Shown piece by piece: positions 1-64,000 of a DNA stretch of 64,000 bases (positions within the stretch are counted from its first letter, which is position 1; each line of letters starts with the position of its first letter). The DNA comes from Macrotrachela quadricornifera (Eukaryota; Rotifera; Eurotatoria; Philodinida; Philodinidae): positions 330,968 to 394,967 of the forward strand of contig JAJEKB010021555.1 of NCBI GenBank assembly GCA_022393335.1, in the 5' to 3' direction. The position numbers and the translations under genes are program-made. The notes beneath the pieces are model-generated. The model was not told the DNA's origin, ran no database searches, and saw only the letters and a program-made list of their open reading frames with translations.

Positions 1-319
1 ATCATTTGTGATTTTTGGACTGAAAGGCTCACGGGCAAATAACCATTCTAAGTCTTCCATATGATAAAAGAAACATGAAGAATCTAAATAAAATCAGATT
101 ATTTCAAGACGTTGATGATTGAGATAAATTGTCTTGCTCCTATACAAATCGGACCTAAAAACTGAGAAAAAAGATCTCCTAAAATTAGATCTTTTTTCGA
201 ATAATATCATTGATAAATATAATTCATCTTTTATTATAAATCGAATATTTTTCTTTATCAATCAGGACTAATTTGAACGATGGATTTAAATAATTTTATT
301 TAAAAACGTTAGATATTAA
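1..319. repeat. Direct repeat of 30657-30975 (hAT intron sequence)
   Basis: About 319 bp match 30657-30975 in the same orientation with only a few mismatches seen by eye. Similarity ends at the TTAA at 316-319; in the other copy a piggyBac element begins at that TTAA. Both copies appear to be intron sequence of the same hAT family. Confidence 0.85.
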
Positions 320-1002
320 ACTTGATAATTATCAACTTGCATTATAATGAACGTTTTATTTTTTGACTCTATTTTGAGCATATTATTTTATTTTAATTAT
401 CATTAATCTCTTCTTTACGCTTTAGGGCTTTCATGTTGTGGTTTCACATTCCATTCGATTATAAATTATACAATTTTATTCTTGGTTGTATTTTGTACGA
501 TGTAGAATCACGGTCGGCTAATAATATTCGTATGTTTGTTGATGCACAGATATTGTCCTCTGGGTTAACTTTACACAATACAACTTTTCTGGTAACAGAT
601 AATGAAAACAAAATGCGAGCAGCATTCAAGGACAAATGAATACGTATAGGTTGTTCAATTCATTCTATAAACAAACAATTAGAATATTCATTCATATCAA
701 ATGAAATTGATAAATAACTGGTTAATTGTGATGAAGTTTAGTACCTTTTTGAGAATGTGAAAAAACTCGTTACATATGTACGTTGAACACATCGACAAAT
801 AAAATTTAAACAAAAATTACAATTATATTCGGACATTTGATTAAATGGAGCTTTTTACATGTTAAATGTATTCTTTAATGTCTATAATAACATAGGTGGC
901 GTTTTAAATAATAGTTGTATGGAATATTTAATTAGTATTAATAAAGATTTATTAGAAACACTATATGCTTCTCTAAAATTATTTTATTAAGCAATTGGTC
1001 AA

Positions 1003-1254
1003 TTAACTCTTTCGGGACCGATGACATTTTAAAATGTCACTGAATTTCACGTCATTTAGCACAGAAGAATTCGAATCTTTTCTTGTTTCTTCAAAGGAAG
1101 CGTTTTGTTATCGCCCTACATATAGCCCTTAGATATCCACAAAGAGGAATATTGATACAGAGATATATTCAAATGGATTAAGATCTCAATCATTTTCGAA
1201 AAGTTGAAAAATTTGTAATTATCCTCCGAAATGAGTCGGTCCCGAAACGGTTAA
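1003..1254. mobile_element. piggyBac-type TTAA MITE inserted in the hAT coding frame
   Basis: TTAA at 1003-1006 and 1251-1254 flank inverted termini CTCTTTCGGGACCGA and TCGGTCCCGAAACGG (the last three outer bases differ). Beside the left terminus is a perfect 18-bp palindrome at 1022-1039. No coding capacity. Removing the element plus one TTAA rejoins the hAT reading frame exactly (AIGQL then SEEERRTLHKVLP), which fixes both ends and the target duplication. Confidence 0.85.
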
Positions 1255-1403
1255 GTGAAGAAGAACGACGAACTTTGCATAAAGTTCTTCCGATTTGTCA
1301 GTTACTATTTAATCATTGTAAAATTAAATTTGAAGATAGTTCGCGACTAAAGCACTTGGAAATGTTTCTTAAGTAAGTAAATATTAAAATCTAATAACCA
1401 GAC

Positions 1404-1850
1404 TTATTAATTAATCAATTGTTATTTAACTTTTGTATACTCTTTCTTCTTGATTACTCTACATAATTACAAATTATTTTTTTAAATTAGATAAATTGAA
1501 ATAATAATAAAACATTAGAAATAAAATTAATCTGGTAAGAGGAACAGACTATTTGTCTTCTTCTTCCGTTGCACTATGATATGTTTATCAATATTTAAGT
1601 AAAAGAAAAAGAAACGTATACATTCCATAACAACGTTCGATGAAAACAACATCAATTGTTGAAATGTCACTAACATTATCACATATTATATCTAGTTGAA
1701 TTGATTTTATAAATTCATCAATAAATTCATATAATTATAAATATCAATTTAATGTAATGTAATTTAATTTAAAAAAATAATTTGCAATTATGTAAAATAA
1801 TTAAGAAGAAAGAGTATATAAGAATTAAATAACAACCGATTAATTAATAT
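1404..1850. mobile_element. AT-rich MITE with about 100-bp imperfect inverted repeats
   Basis: The left arm (from TTATTAATTAATCAATTGTT, about 1404-1510) is the imperfect reverse complement of the right arm (about 1740-1850). The middle is AT-rich and non-coding. It lies in what looks like an intron of the hAT relic (donor near 1373, acceptor near 2035). Target duplication not resolved because the ends are TTAATTAA-rich. Confidence 0.55.
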
Positions 1851-2169
1851 GTTTTTCATAATAACTCGAAAAGAACTACACAAGTAACTTCTAACTAGCC
1901 TATCTGGAATAAACTTTTATGCAATCAGGAGTTGGTGTCTTGAAACAGCATATATTTCAAAAGCAAGCAGTTTATATCATCCGAAGAATTAAATTAAAAT
2001 CTCGCTTTTATCATTAATGTTCTATTTCATTTCAGGTAAACTTCATCTTTTTGCACTTAAATTAGCTTCTCTTGGACGGAGAAATATTTTTAGACGTTCA
2101 GTGAGTGATCTTCTGATCTTAGATGATTGAGAGGTCTGAAGTTAAATTATTGATGAAGGTATGAGAATG

Positions 2170-3280
2170 TTTTTTTTACCATCATACTCATGAAGATAAA
2201 AATGCTTACGTACGAATAAAGTTCTGCACATGCTCATACGAGTGTCCATTTTAGAAGTTTTCATTTTTTATACTCAATTCATTTATGACATTATGCATTT
2301 GATCTGAAAACTCGATTTTTTTCGTTTCGAAAAAACTGACAGCTGAAGAGAATTTCTGATTTATATGCATTTGAAAGAGTCTTATCAAATTTAAAATTCA
2401 GATTTGCTCTATATTCACTTTTATTTTTTTCAATTTTTTCATGTCAAGCCGTACAATACTCAGCGCAGTCTACCTATACTTTCAACATGTTTCACTAGAC
2501 TGTTTATATAATGCTTCGAATAATAAATAGATTATAGTATTTCATCCATAATTAGTTAAAGAAAAGGCAGAAAGAGAGAGAAAAAATGAATGAATATTTG
2601 AAGATGAGAATACATCATTGGTTGTCTCTTCTATATTCAAGTTGTATAATAATAAAGAACCAATAATAAAATGAAGAACCGCATTTTATTATGTTCCTTC
2701 GTTTATATAGGAAATAAATAATTTGAATGAAAATATCTTACAAGTGCTACTTATTTGTCGAAACATGCATGTATATAATGTAATGGAGAAAGAGAAAGAC
2801 GGTATATTTAGATTTTTCTTACATTGGAGATGTTTGTACTGTTGGCTAAAAAGATAGCATATATTTGGATCAAGTGAAAGGTTTCACCGCCAAACTACTA
2901 AGATTAAAATATTAGAGACTGTTGCTGTGCTTAGAGGAAGATATTTAATTTTTAAAGTATGTGAAATCTAGATATAAAAATAAATCAGAGAAGAATGTTT
3001 TTATTATTGAAAGGACTAAACAAAATGCTGTTTAGACCGATTATGAGTATATCTAAATTTCATATACATTAAAAATTAAATATCTCTCTCTATGTAAACT
3101 AGTCGTCGCTAATATTTTAACCTCGTTTGTATAGCGGTGAGAGCTGAAGTTGGATCTAGGATTTTTATGAGTGGAGACACTGTAATGGATATGTGGGCAA
3201 CATAGACCAAAAAGATGTGTTATCAACTCATTCTCGAGCCTTTTCTGCTAGAAGAAATCAAAAGAATTTTTTTTTTCGGA
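2170..3280. other. Intergenic, no gene seen
   Basis: AT-rich sequence with short stop-broken frames. No recognisable protein, RNA gene or inverted repeat was seen. Confidence 0.4.
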
Positions 3281-3285
3281 ACGAA

Positions 3286-3930
3286 GGTGACTGCTCTCAC
3301 GAGGGAACCTCTTCAAGTGACATCCTCTGTTTGGACTCATATTTTGGCTATAGGTAGGACTCATAGCATAGATAAGAACCCTGAAAGGGTTTGTCCCCGA
3401 AGCCTGTTGTTGTTGAGATACTGCGTTTTTAAGATATTGGAATAACTCAATGCCGTGGTCTCCCTCAGGGACATCAAAAAAACTCCTTTTCGAATTTCAA
3501 CTTGAAACTTTGTTTAGAGAGAGATCTCAATGAGAGTCGTTTATTGTGAAAGTTTCAGTTTTCCTGAATGCTTTTAGTGGCAAATAAGAACATCAAAACT
3601 TGCCCCTACCAGTGACAATAGGTTACCAAAGCCGTATCTTAAGATAGGAACAAGGAGTTGGTCTGAAACTTTCACAATAAACAACTCATTGAGACCTCTC
3701 TCTAAACAAAGTTTCAAGTTGAAATTCGAAAATGAGTTTTTTTGACGTCCCTGAGGGTGATCACGGCAGTGAGTTATTCCAATACCTTAAAAACGCAGTG
3801 TCTCAACAACAACAGGCTTTGGGGACGAACCCTTTTAGGGTTCTTATCTATGCTATGAGTCCTACCTATAGCCAAAATATGAGCTCAAACGGAAGGTGTC
3901 ACTTGGGAAGGTTCCCTCGTCAGTACCCCA
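3286..3930. mobile_element. Foldback/MITE element, copy A
   Basis: Two arms of roughly 285 bp face each other around a loop of about 90 bp. The outer ends share ACGAGGGAACCT (left) and its complement (right). The inner arms share the stretch with CTCTCTCTAAACAAAGTTTC and its complement. The short open frames inside simply mirror each other across the palindrome and are not genes. A diverged second copy lies at 7985-8865. Confidence 0.7.
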
Positions 3931-4048
3931 TCTAAATCCTCCATTGGTGAAAAGTTTCATTTGGCTGGAATATGTGCTAGCTTTTTAACTAACAGTACAA
4001 ACACTTCCATTAGTAGTGTTACATTAATCATACGAGACAACATTGACA

Positions 4049-7000
4049 ATGGCTGTATGGAACTCGCAACATCCACAAATGAGTGACTGGTCAAGACCAG
4101 AATCTGACGTGTTGCAGTGTCCAAATTCACTTAACATATCTAATGAGAGCAATATTCGTTCCAATAATGACTATTTCACCGATGTTAGTCAGCGTCGACC
4201 AAAAGATGATCATAAAACAAGGTAAGTTAAGTAACCATATATGTAAAGAGATATTATTATGCTATGATCATTGAGACGTGAATTAAGATGCAAGCCCATA
4301 CAGTGGTGGCAATCAATGTCACCATTTCTTCGAGGTCTTCTATTGGGTGCACTTACGGGTTGTATCATATTGGCTGTTATACTCCCACTTTGGTTGATAT
4401 CCGCCAATAGAGCACAGACAACAACAAAACTGACAACAACTGAAACAGCAACATCGATATCAACGACAACCACAACAACAGCGTCAACATCAACATCAGT
4501 AACGACAACAACGACGACATCAACGTCAACAACAACCGTCACGACAACGTCCACATCCATAACAACAACAACGACGACATCTACATCGACAACAACATCG
4601 ACGTCAACAACAACTGTAACGACAACAACAACAAGTAAGATAATATTCGTGTTTTTATTCACATATATACGTAAATATTCGTACAATTGTATTTGTTTAA
4701 GAAGTTATAGTTGATCAATATCATATATATACATCGATGGATGACTCGAAAAAGTTCCCAACTATTTAACCGTCGTTCCATCGAAACACGTTAGACTGCA
4801 TACAATTCATTGCGTTGATTCTGAATATAAGAGTTCTAGTTAGCACATTGTGGGTTCACGTTCGACCTGCGATAGTTCCCTATTAGTTCTGATCTCGGGA
4901 ACTATTCAACAGTTTTTTCTTGAACAGTTCATCGAAACTTAGAAGCTTAAACTGTTGAAGATCTAGTCCACATTTGAAATTTTAGATGTTACCGAATCTG
5001 AGTCCGAGTCTATGTCTAAAGTCTTTTTTTTTTCCAGTAAGTAGTATGATGCATGCTAGGTAGATATCAAAAATACTAAGTTTATATCTTGTAATCTGAG
5101 GAAAATGTGACTGAACAATTGAACAGTTTAATAATACGGATACAAATCGAGAAAAATGCTTCCTTGGTATTTTTCTTAGACCACAAGGTATAAAACTCGC
5201 ATAAGGACTGCTCACTAGCAAAGCATGTGGGTCATCGCGTTCTTTACCCATGCTTATGTCGAAGCCTAACTTCAATCCCGTTAATTCGTTGGAAAAAGAA
5301 CAACTAGATAGTGAGTAAACAGAAATGATTTTATATTGACTTTGTTTCTGAGACTAATGAATAAACAACCAATATCTTTTATCTCTATTGAGTCGTGCGC
5401 AATAAAGGTGGCATTTATCAATGAGGAATTCTTCGGATTTGTACTTGATTGAGTCCAAATTTGAAATTGATCAAGTTCAAGTCAGTAAAAATGTAGACTC
5501 GTAGATCTCTAGTTCTAATGATTATTAGGCCATTAAGAATTTCACACATAATCGTTTGCTTTGTGTAATAGTATTTTATAATCCAGTTCCAGTAGTCTCA
5601 CATATCCTAAGTTTTGGGGATGTAAATGTGAATGTGAAGGACAAGTATCCTTCGACGAGATCTTACATTTCCAATGGTGGATTATTGTATCTCCTAGGTG
5701 AAGGTGCAGCGTCTGTCGTTGACAATATCGTATCTTCCATAGAAGATGCGATGGCATTTTCAAAATTTAGGATATGTGACACCACTCTGAGAATGAAGTC
5801 AGGAGGACATTAGTATTTTCTGATTTATCACGATTATGAATGGATTTTGTGATTTAAATTCGGCCTCCGATCTATTCAATCAACTGCTTCTTTCTAGAAC
5901 ACAGTGCACACCACTAGATGATTGATGTGACATCAAATATTTTTAGAACATGACTCTTTTTTGTGTCCATTTTTTTACTAATTCGAAATCGAACAAACGT
6001 TTCAATGCAAAATAAAAGTCATTCGTCACAAAAAAAATTCGAAAAATAGCCTACTGAACATTGTGTGTCAAAATTTCAAGTGAAATTCATTATGTCCTCA
6101 ACAAGAGTACCGTGTATCGTTTGAGGCAATTTGAATACATTGTTTCCATATATGATGTTACCTTTTTAAGTGAAATATTCTTGAATTGCTAAGGATAAAT
6201 TTCACTTGAAAAAGCTTTTGCTACTCTTCGAACTTAAAATATGAAACACGATAAACTGATTTTATCTGTGTGACAACTATATTGATACTTTTGACCATGC
6301 GTGATTGTAATAGAATGAAAATTCAGTTTGTGCCTGAGAGCGTAGAAAAATGCCGGACTCTTTAGGTTTACTGGCGTCAGAACAAACATAAAACAGCTAT
6401 ACTATGTGATTAGTCGATGAAATTGATTTTTCTAAAAAATCTGCGGATTTAATTTTTTGTTCTCAAGTAGAGCAAGCTACAGAACAAGTTTTTTAAAAAA
6501 GTGCGAAAATAATCAATTCATCAAGATAAGACAAAGATAATAGAAGAATAAAACAAATAGTAAATGAGATGTATTTGATGACTTAATGTCTTTCAGTCTG
6601 TGGTGAGACGGTATTTGTCACGGTTAATGAAGGGATGTTACTTTCTTTACCGTATACTTCAATAGTTCTATTCGATTGTTTGACAAAATCGTGAATTTTT
6701 TGAAAGTCTATATCCTTGTTGAGAATCATTTTGATTGTGTTGAAATAAAACTATAGTTATATGATAAATAGAAGAATATTCTGCAAAATTTGCTTCGTAT
6801 TAGGATTATGACTAACGATGGCCATCTTTGATGTACAATGATGGAAAGAAAAATTTGTTTTTCCGACACTAAGTCTCCAAATGGTGTATTTCTTATAGAA
6901 TGATAGCTTAAAAGTTATAGATTCTAAGTACATACTTTTGCAAATCCTAGATTGATCAAATCTAAGAAAAATACTGTTTTTCTATAGACTCTACTAATAT

Positions 7001-10000
7001 ACAGGTCAGTGACTCAATTCGATTCGATCTGACCTGGCTCGAAGAAATCGCATTTTTGGACTCAGTTTCGTCTGATTTGAGACTTTTCAAGTGTTAATTT
7101 TTTTTGATGATATCTTAAATTATAACGCTTATTTGAACCCTCAAGTTTTAAATTTAGTGTTCTTTGGAGGATTTTTTCATGTTTCGGCATGCGACAGGAG
7201 TCTTAAGACTGTAGCAGCAATTCAGTAAATACAACAATGATCTTATTAAATCCGAGAAAAACCAGAACTACGAACATTACAACTAGAGTTTCATGATGAA
7301 ACTCTTACGAGAATGTGAGACTGAATTAAACAGTTCAAAGGACGCCAATTACCTCAGTACTTTGAGGGACTTGGCAATATCCAGTTAAGTCCTTGCATTT
7401 ACTCGTTAGGAACATGCGCTGATACCCAGCGTGTACATTGTAGAAAAGAGAAAATCATTTTAAAATTATTTGTGCTATTTTGTATTGACCTAAGATCACT
7501 CAAAAACTGATATATACTTTTAACCCAATCTTTTCCCTGACGATTTCTGACACGGATCTATGAAAAATAGACATAATGCTCCTTAAGGTTTTTCACAACA
7601 GAACGAGTGAGGTTTTAGTAGATTAATATCAAAGCAGTTGTATACTTCTAAGATCCTTATATTTCATAATGCTTTTAGGTGAGACAAATTTCAGTGATTT
7701 TTTATACGCGTCTTATGGGATTTGATTAAAGATTTAAAAGATCCTAAATAGATCGTCTATCATATTAAGTAATATATCTTGTAAATTTTTCATGGTAATT
7801 GCAATAGTAGTTGTGACTCAAAATATGTTTACAAAATAGAGCAATTTAGAAACAGTAGAAAACGTGAGTTTTCTCAGAAGAAGATTTCTTCACATCTCAG
7901 TTGCGGATACATAACAAATTTTTATGGGGCCCTCTTTGAAAAAACTCTATAGTTGAGTTTCTTCCACAGGCGATTCTGTCTGATTTTCAAGTTCTCACTA
8001 ACAAGGGAGCCTCTCCAACTGATATATCCTGTTTGAAGTCATATTTTCCCTATAAGTAGGACTCATATCGTAGATAAGAGTCATGAAAGAATTTGTCCTA
8101 TTATGCTATTGTTGTTGAGATAATGTGTCTTTAAGATATTAGAATAACTCATTGCCATGGTCTCTCTCAGGAACACTAAAAAAGTTTATTTTCAAATTTT
8201 GACTTGAAACTTTGTGTAGAGAGAGGTATCAACGAGAGTGGTTTATTGTGAAAATTTCAACTTTGTTGAATGCTCTTAATCGCAAATAAGAACACTCAAT
8301 CTTGCCTATGCAAGTAACATTAGGTTACTATAGCTGTATCCTGGGATAGAAAGAAGGAATAGGTCTAAAACTTTCACAATGAACGATTCTCGTTGGTATC
8401 TCTCTCTATACAAAGTTTCAAGTGAAAATTCGAAAATAAGCTTTTCTAGTGTCTGAGAGAGACCACAGCAGTGAGTTATCCTAATACCTTACCATTTTGA
8501 TCGCCGCTGTCGTTTATAAACATTGAAAATCTCATCTTTGAATTAACTGAAGTAATCATTCATAACGTATGCTTTCTACACACACTTGCATAAAAAAAAG
8601 CGTTAGACAGCTTGAGCTTCAGAATCCACCATTTTATTAAGGCACACTATAGAATCATTCTATAAAAAGCGAATACATTTTCTGCAAAACCGTTTCTTCT
8701 TTCTCTTATGTCGGCGGTCAAAGGGTTAAAGACACATTATCTCCACAACAATAGAATAATGGGACAAATCCTTTTAGGGCTCTTATCTACACTATGAGGC
8801 CTACCTATAGGGGAAATATGAGCTCAAACAGAATGTATCAGTTGGAGAGTTTCCCTCGTAAGTCTTGAGTTTTTTTCGTGTAGCATTACAACTACAGTGC
8901 AATCCAGCATAGAGGAAGTATGTGAATTTCAAAACAGTATCCATTCAGTTCCTTTCGTCTAATATTTGTACGATTAGGCAATGTATCGAGGACCAATTGA
9001 TAATGTACCAGAAATGGAAACTGATCCTTAGCTAAGGTGTACAGCGGCACATCTATGAAAATATTTGTAAATATTCAATTTCTTTCTTTCTCATTTCTTT
9101 GTTTATTGATTTCTTCAATCTTAAGTTGTTTCCATGAAGTGGCTGGAAGGTCACTGAATATAAACATAGGAGGGGATGAAGAAATTAAAGTTTTTGAACC
9201 ATGAAAAGAACGAACTAACGATTGAGTGTTCAATCGGGTAGATGCAAGTATTGAACCGTCACTATCTTGTCAAAATGAAGGATGAAACGAGTGATTAAGC
9301 AAGATTGCTAGAAGCAATGGTTCGCCTTGTTTTCAACCGACTGTTGTTTGACTCTACTATTTTCATCATGCTTTCTCAAGTTATCCACTTTTCAGCAAAA
9401 CTCATTATTAATTGTCTCGTTCGCAAATACGTGTTTCAACTAATTAAAGTCCTTTATAAGACAGCTTTATAGCTACGCTTCATCAAAGACATGCTATAAA
9501 GCATCCTATAGGTGTTATCTAAGTAAAACATCTCATGAGTCCAATCAATTGGGAGCTCATATGGTTTGTTTGTTTAATCGAATTCAAACATGAGATTCGT
9601 TTCAATTAAGAAGGAAAGCATTGGTGATGATAGCAAGAAATCAACTGAACGTTTGAGAATGATTAAAAAGAATTGTAATTGAGATGATAGGTGCTATGTA
9701 GTAGACAGAATTAAACTTTCAGTTACCACTTTCTGAAATGCAGTGTTCTAATGCAAATTGTATAGTAGTTATGTAATAAAATATTCTAATAAAATAGTTT
9801 TTCATAATTACATTGACGTTAAAGTTAATTTGTTTCATAATAGCTCTATGCAACAGATTTCCTACGTGCAAAAACTATTCAACTGGCACATACACGAGAT
9901 CTTTGACAACAGCCGACGTCAATAGAGACGGCAAGGTCGACATTATTGTAACAAACCCTAACGCGAACAACGTTGGTGTTTTTCTTAACACAGGCACCGG

Positions 10001-10883
10001 TACATTCGCTGCTCAAGTGACTTATTCAACAGGTTCTGGTCCAGCTTCTGTAGCAGCAGCCGATGTCAACGGAGATAATAATCTTGACATTATTGTAGCA
10101 AACTTTCAAGTAAGCAACGTTGGTGTTTTCATCAACACAGGTATTGGTGCATTCGCTGCTCAGGTGACTTATTCAACTGGTCTTGGTCCATATTCTGTGG
10201 CAATAGCCGATGTTAATGGAGACGGCAAGCTCGACATTATTGTAGCAAACTCTAATGCAGATAACGTTGGTGTTCTTCTTAACACAGGCACTGGTACATT
10301 CGCTACTCAAGTGACTTATTCAGCAGGCACTTTCCCCCTTTCAGTGGCAACAGCCGATGTCAATGGAGATAATAATCCTGACATTATTGTAGCCAACTAC
10401 AATGGAAACAACATTGGTGTTTTCATCAACACAGGCACGGGTACATTCGCTGCTCAAGTAACTTATTCAAGTGGCCTTGGTCCATTTTCTATAGCAGTAG
10501 CCGATGTCAATGTCGATGGCAAGGTCGACATTATTGTAGCAAACTCTATTGCAAACAACGTTGGTGTTTTCCTTAATACAGGCACTGGTACATTCGCTAC
10601 TCAAGTGACTTATTCAGCAGGCTTAACCCCTATTTCAGTGGCAACAACCAATGTAAATGGAGATAATAATCCTGACATTATTGTAGCTAACTACAATGGA
10701 AACAATGTTGGTGTTTTCATCAACACAGGTAACGGTACATTCACTGCTCAAGTAACTTATTCAACAGGCTCTGGCCCATGGTCTGTATCAGCAGCTGACG
10801 TCAATGTCGATGGCATGGTCGACATTATTGTTACAAACTACAATTCATACACTGTCAGTGTTCTCATAGCTGCTTGTAATTAA
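4049..10883 (+). CDS. Single-pass membrane protein with Thr-rich stalk and seven FG-GAP/VCBS repeats (three exons)
   Basis: Exons 4049-4221, 4276-4634 and 9844-10883, all with GT-AG introns, join in frame to 1572 nt (523 aa). The 54-bp first intron is typical of bdelloids; the second is 5.2 kb and full of repeats. The protein has a cytoplasmic N-terminus of about 78 residues, one membrane segment (about 79-99), a Thr/Ser-rich mucin-like stalk (about 105-178) and an extracellular domain. That domain carries seven repeats of about 48 residues, each with a calcium-loop motif of the DVNGDGKLDII type, predicting a seven-bladed beta-propeller like integrin-alpha FG-GAP. A type II surface protein is inferred; ligand unknown. 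The start ATG at 4049 follows an in-frame TTG. The third exon has no ATG of its own in frame, so it needs upstream exons. The main uncertainty is whether splicing across the long intron really occurs; phase and splice sites agree. Confidence 0.75.
7985..8865. mobile_element. Foldback/MITE element, copy B, split by a nested TTAA element
   Basis: A diverged relative of 3286-3930 with the same arm order: AAGGGAGCCTCTCC...TAGGTAGGACTCAT-type sequence on the left and its complement on the right, ending TTTCCCTCGTAAG. The right arm is interrupted at AATACCTTA by the 240-bp element at 8489-8729 and resumes at AGACACATTATCTC, which lines up with copy A. Confidence 0.7.
8489..8729. mobile_element. piggyBac-type TTAA MITE nested in foldback copy B
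   Basis: The right end reads CGGCGGTCAAAGGG followed by TTAA (8726-8729). The left end reads TTA then CCATTTTGATCGCCG, with one A of the TTAA apparently lost. Copy A of the host element reads AATACCTTAAAAACG uninterrupted at the same point, showing the empty site. Confidence 0.75.
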
Positions 10884-11318
10884 TATAGAAACTAGACCTT
10901 ATTTATTCCTCAAGATTGTTATAGTCGATTCAGAGCTTTATTAAAATTTTTTTTTAATGTTCACTAACAAATATAGATGTTCCATGTTCCAGTTAATTAA
11001 TAATATTCTTGTTTACTCTTGTAGAACTAATTACGAATAAACTGAGTGTAAAATATTTAATATCTTGAAACGGATCACACAGATGTACAATAATAATTCT
11101 TGAGAATGTAAATGAGCATACAATGGAAAAAGCTAACCATCGTCACAATTATTGACTGAAGCAAGACATCGATAATAAGTTGGAAACTTCGAGTGCGAAG
11201 ATCAAATTTAGGAAAAATCTTGAATAGTTTGGTTCAAATTGTTCGATAGGATCTGACCAATAATATTACAAGGATTCGTTGTTTTTGTCTGAGAACACGA
11301 CAAAATCCTAAAAAAAGT
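10884..11318. other. Intergenic spacer
   Basis: AT-rich 3' flank of the FG-GAP gene. An AATAAA at 11036-11041 could serve as polyadenylation signal. No gene seen. Confidence 0.4.
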
Positions 11319-11322
11319 AGAT

Positions 11323-13217
11323 GGGCGTGGCCAGTCGACATGGTACCCCAACACTTATTTGTATGGTTTAGCTTTAACTAGTTGTGAGAAAAGCTGATTC
11401 TTTTATCAGTTATAGTCCATGTATAGTGCTGATGATCTATGACTATGTCATATCTATGTTCGAAGAAACAAGAATGATTAAGTATGTCCTAATAGTCATT
11501 GTGTAAAGTGTGCTTCACATCCAGTTTCTTTATATTTTGGTCCTGAATATAATTCGTGCAGGGTAGCATGTTGTCTATTCTATCATATAGTGATGTTTTC
11601 AGTCACATGGTCCTCATTCTAGCTACGATTTTTTTTCTCGTCTTTGTTCGTTCTTCATTTTCTTTAACATAATTCATTCGTAAACAAGTGTTTACTATCT
11701 CTATACCATGTTTTCTCCACAAATTGAATGGATTTGTCCTCAATGTCAATCTGGTACGACTACTCGTAGAAAATATTGTACAAGTTGTCAGTCCATGTTA
11801 ACTTGGACATGTGCTGGTTCAGGTAGATCTGGTTTGTACACTCACTATTATCGTCATCGTGATAACTGTACTTATTGTACACCGGAACTTGAAGAACAAA
11901 AACAACAAAAGTTGAAAGAGAAGCAACAAGAGTTGCAAGCTTTAGATACTAGTAAGTAACATTAGTCCTCTTAGCTTGTGCATGTACCTCTCGCCTCGCT
12001 CATACTTTAGAACAACGACCGTGGTCGGAATGGAGTCGTTCGAATGAGTCGTGTATACAACATACCGGACATGATATTGAACAAGTACAAGAACTGTATT
12101 CTATGTGTGAACAGTCGTTAATAAATTATTGTTCCCATAGGAACAAAGAACATACGAACAACACTATAACACCGTATTTATCTCCTATGAATTTGCTTGC
12201 TGTTACGTTATGGTATTTAAAACATTATCATTCTGAGCGTTATATTGCTACAGAATTAAACTTGGGTCGTTCGACAGTAAATTATTTATTATCAGAGGTT
12301 ATCGATATTTTACATTCCTGTATATATCGAGAATTAATCTCCTTCCCTGCTGATATAGCAACAAGAAGAACGCCACATGGACCTGAACAAAATCATAAAT
12401 TAATAGTTGACTCGACTGTTATTGCAATTCCTGAACCTTACGATAAAGAACAACGAAAAGCATATTATCATTCAAAAAGTCCAACAAATTATGGAATAAA
12501 AATACAAGTAGCTTGTGATTTCCGTCATCGAATAGTACACGTATCCGAATGTTATCGTGGAAGTGTGCATGATATTACAGTTCTCCGCGATTCAGGTTTA
12601 TTAGAACATGTCGAAGACTCTGTACAAATCATCGGTGATAAAGGTTATATAGGTGAAGAATTTGTGGTCACTCCAATAAAGAAACCTCATGGACGTGAAC
12701 TAACGGATGAAGATAAAGATTTCAACCGTGATATTAATAGTGCAAGAGCAGCTATTGAAAATATAAATCAACGTCTCAAAACCTATGCTATTTTGGGTAG
12801 TATTTATAGAGGGACAATTGATGATCTTGATAAAATAACTAAAATCGTACAAGTTGTTGCTGCTCTATGTAATATGAACTTAAGTAAACATCCTATTCGT
12901 AAATAAACATTATATTAAGTTGTGTTTACTGAACAGCTAGTTGATAATAGAACTTTATCACTGGTATTGCACATCGTTTCAGCTATCTTAGCAGGTTCAA
13001 GTGTATGTAGACAAACTGGATGTGAAGCACACTTTACACAATGACTATTAGGACATACTTAATCATTCTTGTTTCTTCGAACATAGATATGACATAGTCA
13101 TAGATCATCAGCACTATACATGGACTATAACTGATAAAAGAATCAGCTTTTCTCACAACTAGTTAAAGCTAAACCATACAAATAAGTGTTGGGGTACCAT
13201 GTCGACTGGCCACGCCC
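11323..13217 (+). mobile_element. IS5-like DNA transposon with perfect 205-bp terminal inverted repeats
   Basis: Left repeat 11323-11527 and right repeat 13013-13217 are reverse complements with no mismatch found by eye, starting GGGCGTGGCCAGTCGACATG. AGAT sits on both sides (11319-11322, 13218-13221), which can be read as a 4-bp target duplication; a TGGGCG terminus with another duplication is possible. The only gene inside is the transposase at 11708-12906. Perfect repeats and an undamaged transposase suggest a recent insertion. An IS5-like element has been described from the bdelloid Adineta vaga; whether this is the same family needs alignment. Confidence 0.9.
11708..12906 (+). CDS. IS5-like DDE transposase with N-terminal zinc-ribbon-like module (two exons)
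   Basis: The first open frame (ATG 11708) has paired cysteines (CPQC, CTSC, later CTYC) and a Lys/Gln/Glu-rich tail. The second continuous frame starts before the ATG at 12103. A 59-bp GT-AG intron at 11952-12010 joins them in frame, giving 1140 nt (379 aa): Cys-rich DNA-binding module at about 1-60, helix-turn-helix (LLAVTLWYLKHYHSERYIAT... to about 175), then a DDE_4-type catalytic domain. Candidate acidic residues are the D of IVDSTV, the D of IGDKGY and the E of AAIENINQRLK. It would cut and insert the surrounding element. An alternative 23-bp intron also restores frame but is implausibly short. A spliced version of an otherwise bacterial-like enzyme implies adaptation to eukaryotic expression. 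Confidence 0.85.
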
Positions 13218-13657
13218 AGATACTCACGAAATTTTAAGATCCAGACAGGATTGAAACAGAATTCGGAACTGTCTATCACTAATTTTGAAATAGGAATCAT
13301 TGAGCAAATCAATAAATCATAAGAGAAGCGTGTACTCGTCGGAGTTTCAAGATCCTGAACAGTTTACCACTCGATTTAAAAGCAGAATTTGATCAGGAAA
13401 ATGTAAATTCTAAAAGAAACGTGTAGTCATGAAATGTCAAAGATTTGCTCAGAATGTAAACAAGTTCTTACAAGAATGCTCAACAAATTTCCATTATGTT
13501 TAGACCAAGATACTCTCAAGATTTTAATAGTTTTTTTATATAAAAGAGTTTACTTATAACTTACAAGATCTTATTACATTTCTTCTTGGTAGTATCATAT
13601 CTTTTAACAAGATCTTTGCAGAATTTTTTGAAGATTTCCTCTACACTCTATTCATAA

Positions 13658-14847
13658 CAGAGCTAGGACGAGTACAAGTACCGCAAGTAAAATTGTAATA
13701 CTTTGTTAAGAAGTATTAAATCAGCTGATGTTATCTATCACTTTTGCGCATCCTTATATATATGTTGTGATTCTTTCACTTTCATGACGTCATTCTATTA
13801 TAGATATTTTTCTATCATATCATATGTATTCTTCTATTCTGTTATATGTAATCACTCTCTCTCTATGTATTCATATCATTGTAATCACTCTCTCTAGGTG
13901 TTTCATGATATCCATCTCTTTTGTATTCCTGTATTCGTTCGTTGCTCCGGACTATAAATAGACCGGTTTCGATTCAAATAAACACAGTGATATACAACTA
14001 TCTTCATCTACAGTTAGACACCTTCACAACTTGTACTTGAAAAACACGGACTTGTACTTACACTTGTACTTTGAGAAATATACTTGAGACTTGTACTTGT
14101 ACTTTGAATAAATACTTCTGTACTTATACTTAAGTACAAAAACTGGTACTTTGCACTCTGTACTTGAGCAATAAATCAAATATAATCATATGAATAAGAC
14201 TAATTAGTTATGAGAAGTGTTTACATACCAGTAAGATGTTATCGGGTTAAAAAGTAAATGACAATAAAAATATTTAACGAAACCTATTTGATTTCGGTAT
14301 GCTGGTAAATTTATTCAATGAATGTTTTTTTAGTGTTACGTTTTAGAACGCCTCTGATCTTTAAAATAATTTATAGTTACAACAAGATGTTCAGTTTCAT
14401 ACTCTTTGTTTTGAATACGATTCGATTCAAAACTCAAAAATAATTCAAAGTGAGACATGAATATTATGAAAGAACAAAATATAAGATTCAACCTCAAATT
14501 TTTATCACAAAGATGTATTATCTTGTGAATAGAGCATTTTGTGGGATGGACTTCAGAGATAACAGCTCCACTGTTACGTAAAGCCGCCAGGATTGTAACT
14601 AGACAGAAAATATTTTAACTAGAGAAAAAGATATTCTTTTGTATTTTAAGTATCAAGTACAAAAGTATCAGTTTTTGTACTTAAGTATAAGTACCAAAGT
14701 ATTTTTCTGAAGTACAAGTACAAGTACCAAGTCTTTTTTTGAAAGTACAAGTGTAAGTACAAGTAAATATTTTGAATACTTGTACTTTTACTTTTTACTT
14801 GAAAAAGTACAGAAAGCCCAAGTACAAATACTTTCGTCCTAGCCCTG
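13658..14847. mobile_element. Non-autonomous hAT element with 8-bp target duplication
   Basis: ATTCATAA occurs directly outside both ends (13650-13657 and 14848-14855). Termini are CAGAGCTAGGACGA and the complement of CAGGGCTAGGACGA, starting CAG as in hAT elements. The interior has long subterminal tracts of ACTTGT/TACTTG-type repeats in opposite orientations (about 14033-14165 and 14640-14830). No transposase. A solo LTR-like insertion occupies the left part. Confidence 0.85.
13704..14028 (+). mobile_element. Solo LTR-like insertion inside the hAT element
   Basis: Begins TGTTAAG and ends CCTTCACA, flanked by ACTT on both sides (13700-13703, 14029-14032). A promoter-like TATAAATA at about 13955 lies about 75 bp before the end, as in LTR U3/R regions. 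A diverged relative begins at about 57534 (TGTTAACTGTTAG...) and also ends CCTTCACA. The short target duplication falls in ACTT-rich sequence, so chance cannot be excluded. Confidence 0.5.
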
Positions 14848-14989
14848 ATTCATAAAGTCAATCCGCTCGGCAATTTGAAACAATATTGCGCCGGTGAACA
14901 ATATGAGAAAAGCTTTCATATCGGTGGATCTTATGCTCAAAAATGAACTACATTGAATTTAAAATAGAGTAAGTAACAAATGATCCTGA

Positions 14990-15560
14990 ACTCCAACATA
15001 TAACTGAAAACATATAATTCCGTACATTCTATAAACTACAAAAGGATTTCATTCGATTGAACGTGCATTTTTATCAGATGCTCATACATATGTATCCTCC
15101 TTATGGTAGTAGCGCAAATTCATTAGATCTGTTCTGGACTATTAGACACGATACCAAAAAACTCGAGGTCTCTAATAGAAAAATCAATTTTACGCATTTT
15201 AGTTATATATTGAAAACAAAGCGAGATAATATTCGGAATTAGCTCTTCAAGCTGCATATAACCATACATATTCAATAGTTTTTAAAGAGTTTTCAATTGA
15301 TCTCTACGGGTAAAGCAGACTGAAAACAATACGATTCCATGTATTCTAAATCCTAGAAAGAAATAATGTCCGTTCAGGCTCAAATTTTATCAAATGCTCT
15401 TACCTATATATCCTAATTACGATAATAGCGGAAACTCATGAAATTTTGACTGGGCTAGTTTCTAGAATGTTCAAAAACCCAAGGTTTCTAGATAAAAATT
15501 CGGTATTGGACACCTGTGTTACACATTGAAGAGAAACTACCACTATATTCGAATATGGCG
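14990..15560. repeat. Diverged tandem direct duplication, about 250-bp units
   Basis: About 14995-15240 and about 15310-15560 share the same order of matches (CTGAAAACA..., TATCAGATGCTCAT/TATCAAATGCTCTT, TATGTATCCTCCTTA/TATATATCCTAATTA, GGTAGTAGCGCAAA/GATAATAGCGGAAA). Non-coding, strongly diverged. Confidence 0.45.
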
Positions 15561-18000
15561 CATTAAAATGCACCGAATAATATAAAGATCAACATGTTTT
15601 TCAAGATTTTTTTTCAAGAAAATATGATCGGTGATATACTACGACTGATACTCTTTTGAAAAAATCCTTTTTATTATTGTAGAGACGATTTTCTGGGTGC
15701 TAAATGCATATATCTAAACAAATGAAAGCCATTTTTGAGCAAAAAGACCGTGTGTTCGCTTAATGATGCTTAAAGCTTTCCACTGGGCGACCATGGAGTT
15801 GGACTTTTTCATTGTTTCATCCTATGGCTGAAATTCTTTCTCTATTCTAACTTTAGATATTACTTTCTGAACGATTTGTTAGTTACACCCAGCTAGTATT
15901 AAATTTAACAAGGTTCAAAAAAATGACACTGAAGGAAGGTCGTATCGGACATTATTTTTCTCAATAGAGGATATTGTAACGGTCATTGACTGTCATGGTT
16001 CACTTACTATAAGTTATATCCTCTATGTATTGTAATCACTTCACCTACCACCGATCTTCTATCTCTCTCTCCTTGTTCTCTCATGTATAACTGCTTCACT
16101 TCTGCATATATCAGTTGAAAAAATTCTGCTATATTATGTTTGACTTTGATCTGATTTAAAATATTTTTTTCAGTTTTTTTAACGAATAAATGGAGTTTGC
16201 AACAGATTTTCTTTCATAAAATAATATAATTGATATAAAAAGTGGTGCAATTAGTCAACGTATGTGAATTCATCAATATAAAATAGAACAGATAATAAAA
16301 TTTGTTTTTTATGTCCTGAATGTTGCATTAATTTTTAAGCAAGAATGTATATCTTGAAAAAATTATCTAAGAGTTTCTTAGAATATCTTTATTTGTTCTT
16401 CTTACCGCTTTAAATGAAGATCAGAAAAAGAAACAGTAAATTTCTATCATTTTCCAGAATTGCATTGCCCTCAAAACAACGATGTTATAAAATTTTTAAA
16501 AACCATCTGGATTATGGTTATCGGTACTTTACTTAATAATGATATTCAGCTTCTATAATTCTCTACAGATATACAGATCTTGGATCGATCTTGAACAGGA
16601 ACTAGCTAAAATTTCACTGAAAAGTTTTCGTATATTTTTGCCATGATTCTGAATAGAATCAATCAAAAAATCTTGAATCAGAATTGGAGAAGATCATTTT
16701 ATTTATGGCACGAAAAATATTTTTAAGAAAAAAACAATACTAATTAGAGTAAATAAATAACTTGTAAAAATTCAAACAGAATCCTTATGTTTCTTTATCA
16801 AGATTCTAATTAGTATTGATATTGCCATACAAGTTATGAGAACGTTCATACTTGAGCGGTTTTTGAATAGGATCATGATTGAAGATTAGTAGAATTAATC
16901 AGTCTTGGATTTTGATTGATTTTGTTATTTTCTTGTGAAGAGTGTCACCGGATGCTTTTATAAATTTTGATAAAATCCTGATAAAAAAATAACTTAAATC
17001 CTGGTAGGAATTTAACAAAATCTTATCAAGATTCTGAAAAAATTCTTTCACAGTTTCTCGAGCAGTAGTGTTAGAGATCCAGGTAATCGAGAATTTCAAA
17101 GATCTTCGTGAAAATGTTACATATAGAAGCATTTTCATCCTAACTGTGTGTCAGACATTTAATCTTAGTCCTTCTCTTTATAAGAAATACTATCTCTCAT
17201 CACATCTCTGTAAGAAATTCGGCATCTATTATAGAAATGCGATATCTTCTTAAGAAGTCGGAGATCATAAAAAAAAGTATAACTACTGTCTAATAATTCA
17301 ATACTATATTGTAATGTTATTAATATATGCAACATCTTTTTGAAGATATCTGAGATTCCTGATTTCTTCAATCTATGATACCGCTCTGAAGTTTAATTCG
17401 AAGGAGATATTAAAACTCGGTGAGCCATTTTTGAGTGTCTTGGAAGTTTTGGCTTCAACGATATTTTTGAACGATGATATGGGTTTCTTCAAATCAATAT
17501 TTGTTCAAATGAAATAGCCGTAACACATATTTTAGGTTCTGTAAGCACTATTATTATATATTTTTATTATACTGTTCAAGAATATAATAAAATTTAGATG
17601 ATTAATTAATATTGTTAACATCTTTTCGATAAAATATGATGACGTTTGTAGTGCCAAATTCTGACTAATAAATATAATTATATCATCTTTTTGTTATCGG
17701 ATATAATAAAATAAAATCATTTTCTTAATCATTTATTCAAAGCAAAAAAAGCGAATAAGATGGGAATATCAAAGGTGAATTAGATAAGTTAAAGTAGATA
17801 GAGAAGCAATAAGAGTAGATTGAAAAAGACAACATTTTAACAGCGCAAAATTAGAAAAAAAATATTAAAACTGTTTGAGAAGATTAAATAATTGCAGGAA
17901 AAAATTTCTTAAGATTTATAAGCAGAAAAGTATTTTTCATTTAATTTTAAGAGAAATTGAAAAATTCAAAGTTAGATTTCTAATATCAAGTCATAAATAG
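15561..18000. other. Intergenic, no gene seen
   Basis: AT-rich, stop-dense on both strands. The short open frames at 16899-17371 overlap on opposite strands and show no domain. Confidence 0.4.
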
Positions 18001-18009
18001 TATTGTTTT

Positions 18010-21000
18010 TTATCCACCACTGATAGTAATAGGTCCTGGACCATCTATATTGATTGAGAATGGTCCTGTGGCATCGCGGCTGTATGTTGATACTACCAAA
18101 GTATACTTTATTATAGTTCCTAACATAACATTAAACATGAATTGTCTATTACCGCCGCCATCATCACTGAATAATGCGTAAGTCATTGGATAATCAGGAT
18201 TGAAAGTAGTATTGTATATGTATCCAATTGTATCTATGGTACTATTACATAAAATTGTATAATAACCTGATGTAGATACATTGATCTGAATAGCTTCATA
18301 ATAATAACTTGGCGTTGGACATGAGTTTGCTTGACAATACACTGTACTGCTAGTAGTCAAAGCTGATGCGTATTGTGTTCGCACACCAGTTGGAGTTATA
18401 TTGGCTAGTTAGGAAAAATTTAAAATAATAAGTATTTAGAATTTAAAAAGAGATCTAAGATAGAAGCAAAATGTCAACTTTTTTAATATATGACTTGGTG
18501 TTAAATATTATTCTAACTGATTTAACGAGTATATTGAACTGAAAACAAAAGATATTCACAAAATTCTAGTTCAACATGATTAGTTATAAATAGTTTTTAT
18601 TTTATACATTATGGAAAAAAAATTTTCTCGACTTCTTCTCTTGTAATTGGCGAAAACTACAGGATTATATCTATTTCCACACTTATGATATTTGTTCTAC
18701 ACTCATCTCTTTTTTATTCTGGAGCCGATAACAGTTATATATAAATCTGAAATTTATGGCAAGAAATGTCAATTAGAAGGTCTAAATCGAAAAATCTATC
18801 GAATTATCCATAACTGGCATGACGCCAGGAATGTTGAAGTGGCGAATATGACCAAATATCGTTCAATAGCTGAACTGACTGCAGTTCATTGGAATAAACT
18901 TACTGACACGATTACAAGAACTAATCCTAGTGTCATACAAGACTATCTACAACATAAAATGGCAATTATTTACCTCAATGAATACATAAATAATCCAGAC
19001 CTAGCCAGAGAAAGAAAAACTATCTTCGAAAGAGGCCCAATCATCAAATATACTCGAGATTTAATTTCGGAAGATCGAATGTCTCTCTTCGACTACACAC
19101 TTTCGTTTCCCCCTTAACCATGCCCGAAAAATCAGTTATTGCTTTTCTTGATGTTGTCTTCACAGCACCTCAACTGCTATTCTTAACTATTAACCACTAT
19201 ACAAGAAATTATGAAATTATGAGTGTTATGTAGCATGATATTAACGTCTTCTTTCACTTTCTCCTCATTCTTTTTTGATATCATCTTTTGATCCTTTCAT
19301 CTGGTTTTCTTTCCTGTTTTTTGTTTTCATTTTTTTGTCAGTGTGACCACTCTTCTTTATTACTTCAATTTGGTTTTTTTTTTTCAGGCTACAGGAGCGA
19401 GTTCGCTCATAGCCATGGGATATTGCCATCCCCCCTTAATAAAGAGCACTATTGAAAAAAAAAAATATAAATCTGAAATTTCAGTCTGAATAATAAAATG
19501 TCATGTCTAATCGTAACAACATTCGTATTCTCACATTAAACTAATGTTATTATATTGAACAAATAAATGAGAGATTTCTTTTGCATTAATCAACATGTAT
19601 TAAAAAAGTAAGGTGGAAAATAATAATAATAAGAATGCACTTCCTTGATCGAAGCTAACTATGGACAAAAAAAAAATAGACTGTTGATAAGTGAGAAAAA
19701 AATCTTCATTTACTTGAACTAATCAAATTACATAAGAATTTCATTCGATTTAGTTTTTATATCAAGTATTCAATGTTATATATTCAATAAAAATTACTAT
19801 ATTAAAGAACATTTCCGCTTTTGTGTTATTGAATTATTTTGATGAATGAACATTCAATAGTCTGTATAATTCATTAAATTCTTATATCGATGAATGACTT
19901 ATTTAATTCAAAAATCATGGCATATATAAATCGATTTCTTACTTGATATATTGAATCGAGTAAAATTAACGAAATTTGGACCACTTATAACGACTGAGAA
20001 TTCTCCTACTGCAAATGAGTAAGATGTTGTTACAACCAAAATATATTTTGTCATAGCTTGCAACATGATTGTGATTTTGAACTGTCCATAGAGCACACCA
20101 TTATCATCATCTTCTGATAATAAATATTGATTTATAGAATTAGGATTGAAACTGTTATTGTATATATAGCCATATGTATCCAGCATATTAGTAGTCGTAA
20201 TATTATAAATTCCAGTGGTGAATACATCGATTTGAATGGCTTCAAAGTATGTATCTGGAACATAACAAGAGGGTAGATGACAATACAATTGACTATTAGT
20301 GGTCAAAGCTGATGTATATTGTGATTTCACACCGAATTGCGATGTATTGGCTAGTCACATAAGATAAAACAAATTAATGTTTACAATTTAAATAGGAAGG
20401 TGATTTTATTAACAAAATTTTGTTTTTCCTTGTTATAGTGTTTTGTTAAATATTATTCTGGCTGATTTAATCAATGTATTAAGTAGAAAGCAAAATACAT
20501 TCACAAAATTTTATTATAATATTGACAGTCTATTTTATATGTAAACTTGAAATTTCATTTTGAATACTAAAATTTCAATTGTACTATGCAGAAATGAAAT
20601 GAAATTACTACTTTAACTCGAAAATCATGATCACATAACTCGATTTCTTACTTGATATATTTAATCGAGTAAAATTAACGAAATCCGGACCACTTGCAAT
20701 GATAGAGAATTGTCCTAGGTGATTTAAGAAATATGTTGTTGCTACCAAAATATATTTTATTGTAGTTTGTAACGTGATTGTGAATTTGAATTGTCCATCG
20801 CCTGCACTCGCAAAATTTTGTGATAGTAAATTTTGATTTATAGAATTAGGATTGAAACTGTTATTGTATATAAAGCCATATGTATTTAGGGTACTACTGG
20901 ACACAATAGTATAAAGTCCAGTTGTGTATACATTGATTGCAATCGCTTCGAAATAAGTATCTGGAACCGGACAGTAAGATGAACGACAAAATATTGGACT

Positions 21001-24000
21001 ATTAGCAGTCAAGACTGATGAGTATTGCGATTGTACCATCGACGAAGTAGCTATTAAAGAAATAGTAAGTATTGAAAGCTTAAATCTATATAATGAGATT
21101 TTTATATTTCTCTATTTCTTACAGAATTGCTTTTAACAAGAGAGAATTTTAATAGTATGATAGATAATAGTTCATATAACTGATGTTGGATTATGTATTT
21201 TTATAAAGAAGAATAATTTATGTGGAGAAAACTAAGTTCTGAGCTCTTTATTTTCTTCATTCTTTTTAATTCTACACAATAGTATAATTGATTGAATTAA
21301 AGATCAAGATAAACTCGATCATGTACGAGAATTGTATCTGACCTCGAAGAAAAATTTCGAGGAAAGCTCTGAAAATTTTACTGTGACTTTGTAAATAAAT
21401 ATTAGTTTTTAATCTACTATATCAGATATTTCAACTTTTCAATTAATATTTATATCTTAAATCTTCTTGTATACGTTTTTTTTGGAATATGATAACTTCA
21501 AATGAATTCTCTATTGTCAGTAACGATCAAAGTTATCTAATGATACACTGTTCAATATCAGAAAATGAGCATTCGAGACAAATATATAGTTATAAGACAT
21601 TGCAAGATTAGACATATTCTATAACAAATCATTATTCTTACTTAGTTATTATGCATAGATCAGAATATAAGATAAGGAGAAATTATTATTTTCCTTAGAA
21701 TTTTCATTAACTTTTGTAATAGATGAAGTTCAAATTTTATTTAACTAAATTCAAAAGCAAATTATAAATGGAAAACTCCAATGAATAATCGAACTTCAAT
21801 ATCTGTTGTTTGTTTAGATTTGAGAAGACAAATCCATATCAAATTATTAAGTATTTTACACATACTGTTTAGGAAATTGTCTTGATATACATACGATATT
21901 CATTGCTCATCATTTTATGATCGACATAATATAGCAGAAACATGAAATATAATGATTTAATCGAAACAGTTAAATTTATAAAATTTTCTTCATTTGAATG
22001 TTTCGAAAAAAAGAGACAATAGTATATTTCCATACAGAATAAGTATATCTCATACCTTCTATTTTTAGTATTCATTTTTCAAAGTTTAATTATATCACAA
22101 TTATAGACCTCAATTATTCGTATATATACATATGAAAAACAATTAAAAAAGTAACAAATTTTTAATAAAAGAAAGATAACTACTTAATAAGCACATCTAT
22201 CAACGAACTGAATATTATAAAATAAACTTACTTGTCGTCGTACGAATCGTGCTACGGGTAGTTGTTGTTGTAACACTAGTAGTTGTTAATCTTGTCGTTG
22301 TAATACCAACAGTTGTCATAGTTGTAGTACTTGTTACACGAGCAGTTGTTGTAGTTGAAGTGTTCATCATACTTGTGATTGCACTAGTTATAGCACTTGT
22401 TGAATCAACTATAAAATATAAATATGTACAATATTCATTCATAGAAATATAATGAAAAAAGTAAATTTATTTTATCAAGTAGTGTGTTTTGTTTTTTGAC
22501 AGTAAAGAGTGAATATTGTCTGATTTATTAAATATATCTTTAAATTTGCATTGATAATTTCACAATGATTAATGAAGAAAAGTTATAGTTATAAATTCAA
22601 TATTATCTTTCGAAAGTAAATTAATTATAGAATGGAATTTTAAAAAAAAAGTAGTATCTAATAAAATTTAATATTTTTTGTCGGAAAAAATAATATTACA
22701 TTCATAAATATATTTATTATTCATTGGGAAAACTTAATAAAAATACTATTGATATTTGTAAAAAAAACTTTTTATCGATTTTAAAAACGTTTTTTAACTC
22801 CAATATGAGATAACACTGTAAAAAAATATTTTATATATTTTTGTTTATTTTTTAAAAAAATATTATCCATTAGTAGAGAATAATTTGTCTCCAATCTAAT
22901 TATTCATCAAACAAATCATTAGTTTTTATTATATTTATTTACTAGTTTGTTTTTATCTATTTATTAATTATTCTTTGTTTTTTAATATATTCGAACTCGA
23001 TGTTGGCAAAGCGAATAATCACATTTCTTTGAACCATCGTATCACGTTTAAAAGACAATTTATAAGTTATCTTTTATATTTGCTTTTTTTTAGATGGAAA
23101 TATTTATTAATTCTCTATTTATGCGATGAATATTCATCAGCGTTGAAATATTAAGAAAAGATATTTAATTACTAACAGATCGATTCTTCATGAAATGTCT
23201 CAACATTTCTTAACTCTTCTTTCTATTGAATAGACATCCATGAAGAATGTCTTATTTCATAACCCATAAGTTTGAAAGTAACTTTGTATTGAGATCAATT
23301 TTTTCCATTCATAGGCAGAAATATTCATGATCTTACACTATTTATTGATTTTCATTCATTTTACATAAAATGAATTTTGAGTTTTCTCAGATAATTGTCA
23401 TCTCAAATAAGAGCTATTATCTTATAAGGGAAATTTACTTTATTTTAGTATCTTTTTAATAAATTTGTTTAAACCACAAATAAATCAATGTTGATTAAAT
23501 CTTATACTGATAATAAAATAATCTCACTCAAAACTTGGTGGATTTCAATATAGCTAGTATGGTACATAGATTTATCTTCAGTTCAAATTTATGTAAGTTT
23601 AACTATGAAACAAATTAAAATGAAAACGAAAATTCTATAAGTATATATATACAGTGAAGTGCAAAAATAACTCCCGTTGTACACATACACTTGCTCGAGT
23701 CCTATTTTGTGAGTACAGGGGCGAATTGCTCCAAAACATTCCTCGATGATCCGGGCGATACTATAAAAATCAGCGTAAGCGAGATTTCCGAACAAGAACC
23801 TATATATTTATAGAAGAGTGTTGTCATTTGAGTACCATCTGTACTATCTATAGATTGGATGATCATCTTATAGTATCGAGACTGCGGCTGGTGCCGAATC
23901 ACGAAAATCATATTATTAATAATGGTCTTTGACCATAGTACCTAATGACATGCCAATAAGCTCTGACAAGAGTTGTTCATAAAAGTGAATAGATGATCAT

Positions 24001-25850
24001 GGTCTATAGTTCTCTCTCTCTCTATACAAATAGTCTTTTCATTCGATTCTCACACTTTTTCAGTAACAATTGATGCAATCAACTTGAAATTTGTCCCAAC
24101 TGAACAGTTCTTAGAATATATCGCTCAGTACAAATGTGAATCGCATTTCCATGAAATAGTATTGAATTTCTCTCCTGTCTGAAACATTATTTCGAGCTGA
24201 AACTTCACTTATAAAAGTTTGATATAAACTAAGACGCATAGACGTTCTTTTATTATTCTAATACTATCTTATACCTAATGATCGAAATAATACATATGTG
24301 TAAAACTAGTTTAATTTGCTTTGCGTGCAGTGTTGAAGACATACTATTTATGTGTTTTTTAAGTGTCAAGAAAGTCAACTATGTGCAATAGACAACTTAT
24401 GATATTCATCATACTCAATAAAATACCTTGATCGGATACTAACAGCAATTTCTTTTCATTTCACTATATATATATTTGTGCGTTTGGCCATGTCTTGCTC
24501 AATTGAATATTCTTCTGTGATATTTTCAAATTTATAATGTTATTCATACAGAACTGTTCAGAAAGAAAGTGGTACTTCTAGGAAATAGTAAAGTACAATA
24601 ACAATTACAAAAAAAGCTAACGCAGAAATATTTTTCCACGTTTAACATTAAGCAAGTATCACCAGACGATCCTTGTCGAAAAGATTTTAGAGTGGTAATC
24701 AGCTACACTGCTGTTTTGTAATCGTCGTAGTTATTTTAGATGTAGTGCACATTTGTACTTCATAATCGAATATTATTCATGAATTATATCGAATACCTAA
24801 CTCTTATTTATATAGCAGATGTTTATATCTACAACAACTATTCATGTAGTGGAATATTTCAAAACACGGAATAAAGACTTCGAATATTTAACTGAAAGAG
24901 TTACAAAATGAGTAATTAGATGAAATTTTATACACTTCTATAAATCCTTGTCGAAATGCATGTTTTAATATTTTTGTCAAAATTGATTGGTGGATTTACA
25001 AGGAATTTTATGAACCAAATTCCTATTAAATTTAGATGGATGGTGGAATCTTATTGAGATTATCGAGCTGGTTGCTACACATTTCCATATAAATTATTTT
25101 TAAAACAAGAAATTAACATCCAAGATGTTTCGTGCTTAGAAAAATGCTTTCAGACTATTGAATAAAACATTTTGGAGAACTTGAAATCATGAAGAAATTT
25201 TTCCAAGAAACTATGATGTTAGCAAGAATTATAGATGATGCGAGCTATTTCTTTATATATATAGTAAAATTTTTATTATTGCAGGACAAGATATTATTAT
25301 ATAACTAAAACATAATGTGATCCTTCTTATGATGAGATTCTAATACATCATGTAAAAAGACATAGATGCTTTTATCTGCCAAAATTCTCAAGACTAGAGT
25401 TTTTTGCAAAAGACCTTCATAAGAGTGAAAAATTTCCACGTTTATAGTATTAGATAAGCAGTATATAAATATTTTATTCGGGAAAAGGTGTCTTTGTCCG
25501 AAATTACAAAAAGAGACTCGGTTTAACCAAACAAATATACGTATGTTTTCATTTCTAAAGTAGTAGGATAGCAAAATAGTAGAAATAGTACTTTATTTAT
25601 TTCTCATAAATTCTAGAATTACCGTTTCTTGTTGTTGAAGTGTTTGATATTCTTCCTGTTGTTGTTGTTGTTTCACCTAGGAAATAAATAAGTTTGAAAT
25701 AGACAAAAACATAATTAAATATATAAATCTACTTGATAACAAATTATCATTGTTTTTTCGTGAAAGAGAAACACCGACAGCAATAGCGATAATTATTACT
25801 GCTATAACAAACGAGAGAAATGCCAAACCAACCTTTAAAAAAGCACGCAT
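18010..25850 (-). CDS. Single-pass membrane protein with Thr-rich stalk and three tandem extracellular modules (six exons)
   Basis: Exons (minus, 5'-3'): 25850-25733, 25676-25623, 22408-22232, 21050-20652, 20350-19943, 18404-18010. All junctions are GT-AG and in phase; total 1551 nt (516 aa). Residues about 5-29 are a hydrophobic anchor, followed by a Thr/Ser-rich stalk (about 40-116) and three homologous modules of about 131-136 residues, one per exon. Each module shares QY.S.LT..S, two Cys, (Y/F)EAI.I.V.T.G.Y, a DTYGYIYN...FNP core, GQF, T.KYILV.TT and GPDFVNF. The pattern suggests a beta-sandwich like bacterial pre-peptidase C-terminal (PPC) domains, but that is only a resemblance. Modules one and two are closest and the third ends the protein (GPGPITISGG). 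Probably a type II cell-surface protein; ligand unknown. The 3.2-kb second intron is unusually long and the last intron carries a LINE. Confidence 0.8.
18756..19464 (+). mobile_element. 5'-truncated LINE with poly-A tail, in an intron of the minus-strand surface-protein gene
   Basis: A 17-bp direct repeat, ATATAAATCTGAAATTT, lies at 18739-18755 and 19465-19481 and brackets the insert. The right end has AATAAA, then CACTATTG and about ten A residues. From 18756 to a stop at 19115-19117 it encodes what looks like the C-terminal tail of a non-LTR retrotransposon polyprotein (CQLEGLNRKIYRIIHNW... through YLQHKM). The rest is 3' UTR. Truncated 5' end, A tail and long target duplication are hallmarks of target-primed reverse transcription. 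LINE clade not determined. Confidence 0.85.
22409..25622 (-). other. Long intron of the minus-strand surface-protein gene
   Basis: AT-rich, no convincing exon. A motif like a Tc1/mariner terminus (CAGTGAAGTGCAAAAATAAC at 23653) occurs without a matching opposite end. A CT-repeat lies near 24010. Confidence 0.5.
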
Positions 25851-28158
25851 GATTGAGAGAAACTAAAACTTGTCTAAAACAAAACAATTATAGCTTAACA
25901 TTGTAGCCTCGATGACAGAGAATTATTAGGATTTAAAAACTAAATTTCTACAAGAACACAACCAATGGAATACACTCAATACTTGTTAATAAAGAAAATC
26001 AATAGACACGCAGTATAATCTGAAAAATAAAATTGTAGAGTTTTTGAGATGATCTGTAGAAAATCTCGACCAGTGATATAATCACAAAGAAGGAAAAAAG
26101 GATATGAAAGTACAATGATGTTTCTTAAAATTCTGAATTGGAGAACCGTGAGTTTTCCTAAGTTTTTATTACAAACTGTGATGACGATGATCTTTGGAAA
26201 AATATGTTTTTATACAGTGGAGAAAAAAGAAAATTCATTTTTCAACAGGCATCGTTAGTATGATCACATTTGATGAAGAAAGTACTAAAACTAGAGATTT
26301 GCAAGATTAGTTTTTTTATGAACTTGATAAGATCGGCATAGAATTAAAAAAATTTAGTCCTGTAATAATGAATATTCTTCATACAAAAATGACATTGTCA
26401 AATGAAGGAAGCTCGATTTTTATTATGAATCTTCGATAAGCAACACCGTTAACTTGACAAAATGACTGTCTTGAATATTTTTGAATTTTCAAAAAATAGA
26501 TTTGTTTCTGTGAAATTCGGATCAATAAATAATAAATTTGACTATTTCTAACTAAGAAATTTGTCTAAATTTGTTGCGAAGCCACTATCTCTTTCTGAAA
26601 ATCTTCACTTTTAAAAATCGTCATTAGTTTGGCCGTCTTCAGCATTAAAAATATTGATAAGTTTTTTAAGTTTCATGCGGTAGGATTTCTCTCTAAAACC
26701 TAAGTAAATAGAAATCTTGAAAAAGTATGAATTTTATAAATAAATAGTACAAATTTCTTAGCCTTCCTTGCCGAAGTTAGTGTTGACGAATTTTGCGATT
26801 GGAAAAGCAGTTGTCGCTAATATTCTCACGTATTTTGTACGAAAATATCTTTTAAAACATCAGAATTCATCTTCATCATCTTTATCCATAAAATTCGTAC
26901 TTTATCAAGATGTTTATCTATTTAGAAAAGCTTTAAAAATAAAGTAAAAATTGTATTTTGACTCTAAAAGCTTTTGCTTCATGAAAAATTGTTTACAGTT
27001 ATTTATAAATCTTCGAATAGTAAGATTTTCTTGAGTTTCAGTCTACTAGAAAAATGGTATTTGCTCTAATGCAAAAGAATTTGTTGACTTTCTTTATTCT
27101 TCATCTTCGATCTGTGTCATATTTAGATATCTCTCGTTGCATAATAAATTTTTCACCGATGGGGAAAATTCTTAAAAAGACATTACTCTTTCTACATTTT
27201 CTACTTGTTTATCATTAGACTCGACGTGGAATACAGCACAGAATGAATGTATGAAACGACGACATAGATAAAAGAGAAGTTTTCCCAGCATAATTATAGA
27301 TTTGCTGGAATGGCATACTCCTTGATAGGTCTTGTAGATACAGAGACTATCACTAAAAGATTTCATCATATGCTTTCGAACGATCTAGTCATACGGAATT
27401 ATTCTTGATGAAATTATCAAAAAAAAAAAATTTTTTTCCTTTTCTTAAATCACGAGATATCGTTCTCTTCGAGCTTTTCTGTATAAATGAACTTTGGATG
27501 TATGCCGATGATTAGTTTAGACTGGTGGTTTCCGTTTATTGGTATATAACGATAATCTTTGCAACATAAACTAACTAACAGAAAAAAAATCTATTTCGGT
27601 CATGTCTACTAATGAAGAAATAAAGAAAATATATAAAAGAGAGAAAGATGCAATAATATCAAGTTTATTCTCCTAAAAGTTCAAAATCATTTTCAGAATA
27701 CGAAAGAAAATAACGTGAAGATGTGACACGATTTCGATCGATGAACTCTCACTACATCTAACCTTCTACCCTTATCCGTCAAATATATAACTAAACACAT
27801 ACTTTAATATTATATTAAACAACAACAACAATCTATCTCCTACTGGAATAAAAATGTAGAATTGAACGTCTAATTAAAAGTGAGAATATGACGTGAAACC
27901 ACTGGTGAACTGAACAAATTTTAACATAATTACAATAAGATTTTTTTGAAGGCAGTAAAGCGAAGAGAAAAAAGAATGATTAGTTTGATGTTAAAGAAAC
28001 AAATTAGAAGAGAAGCATTTTTATTATCTTTATTATCAAAAGAAACAAATTAAAACAAAATGACGTATATTTAATAACAATGATAATTATGATAGTAACC
28101 AATAGATGATATTGAACATCGTTTATATAATAGAAAATCTTGTTATGATTGTAGAAAT
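25851..28158. other. Upstream and intergenic region, no gene seen
   Basis: AT-rich with several poly-A/T runs. Small open frames (for example 27172-27369) have no domain. The promoter of the minus-strand surface-protein gene should lie just right of 25850 but no clear element was recognised. Confidence 0.35.
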
Positions 28159-28166
28159 CCAATTTC

Positions 28167-28707
28167 AGGGGTATCTATAAAATACGTGAACACCTGTAAA
28201 CACTGCGAAAAGAGAGATAGCATGGGGTTTCATAAACCAATAGATAGAGTTCCCAGATTTATGCTCATGAACATTGCTTCTGAACTATTTATTTAGCTCT
28301 GTTATTTCGTATCTACGAACGCACACACGCAAGTATCTGCGAATAGCCACAAACATCGTGTTAACTCGATGCTGTTACCCTAATAAGTGTTTGTCCTTGA
28401 AAATATATACTTTTAAAAAATCGACTTTTTCTGGGAGTTAATTGGTGCTAGTATTATTCATGCGTGGCCACTTACATAAAGTCGATTTTATAAACGTATG
28501 TACTTTCAAGAACAAACGCTTTTACTAGAACAATAACATCGAATTAACTACAAATAACTGGTGTTCGTAGGTACAAAATATCAGAGCTCTCTTTAATAAG
28601 TAGTTCAAAAGTGGTGTTCGAGAGGAGAAATCTATGAGCTCTATCTATTGGTATATGAAAACCTAGGCTATCTATCCTTTCACAGTATTTGTGTATTTTA
28701 CAGATGC
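28167..28707. mobile_element. MITE with long imperfect inverted repeats
   Basis: The left arm (GTATCTATAAAATACGTGAA onward, about 150 bp) is the imperfect reverse complement of the right arm (ends ...TTTTACAGATGC). CCAATTTC flanks both sides (28159-28166, 28708-28715), a candidate 8-bp target duplication. The inner arms share AATAGATAGAG and TAAAGTCGATTTT-type stretches. Non-coding. Confidence 0.65.
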
Positions 28708-28719
28708 CCAATTTCGATT

Positions 28720-29950
28720 ATTTCATTATCATTTTAACATTACAATCATCTCTATATGATCATCATTAGTTACCATTAAGTTTAGTTTCTTTCAGTTATA
28801 ATAAACAGTAAACAATTTTTAAAGTAAAAAAAGAATTATTTTTCATTTTTTTCTATTACTCATTTTTTATCATTGCTCACAAATAAAATATTAAACTTTT
28901 AGTTTATTGCTTGTTTCTACTAAATTAAAAAAAGTTTCTCAATTATGTTTTACTTGTTTTACGGATAGAAGAATATTTTCTGATATTGTTTTTTATTACA
29001 TAAATTGATGCTTTTCTTCGTTTAGAAATCTAATTAACAATAAATTATTATTCACAAATCGAAATTTAAAAATTGAGGAGATATTTCAAACAAATTATTT
29101 GATTTACATGAACGTTGTTAAGAGTTTTATTTAATGTTACTTTAAACATTGAATTAAACTTTTAAATAATTGTGAAATTGATTTGGCTCAGTCAAAAATG
29201 ATTAATATTTTTCACTTGCAAAATCTTTTCAACCGTTTCGTATGTAAAAATGTATTACTTATCTTAATAATTTTTCTTTAAGAGAAATTATAAATCAACA
29301 AATAACAGAACATTATTAATTAAAAACTTTTTTTTTCTGATAAAACAGAGTTCTTGTAAAAATCATTTAACTGTAATAACTAAATATATTTCTTCAAAAC
29401 TGATTATTTGAAAATTAATATTCAAAAAAAAACATTTGATGAATTAATTTCTATTGGATGTGTTATTTCAAGTATTAGTTACTCATTCTTCAACATAATC
29501 TTTTGAAGAATGCATTTTTTTCTCAATCGAAAAAAACAATTTTTGTCATGTTTTAAATGCAAGTAGCGCTCGTCACTACGACTCGCTTAATCCTTGACTG
29601 AATATGGTCTACTCCTTATCTATCGTTTCTCATCGAATTCGATATTGAAAACTCTTGCTGAACAAACACACGTACACAAAAAAATTAAATATGTTTTTAA
29701 AGTTCGGAACGAAATTTTTCAATTCATATCTGGTGGTTATTCTAAAGATATGATGTACTTTTTTACTTTTTCTACTCGACAAGTAGTGTAATCTACATCT
29801 ACACATTTTTTAAACAATTCGAGAGTGATATTTTTTGATAATTGGCTCGCATTTCTAGCTAATAGATTCTGATGTGAGAATGAACATATTTGTTAAAAAG
29901 GTTTTATGTTATTTTTTTTTATATCACAACTATATCATCATCAATAAAGT
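28720..29950. other. AT-rich stretch, no confident gene
   Basis: Very AT-rich with many T and A runs. The open frame at 29594-29791 (65 codons) lies just upstream of the hAT coding part and could be a hAT remnant, but nothing in it was recognised. Confidence 0.35.
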
Positions 29951-29999
29951 TTGTTTCACTTTTTACTTAATTACAAACATGAAAAACTAAAAGATACTA

Positions 30000-30535
30000 T
30001 GAGTATATTACTAAAGATGGACAAACTTACCAATTTAATAAAAAACAATGAGGAATCAATTAGATTTCACAAGCCAACAAAATCTAGTAAATCATCTCCA
30101 GTGTGGAAATATTTTAGCATAATTGTTGTTAACGATGTCAAACAAGAAATGGTTTGTTGCGACAAATGCAAACAATTGTTAGTTTATCGATAGAAAGATG
30201 GTACAACATCTTCAGCTAAACACCAACGTTCCTACCAAGCTGGTAGAACAGTTTCAAGTACTGATTTATCTAATCGAACAAAATTTATGGAATATTATGC
30301 GTCATCGAAGTCATATAATATACCAAAAAAGATCAATGGCAACTTGAAAATGGTCTGTACAAAGTTTACTGCTTTAGATTCACGTGCATTTGAAATGCTG
30401 TCTGGTGATGGTTTTTTGAAAATAGTTCAGTCTATATTTGATGCGGACAAATATTTCAGTCTTTCATTAAGTGTGAATATTAAACAACTTTTTCCATCTT
30501 CAATTACAGTGAATACATCATTTCTTCTTATATAA
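30000..30535 (+). pseudogene. hAT transposase 5' part (BED zinc finger and N-terminal region), one nonsense codon
   Basis: From the ATG at 30000 a single frame runs to 30535 with one stop (TAG 30191-30193). Before the stop: SSPVWKYFSI...CCDKCKQLLV, a BED-type zinc finger start with a CxxC pair. After it the finger-like His continues (KDGTTSSAKHQRSY), followed by an Ala/Lys region ending ...LSVNIKQLFPSS, as in hAT N-terminal DNA-binding regions. Downstream (30657-30975) is the intron shared with 1-319. The catalytic exons are missing: a piggyBac element begins at 30976 and beyond it is unrelated sequence. Confidence 0.6.
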
Positions 30536-30656
30536 ATCAAAACTATTATTCATTTACAGTTTTTTTTTGTACTAGATTAATCGAAATATTGACAATCTAT
30601 ATGAGAACAAAAAAATTGAAGTAATAATTTTTTGTTCAAATATTAAAAGTTATTGT

Positions 30657-30975
30657 ATCATTTGTGATTTTTGGACTGAAAGGCTCACGGGCAAATAACC
30701 ATTTTAAGTCTTCCATATGATAAAAGAAACATGAAGAATCTAAATAAAATCAGATTATTTCAAGACGTTGATGATTGAGATAAATTGTCTTGCTCCTATA
30801 CAAATAGGGCCTAAAAACTGAGAAAAAAGATCTCCTAAAATTAGATCTTTTTTCGAATAATATCATTGATAAATATAATTCATCTTTTATTATAAATCGA
30901 ATATTTTTCTTTATCAATCAGGACTAATTTGAACGATGGATTTAAATAATTTTATTTAAAAACGTTAGATATTAA
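30657..30975. repeat. Direct repeat of 1-319
   Basis: Second copy of the hAT intron segment, differing at only a few bases. Ends at TTAA 30972-30975, the left target site of the piggyBac element. Confidence 0.85.
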
Positions 30976-33100
30976 CCCTTTGAGGACGGAATTTTTTTAT
31001 AATCGCAAAAACATGTTTCAACCTTTTTATTTTATTTTAACTCAAAATAGCTACATAAAAACCTTATGATAATCAAAAAAACAGTTTTTTTTATCTCTTA
31101 AACAAAATGGCAATTTGCAAGTAAAGCACTCGATGTTGGTTCGAAAATCTGCTTCTTTGTTACTACAATAAATGCATCTTCTTCTTTTTTCTGTCACAGG
31201 CAAATGCATTTCATTGTCACAACTAAGAACAGTTTTTGGTGATGCTTGTTTAGACTTGTTTTCAGAAGGAGGTCTTCCACGACTTATTCATTCACTACCG
31301 GAGCAGAGAGACTTCGCCAGCGAAACCATGTAGTTTAAGTATGTTAACTTATCTTGAGCTAGCTGATTATAACAAATGAATGAATTAAAAATAGATGTAT
31401 TTAGAAAATAAATAAACATTCGCAGCCAGTTCCTTTTAGACTTGCGATCGATATTGTAGCACGAGATTCTTTGGCTAAGTCGATCAACTCCATGTGAAAA
31501 CTGATTATAATCTTTTACTGCTTTTGGACAGTCAATTGTAACACGTTGACCATTTTCCAAACGACGGGAAATCGGAACAACTTCGTTGTCTTTATGATAG
31601 TTTGAAGCCAAAAAAACCTGTTTGGTGTCCATCCATATGAAGACAATGCTGTTCGATGCAATCATTGACATATAATCTCCTCGTTCCATTTTATTTCTCT
31701 TGGCAAAATCCGACTGTATACCTGCTCGATCTGGTCTAATAGTTCCACAGGCTTTTATGTTCTGTAGCTTTAGCTTTTCTAATAATCTGAGAGAAGTGAA
31801 AAAGTTATCGAAATATAGATGTTTCCCTTGGAAGTTATAACCAGAGATAAGATCAAAAACAACGCGTTCGCCTAAATGTGTTTCTTTTCGACTGGTTTCC
31901 TCTTCTCCTAAATAGATTTGATAATTGAATAAATAACCAGTGATTGGATCACATAAACACCAAACTTTATAATCTCTTTTTATTGGTTTTAATGGCAAAT
32001 ATTGCTTGAGGCTTGATCTTCCCTTGAATTTTATCATACTTTCGTCGATTGTACCATAGCGGCCAAAATTATAATTTTTTTGAAAATTTCTCCGTAAAAT
32101 TTCAGTAAAATTCTTAACTTTGTAAATTTTACTGTAGTCTTTAGATTCTCGTCTTGGTTCCAATGTGTTATCTGCCAAATGTAAATTATAAAAAATTTGA
32201 AGAAAGCGATCTCTTGACATGATCGAAGAAAAAATATATTATGGAATACCATATCTTTACTCCAATAAAGTTTCATATTTGGCAAGTTATTGATACCCAT
32301 TAGAATAATCAATCCGAGAAACAATTCGATATCTTTTTTGCTCACATCCTTCCAGTTACTGGTTTTCTTTTGATTGTTACTTCGTTTCTTTCCTTTTTCG
32401 TAAATGTTTGTTTGACCAGTAATCAGATTTAAAACTTCTTCAGTAAAAAACGTTCTGAAGACTGAAACTGGAGTTGGCTCTTTGAGAGAGATTGAGGTAA
32501 AGCTGCCATTTGCGATATTACTTTCATTCATTGAATTCAACTCCTCTTCGTATATACATCCAAATCTTCATCAGAAAGTTCGAGCTCATCTAAGTCATCG
32601 ACTAGTTCATCATAATCGAAATCGAAGTCACTCTCGCTAGTATCATCACTAGCATCTGAATCATAAGACTCGTCGTCGACTTCATAATTTCCAATGAATT
32701 CCATTGGATTAGTTTTAATTGTAAAAACGGTATAAAGAAATAAAGAGTACAAGTTCGAAAGAGAAATGGTATTCTTTGCAAATTCAAGAACAATATAAAT
32801 TTGTCAATGAGAACGGGAATATATATATATATATATATATATACTAAACAGAGAATGAGAATATTCTCGAAAAACAAAAAGACCAGGGGAGAAGAGAGAA
32901 ATTATGACGTCACTGTATCTTAGCAGCAAGAACGAAGGATATTTGAAAAGAATTTATATGAGAGAAGAAAAGTGTGAAATGACACATGCAGTTGTTTATG
33001 ACCTTAATGACCTTACATATTTAATAGTTTAATGTGAACTAAACACTTTTCTCTACTGAAAAATAGGTGGGTGAAAAATCACCCACCCGTCCTCAAAGGG
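30976..33100 (-). mobile_element. piggyBac transposon (2125 bp) with TTAA target duplication
   Basis: TTAA at 30972-30975 and 33101-33104 flank perfect 14-bp inverted repeats CCCTTTGAGGACGG and CCGTCCTCAAAGGG. Beside the right repeat is a subterminal palindrome GGTGGGTG...CACCCACC (33066-33087). The minus-strand transposase gene inside (about 31090-32705) is broken. A (TA)n run lies at about 32819-32842. The flanks on the two sides do not belong to one sequence (see findings). Confidence 0.92.
31090..32705 (-). pseudogene. piggyBac transposase, two frameshifts and one nonsense codon
   Basis: Read on the minus strand: an acidic N-terminus (to about 32537); a -/+1 shift into the frame with FTEEVLNLITGQTN and IELFLGLIILMGI (32540-32250); then a second shift at a T-run near 32235 into the 310-codon catalytic frame (to 31288). 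That frame starts SSIMSRDRFLQIFYNLH and carries the DDD-type positions in TIDESMIKFKGR, YFDNFFTS and FIWMDTK. A TGA at 31288-31290 is followed in the same frame by a Cys-rich tail (CIYCSN...CFTCKLPFC), the usual C-terminal zinc domain of piggyBac. Inactive as it stands. The homopolymer shift could be a sequencing error, but three lesions argue for real decay. Confidence 0.85.
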
Positions 33101-33154
33101 TTAAATAGTGAGCAAGTAACTGAATGAAAAGGAGAAGAAAAAAGAATGTTACTT

Positions 33155-34058
33155 TATTTTTTAGAAGAGCATTGCTGAGATCTTCTGCGCCTTGTGAACT
33201 GATGTGATTCTCGTTTATATTCAGTTTGATGAGTGTCTACTTGAAAAATGAGTGAGCAATAAAATGAGGAAAAGGAAGTAGATGTTACTTGGTTTTGTTT
33301 TAGAACATTAGCAAGATGTTGTATTCCTTGATCATCAATCTTACTGTTTCGAAGGTTCAGTGTGGTGAGCACCTTTGTGAAATAGTGATTCAATGATAGA
33401 ATGAAAATAAGAAGAAAGAAACTTGCCTGATTTTCTTGGACAGCGTTAGTAATAAGCTGCATTTATAGTGGACTAATTTCAGCATAACCAATATCAAGTG
33501 TAGTGAGTGTCTATATGCAATAGTAAAAGAAATGAAAGGATGTCCAATATTACTTTATTATGTTGTAGAACATTGACAAGATTTTGGATTCTGTCTTCAC
33601 CGATTTTATTCTCGTCGAGATATAAAATTGTCAGTGTCTGTATGAAAAAGCAAGGAAATGAAAGAATACCAAAGAAAGAAGATGTAACGTTGTTTTGTTG
33701 TGAAGCATTGGCAAAATATTCTGCTCCTCGTGGGCCAATATTATTGTGAGAAAGATCGAGTTTGGTGAGTGTCTTTATGAAATAGTGTAAATGTGATAAG
33801 ATGAAAAGAAGAATATGAGAAACAATGCAAGATCATAACTTGATTTTCCTCTAGTGCATTGGACAGATGTTGTTCTCCATTGGAACCAATCTCATTGAAG
33901 CCAAGACCCAGTTCAATGAGTATCTATGTAAAACATAGTGTAGAACAGAGTGAGAAGGAGAGAGAAGATATTACTTGATTTCGCCGTAGCGCATTGGCAA
34001 GATGTTGTGCTTTTTGATCATCGATTTCATTGTGTCGGAGATTGAGTTTGGTGAGTGT
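33155..34058 (-). pseudogene. Leucine-rich-repeat gene fragment, one 28-codon repeat per exon, one exon with a stop
   Basis: Seven 84-nt units are separated by short introns starting GTAA/GTTA and ending TAG, for example 34058-33975 and 33923-33840. Each encodes one ribonuclease-inhibitor-type repeat of the form TLTKLNLRHNEIDDQ..QHLANALRRNQ. The fifth unit (about 33511-33430) has an in-frame TAA (SPL*MQ) and an irregular GCAAGT donor. No NACHT or other N-terminal domain was found upstream. The array ends close to the piggyBac right end at 33100, so the 3' part is missing. Such arrays normally form the ligand-sensing end of NLR-like or Ran-GAP-like proteins; which one cannot be told. Confidence 0.75.
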
Positions 34059-34059
34059 C

Positions 34060-35200
34060 TATGGAAAGAGTAAGTCACTTAAAATAATCAAGAAGGGTGT
34101 GAGGGTGAGAGTGAGTGATGAATTATATTAATTGATCCGACGTAAAAATATAATAGTGATTTTCAAAAAGAAATAAAATCTTTTCTGTTTGATGTAATCG
34201 TTTGAGAAGATCAAAGAAAATGCAATTGAAAGATACAATATATGGTGAGAACAAATAATATTTTGAAAATAATGTAGAGCGAAGATAGCGAGAAAAGAAA
34301 AGTTCACCTGATATCGATAGTAGGTGTTCAGAATGACATTAGTGCGTATGCAAACATTTTGCATTAAATAGAAAATACTGAATTCATCAAAATCATCCAA
34401 ATTCGATAGACAAGCTCTATCGGTAATGTAAGTAAATATGAAATAATTTGAGTAGTCATCGGTGAAAGCTGTTTTGATATGAGTTACGTTGAAATGAATG
34501 ATCATCGTGCACAGTATATACGCACTGATGCATAGAAGAAAATTGATTGGAAAAGAAAGAATGCAATATGAAAGATGATCTTCTCTTCTTAGATAGATGT
34601 CAGACAAATATGGAAGAACTTTATTGACAAAAATAAATATATCATTGAACAGGATATTTCACAGTAATATGATGAACTAGGTGCTGAAAAGGTTTATGCT
34701 CGAATTCGTAAATTCGAGAGTGATCGTGGCCAGAGTGAATGTAAATGAGGATGTCAGTTTGAGCCCGGTGAGAAGAGCCCTGTCGAAGGTGCCCTAATGC
34801 ATGGCGGGAATGTTTTGTTGTAGATAACTCACTCACAACGAGGAGTTCTGTAGAAGATGTGTCACCCATGGCAGGAAAAGTCGAGTGGAACATAGAAAAC
34901 TTTAACCATATTATCTTTTTATTGGGTATCTCTGAGTTACACTAAAGTAGCTCAAAGTACTTGAAAAAGGTGTCACAGTACTTTAAAGTATGACAAAGTA
35001 CTTAAAAGTACGTGCAAGTGCTCCAAAATGTCCTGTTTCGGGAAAAATTTCATAGAAACAGAACAATTTTGTTCTTTTTTTGAACCATAAAGTCCGCTAT
35101 TTCCCTCTTGATTAGATCCATAAAACTAACTATTTCATTTTTATATAATATTTTTAAAATAAAAGAATGTCTTGATTATAGAATACATTGAAAAATATAT
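34060..35200 (-). other. Region upstream of the LRR fragment, no confident gene
   Basis: Open frames at 34128-34607 and 34642-34893 (minus) have no recognisable domain. The latter (83 codons, His-rich end) could be an old 5' exon of the LRR gene. At 34930-35030 there is a short AGTACTT-rich tract reminiscent of the subterminal tract of the hAT element at 13658-14847. Confidence 0.35.
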
Positions 35201-35205
35201 TATGA

Positions 35206-38200
35206 TTATTTCGAATCCTTGTCACGAATGAAATATTGAGTTTTGCCGACAAGTCCTTGTATTTTAATCCATGCTTTATAGAGTTCATTTTCTAACGTTG
35301 TTGTAAATGGAATTTTAATATCTATATAATAATAACTGACAAGTTTTTTTGATTTTAAATGACCAATTTCATTTGCTAAATAATTAATTATCTTTGATTT
35401 ACTATGAGCATCTATTTTTTCATTTAAAGCAAATTCTGTAAAAAATTTTAATATTTCATAAGTTTTGATAGCACTTTCATTTTTTAATGATTCTAATAAA
35501 TCATCAATAAATTCATTCGAAGATAAATGTATTAGAGGAATTCCAATAACAGAATATTCTTTAACAACATTTTCATCCAATAATGCATTCATAGCATTAA
35601 TCATTACTTTATGATTGGAATGATCCATTGCTGCAAGTAATATAAAAGCATTGCCTCTCGCTGGAAAATACGGATGATGATTCAACATTTTTTCTAAAAG
35701 TTTAATCATTAGAATTTTATTAAACGTTGGAACATTGGTTATTTTTCGATACAAATAATCTTCTTTCTGTACACATGCAGAAATCAAAGATAATAAACAA
35801 TCAGACATTAACAATGAGAACATGGTATCATGAAAACCTTTGAAGCTTGCCATTTTTTCTATCAACCATTTGATCAAATTTTCCATTACAACAATAGTTA
35901 ATGAAATATTATTTAACATATTTAAAACTGTTTGATTGTAATTATTTGCAGCACAAAAGTTACTACGAGTGATTTGTTTGATTTGATCATAATTATTTTG
36001 CGATAGATCTTCAACTTTAATGGTTAATTCGGAAATTATTTTTGATTCAAGAATTGCAAAATATGTTTCATCGGTCATATTGGTTACTGCAAAGATTTGA
36101 TTAATAATAAATTGTATGATATCTACATCTGGAACTGTAAAATAAATTTTTTCTCTAAAATGATTTGTATCAGTAACCGAAAGTATTCTTGCAAAATCAA
36201 TCCAATTATTTTCTGTAATTTGATTACGTTTTGTTAACTTCATTGTTGAGTGCAATAATTCTTCCATACACGATGGATGTATTGATGATTCTGCTGCTCG
36301 TAGAATTGAATTCCAAGTATGATTATTGGTAAATCCTATCCGACTGAGAAAAAATATTTTTCTTCCATTAGCAAGGTTATTCTCTTGAAAGTTTTTTATA
36401 GTTTCAAATACTTGAGGATCATCCCAATGTAAATCCAAGAAAAAAGTGCTTAAATATGCTTGAACTCTAGGTAGAGAATTCATTGTCGATAAACTTTGAA
36501 GAACTTTCATTAATGTTTTTTCTCCAAGCACTGAAATTCTCTTGTTAGGTTTGCTTGTATCTCGTTCTGGATGTTGAAAAACTCGTTGAGTTCGATATCT
36601 CATTTGATCATTATCGTTTTTTAATAAGTCGAGAAGATGATCAACAGCTAATTCGAAGATATGTCTAGCTTCTGTTAATAAAAGAGCAGCTAATTTCTTA
36701 ATTTGATAAGTAGAATTTTCAGTAAACCATCTTTGAACAGTTGGCAAGACTTCATTCGATGGTTTGATAATATAAGGAAAGAGAATTGAAATAACATCTT
36801 CTTTTCCTTGATGAACTAATTCATCGATAACTATTGCGGCCACTGGTGTTAAAAATAATTCTGTATTTAAACCAATTTTTAAGATCTTTTCAATATTTGA
36901 TTGATTATTGATATCGTGAAAGAGATTGATCCATAACTGATCTATGCTTTCGTTTTTGCCTATTGCTAATTTGATATCATTTAATTGAGCAAATAGTAGA
37001 AATAAAGACTGAAGTTCAGTGTGATTGGAAAGACTATCAAGTTTTGTAGTGGATAATATCCGTCCGTAAGAAGAACGAATGAAATATCGAGATGTTGTTC
37101 TTTCGAGATTTTCTACAATTTGATTCAATTTCATTTCAAGATCACTATAAATGCCGATGAATGATCTTAATTTGATAATTAGTTTTATTTTCTCATTATC
37201 TTCTTTCATAATATTGAGGGTTTCTACAGCAATTGTTAAGTATTTTCTACGAAATTCTCTGGAACCATAAAATGATAATCTTATTGAGGCAATTACACGA
37301 TTGTAAAAATCTTTGATATTATGATAAGTTAATATTAATTCGTCGAGTACTTGCTGGATAAAGCATATCTCTTGTGTATTTTTATAATGAAAAATATGAA
37401 AAATCTTTTCTAAAACTTGAAATTTTAAAACTGCATCGGAAATATTTTTTGTGAATGTAAATGATTCAATCAGAAGTTCTTGACATTTTTCATCATAAAA
37501 CTCAGCTAATTGATATAATGCTCTTGATTTATAATATGGATTATACATGGATTGAATCTTCTTTAGTAAAAATTCTTTGACATTTGTTTCTGCAACTAAT
37601 TCAGGTAGTAGTTGTTCATAGTTTGTCATCATATTTAAACGTTCTGACTGAAATCCAAATTGTAATAGTATAGCTAGTGGAATTAATTCTGAATTTTTAT
37701 TGAAATATCCTTCGTTAATAAAGATATTTAAAATGATTTGAATACCGCTTGCTAGATTTGTATTAAGATTCTCTAGACAATTAAAAAATGCAATTGGTAG
37801 ATCGTCGTCATCATTTAACTTGAAAGTAAATATATCGGTAACCCATGGATATGCTCGCACTGGTCTGTAAATCTGAACAGTATCACTTATTTTTAGAAAT
37901 GATTTGATAATTTGATCACTTTTACTCGATTGGATACATTCGTCTACTATCTCATTAATAGAATATGAAACAGTATCATAAGCACCAGTCAATTTAAAGG
38001 CAATATATTCTGAATACAGATCATACTTATTTTCTACATTATCCATAACTTCTGCTAACATCTTCGTATCAATTGGTAAACCTCCACCCTGGGCTACTAA
38101 AGAGAAATATATTCGACAGTAATCAGTAAATTGAAGATCGTATTGCAATTGACTTGTTTTCATACTATTATAAATTGTAAGTAAATAATTGGCAATATAT

Positions 38201-41200
38201 GAAGAACATCTGGCGATGGGATCTTTTAGGACAAAGATTAATTGTTCGATTCTATTCTTGAAACTCTTTAAAAATATTTGTCCTTCTCGTTTGATAACAT
38301 CTATCAAATCGAAATCTTCCAAAATGATTAAACCCATATACACTTCTGTTTTATCATTAATACTTAATTCTTCATCATTTAATTTTTGTCTTAATTCTTC
38401 AATTAATTTTGTTGTAGATTCTTTTTTAGTCAATAATTCCAAGATTCGACTTGTTAAGAATGATTCTTTGTAGATTTCATTCGCTTTAAATATCGGCATT
38501 TTGGTCCATTGTTCTTTCGGAACTTTGGTATCAAGATATACAGCCATACTATAAGCTGGATCATTTCTATCCCAAACTTCTTGATAATAAAATGTAAATG
38601 GTTTTCTTTGATTGTCACTTAATTGAAGAAATTGAGCGATTTCATAGTAATCTGATATATTTGATGGTATGTTATAATATTTATATCCACCATAAAGAAT
38701 GGTGATTAAACGTAACCAATCACTATTTTGAGTAATATATTTGACCATTTGAGGATTTTGACAGAGGACTTTTTTGAGTTTAAGTTGTGTTAATACTGCT
38801 TCATCGGTAACTTTAGTCGAATAGAATCGTAAGATTGAATCGATAGGCCAATTCCAAGTCGATGAATCATTATGTAAATTTTTTAAGCATATTTCATGAA
38901 ATTTCAGATTGTACCATTTTAATCGATAGAGAATATGTGCACATGGAGCAATATATTCTCTATAATTCATTTTTCTAGTAAACCAACCGGTTATTGTATG
39001 ATTAGATCGTCTTCCTAACTTCAAAAAGTATGCATGAATTAATTCTTGATGTTTTTGTAGTCTTGAAAACCCAGACACATTGTTATAATCTAATAAAAGC
39101 ATATCTGCTAATATTTGTATCAATACAGATTCCAGATGTATCGAAGAAAACGATATATCATCTAAGGAATCGATGATGACAAATGGTACTAAACGTGTAG
39201 AAAATAGCGTATTAACTGATGTCTGCTCATCCGTTAATAATCTCATAAGAACATACTTGAATAATCGATTCTCTTCAGGTAATTTACTTAATATTCCCAA
39301 TGTCATACCAAGAGGAACTCTCCAATTTGGAATATCAATTTTACTTTTGATATTTTCCACAATCATCTCTTTTGGTCGTTCGATTCCATTGAAATAGATA
39401 ATACTTTTCGCTGCAAGATATTCTTGAAAAGTACGATGGATAAATCGAAAACTATCATATCCAAATTCATTTAATACACCTGCTTGATATTTGAATATGT
39501 CCACTAGTTCAAAAATAGAATCATTAATATGAGATAATGGTAGTTGATATTCCCTCAGACATTTTTCGATTATTTCTCTTAAAACATTTTCTGATAATCC
39601 TTCGACTTTACTATGTAGAAATCCGGCAATTTCTTGTAAAATTGACCAGAACATTGTAGTAGTTAATCCGAGATCATCAATAGAAAGATGAACTAATCGT
39701 TCAATCATTTTCTCGATTGCTATTTCATATAAATCAATTCTTTTCTCTGGTAATTTATCATCTAATTGATTGTAAATAGCTGCAATAACACTTGCTAATT
39801 GAGGATTAATTGCTAATCGAAAAATATCTTTATTTTGTGTAATATCATCATACAATTGATCAGTATCATATTTTTTTCTTTTAATCGAAGCCTGGCTAAT
39901 ACATTCCATATATGATCGACAAAATAATTTCAATGCATCATTCGACATATTTTCGATGGTTAATCTTGGAATCGAAAAATTAATATCTTCAAAATAATTG
40001 CCTTCAATTCGACTAGTAATAATAAATCGATTGCCTCGATTAGGAAATTTCGTTCCATGAATTTCCTTCTGTTCATAAATCGAATAAGAAAGTTTGTTAG
40101 TATGTATATCATAATCAATTCCTCGTTCTAGTAAAGCATTGATTTCTTTCATTAAATCCGATCGATCAACATGAGCAGGAACTTCATCTAATCCTTCGAA
40201 AATAATCAATACATTACCTTGTATTAATGACGAAAGTACCAAAGATGAAAGATCTTTTTTTTCATCTAAAGTGAAATATGTTGAATTAAAAGTTGGATTC
40301 TCATAAATAAATTGAAGTAAACTTTTTTTCTGTTCATTTTGTGTTTGTTTCATTTGATCAACATATTTCCAAATTGGAATGAGTATTGGTAGTTTTTCCG
40401 TGCAATCATCAGATAACATATTTTTCTCACATAAACATTGCTTAGCTATATTCATGACTAACCATTTAGATATCGTAGTTTTTCCTGAACCTGGATGACC
40501 TAAGATAATGAAATGTTTGAATTCATTATAAGCTTGTTGAATTTGATATTGTTTGGCTTCTTGAAACTGACTTTTTTCGAGAATATCATGTTTTAACTGA
40601 TTAAATTTATTTTTGATCGTAGTCGATTCCTGTTCAGTAAAGATGTTTCGATTACTTAATAAAATATTTAACCATTGATCCATCACAAAATCTCGATAGA
40701 TCGTTTCAGGATTATAAACATGTTTTTCTATAATTGCTCGATTTAATTTTTCTCGTTCCTGATCAGTTAAAAATGCATAAGATAATGATTTACGTTTAAA
40801 TTCTTCATTCATTTCGATTGATTTCATAGCTTTAGTTGATGGATGTGTTGGATCAAATTTTAATTCGACATAAATACTTTCCAATGGTAGAGTAATATTT
40901 GTATTCGAATATGCGAAGATTGAGACATATCCATATTCTTTAATTACGTAGTGAAGATATTTCTTGCGAATAGTTGCTTTATTATCTGTAAGGGATGAAT
41001 TTTCGCGGATTATTGAAGTAAAAGATTGGAGACTTTTGATAAAGGAAAGTAAATCTTCGAAAGTATTACCATATGGAATTTCTCGAATGTTCTCGAGAAA
41101 TGGTGCATCAGAAATTCGATGAAATGTTTGGTTTCTATTGAATCTGACAAGTTTATATATCGAAGAAACTTTATCATTGTTTTTGTGAAATATCCATTTG

Positions 41201-41784
41201 AGTAAATTAGAAAAACTTGCATCAGACATTCCTACTTCGTATCCAATGAATAACAATGTTTTTTTTTCAACTAAAGCTTGCAATTTTGATCGAGCAAATT
41301 CATTGGCAAGAAGTTGGTCATAGCCGTTATGAGTAAAAATTACACTATCTGACTCTTGGAAATGTCCGTAGAGATGAAGAATATAGTTTTTCAAATTTTC
41401 ATAGGATTCATTCATATGGTTATTATAATATGTATTCCAAGTCAGTGGTTTCTTTCTTAATATGTCTTCGAGAAATGAATCATAATTTGTTGTTAGAATA
41501 GGACAACCTAATTCATCAATTGTTTGAATCAATTCTGTTTTTTTCGCTGTTAGTTTTCCTCTTCTTTCTCCTGACCATAGTGTAAAATGATCAGTTGTGA
41601 ATGAGTCATTATCTATCGATTCTAACTGTTGACATTGCTGAAAACCGTCTTTTAATAATTCTCTCCAATAATCAACTTCTTCTTCCTCACCACTTCTTGT
41701 ATAAAAAGAGATACTTCCACCAATAAATATTACTGCTTGATTAAAAGCAATATCAATTTTGATTTTTTGTATTTCATCAGTCAT
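35206..41784 (-). CDS. SIR2-NACHT STAND-type protein, 2192 aa, intronless
   Basis: One uninterrupted frame from ATG 41784 to TAA 35206. Residues about 1-250 resemble the SIR2_2/SIR2-like NADase fold: GGSIS (22-26, replacing GAGxS), TTNYD (98-102, with candidate catalytic Asn100), LHLYGH (136-141, candidate His141) and LLFIGYEVGMSD (177-188). A linker leads to a NACHT NTPase: P-loop GHPGSGKT (429-436), Walker B VLIIFEGLDE (525-534), sensor RFIITSR (586-592) and the winged-helix signature FRFIHRTFQEYLAA (779-792). Residues about 800-2192 are predicted helical without TPR or LRR consensus visible, the position of the sensor in STAND proteins. By family knowledge, SIR2-NACHT/STAND proteins bind a trigger, oligomerise and deplete NAD+ (bacterial antiphage systems; fungal and invertebrate NLR-like proteins). 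Immune function here is inferred. No partner gene adjoins it. Lack of introns in 6.6 kb fits horizontal acquisition or retroposition. Confidence 0.88.
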   Translation of the reverse strand: MTDEIQKIKIDIAFNQAVIFIGGSISFYTRSGEEEEVDYWRELLKDGFQQCQQLESIDNDSFTTDHFTLWSGERRGKLTAKKTELIQTIDELGCPILTTNYDSFLEDILRKKPLTWNTYYNNHMNESYENLKNYILHLYGHFQESDSVIFTHNGYDQLLANEFARSKLQALVEKKTLLFIGYEVGMSDASFSNLLKWIFHKNNDKVSSIYKLVRFNRNQTFHRISDAPFLENIREIPYGNTFEDLLSFIKSLQSFTSIIRENSSLTDNKATIRKKYLHYVIKEYGYVSIFAYSNTNITLPLESIYVELKFDPTHPSTKAMKSIEMNEEFKRKSLSYAFLTDQEREKLNRAIIEKHVYNPETIYRDFVMDQWLNILLSNRNIFTEQESTTIKNKFNQLKHDILEKSQFQEAKQYQIQQAYNEFKHFIILGHPGSGKTTISKWLVMNIAKQCLCEKNMLSDDCTEKLPILIPIWKYVDQMKQTQNEQKKSLLQFIYENPTFNSTYFTLDEKKDLSSLVLSSLIQGNVLIIFEGLDEVPAHVDRSDLMKEINALLERGIDYDIHTNKLSYSIYEQKEIHGTKFPNRGNRFIITSRIEGNYFEDINFSIPRLTIENMSNDALKLFCRSYMECISQASIKRKKYDTDQLYDDITQNKDIFRLAINPQLASVIAAIYNQLDDKLPEKRIDLYEIAIEKMIERLVHLSIDDLGLTTTMFWSILQEIAGFLHSKVEGLSENVLREIIEKCLREYQLPLSHINDSIFELVDIFKYQAGVLNEFGYDSFRFIHRTFQEYLAAKSIIYFNGIERPKEMIVENIKSKIDIPNWRVPLGMTLGILSKLPEENRLFKYVLMRLLTDEQTSVNTLFSTRLVPFVIIDSLDDISFSSIHLESVLIQILADMLLLDYNNVSGFSRLQKHQELIHAYFLKLGRRSNHTITGWFTRKMNYREYIAPCAHILYRLKWYNLKFHEICLKNLHNDSSTWNWPIDSILRFYSTKVTDEAVLTQLKLKKVLCQNPQMVKYITQNSDWLRLITILYGGYKYYNIPSNISDYYEIAQFLQLSDNQRKPFTFYYQEVWDRNDPAYSMAVYLDTKVPKEQWTKMPIFKANEIYKESFLTSRILELLTKKESTTKLIEELRQKLNDEELSINDKTEVYMGLIILEDFDLIDVIKREGQIFLKSFKNRIEQLIFVLKDPIARCSSYIANYLLTIYNSMKTSQLQYDLQFTDYCRIYFSLVAQGGGLPIDTKMLAEVMDNVENKYDLYSEYIAFKLTGAYDTVSYSINEIVDECIQSSKSDQIIKSFLKISDTVQIYRPVRAYPWVTDIFTFKLNDDDDLPIAFFNCLENLNTNLASGIQIILNIFINEGYFNKNSELIPLAILLQFGFQSERLNMMTNYEQLLPELVAETNVKEFLLKKIQSMYNPYYKSRALYQLAEFYDEKCQELLIESFTFTKNISDAVLKFQVLEKIFHIFHYKNTQEICFIQQVLDELILTYHNIKDFYNRVIASIRLSFYGSREFRRKYLTIAVETLNIMKEDNEKIKLIIKLRSFIGIYSDLEMKLNQIVENLERTTSRYFIRSSYGRILSTTKLDSLSNHTELQSLFLLFAQLNDIKLAIGKNESIDQLWINLFHDINNQSNIEKILKIGLNTELFLTPVAAIVIDELVHQGKEDVISILFPYIIKPSNEVLPTVQRWFTENSTYQIKKLAALLLTEARHIFELAVDHLLDLLKNDNDQMRYRTQRVFQHPERDTSKPNKRISVLGEKTLMKVLQSLSTMNSLPRVQAYLSTFFLDLHWDDPQVFETIKNFQENNLANGRKIFFLSRIGFTNNHTWNSILRAAESSIHPSCMEELLHSTMKLTKRNQITENNWIDFARILSVTDTNHFREKIYFTVPDVDIIQFIINQIFAVTNMTDETYFAILESKIISELTIKVEDLSQNNYDQIKQITRSNFCAANNYNQTVLNMLNNISLTIVVMENLIKWLIEKMASFKGFHDTMFSLLMSDCLLSLISACVQKEDYLYRKITNVPTFNKILMIKLLEKMLNHHPYFPARGNAFILLAAMDHSNHKVMINAMNALLDENVVKEYSVIGIPLIHLSSNEFIDDLLESLKNESAIKTYEILKFFTEFALNEKIDAHSKSKIINYLANEIGHLKSKKLVSYYYIDIKIPFTTTLENELYKAWIKIQGLVGKTQYFIRDKDSK

Positions 41785-42099
41785 TTTTTTGTCATGTTTA
41801 GTTTGCTCAATCTAAAAAGAAAATGAAATATTTCGATAACGTGCCTCCGTTTATTAACTTTGTGTCAGAATGCGGCCTTTATTCGATAAAAAATGAATCA
41901 TAACTGACAACTTTCTTGTTAAAAAGAACGACAACATTTTTCTTCTTCCTCCTTCACCTTTATTGCGAAAGAAATTATTTTTTTCCAACAAAAAAAGCAG
42001 ATAGAGTGCCATGGGACATACAGATACGACATATAAAGTCAGAAAAAAATTGATTAAAATAAGTATATGACAAAAAAAAGCAAAACAACATCTATGTAA

Positions 42100-42350
42100 T
42101 TATTCATCACAACTTGATCTCAATACAACTCTTATCTGATTCCTGTCCATGTCAATAAAAACAAGATCATCTTTTGACTCTCGATTTAAATCAACGACGT
42201 TTAATGAATGAGAACATGAGTCATTAGTGCTTGTATTCATATTGAACGACAATGGATAAAAAAGTCCAATACCGATATTTTGTCCGATGAATACGTTTAA
42301 AATTCCATTACATGTTAAAACAGCTAAATCATCGATCGAGTCATTATTAG
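42100..42350 (-). pseudogene. FG-GAP/VCBS C-terminal fragment, interrupted by a MITE
   Basis: Minus-strand frame ending TAA (42100-42102) encodes DDLAVLTCNG..NVFIGQN and ends VVDLNRESKDDLVFIDMDRN, like FG-GAP repeats with the Ca-loop DLNRESKDD. Just upstream (minus) a MITE begins at about 42349. Beyond its other end (42655-42710) the minus strand reads FDEGNNLSMIVFEAG, which fits as the preceding part. Too short to be a full propeller. Confidence 0.55.
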
Positions 42351-42648
42351 TGGCGGCGCCAGACTACTAGCGCCCCTCTTGTTTTGGGGAGGGGGGGGGG
42401 GGGCAGTGGGAGGTGACGCCACCTATATGCACATCATGTTATGAATAATACACAGTGTCAATAGGGTAGCGGTACCGTCTATTGCTCTTTCTAGAACAAG
42501 GGATAAGCAGGTGTTCTATTTTCACCCCTAGTGACTCTAATAGTCTCATGCATTCTTGAAAATTTGGTGTGTGTATAGGTGGCGCCACCTCCCATTGCCC
42601 CCCCCCCCCCAAACAAGAGGGGCGCTAATAGTTTGGCGCTGCCACTAA
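42349..42648. mobile_element. MITE with GC-rich inverted repeats and G/C homopolymer runs
   Basis: Left end AGTGGCGGCGCCAGACTACT and right end reading the complement of AGTGGCAGCGCCAAACTATT. Arms of about 85 bp include GCGCCCCTCTTGTTT and a run of 13 or more G on the left matched by a similar C run on the right. Non-coding. Target duplication unclear (TA or TTA). A strong GC island in AT-rich surroundings. Confidence 0.75.
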
Positions 42649-42709
42649 ATACCAGCTTCAAATACAATCATTGAAAGGTTATTTCCTTCGTCAAAAATAT
42701 ACTCTAACA

Positions 42710-43960
42710 GAACGCAGAAGTAGTTTATCTGGAGAAAAACTGAATAAGCTATTATTTCTTGAAAAACCTTTTTATCTTGAAACAAATTAATGAAAAAAGT
42801 TGAAGAAAAATCAAGAACAGTCAAGACGAAGACGATTCAATGTCACCATCAACAACAAAAAACCAAAAGGAAAATGATGATAGTGATTATTCTTCAAATG
42901 ACATTAATATACAGACAATGTACTTGCTTGATTTGTAGATTTATAATAGTAATTAAGCTCGGATATTATAATCAGAAAGTTTTTTTTTCTATCTTATAAT
43001 AAATTGAAGGTTCTTTTGAATAAGTCGAACAAATATTCAAAAAATATTACTGCATGCAACAAATGTTTCTTTAATCGGGTCCGAGTCCGGGTAGGATATG
43101 ACGGGCTTTATTGAGGGACAGGTTACGATCTTTGATGAAGGTATAATTTTTCTATAGCACGTACGGAGTAGGTCTTAGTAGATGTAGCATATATGAAATT
43201 TTGGATAAGTTTAAGGTATGGGTAAGAGTAGATTATTTGAGATGATATTTGATTTTTTTCTCTAGAACTATCTAAAAAAAATGACTGGGTATGGGGTCTC
43301 TTGACTCAGATCCACAAAAGTGTGTCGATTTTATAATATATTCAAACTAAACGGTGGTGGGAGTGACTCAGAGTGACTGGAAGCGTATTTTACTTGGACC
43401 TATTGGATACCTATCCTCAATTAACTCTCTCTAATATTTGTTTTAACATTGTTGACTACATTTATGAAGGTTTACAAACAGTAGCGGCATATAAATTGAA
43501 GCCAATATTTATACTCTCGAGTGCTCCAAACGAATATATATATTCTTTGCAAATTTCTTAAGATGTGTGTGTTACAATGAAGTGCGCCGCATATGTTATA
43601 AAGTTCGGTACGAGCGACACATTTTATCTCACTGTGTTTGTATAGGTTGATTGTGTAAGCCAATCTAGTCTCTACATGTCATCGATGAAAGTTAAAATAA
43701 TTTACCTCATTCCACTCGTTCTGCTATCCTTCACTACGACGCGTATCAAATGTTTTTCTTTTCTTTCCCATATTGAGTGAAATCAGTTTTACTGTTAGTA
43801 GAGCAATTTTAGGTGGTCTTCGACAGTTTTCTACTTCAAATAACGTTTGTGGAAGAAAAAGAAAACCCGATTCTCAACTAACTTTCAATTTTTGACACAC
43901 GCACAAAAGCTTCAGTTCCTTGATAATATGTAGGACAGGATAGAGAAGAAAAAAAACTCG
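42710..43960. other. Intergenic, no gene seen
   Basis: Short open frames (42790-42999, 43373-43561) lack domains. Directly upstream of the 2H-phosphoesterase gene; no promoter element recognised. Confidence 0.35.
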
Positions 43961-43963
43961 TGG

Positions 43964-45259
43964 ATGGCGTGCATCGCTAAAAGTAGCAGTCAAATTATTA
44001 CGCAAAAAATTTTCGAATCTTTTAGATTGAAAATAAAATTACATCTTCAGTCAATGCAAAAGAACAACGACACAGTTTCATTGGAAAGAACCAATAATGG
44101 CTTTACTTTTTCTGCGTCGTCACCGATGAAGGCACGGGAGATCTATCTTCCTGAACCATTAGGTACCACACGTGCTGTTGTGGTGGTCTCTTTCATTACC
44201 GATAGTGAGTTTAGAGTAGTGTTCAACTCTGAACCCACACTATCGAGAGGTACAGGAAAGCCAGTGCTTTGTTTCGTGATTGGACAAGATGAAAACAGCA
44301 GAACAGTAGTCCGCGAAGGTAATCCAGGTGTAGTCTTGGCCGAAACGAAAGAAAAACGAGCACTGCTTCCAATTGAGAAGGGAACTCAAATGACTTGTTG
44401 GTTTTCTTTTGATGCAAGTATAAGGATGGCTGCCTTTGGATTAGGCAATCAACCAAGAAGTGACTCGACGCTACTCGTCGTACCCGATTGGCATGGCTGT
44501 TTTGATAAACCGAACTGTCAACTATTTATTGGTCTGGCAAACTGGGAACAACCAGTACAGCTCAATCTCTTCGACTATCAAACATCAGGGTTAGGACTTA
44601 ATAATTTTCCTGACAAGTTTAATGACGACAAAACAATGAAACCCTTCCCTGGAGTGACCTGTATCTGTAGAGTCAATGAGACAAGCCATGGACCCTTTGT
44701 TGCTAGGGCTCTCACACGAGCTCAGGAAATGTTGAAGGAGACAGGATCGATGGTGGGTGGATGTTTTTCCTTCCTACCGCCTGAAAGCTTTCACATGACC
44801 TTAGCAGATCTTGTGACCTCCAAAAACAGGCTGACTGTCTGTCCAGACATCCAAGGCGACATTGGACAAGTGGGAGAAGAGTTGCGACAGCGAAGCAAGG
44901 AGGTGATAGCGATGGCAGCCTCAAATGTATTCTACATGAAGATCGAAGGTGTATCACTCCACAATAGCTTATTAATTCGATTGCGGCCCTATGAAGAAAA
45001 GACAGCTCAAGCCATAACAGCATGGAGAGATCTTATGTACAGACATGTAGGGATTTCTTATTCGAAGAATTATACGTTTCATATTGGTCTGGCTTACCGG
45101 ATACTTCCAATTAATGATTCGAATGCACAAGCACTGCTTGCTGCGATGGAAGAGAAAATTTACAACATGCTTGTTGAGAGTGGACAATTTTCGCTTCTTC
45201 CTGTTAGCACGCCTGAATTATGTACGTTTGCAGATATGTCTGCCTACCACAAAATCTGA
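43964..45259 (+). CDS. DUF1868-like 2H phosphoesterase family protein with N-terminal beta-rich domain
   Basis: An intact 431-codon frame without introns. Residues about 225-430 match the pattern of DUF1868 proteins (2H phosphoesterase fold, relatives of RNA 2',3'-cyclic phosphodiesterase/ligases): PFPGVTCICRV, then FLPPESFHMTLADLV with first motif H277-M-T279, and YTFHIGLAYRI with second motif H373-I-G375. The usual second motif is HxT/S, so Gly375 is a departure that may weaken catalysis. Residues about 40-220 are beta-rich and unrecognised. The annotated ATG is 43964; an internal ATG at codon 31 (44054) is an equally good start because the first 30 residues are basic and not obviously domain. 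No signal peptide; cytosolic location inferred. Substrate unknown. Confidence 0.7.
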   Translation: MACIAKSSSQIITQKIFESFRLKIKLHLQSMQKNNDTVSLERTNNGFTFSASSPMKAREIYLPEPLGTTRAVVVVSFITDSEFRVVFNSEPTLSRGTGKPVLCFVIGQDENSRTVVREGNPGVVLAETKEKRALLPIEKGTQMTCWFSFDASIRMAAFGLGNQPRSDSTLLVVPDWHGCFDKPNCQLFIGLANWEQPVQLNLFDYQTSGLGLNNFPDKFNDDKTMKPFPGVTCICRVNETSHGPFVARALTRAQEMLKETGSMVGGCFSFLPPESFHMTLADLVTSKNRLTVCPDIQGDIGQVGEELRQRSKEVIAMAASNVFYMKIEGVSLHNSLLIRLRPYEEKTAQAITAWRDLMYRHVGISYSKNYTFHIGLAYRILPINDSNAQALLAAMEEKIYNMLVESGQFSLLPVSTPELCTFADMSAYHKI

Positions 45260-45508
45260 ATGTAGTTATATCTATATACTTTCATCATTGACGAAATGTC
45301 ATTAGCTATTTCATGCTAACAATACTTTCGACTAGATATTCTAACAATCATAAAAGAAGAAGCTGATTTTCAATATTCCATCTGGTACATTGCAAACAAG
45401 TAATTAAATCTATATGGAAATAAAGACCTTAAAAGTGCGCATAAATTTTAATTAAGTCGTTATTATTCTGAAAATAAATGTCTAATTAGGAAAAAATCAG
45501 TTCATATC

Positions 45509-46370
45509 TATGTGATTGTGATGTCTGCAATCTCTGTTACCGAGCAGCATCCATAGCTTGTCATATAAAAATTGATTAAATAAGTGCCACTAGCAACAGT
45601 TGCAAATGATTGTCAGATAACATCACATGCGTAAGATGAGTCTCTATACACCTCTTCTGTGTTATAGTAACAACTGCCACCATTCGGACTGTGTGTTCAA
45701 CCAGTTAAATCACCAATTTCAAAACCACTGTTTGTGATTAGCTGTGTGTTTCCATAATAAACTGTGATGTCATCTAATATCCATCTATCAGAATCATAAC
45801 GAAAGTAGAATGCAAGTGTTGCATTCGTGCTTGCAGCAGTCCAATTGTAAGAGTATTTGGATATAGTTAGGATAGTTCCAAATGTCTGTTAATAGATTTG
45901 TAACAAAATAAAGAATGGATCGATTACTAATGTAATCCGAACAGATTTGAATAGAAGTTGCTATCGAACGTAAAACGAATAGAAAAACGAGCATATTACT
46001 TCATATACTGCAATAAGCATTTACCAGTGGTTGTAGCTACTCAAATAGAAAATCCGTTTTTTCCTCCTAATAGAGAGTTGAAAAAGAAGAAGTAGGAGTT
46101 TAAGAAGTATTTGATTACGTGTTAGTGCAGTCGTTGTTTCCGAAGAAATCGTGCTTGTAATAGCTGAATCTAGTAAACAATGTTTCAATGTCTTCTCTGC
46201 AAATATTAATCCATATTAGAAGACCCCTTTTGTTGTTTCTTCTGGTTAAGATATACCTCTAGAATCACTCACAATACAATGCCCATCAATACTAATGCTA
46301 AAATGAATCCAATTATGAAGCTTAATCGTTCCGAACGACAGCAACAGAAACGTACATACGGAACTATAAG
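45509..46370 (-). pseudogene. Decayed membrane-anchored surface-protein gene with DUF642-like beta domain
   Basis: Minus strand: a Cys/Arg start and hydrophobic anchor (CCCRSERLSFIIGFILALVL, about 46354-46280), a Thr/Ser exon after TTTACTAG (DSAITSTISSETTTALT, about 46185-46130), and a last exon 45885-45509. The last exon encodes YSYNWTAASTNATLAFYF, WILDDITVYYG and NSGFEIGDLTG, typical of carbohydrate-binding-like modules repeated in bdelloid surface proteins. Two TGA codons interrupt it (after GDLTG and after CDVI), the first where Trp is expected in related repeats. Exon phases between anchor and stalk could not be reconciled. Same plan as the surface-protein genes at 4049 and 25850. Confidence 0.6.
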
Positions 46371-46738
46371 AGAATTTTTGTCAATCATTTATCCAATATT
46401 AAAATCAAACTTTGAATTAATCAACGGTATTGATGTTTTGCTTATTATTAACAGAGAATTAAAAACAATTTTTTTTTGTATTATCAATTAATAACCACAG
46501 ATGTCTCATCACTGTTTGTTGTTATAGTAAGAAGAACAGTATTGAATGTAAATAAAAAATGAAATGTACTGAAGATAGATTCATTCTCTGCAATAATGTG
46601 CAAGAAGATGTGGTTGATAAGAGGAGAGTGAGAATATGAATGAAAAGAATATGAGAAGACAAAATAATTCTCATTCTAATAATGTGAACTTTGTCATCGA
46701 ATAGGTTGACGCATATCCAACATTGTAGGTTAATAAAA

Positions 46739-47257
46739 TTAATGTAAATTAACGTTTATTTTGGTTTTTGAATAATTCGAAAATAGCCATGTATGTTTCT
46801 TCTTTTGTATATTACTACTATTGTTTGATTGATCGTATAAGAATCCCATAACTATGATACCAACAAATGAACTAAATTGTCCAATTGAAAACAACGCTTT
46901 CGACTGATGTGAGGGTGATAAAGATTCACGAATATATTTATTGATAAAATTCGATGATTCAAATGTCAATAATATAGTGAAACCAAGAAATCCTCCAATT
47001 ATTAATCCAATCGTTTGGCAAATTGATGACCATTGAGAATTCAAAGCAGAACATAAACAAACAGACCATCCATCAACAACAATATCGTGACTTGAATTCA
47101 AAAAGCATCTCAAGAAGAAAATAATTGTTAATTCAACAATTTCGAGAATGATCAAGAAAGATTTCAAATAGAATGACAAAATTAAGAATGATCGGTGTCC
47201 AAAGAATTTAAAAACTGTGTGAATATGACACGCAATTGAGTGTATCCTGTTATTCAC
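46739..47257 (-). pseudogene. SLC33A1 (acetyl-CoA transporter)-like fragment
   Basis: Minus-strand frame carries HDIVVDGWSVCLCSALNSQW (codons about 57-76) followed by CQTIGLIIGGFLGFTILLTFESSNFINKYIR. This is close to the signature of the endoplasmic-reticulum acetyl-CoA transporter family (QDIAVDGWAL, then NTIGQ.GF.LG...L.FES.DFCNKY.R). The preceding 55 residues do not look like the expected N-terminal helices and the C-terminal half is absent, so this is a broken or partial copy. Not a shadow of the MFS gene, which lies to the right on the other strand. Confidence 0.65.
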
Positions 47258-47837
47258 ATGACGCCTTCTAAGAAGTCAAATAGGCAACAGCCTTGTCTCA
47301 TCAATTTAATCTTTATGACAAGAAAGTAACTTTTCATTTTAGTCACACATTTCATAGGGATTGGTGTAAATTACACATATCGTACTGTGTGAAAAGAAGA
47401 GCGCTACCATCAAAGTAAACCGATACCTCAATATATAAATTATTGATTGTAGTTATTTGAAAAAATATTACCAATATCTTCAAGACGATTACATGTAAAA
47501 AGAATTGAGAAGATCGAACATATAATTAATGAAAAAAAGATTTTTAACCTTTAGAATCGTAGATTTTTATCTTCAAGTACGATTCATTTTATCTTACTAT
47601 ATGTACACAGAGATTATTTTTTACTTGTTCTGAATTTTTTTTTCTTTTCAAGGGAATATAGTTAAACTGAGTGAGTATTATATGAAACAGATACCACTGA
47701 CAAATGATATTCAATATTAAAACAAAATATGGCCATTTTCTCTTATGATTGAATATCGGATTTTTGACTAGACAGTTTATCTTAATAAGAGTTTCAAAAT
47801 AACTGATTGAATATGTTCTATTCTAGTTAAATAATCA

Positions 47838-49665
47838 ATGACAAAAGAAAACACGACAAAAAATCCATCTCGTATAAGAATTTATTTGAATCAACCATGG
47901 TATTTATTCAAAACTGGATATCTTATATTAACATGGATTATGTTGGTAAGTTTTAGCATATTCTCATTATAAAAACGAATTTTGTTAATATTTCAGAGCT
48001 CTCATTTGGAATTAATTGGTCCAACAATGTCAATACTTGCATCAAATATGCAAGTAACTTATAGTGGTATGGGGACAGTACTTGCATCGAGAAGTGCGGG
48101 ATATTTCGTTGGAAATCTTCTTGGTGCTATTCTACAAATTATTGTCAAAAATCATTCTGAAGGTCTTCTCTTTGTTGCATTGATTTTACCTTCTATTGGT
48201 AAAAAAGTATTAGAAGTAAAATTTTTCTTAACTTCTTTTCTATTCAGTGTTATTTGCAACTCCACATGTAACCTCATTGATAATAATGTGTATTCTCTCT
48301 TTTATTCAAGGACTTTCAAAAGCTTTTACAGATTTAGGTAAATTAATTTTTTTTTTTTCTTGTCAAAATAAGTTGCATATGAATGAATTTCTAGGTGGAA
48401 ATAATCTTGCACTAAGAATGTGGGGTGCTCATGCAGCAGCACCATTAAATGCAGTTCATTTAGGATATGGACTTGGTGCTATTTTTATTAATTTACTTGT
48501 TCGACCATTTATTACGAAGAAAGCTTCTTCGATTGATAATGGAAATGGTCATAGAATTAATTCAAATATTATTATTCCATATTCAACTATTGCAGTTTTA
48601 TGTTTTTTAATTTCACTTGGACATTTAATTTTTTATATTTTAAAATTAAGAAATCGACGACAAACATTACAAGTACAACAGGTAACTACGTAGATATTTC
48701 CAAGATGAATTAAACAGGAAAAAAATATATCTCATATGTTAAGGATGACTATACTGCTGTGAGTACCAATCCAGACGTTGTTGTTAATCAATCAATAGAT
48801 ACAGAAAAATATTCTCCATATTCTCCTCGAACATGTGGTTATGGAAATTTTCAATATGGTTTAATTCTTTCCACAATATTTATTATTTATGTATTTTTTA
48901 TCGGCGGAAAAAGTCAAACATTTTCAAAATTCTTTTTTTCTTATTTGAAATCTGATCAATTTAATCTTTCAACTGAAGCTGCAAGTTGGGGAATGATTCT
49001 TTTTTGGGTTTTATTTTCAGTAAGTATCGAAAAAATAGTCGAATATTAAAAAATTTTTCCTAGTTACTCTGAATATGAGCGACATCTAGAAACCTCACTA
49101 TAGTTTTAATCGAAATTATGTTTGATGAATCACTTATTTACAAATAATTTTGTCAAAAAATAGATTGGACGATTAACATTTGCTATTGTATCGGTGTTTG
49201 TATCAGTGGATAAATGTTTGAATTTAATCTGGTTTGGAGCTTTATGTCTTTCTATTGCTTGGCTTATTTTTGTTTGGGTGATCGGTTTAACATTAATAAG
49301 TTTATGTGTCCTTGGTGGAATAACTGGTTTAATATTTGCACCAATATTTGCCTTATCGTATGCATTTTTTAATCAAAGATTAAATGTTATTCCAGTGCTT
49401 CTTGCTTTACTTTTATCTGGAACAGCATTTGGTGCAATGACATTGAATAAAATAGCTGGTAAGATTTTGAAATAATAAATTAGATTTTTATATTCTTTTT
49501 ATCAATATTTAAGGTGTAGTAATGGATCACAATCCAAAACATTTTCCAACACTTTTAGCTATTTGTATATTAATGGCAATTATACTTTATATTATTTCAC
49601 ATTTTATCTACTTCTTTCATCAACGAAATCTAAAGAAGAATGATAAAACTTTAGTTGTTGAATAA
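47838..49665 (+). CDS. MFSD4/NaGLT1-like major facilitator transporter (seven exons)
   Basis: Exons 47838-47945, 47997-48198, 48248-48337, 48395-48681, 48744-49019, 49164-49458, 49514-49665. All introns are GT-AG and 50-144 bp, and the total of 1410 nt gives 469 aa, close to the family's usual 480-510. Recognisable segments: the N-terminal LELIGPTMSILASNM, then MGTVLASRSAGYFVGNLLGA (MFS motif A-like loop between helices 2 and 3), GLSKAFTDLGGNNLALRMWG and LHLGYGLGAI-type helix 5 (here VHLGYGLGAIF), a hydrophilic central loop (about residues 225-260), and six further hydrophobic segments. These match MFSD4A/MFSD4B (SLC60/NaGLT1) proteins, sugar or solute transporters of the plasma membrane; substrate here unknown. 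Start chosen at the first ATG upstream of the conserved helix 1. Confidence 0.85.
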
Positions 49666-49785
49666 ATTTCCGTATGCTTATGCTTAAACGTGTTATCAGT
49701 CTGAAACATAGTCTCCTTCTAAATAAAGAAAGAATATATACATCTTTTTCTAGATATAAATCAATAGAGAAAAGAAAAAATTAAA

Positions 49786-51606
49786 ATGCATCTTTTTTTT
49801 ATAATGCTTTTATTAATCGTTTTTGAAAGTACCTCGATGTATGATGGACGAGTGCCAGACATTTTCACTAAATATCCTGATTCTCGTTTTCATGGGGTTG
49901 GTAATCCGAATATTACACTCGAATATGACTGCGCACTGCGAGCTTTTGCCATTGAAATGGCTGCCTATATCGCACCCGAAGCGTCCAAAGCGAACTGGAC
50001 GATACTCACACAAAGTGCCTTTCAAATGAATCAATGCAATAGTACGTGGGATAAATCCAATCAACCATCAACCTCCACTAAGTCATTTAAGACGCCATCA
50101 ACAATGGCTAGAGGTACCTGTCATCATACGATATTTGTGTAGGATTCGAAAGGCAATGATCTATTCGATGGTACTTTCGAACGACCAATGAAAACAATTC
50201 TAGGTGCTCTATCTTTCACATGTACTCTACGGACTATGCATGACAATGGTAGTACAATATGTATGACGATACGTGGAGGAACTTACTATCTTGGAACAAA
50301 TGCCACAACAACAAGTAGTCAAATTGGTGCAATTGTACTCACCAGTGCTGATAGTTATCTTGTTATTAGAAACTATCCAGATGAAAACGTTGTATTAAGC
50401 GGTAGTGCACTTTTACAATTGCAATGGTCTGTTCATGCGAGAACAGTAACTGGTGGTACAATTATAAAAGCTCAGATACCAGCTTATATCAATCTTGATC
50501 AGTTCAATGAATTGTATATCGATGGAAAACGAGCGATTGTAGCAAAAACTCCTAATGGTGATCCTTCTACTCAGGGATTGTATGCAAGCAATCCAGGATT
50601 TTTTGATGAAGCACAGAGTTGGATACCATCAAAAGAAATTCCAAGTATGTAAATTTATATTGACAATCCTTTCCGCAACGGAACAATATTCAGTTATTAT
50701 CAAGATGGTATAGGTGGTGGAGCTTCCGTTTTTAATCCACCAAGAAATTATTGGAGTGTTACCACTCCACGTGGTGTTCTAAACTATGTTGTTCCTCGTG
50801 GTCTTACAGTAAAAAATGGTCAATTACCTCGTTTAAGTAATTGGAGTGAACCTACTACTGGTTTAGTACACACTTTTCATGGTGGTTATTGGGGTAGTTG
50901 GGTGTTTGAAATAGCTTCAATCGATAGTACACAGAATACAATTATACTTGGACGAGGAGGTTTTCATGAAGCACATGGTTGGGATAATGGTGGTGCATTC
51001 TATGTTTCAAATATTTTTGAAGAACTTGATTCGCCTAATGAATGGTTTTTAGATTAAAATACTCGTACACTTTACTTTATGCCTAATGATACTATGCCTC
51101 AGAACTTTGTTGCTAGTCAAATTCCTTGCATCATATCGGTGAGTGGTAGTGAAATTGAAGATCTTGCTCAGAATATAGTGATTCGAGGTTTAACATTAAC
51201 GCAAACAACGAATACTTATATGAGAGATTATATGGTACCAAGCGGTGGTGATTGGTCTGTTCATCGAGGTGGAACTATTTTCTTGACAAATACAAAAAAT
51301 ATTACTATTACACATAATCTATTGACAGAATTAGGTAGTAATGGTATCGTTCTCATTGATTATAATCATGATACTACCATTTCTTTGAATGAATTTGTTT
51401 GGTTAGCTGATTCGGGTATCATTCTTGTTGGTACAACGAATGGTATCGATGGTTATAGTGTCGCAAGTCAACCAACTAATACGTTGATACAATCAAATAT
51501 ATTTCATGAAACGGGAATTTACATTAAACAATCATCACCAATTTTTATTACTGTAAGTCGTAGTGTGACTGTTATTGGTAATCTTATGTTTAAACGTTAC
51601 ATATAG
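49786..51606 (+). pseudogene. Secreted right-handed parallel beta-helix protein, three in-frame stops, 3' truncated
   Basis: One frame from ATG 49786 to the stop at 51604-51606 is broken only by TAG 50140-50142, TAA 50650-50652 and TAA 51055-51057; no frameshift was found. The N-terminus is a signal peptide (MHLFFIMLLLIVFESTS). After the first stop comes the start of a parallel beta-helix (DSKGND..DGTFERPMKTI, TIRGGTYYLG, NYPDENVVLSG). Later come WFLD*NTRTLYFMPN, NIVIRGLTLTQT, ITITHNLLTELGSNGI and TTISLNEFVWLADSGI, the coil repeats of DUF1565/beta_helix proteins, usually polysaccharide-active. The frame ends inside the helix (VTVIGNLMF), earlier than relatives. Could be a recent pseudogene or a gene needing readthrough. 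Confidence 0.75.
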
Positions 51607-52575
51607 TCAACATATAATATAACATTTTGAGAAGACGCGTGAGAACTCAACTATCGGTCTAATGTTATAATTGACGATAGTAATTCTTTTTTTTTATTCA
51701 AGAATTGTTACTCAAGAAGATTTCAACATTATGAAATTTAGATATTTTGCTTTTTCTGTAAGGCTTGGTGATCGTCAAAAAACTAATCGTATCTGACACT
51801 TATGATCATTTATCAAATCTCAGTTATAATTTCTTTTTTTTTAAATTCTCATTACTCTTTGAACAAATCGAATAGTAAAATATATTGCAATTTTTACTGA
51901 TTATAATTAATATTCATTTATATTTTTCTTGTGATTATATATTTCTTTTAGATGTTAAATTTAAATATAGATGAATTCCCTCCTAAAATTTTATTCTTTT
52001 CAAATAAAACAAAAACTTTGAAAAGATTTTGAGATACATGCATGTTCATGTAAAATCTTTAACAAAAATTGTTTACTTGAGATAAAAATAAACCGTTTTT
52101 AAAAAAATTTTCTTTAAGATATTGTCGAAGTTTGTGATTAGGTAAATATAAATAAAGTAAAAAAGGTATTTTTATATATATTCCAGTTATAGAAAGAATA
52201 CAACTTGATCTCCATTCAATCACAAATACAATACGCAGAAAAAGCAGATGTTTTAATAAATACCTCGAGCATGTAGACATTTTCTGTTTAAATTAATAGT
52301 TGATAGTTTTGTTGTCATTCTAATAACATGTTAAGCCAATGGTTTTACTTTCAAAATAATTAATAAATTACAATAACTAATTAAGAATTGAAGGAAAAAT
52401 AGTCTGTATACACGAAACCAGAAGGGAATTATATTTAAATTTGTACAATTCTATAATGTAAAAAATTATCAAATTCATTATTAAAATAAATATATATCTC
52501 TGATGAAAGAATAAAATAAGGTAAAAGTAAGATTATAGCTACTTTCCATTGCATACTAAATGAAATAAAAAACCG
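51607..52575. other. AT-rich intergenic, no gene seen
   Basis: Many poly-T/A stretches. The open frame at 52059-52280 (minus) has no domain. Confidence 0.35.
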
Positions 52576-52577
52576 TA

Positions 52578-53324
52578 CTTAGGGCATACCAAAAGTACGG
52601 GCAGTGACATTTCAATACCAAGTAATAGACTTCGAGTAACTTTCTTTCTATATAGTCTGATAGAGAAAAAAGCTCTATCTTTCTATGCTATTTGATCATA
52701 CTTCAACTAACATGATAGTACTAAATTATCTGTAAAACTAATTTCGACTGGTTGTACCGGCTGTCTAAAAATGTTTTTCCAGGAGGGGAAGAACAATGTT
52801 GTGATTGTAAATAGAGTTAATAGCAAGTTTTATACCAAATGAAAGCGCATCAGAAATAGGATTAATCAGTATTCGACACTAATGATTCTATCAATCTTTT
52901 TATATCAAACATAACACACTTCTAGAAATTTTCGTAGCATTACATCTGTAATGAACCATTTTTATTCACACCGTTTCTAAAGACTTGTTACATTCGATAT
53001 AAAAAGCTTTGCAAAACTCTTACCATTTAATACTGGTAAATCCGATTTCTGATACGCTTTCATTTGGTATAAAACTTGCTATTGACTCTATTTACAATCA
53101 CAACATTGTTCTTCCCCTCCTGGAAAAACATTTTTAGACAGCCGGTACAACTAGTCGAAATTAGTTTTATAGATAATTTAGTACTATCATGTTAGTTGAA
53201 GTATGATCAAATAGCATAGTAAGATAGAGCTTTTTTCTCTATCAGACTATATAGAAAGAAAGTTAATGGAAGTCTATTACTCGGTATTGAAATGTCACTG
53301 CCCGTACTTTTGGTATGCCCTAAG
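52578..53324. mobile_element. TA-flanked MITE with about 290-bp inverted repeats
   Basis: Left arm starts CTTAGGGCATACCAAAAGTA and right arm ends with its exact complement. Arms (52578-52870, 53032-53324) are almost identical over about 290 bp around a loop of about 160 bp. TA on both sides (52576-52577, 53325-53326) suggests a Tc1/mariner-type target. No coding frame. Confidence 0.8.
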
Positions 53325-53326
53325 TA

Positions 53327-53990
53327 TATATCTTTTAAATAATCGTTGTTCGGATAAATAACTAAGAAAAATCGGTTTCTTGTATTATTGTTAATGCATA
53401 AAGAACTAAATAATTAACCATAGCTTGAAAATAAGGTACAACAGTATATGATATAGTACAATTATCGAAAATATTTGGATGGAAACCATACAATATTTAA
53501 TATATTATCCAATGAAAAATACAAAGAAAACTAACTAAACTAACATTACATCTTAATGACTTAATTATCATATGAAAACCTGGAATAAAAATAATTGGTA
53601 AAGCGTATATTCATCTTAAGACAATGATGATCGATAGGATAATGATTTGTATTAAGATTATGATATGAGCTGCTTCAAACATTGCCTTTTCTAAAAAATA
53701 AGTGTGTATCAATGTATAACTACAATAAAAGAAAAATTATTTTATTGATAATGATACATAATTATCAACACTTTTATTCTGATAATATCATATCGAAAAA
53801 AATAGGTATCTTCTATTCTTGTACCATACGAGCACATAAAATATTCTAATATGTATCTTTATTAAAGAAAACCAAACGTCATTTTCGTCCATCTTACATT
53901 TTTCCTATCATCATCAACGTCACTAGTGTAGTTATCTTCGATTATATATATTAAAAAAGTTTTTTTTTTTATATATCAGCTTGTACGAGC
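53327..53990. other. AT-rich intergenic, no gene seen
   Basis: No open frame or repeat of note. Confidence 0.35.
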
Positions 53991-54915
53991 GTAACGCGAT
54001 GACGTTTTGACTACATTTCATTAAGTTTTCTCAGAAGTTAAATGGGCGGGAAAGGTTCGTTCGTTCAGTAAACGATGTGTCTCTGCCTTCTTTAAAACTG
54101 CCCATAATATGAGCTCGTTTGAATGAGTCACTTGGAAATTACAGCTAAAACGGATGATGAAACGCGATGACGAAAAAGGGACAAAAAGTTGAGGATGACC
54201 TGTCTGTTCTCTATTTTGTTGCGAATGTTTAGTATATGAAGAGGGACATTCTACAGACGTTTTGTAGCCAACAGTCTAATGTACTCAACAGGTAAAAAGA
54301 TTCTTTAAATAGGCTTCTTGTTTTGATGAAGAATTGGTTTTATTAATATAACGCGATGATGCTAAGTTTTAAAGTAGAGTTATCTATGCATGTTCTTGAT
54401 ATGTATTTAGCTGTGGAAAGTCAGAATAGTATTTTATTCTTCGTAATCAGGTCAAACCTGCATTAAGATTTAGGTTTATTAGTCGTTTTAATACAAAAAT
54501 GATACAACAAACTTGGATTGGTTAATATAGCAATACTTTAAAATTGACATATATTTTTCGATTTTCTCCATAACAGTATGTTTAAAACATAAAACTAAGT
54601 ACATATTCGGAATCAGCACAAAAGACTACGTCGAATCGGTGAACTTGTATTGGGAAATATGAAATATCATTTTTTTCGAAATTTTGATCCAGCTAATGGG
54701 TGGTAGAAGGTTTTGTGTCCTTCCTTATCACTCTACCAATTCGACTTACTTTTTTTGCATTAATCTGCTGTATTCTGACGGGAACTTTTAACAATTACTA
54801 AAAAATCATCATACAGTTCTAACAGTGATTTTTGAAAAAAAAATCTCTATGTGAAATTTTTCTTTTGAAGTATGGAAAATTATGAGAAAAAGGGTGAAAA
54901 TCGTCACCGCGTTAC
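53991..54915. mobile_element. Candidate inverted-repeat element with GTAACGCG termini
   Basis: GTAACGCGATGACG at 53991-54004 faces CGTCACCGCGTTAC at 54902-54915 (one mismatch). Two further AACGCGATGA motifs occur inside (about 54161, 54350). Non-coding. No target duplication identified. Confidence 0.45.
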
Positions 54916-55087
54916 AAAAAATTATCATAACGTAGAGTCTTCAAAAAATAAAAATATATGTATTAGATAGCCCATAAAAAATTAGCTTTAGATCAGAGAT
55001 GGACGGGGCGGGGCTGTGGCGGTGCGCTGCGAAATTTCGCGGTTTCCCCGCCTCTTGATAATATTAAGTCTTTTAAGATTTTTTTCT

Positions 55088-56535
55088 TAAAGGACCCCGC
55101 CGGATAAGTCAACAAATCTGCCACCCTCTAGATAACATTCTAATTGGTTTAAAAAGAAAGCCCGAACATTTTTACGTAGTTCTGTATATTTTTTTCCATA
55201 ATTTCTTTTTGCCAAATGAATTTTTAAAGAGACATTCTATCTGAGGGAATATATGCCTTTTTCTACCATGATAAATCTATAGTATTGACTATTAGAAATT
55301 TTTATTGGTTGATTGTTTTCTTAAGTATTATATACCAAAAGATGCAGCTAATTTTGCTCTACAAAATGATCATAAATGATCTATGTTTAATGTAAACAGA
55401 GGATAAAAGTCAATTACATCAATTTATGAAATATATGCGATTTTTAGCGTTTTTTGGAAAAATGGTTCCAGTGTCATCCACCGTTTTTCCTTTTAACTCA
55501 AATGACAAGACTGAAACTTTCTCAAAAACTGCGTTATCATCCACTTTAAAAAATGGACTAGTTTTTGTTTGAAACAAATTAGTCCAAGAGGGTCATTCAC
55601 TATTAACACTTTATAAGAAAAGCACATGTTCGTAGAAAATATCAAAAAAATAGATAATATTTCAATGTTTTCATTGTTAAAAGTTGTTAATTATAGAAAA
55701 CAAACATTACATTCGGAATCAGCGTGCAAAAATACACTAAAAGCGCTATTTATAATCAAAAAATAATTCTGATCGAAATTTCACCCATACCCCCCTCAAC
55801 CCTCTATTCTTTGAATTTTAACCTATACGCTCCTGCAGACTAAATTTTTATGGGAATTATTTTTTGATTATAAATAGCGCTTTTAGTGTATTTTTGCACG
55901 CTGATTCCGAATGTAATGTTTGTTTTCTATAATTAACAACTTTTAACAATGAAAATCTTGAAATATTATCTATTTTTTTGATATTTTCTACGAACATGTG
56001 CTTTTCTTATAAAGTGTTAATAGTGAATGACCCTCTTGGACTAATTTGTTTCAAACAAAAACTAGTCCATTTTTTAAAGTGGATGATAACGCAGTTTTTG
56101 AGAAAGTTTCAGTCTTGTCATTTGAGTTAAAAGGAAAAACGGTGGATGACACTGGAACCATTTTTCCAAAAAACGCTAAAAATCGCATATATTTCATAAA
56201 TTGATGTAATTGACTTTTATCCTCTGTTTACATTAAACATAGATCATTTATGATCATTTTGTAGAGCAAAATTAGCTGCATCTTTTGGTATATAATACTT
56301 AAGAAAACAATCAACCAATAAAAATTTCTAATAGTCAGTACTATAGATTTATCATGGTAGAAAAAGGCATATATTCTCTCAGACAGAATGTCTCTTTAAA
56401 AATTCATTTGGCAAAAAGAAATTATGGAAAAAAATATACAGAACTACGTAAAAATGTTCGGGCTTTCTTTTTAAAACAATTAGAATGTTATCTAGAGGGT
56501 GGCAGATTTGTTGACTTAGCCGGCGGGGTCCTTTA
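55088..56535. repeat. Large near-perfect palindrome, about 680-bp arms and 84-bp loop
   Basis: Left arm about 55088-55769 and right arm about 55854-56535 are reverse complements with only scattered differences. Outer ends share AAAGGACCCCGCCGG. Inner ends share AAGCGCTATTTATAATC. The left outer flank (54995-55060) is an additional GC-rich patch (GGACGGGGCGGGGCTGTGGC). The open frame at 56354-56590 reads through the right arm and is not a gene. Likely a foldback element; no target duplication found. Confidence 0.85.
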
Positions 56536-57533
56536 TTTTTATTGGCTAATTTTTAGTTTTATAAGAGAAAATGTATGTTTTAAACGATAATCATTTTTAT
56601 TATCTAATGAATTAATATAATCATATGTAATTTAACAAATAAACTACGTAGAAAAAATTGAATTCATTAATAAAAATTCTGAAACGTTATTTTTAGTTAA
56701 TATTGACTTCTAGAAAAATGAATATTTCTTAAATTAGACTTCTTCAAATAAATTTTCCATGATGATTTCTAGGAACGGGAGCACGTAAGAACGTAAATCG
56801 ACCCACCAATGGATCAGCGTGTGCAATACATCATTTCATATGGAATTTTACGGCGATTCTTTCTATGCCAAATTCAATCGATTTCGAAAATGATTAGATA
56901 ATTTCTAACTCCACCTTTTCGATGTACTATTTAAAATGATGGTAAAATACCATATATATGCCCTTAGTCCAGTATATATTTGCGTATAGATGCCTTTACA
57001 GTCACGTTTCTACATAATCATTCGATAGAGCTTTCCAAGCTTTATACGCTAACTAGTGGCGTAACCACCGATAGGGGGGCACGGAGGTGCAATGCCCCCC
57101 CCCCTGTAAATTTTTTCTGAATGTGAATATTTTTTTTTAAGATTCACTACTTATGTTATGTATGCCAGACGCACATCCACTATTGCTGTTTAGCACTGGT
57201 TAAAAAGACAAACATATAGTGTGAAATGTGAAAGAAGTTGTTATTTCTCAAATACAAAACCATTCTAAATTATTTAGAATCAATCGGAGAGCTGGAAGAA
57301 TCCAATATACAAATATTCGTCTACATTTATTTAAACTAGCGTTCATAATTGTGCTAATATTCACAGTAATATGTTTTCTCCTAAACCACAATTCAGACAA
57401 AGGATCAAAGTATTTAATTGAGTATTTAAGTAAATAATGGAGTGTAGTATATGAATAATTGTCACGATTACAAAAGAAATCATTAAATATCGGTAGATGA
57501 AAATAATTTGTATAAAATAGTATGTTGGATTTG

Positions 57534-57815
57534 TTAACTGTTAGACAATATTAGAATCAGCTGTTGTCATCTATCACTTTTGTGTATTCTCTTCTCGATG
57601 CTTTGATATTTCTCCTCTCATTACGTCATATATACTTTTCATTCTGTTATACTATCATGGGCATTGTCTCTTTTCTGTTTCTTTCCTTTCTATGGAATGG
57701 TAGGTTTTTTCCGTGCTTTATTCTCTACGAAGTATTTTTCTTTGATTCACTTAGATATTACCATACCCAACGAATTGTTTAGAAGTCTTGTTACAGGCAT
57801 GTCGTTTGCATACCT
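57534..57815 (+). repeat. Diverged LTR-like sequence related to 13704-14028
   Basis: Begins TGTTAACTGTTAGACAATAT and shares ATCAGCTG.TGTCATCTATCAC with the solo LTR at 13704, and ends CCTTCACA. The middle is diverged. Hydrophobic open frames at 57564-57861 fall here and are not genes. Confidence 0.4.
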
Positions 57816-58043
57816 TCACATTAGCGGTATAACCACCGGGGGTGCAATGGCCCCTCTGTAAATAGCTTTGTCCCCGTTGTAAATTTTTCATTGAAACAGG
57901 ACAAACTTTTCTATTTATCTACCGTGAGATAGTATGTTTGTGACCTTAGAGAACATCTAATTTTACGCGCACAGCAGATAAAAACTTTTTAAAACAATTG
58001 TCATAAGCGTAGCTGCCTTCGACGGTAAAACATTGAAAACATA

Positions 58044-58301
58044 TAGAGGGCTCAAAAGTAACCCAGTATAAAGGATATTCTATAATAACAGATGATAAAT
58101 TAATTGTTCATGATACTTTTCATACTTTTTGTTCGTGTAGAGAGCTAGAATTTTTATCATATATATATAACTAATCAAGATCTTTATTCACCTAAAGTTT
58201 CAGTTCTCTACGCAAGCAAAAAGTATGAAAAATATCATGAATAATTTATTATCTGTTATCATAAGATATTCTTTACGCGTGGTTACCTTTGAGCCACGCT
58301 G
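58044..58301. mobile_element. Short TA-flanked MITE
   Basis: Inverted repeats of about 100 bp: left GAGGGCTCAAAAGTAACC..., right ...GGTTACCTTTGAGCCACGCTG. TA flanks both sides (58042-58043, 58302-58303). Inner arms share TCATACTTTTTG and ATAATAACAGAT-type stretches. Non-coding, 258 bp. Confidence 0.65.
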
Positions 58302-59243
58302 TAGATGTGTAGAATCGACTTCTGAGAGTTTGTCCGACTAAAACTGGAATCTGCTTAAAATCTTTGATCCTGTCAAAATGGTGAAGTTTCAAGAAAGATT
58401 AAATTTGAGGCTTTTGAAATCTTGATATTTTTAATGAATATTCGGACAGTAATTTCATCAACTTTGCAAAACTGATATCTTAGGTGTTTTCAAAATTTTC
58501 AAGATTTTTAGATTCAAAAAACCTATCTCTCTGACAGTTGTAGGCCGGCAATAAACTCATTGGAGGCGATTCGATTTTCTTAGAAAATAATGTATGACTC
58601 AGGGTGGATTGCTGCACTTTATATCTCATATTTTAATGTTTAAATACGTTTTACTAGAAAACTTTGTGCGACCAATTTTTGAGATTGCGAATATTGATCG
58701 CACAAAATTATGCTTTTTTTTGAAAATAAGAATTACACAATTCAAACAAGCTTTATTATGGGGATTGTAGAGCTCTTCACACTACATCTAATGGTAAGTG
58801 TTCTTTTTCTAACAAAACATTTTTAGACAGTAAAACATGAAATATCACGTGCAACCATTTATTCTGGGTCACCTGTCAGCTTTAAAATATAGTGAGACCC
58901 AACGATGGGTCTTATCGCCGCGAACGGGTTAATGAGTTTGCACATCTCCAACTGTGATATTTTTTGTAAATTTCTTGCAAAGGGAATTTTCGTATTTGAA
59001 ACCCTTCAATTTTAATAATAGTCGCCAGTGTGGCCGATTTCGTCGGTAAAAGCTCTGAGGAACTCGTGAATTTCGTAGACAATACTCTTCTCTTCAAATA
59101 GATTGTAAGGGAATTTCGTTAGATTTTATAGATTTTGGTCAACTTTGAATACTCCCAATCCCATAAAAAATTGTTCGTTCAGTTTGTACAACGCTTGATG
59201 GGGCATTGCCCCCTCTGTAATTTTTTCCTGGTTACGCCACTAG

Positions 59244-60751
59244 ACAGAACATTTTGTTGACAAAGTACTTTATCAATAAACTGAGATGAGTGTCCGATTT
59301 TAGTCGAAGATATTCTATTGATCATGAAGAGCACTCCAAATATTGAGAGCAAGGGCAAGAGAGACGCATTATAGTTGAAGTATGAAGGTCAGAGAATAAT
59401 ATGCTGATAGAGAGCACTACGAACCTTTTCACGAAGTGCTTTTCGACGAATTTATTTTTCAACAGTGAAAGGACGAAGTAATTCATCAACGAACAAAAAA
59501 GAAGCATGCATCAAAGAACAGATCAAAGATAATAATCTCAATTACATATCATTGATATCACATATATCAAAACGCACGATGCATAATATGCATTTTTTTG
59601 TGTAAAACACGACGAGCGTCTTTCTTCTCTTCTCTCACTTTCCTTTGCTTGCTTCCGTTCAAATTTTTTTATGTATACTTTTTCCTTTTTTCATACCTGT
59701 ACATGCTTAGTCTATATTCAATATAATAATATTAATGACGACTATGCTTTTTATCGTATTCATGTTCTTAATGTTTAAGCTCTATATATTATCGTATAAA
59801 CACTTTCAAGTATTACATTTAAGATAAAAATGAAATAACATATTTTAGCTTTTTTGTCATAATCAAATTTGAAAAATAAAAAAATTGTAATGTCATTACC
59901 TATTATATTTATTATTTTTAATATGTTTTTCAATTATAACTCAATACTCAAGGTTAAAATAAGAATAAAAACAACAAAAAAATAACCTTTAACTATCGAA
60001 AACAACTTGTAAACAAAAAAATATTATCAAAATATATTTTTTTTATACACAGCTACTATCTATAACTTTTTTCGTTTATTTTCTCTTTCAAGCGTAACGA
60101 CGCAGGCATTAGTTAGTAATGCAAAATATTAAATTAATATCTACATATGATACTTACTAACATTATTGAGATATTATCTTTGATATGCTTTGATTTATTC
60201 AAAATATGTATTTTGTATATAAAGATATATAAGCTTGTTGACTATTGAAAAAACGTCAATACATAAAATATTAAATAATCTTATCATATAAGCTAGGTAT
60301 GTAATGTTGAATAGGTTTTCGCAGTTTTATTTTTTGAAGAGAGTAAATTTAGAAATATATGAAGATTTGTTTATTAATGGTTCTATATTGTCTGAATTGG
60401 ATTTATTCTCTTTAAAAATAACTGTTGCTCTAATGTAGTTATTATTATTGAAAAAGAAATACCTCAAATTTTCTCAGAATAATCTTGCTAGGTCAAATTC
60501 CGCTACACAAATCTGAAACTCAATTTCATACTACGATCGAACGTAATTGAATATTTCTTTGATTTAGCATATACTACGTTAAATTATTGACAATTGCTAA
60601 TTATCCAATGCATATTACATGCGAAATATCGTTTCATAACAATAGTAATCTGTCTGATTTGTTTAGATCAAGTGGTTGTACTGCACATCTCGTGGACTTA
60701 CATATCAAAAGGAGAATATACCATTAAACTACAGAACAACAAGCAATAACA
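59244..60751. other. AT-rich intergenic upstream of the M35 peptidase
   Basis: No gene recognised. An open frame at 59322-59507 (minus) has no domain. A promoter for the peptidase gene presumably lies near 60600-60750; nothing specific is recognisable. Confidence 0.35.
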
Positions 60752-61834
60752 ATGCATCAAGCTTGGATCACTGTATGCATTACAATTGTTATTCTAGTAG
60801 CTCATAGCTATGCTGAGGACTTACATGTCAGTATAGTTCCGATGCGCGTACATTTTGGTGAAAAACAAAATGTAGAAGCCATTCTGATTTACAAGAATAC
60901 AGGATCTGATACTGTTATGATTTGCGACTGGTACTTACCCAAAGAGGAACTATTTGACCCGCTGTTCACAGTTACTCGAAATGGTAACAGTGTTAAATAC
61001 GTTGGTCCGAGGGTCAAACGAAGACCACCCACACCTGAAAACATGATTTCTGTAGGGCCCGGTAAGAATGTGAGCACTGTTGTCCAGCTGTCTTCGGTAT
61101 ATAATATGAATGAGACCGGCAATTATGTTGTTCAATTTAAAGCTTATGTTGATCCTACGCTGCATACATCTGCTCGTAAAAAGCGTACTGAAAATACATT
61201 ATCAATTGACGCTAACGAAATCGTTTTGAAGTCTAATTCAGTCGAATTATTTGTCATAGGTCGTCACAATGCTCTCACTGATACAAGTAATCAAGATAAT
61301 TCTCAAGTAAAGGCGGCCACATATAATTATAACGGTTGTGCAGCAACGGAAAAAAATTCAATTGTTGCTGGAGTTAATTCGGCAGCAAGTTATTCTGCAA
61401 GTACTGTAGAATATTTGAATACAATGGACTCACAGGGTACACCACGCTATACTACTTGGTTTGGTGACTACTCATCGGAGAACATGCAAACATTAAAATC
61501 ACATTTTGACAGTATTAATCAAGTATTGACAAACAAGCACATGTTATTCGACTGTACATGTCAACAAAAGAACTTATATGCTTACGTTTATCCTAATCAA
61601 CCTTATAAGATATATTTGTGTCCTGTATTTTGGTCATCAGTAGTGACGGGTGAGGACTCAATGGGTGGTACGTTAATTCATGAAATATCGCACTTTTCAA
61701 TAGTGGCTGATACTGACGATCATGTATATGGTCAGCCTAAATGTAAGACTTTGGCCAAAACTGATCCCATTAAGGCACTCAATAATGCAGAAAATCATCA
61801 ATATTTTACAGAGAACGAACCGGCATTAGATTAA
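60752..61834 (+). CDS. Secreted M35-family (aspzincin) metalloendopeptidase
   Basis: A single 360-codon exon. Residues 1-21 are a signal peptide (VCITIVILVAHSYA then EDL). Residues about 24-170 form a beta-sandwich-like propeptide or N-terminal domain, with a dibasic ARKKR stretch at 141-145 inside it. Residues about 190-360 are the catalytic domain of peptidyl-Lys/deuterolysin type: YNYNGCAATE opening, YTTWFG at about 233-238, Cys pairs around 268-290, zinc ligands H310 and H314 with catalytic E311 in HEISH, and a downstream DTDDHVYG giving the aspzincin Asp (D323, nine residues after H314 as in the family). The C-terminal ALNNAENHQYF is conserved in M35 relatives. It would be secreted and cut proteins extracellularly. 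Relatives are mainly fungal and bacterial; with no introns, horizontal origin is plausible but not shown. Confidence 0.88.
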   Translation: MHQAWITVCITIVILVAHSYAEDLHVSIVPMRVHFGEKQNVEAILIYKNTGSDTVMICDWYLPKEELFDPLFTVTRNGNSVKYVGPRVKRRPPTPENMISVGPGKNVSTVVQLSSVYNMNETGNYVVQFKAYVDPTLHTSARKKRTENTLSIDANEIVLKSNSVELFVIGRHNALTDTSNQDNSQVKAATYNYNGCAATEKNSIVAGVNSAASYSASTVEYLNTMDSQGTPRYTTWFGDYSSENMQTLKSHFDSINQVLTNKHMLFDCTCQQKNLYAYVYPNQPYKIYLCPVFWSSVVTGEDSMGGTLIHEISHFSIVADTDDHVYGQPKCKTLAKTDPIKALNNAENHQYFTENEPALD

Positions 61835-63777
61835 ATATTTCATATGATCGTCGATTCAAATTAAACTTCACTACAAATTTCTATTTTCGCATGTGCAACT
61901 TTTGAATGTGCACAAAAGACTTTTTTTATTGTCAACTTAATTCGATTTTTGTTCTGTCCTATTGCTATTTGAATCTTTTTTTTCTGAATAGGCGTACATT
62001 TTGTTCGTTGGTCGCTTGCCGTCTTGAAATTTCATTTTCCATTAATCTATTCCTTTTAATCTTCTTGCTTTACAACATTTCTAAGTTCCAATATAGTAAT
62101 GTGTGCCATCTCAATTTATTCACAAATAAAAAACTAATTTTCTCACTCTCTATCTTCCTTCTACAAAAGACGAGCTATATATGTATATATACGTGTACAG
62201 GATTTACTGCCGCAAACAATTTTTATAAGGCGCGCCTTGTTTCAGAAAAGAATTAATTAAAATAATTATTGAAGTTGTAACTTCAGCAGACAAGTATAAC
62301 GTTCGCACGATATATACATCGTGGATGATGATCAAGACAGAAAAAAAAGTATATTATCGATCTGTAAAAAATTTGATAGACTTATAAAATCTTCCAAAAT
62401 TTGGGAATATACATTTTTTTAGAGTGTATATATACAAACAAAAACAACAGAGAGCATCTATTGTCAATGCAGGATTAAACAAAAGAAAGAACATACAACA
62501 TAGGCTATATAGCCAACTCATTTCTTTCTTTATGATGCGACATCAATTCACAAGATGCTTATGCGAATTTTTCACAGATTTATTTTGAAGAAAGAAATTT
62601 CGCACATATTCATCTATTTTATCAGGTTTCGCGTAAGATTCTGCACTGTTTTCGTCATAAGTGTTTCAATAAAAAAAACAGCAATTAACTTTCAGAATAA
62701 CGATTCATTCCTACCAAGTCTATTCTTATACTTCTAAATTTTCACACTAAATTCTTTAACCTCGTTAACAAATACCTTGAAACTCATTTTGCTTTGAAAC
62801 ATTATATATCCGAAGAACCAATACATTGATCAATGATTAATAGTAAATTATTCACTTACTGTTTTTAAATCCATTTTGACGACTTTCTATAAATTGACCA
62901 GTATAATGAATTTACTCTTTTGAGTCGATGGAGTCCACCGGCTCGAAAGGGATAATATGTTCTCTTTCGTTGTTCCGTATGTGAGTAGCATAAGCCACAA
63001 AGCACGGAATATAAAGATCAACTATTATTGGAAGACCAATGACAGAGAATATCCTCTTCGTTTAAATAATCGAGATATTTCTTCGCTTTCTGCTCAAATT
63101 TCCTTTACATAAGAATACAATGTTTAAAAAAAAAAATAAGCAGCATACCCAACAATTTTTTTATAAAAATCTAGATTTTCCAGATAAAGGAGTCGAAATT
63201 TAAAAAGTTAAAAACAAAAAATAAAAAAATCTTCATTTTCTATGAACAACCAATTAATTCAATTACTTTATTTTTTTTCCTCTTTAATTGCATTCTAATT
63301 TGAAAAACTAAGCAGAATGAACATTGTTAATGATCGCTTTGTTAAATGGCTGGGAAGTTAATCATCATTCCTTTCGCGCAGCTAATGAAAATCCTCGATG
63401 ATTCAAAAGTGTCATTTATGTATTAAACTTATTACAATTTCTGACTGTTCACATAAGAAGCAAACAATCAGTTTCTTTCCGTTACGTTTGACTGGTGAAA
63501 TCCAACTGATACTCATTTTTATCTTTATAATTATCAATACAACTGATAGTGATGCGAAATTCTCTGATGAAGTTAATCTTTTAAACTGCATTAAAGAGAT
63601 TCTTTTACTAATTAGTATTGAACAATTGATTTGTGATCATCTCTTTGTCTACAATTATTTATAAATGTTACTTGAAAAGCATATGAAAAAAATTATACTA
63701 TTGCTCAATATTCAAACATCATTTATATGTTTATTTAGAGAAGTTTAACAAGGTACAAATAGTCAAGCGGATTAATA
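61835..63777. other. AT-rich intergenic, no confident gene
   Basis: Hydrophobic open frames (61906-62256, 63398-63664) arise from T-rich sequence and have no domain. A poly-A-rich stretch lies near 63120-63240. Confidence 0.35.
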
Positions 63778-64000
63778 TCAAAATTGAGAAACGATGTCTG
63801 CCAAAACAGTCGAATAAGCATCAATTTCTTGATCGAGTGGATAAAATGTCAAATATAATGTTGATATTGATGAGTCTAATTCAACTTTTCTCACATGAAA
63901 AGTACTTCGAGGTAAAATTAACACTTCTCGTTCGTTCTCGATTTCTGATATGGAAGGTAATCGATCAGATAATTTTTCTAGCTGAATAGCTGTCCAACAG
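63778..64000 (-). CDS. 3' end of an ADP-ribosyltransferase-like gene (partial, continues past the window)
   Basis: Minus-strand frame open from the window edge to TGA 63778-63780 encodes 73 residues: CWTAIQLEKLSDRLPSISEI then ENEREVLILPRSTFHVRKV and a beta-strand tail ending DIVSQF. The EREVLILP.STFHV pattern matches the last strand region of arginine-type NAD ADP-ribosyltransferases (ART family), where the ExE motif supplies the catalytic Glu. The NAD-binding Arg and Ser motifs would be outside the window. Such domains are common in bdelloids as cell-surface or secreted enzymes; the full architecture here is unknown. Confidence 0.6.
   Translation of the reverse strand, partial: CWTAIQLEKLSDRLPSISEIENEREVLILPRSTFHVRKVELDSSISTLYLTFYPLDQEIDAYSTVLADIVSQF

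Follow-up and report, generated by a model that had tools for sequence, protein, structure and literature searches.

On the minus strand of the window, a 64,000-nucleotide stretch of contig JAJEKB010021555.1 from the bdelloid rotifer Macrotrachela quadricornifera, a single ATG-initiated frame of 2192 codons runs unbroken across exactly 35206..41784, which confirms the open frame described in the initial annotation. The other five frames of this interval contain 146-227 stops, which occur throughout the opposite, plus-strand translation, and the probability of 2192 open codons arising by chance at the composition of the window is about 10^-78. Translation and full-length relatives both identify an intact gene, and the start and end of its product, here called P0001, are consistent with the alignment to these relatives. 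The description of the gene as intronless holds for the coding frame; the sequence upstream, however, contains a pyrimidine-rich tract followed by AG (41812..41830, minus strand) that reads as a good candidate 3' splice acceptor (ttctttttag); it stops 27 bases upstream of the start codon and could belong to a 5' UTR intron or to trans-splicing. A leucine-rich repeat (LRR) fragment lies 1.4 kb downstream of the gene.

P0001 consists of three parts, all encoded on the minus strand: a SIR2-like domain (residues 1-260; 41005..41784), a NACHT NTPase that includes helical and winged-helix parts (residues 411-850; 39235..40554) and an alpha-solenoid (residues 851-2185; 35230..39234). The SIR2 and NACHT motifs quoted in the initial annotation are all found in the translation, with GGSIS at residue 22, TTNYD at 98, LYGH at 138, FIGYEVGMSD at 179, GHPGSGKT at 429, LIIFEGLDE at 526, FIITSR at 587 and FIHRTFQEYLAA at 781. 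Profile searches bear out the SIR2 assignment, since Pfam SIR2_2 matches at 6e-19 (68.9 bits, above its cut-off of 24.5), a profile built from eight family members matches FAM118B at 6e-25, and the predicted Rossmann-type fold agrees with that of ThsA, DSR2, KomC and FAM118B. The NACHT assignment likewise stands through the related model NPHP3_N (5e-6; 27.3 bits, above its cut-off of 24.8), although Pfam NACHT (PF05729) itself remained below its own (9e-4; 19.6 against 26.7 bits), as did nSTAND3 (3e-5), and the predicted fold matches that of NOD2, NLRP3 and NLRC4. Within this part, the Walker A motif GHPGSGKTT (residues 429-437; 40474..40500), the Walker B motif LIIFEGLDE (residues 526-534; 40183..40209) and FIHRTFQEYLAA (residues 781-792; 39409..39444), which we take to be the winged-helix His motif, are all present, and the Walker A Lys, GLDE and HRTFQEYL are kept in 40 of 40 family members.

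The remaining C-terminal part of about 1400 residues had been thought to match nothing, which is wrong: it has many relatives and is predicted to form a HEAT-like alpha-solenoid. Our two structure models exclude residues 851-999; the one covering residues 1000-2192 gives an alpha-solenoid with high confidence (pLDDT 86.4, pTM 0.86), and this region, common to other NACHT proteins, is the presumed sensor. Stretches extending to residues 2149 and 2178 match P0046 and P0047, two proteins that group with solenoid NACHT proteins of named bacteria.

P0001 is an animal protein, as first proposed, and belongs to a bdelloid rotifer family. Rotaria or Adineta names are attached to 26 of the 44 family hits, and the solenoid is shared along its length. 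These relatives, which are deposited as unnamed protein product, NACHT domain-containing, Nephrocystin 3-like or Protein FAM118B, have the three-part architecture over their full length where complete and are 56-70% identical to P0001 across residues 1-900; shorter members are present as well, some of them marked partial. Some relatives lie on long contigs (18.1 Mb in A. vaga, 1.29 Mb in Rotaria sp. Silwood2), and the rotifer relatives are therefore not stray bacterial contigs. Their frames have stayed open over long distances although identity to P0001 is 37-70%, which suggests that the family has been under purifying selection.

The same solenoid is found in NACHT proteins of named bacteria, which begin with a caspase, trypsin-like or SIR2 domain. 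A caspase-type protein encoded on a complete plasmid of Anabaena cylindrica (WP_015217806.1) covers 90% of the family member P0044 at 23% identity (3e-79) and aligns with its residues 220-2236, which indicates that the solenoid is homologous to near the C terminus. A trypsin-like version occurs in a Pseudonocardiales MAG and a SIR2-type version in Minicystis rosea; these bacterial proteins, which are 23-24% identical to P0044, share a homologous NACHT and solenoid with P0001 but carry non-SIR2 effectors in two of the three cases. Outside named bacteria, we found TIR (P0092), caspase (P0093) and SIR2 (P0051) versions, with a TIR front in 2 of 12 scanned members. In the tree, in which P0039-P0044 are known as sequences only, a single long branch separates all rotifer-type members from the bacterial group. 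Because bacterial NACHT proteins share the solenoid, the suggestion that P0001 originated outside the ordinary animal NLRs gains support. The opposite view, that an ordinary animal NLR acquired a SIR2 domain by shuffling and that no receptor was transferred from bacteria, could appeal to the NOD2-, NLRP3- and NLRC4-like NACHT and winged-helix fold and to the LRR fragment downstream, but we consider it very improbable. P0001 differs from these animal NLRs in its SIR2 front and in having a solenoid in place of the LRR (no Pfam LRR family matched it at E up to 1), family profiles gave weak matches to animal NLR sequences (best 0.0026 over 25 positions), and Rotaria and Adineta were the sole named animals among the hits, the candidates being limited by length and number. 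The best reading is instead that P0001 is a bacterial NLR-type protein which bdelloids would have gained, multiplied and kept intact.

To our knowledge, FAM118 proteins lack both a NACHT and a solenoid, and the solved FAM118 chain has 371 residues. FAM118A, FAM118B, ThsA, DSR2 and KomC share the SIR2 fold with P0001. Membership of P0001 in the FAM118 clade was considered and rejected: the published figure for the clade is at least 41% identity to the human FAM118s, and P0001 reaches 22% in the structural alignment (phmmer 3e-9). In layout, P0001 resembles bacterial NLR-related antiphage proteins (bNACHT and Avs), in which an effector precedes a STAND NTPase and a C-terminal sensor (PMC10907252). 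The PADLOC Avs models did not match P0001 at E up to 1, mad8 alone being listed (0.0059), and NCBIfam EruA matched at 1e-5, its 23.9 bits falling short of the cut-off of 1000.

Alignment of the SIR2 part qualifies what this domain may do. Asn100, in TTNYD (residues 98-102; 41479..41493), corresponds to FAM118B N163 and is a pocket residue, as had been predicted; it is common to P0001, FAM118B and KomC and is kept in 40 of 40 SIR2-bearing members. Asp188, in FIGYEVGMSD (residues 179-188; 41221..41250), corresponds to FAM118B D255, and Asp occupies this column in 39 of 40 members. The placing of His141 in the NADase pocket was mis-registered: within LHLYGHF (residues 136-142; 41359..41379), it is Tyr139 that falls in the column of the catalytic His, which is kept in FAM118B (H206) and KomC (H146), and His141 lies two residues further on. 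The GAG loop of SIR2 reads GGS in P0001, and about 34 residues of the domain that most Rotaria and Adineta relatives possess are absent. Because of these three changes, the proposed NAD depletion by P0001 is unsupported, and we consider such an activity doubtful. Since the catalytic His is replaced, any NAD cleavage by P0001 alone is most likely slight, and the protein may serve as a subunit with a regulatory or partnering role, or employ an altered chemistry.

About half of the members examined differ from P0001 in retaining this His (20 of 40, the others having Tyr in 16, Phe in three and Gln in one), and His141 recurs when it is lost, being found in 11 of the 20 members that lack His139 and in 2 of the 20 that have it (Fisher p=0.006; p=0.049 after thinning). 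This association, the retained Asn100 and Asp188, and the LYGH of P0051, a divergent member that is bacterial-like by composition, would fit a receptor in which His141 or Tyr139 takes over from the catalytic His, so that P0001 cleaves NAD once assembled. We regard this as unlikely given the thinned p value, the nine of 40 members that have His at neither position, the altered loop and the missing segment; moreover, substitution of the residue aligned with Tyr139 (H206A) abolished NAD processing by mixed FAM118B and FAM118A, as reported in PMC12700824. Alternatively, P0001 could be a decaying duplicate whose SIR2 part is losing function as the gene turns into a pseudogene, which we judge a little less likely still. 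P0001 combines several SIR2 lesions, shorter members are known (if partly marked partial), and SIR2 divergence exceeds NACHT divergence, with a median ratio slightly higher for His-less pairs (2.14) than for mixed (2.05) or His-His pairs (1.83). Against such decay, the 2192 codons contain no stop or frameshift, the NACHT and winged-helix motifs are intact, and across 40 aligned members the lost His is always replaced by Tyr, Phe or Gln and the Asn is never lost.

We believe that P0001 is best explained as an NLR-type receptor that acts inside bdelloid rotifer cells and is of bacterial origin, a reading to which we assign a probability of roughly 0.6; its architecture points to an immune role. 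The ancestor would have been a bacterial NACHT protein in which a giant alpha-solenoid served as the sensor and the N-terminal effector, SIR2 in the case of P0001, could be exchanged; it may have entered the bdelloid line before the split of Adineta and Rotaria and expanded there. Presumably, a foreign or stress-related ligand docks on the solenoid, exchange of ATP in the NACHT part allows the protein to open and oligomerise, and the SIR2 domains, now clustered, act on NAD or on signals derived from it, with P0001, like half of the members examined, perhaps contributing a regulatory or partner subunit or altered chemistry through its replaced His. More tentatively, and in our view improbably, the NAD site of this expanded, bacterial-derived immune-receptor family could have switched repeatedly between an NAD-cleaving HGY form and YGH or His-less forms that serve as partners, decoys or carriers of altered chemistry, giving mixed active and inactive assemblies comparable to sensor-helper NLR pairs. 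P0011 is one natural HGY paralog and retains GAGVS as well.

Among the best matches listed from titles and abstracts of the open-licence literature, we found no account of this bdelloid receptor family, which does not prove that none exists. If our reading is correct, an animal lineage would have domesticated and multiplied a whole bacterial NLR-type receptor, including its sensor, and not an effector domain alone. Adineta can be kept in the laboratory, and bacterial-type NAD-based immunity would thus become open to study inside an animal cell. Moreover, the His-bearing and His-less SIR2 paralogs would form a natural series with which to address the role of an inactive SIR2 in an NLR.

The unbroken 2192-codon frame that the initial annotation placed at 35206-41784 proved genuine: it lies intact on the minus strand, and the plus strand across the same positions is closed to translation. 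At the base composition of the window, a frame of 2192 codons has a computed chance probability of about 10^-78, and the remaining five frames over this stretch carry 146-227 stops. GC is 0.19 at its third codon positions versus 0.39 at position 1, the AT-rich third positions giving a pattern as in coding DNA, and full-length relatives share both the ATG and the end point of the window protein. LRR fragments lie 1.3-2 kb downstream on the same strand (33154-33923; LRR_6, 2e-9, within 33494-33832), the adjoining pieces being alike by eye without matching any family; we take them as a separate gene because the ends of the relatives coincide with that of the SIR2-NACHT protein. Upstream, a weak FG-GAP match below the cut-off (42100-42363, minus strand, 8e-4) stops about 320 bases before the ATG, also on the same strand.

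Elsewhere, the window encodes 2H-phosphodiesterase, acetyl-CoA transporter and beta-helix domains, an ORF of FG-GAP repeats (9813-10883, plus strand; FG-GAP_3, 2e-71, six stretches) and a DDE transposase ORF (12103-12906, plus strand; DDE_Tnp_4, 2e-33). A piggyBac-type transposase at 31288-32540 on the minus strand matches DDE_Tnp_1_7 (4e-66 and 5e-15), but its matches are spread over two frames that overlap, which hints at a frameshift or intron, and an Aspzincin M35 metallo-endopeptidase gene (60752-61834, plus strand, 9e-44) is possibly another acquired gene.

Of 5648 candidates compared with the window protein, 79 matched at an E-value of 0.001 or below, and 44 of these (P0002-P0045) belong to its family. 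Species names are attached to 26 of these 44, 22 from Rotaria and four from Adineta, and the remaining 18 carry none. The nearest member is 70% identical across 57% of residues 1-900, so the bdelloid from which the window derives is absent from the database searched, and in the tree the window protein stands beside Rotaria sequences (support 0.69). Family copies are integrated in rotifer genomes, since P0032 sits on an Adineta vaga contig of 18.1 Mb and P0012 on a Rotaria contig of 1.29 Mb.

Of the two NAD-pocket residues originally proposed, Asn100 and His141, only the former matched its catalytic counterpart in alignment. Positions were numbered along the chains as printed, directly for KomC H146 and with an offset of 20 residues for FAM118B; Asn100, Tyr139 and Asp188 then correspond to N163, H206 and D255 of FAM118B. 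Asn100 lies within TTNYD, opposite FAM118B TTNFD and KomC TTNYD, and L-H-L-Y-G aligns with L-H-I-H-G and I-K-F-H-G, respectively, so that Tyr139, rather than His141, occupies the column of the catalytic histidine (FAM118B H206, KomC H146). Changing H206 or N163 of FAM118B to alanine, or making the corresponding changes in FAM118A, is reported to have blocked the elevated NAD processing by the mixed proteins (PMC12700824). Among the members that carry SIR2 (40 rows, after setting aside four in which the domain is not complete), Asn is kept in 40/40, Asp188 in 39, and the Walker A Lys and GLDE each in all 40; the catalytic column holds His in 20, Tyr in 16, Phe in three and Gln in one. On the tree the His state requires at least 8 changes, whereas 500 shuffles gave a mean of 13.6 and a minimum of 9. 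The state is therefore inherited in part, and the 20 rows do not count as 20 separate events. In addition, the window protein has GGS in place of the GAG-like loops of other members, and about 34 residues of its SIR2 domain are missing near position 62; that segment is also nearly all missing in P0030, P0034 and P0035 and partly missing in P0037.

His141 occurs in 11 of the 20 members without His139 versus two of the 20 with it (Fisher 0.0057), and nine of the 40 have His at neither position. After thinning at 80% identity (32 rows), the counts are 7/15 versus 2/17 (0.049); with kinship only crudely removed, we regard this pattern as a lead, which fits either a histidine that has moved or a recurrent inactive form. 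LYGH is also read in P0051, a very divergent SIR2-NACHT protein with bacterial-like composition and no species name. ThsA, Avs5 and FAM118 require filament assembly for activity, and FAM118A and FAM118B process NAD jointly (PMC12700824); a His-less copy could, by analogy, therefore serve as a partner within mixed assemblies, although the histidines of both FAM118 partners are needed for activity, which counts against this idea (PMC12700824).

The solenoid, the presumed sensor, is found in at least three named bacteria among the matches listed. Anabaena cylindrica PCC 7122 encodes a caspase-NACHT-solenoid protein (caspase profile match 1e-14) on the complete plasmid pANACY.03, and this protein covers 90% of P0044 at 23% identity (3e-79); a Pseudonocardiales MAG has a trypsin-like type of 2165 aa, and the complete chromosome of Minicystis rosea a SIR2 type. 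The latter gene (L002, 7001-12579) is broken into two frames that overlap, and its pocket motifs read TTQID and HLRG, so SIR2 has degenerated in a bacterium too. P0046 and P0047, which share stretches with the window protein to residues 2149 and 2178, group in the tree with named bacterial proteins, as do the TIR-bearing P0049 and P0050, which have no species name. P0092 (TIR type) and P0093 (caspase type), likewise without species names, are further examples from outside the tree's sequence set. Swapping NADase or protease front ends on a single sensor scaffold is typical of STAND conflict systems (PMC8195603, PMC10907252). A Verrucomicrobia MAG encodes a SIR2-NACHT protein with ordinary HEAT repeats (1332 aa; TTNYD and HLHG intact), and a Rhodococcus plasmid a SIR2 protein (L082, 5968-9174; 1068 aa) that is flanked by transposases and shares 30% identity with the SIR2 region in P0044.

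The midpoint-rooted tree, built from 46 sequences over 1929 columns that span linker, NACHT and solenoid, contains a branch with support 1.000 and a length of 1.44 substitutions per site, which separates the bacterial group from the Rotaria and Adineta sequences together with P0040-P0044. P0044, which has no species name, adjoins this branch and is intermediate in composition: its FYMINK/GARP is 1.53, against 2.32-3.50 in those rotifer proteins with species names that were measured and 0.25-1.21 in most of the opposite side (P0082, which has no species name, reaches 2.14). The protein searches, with their limited candidates, listed no named animals besides Rotaria and Adineta. Given this and the bacterial breadth of phyla and effectors, these sequence comparisons make transfer from bacteria to bdelloids the likely direction. 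The terms "NACHT", "NOD-like" and "SIR2" are absent from the main text of a paper on bdelloid horizontal transfer (PMC11258130).

What these comparisons establish is the protein's anatomy and its conservation. If it behaves like NLRs and like the NACHT and Avs proteins of bacteria (PMC10907252), the course of action probably runs from solenoid through NACHT to SIR2: the solenoid would bind a ligand, nucleotide exchange and oligomerisation of the NACHT would follow, and the SIR2 domains would be brought into clusters.
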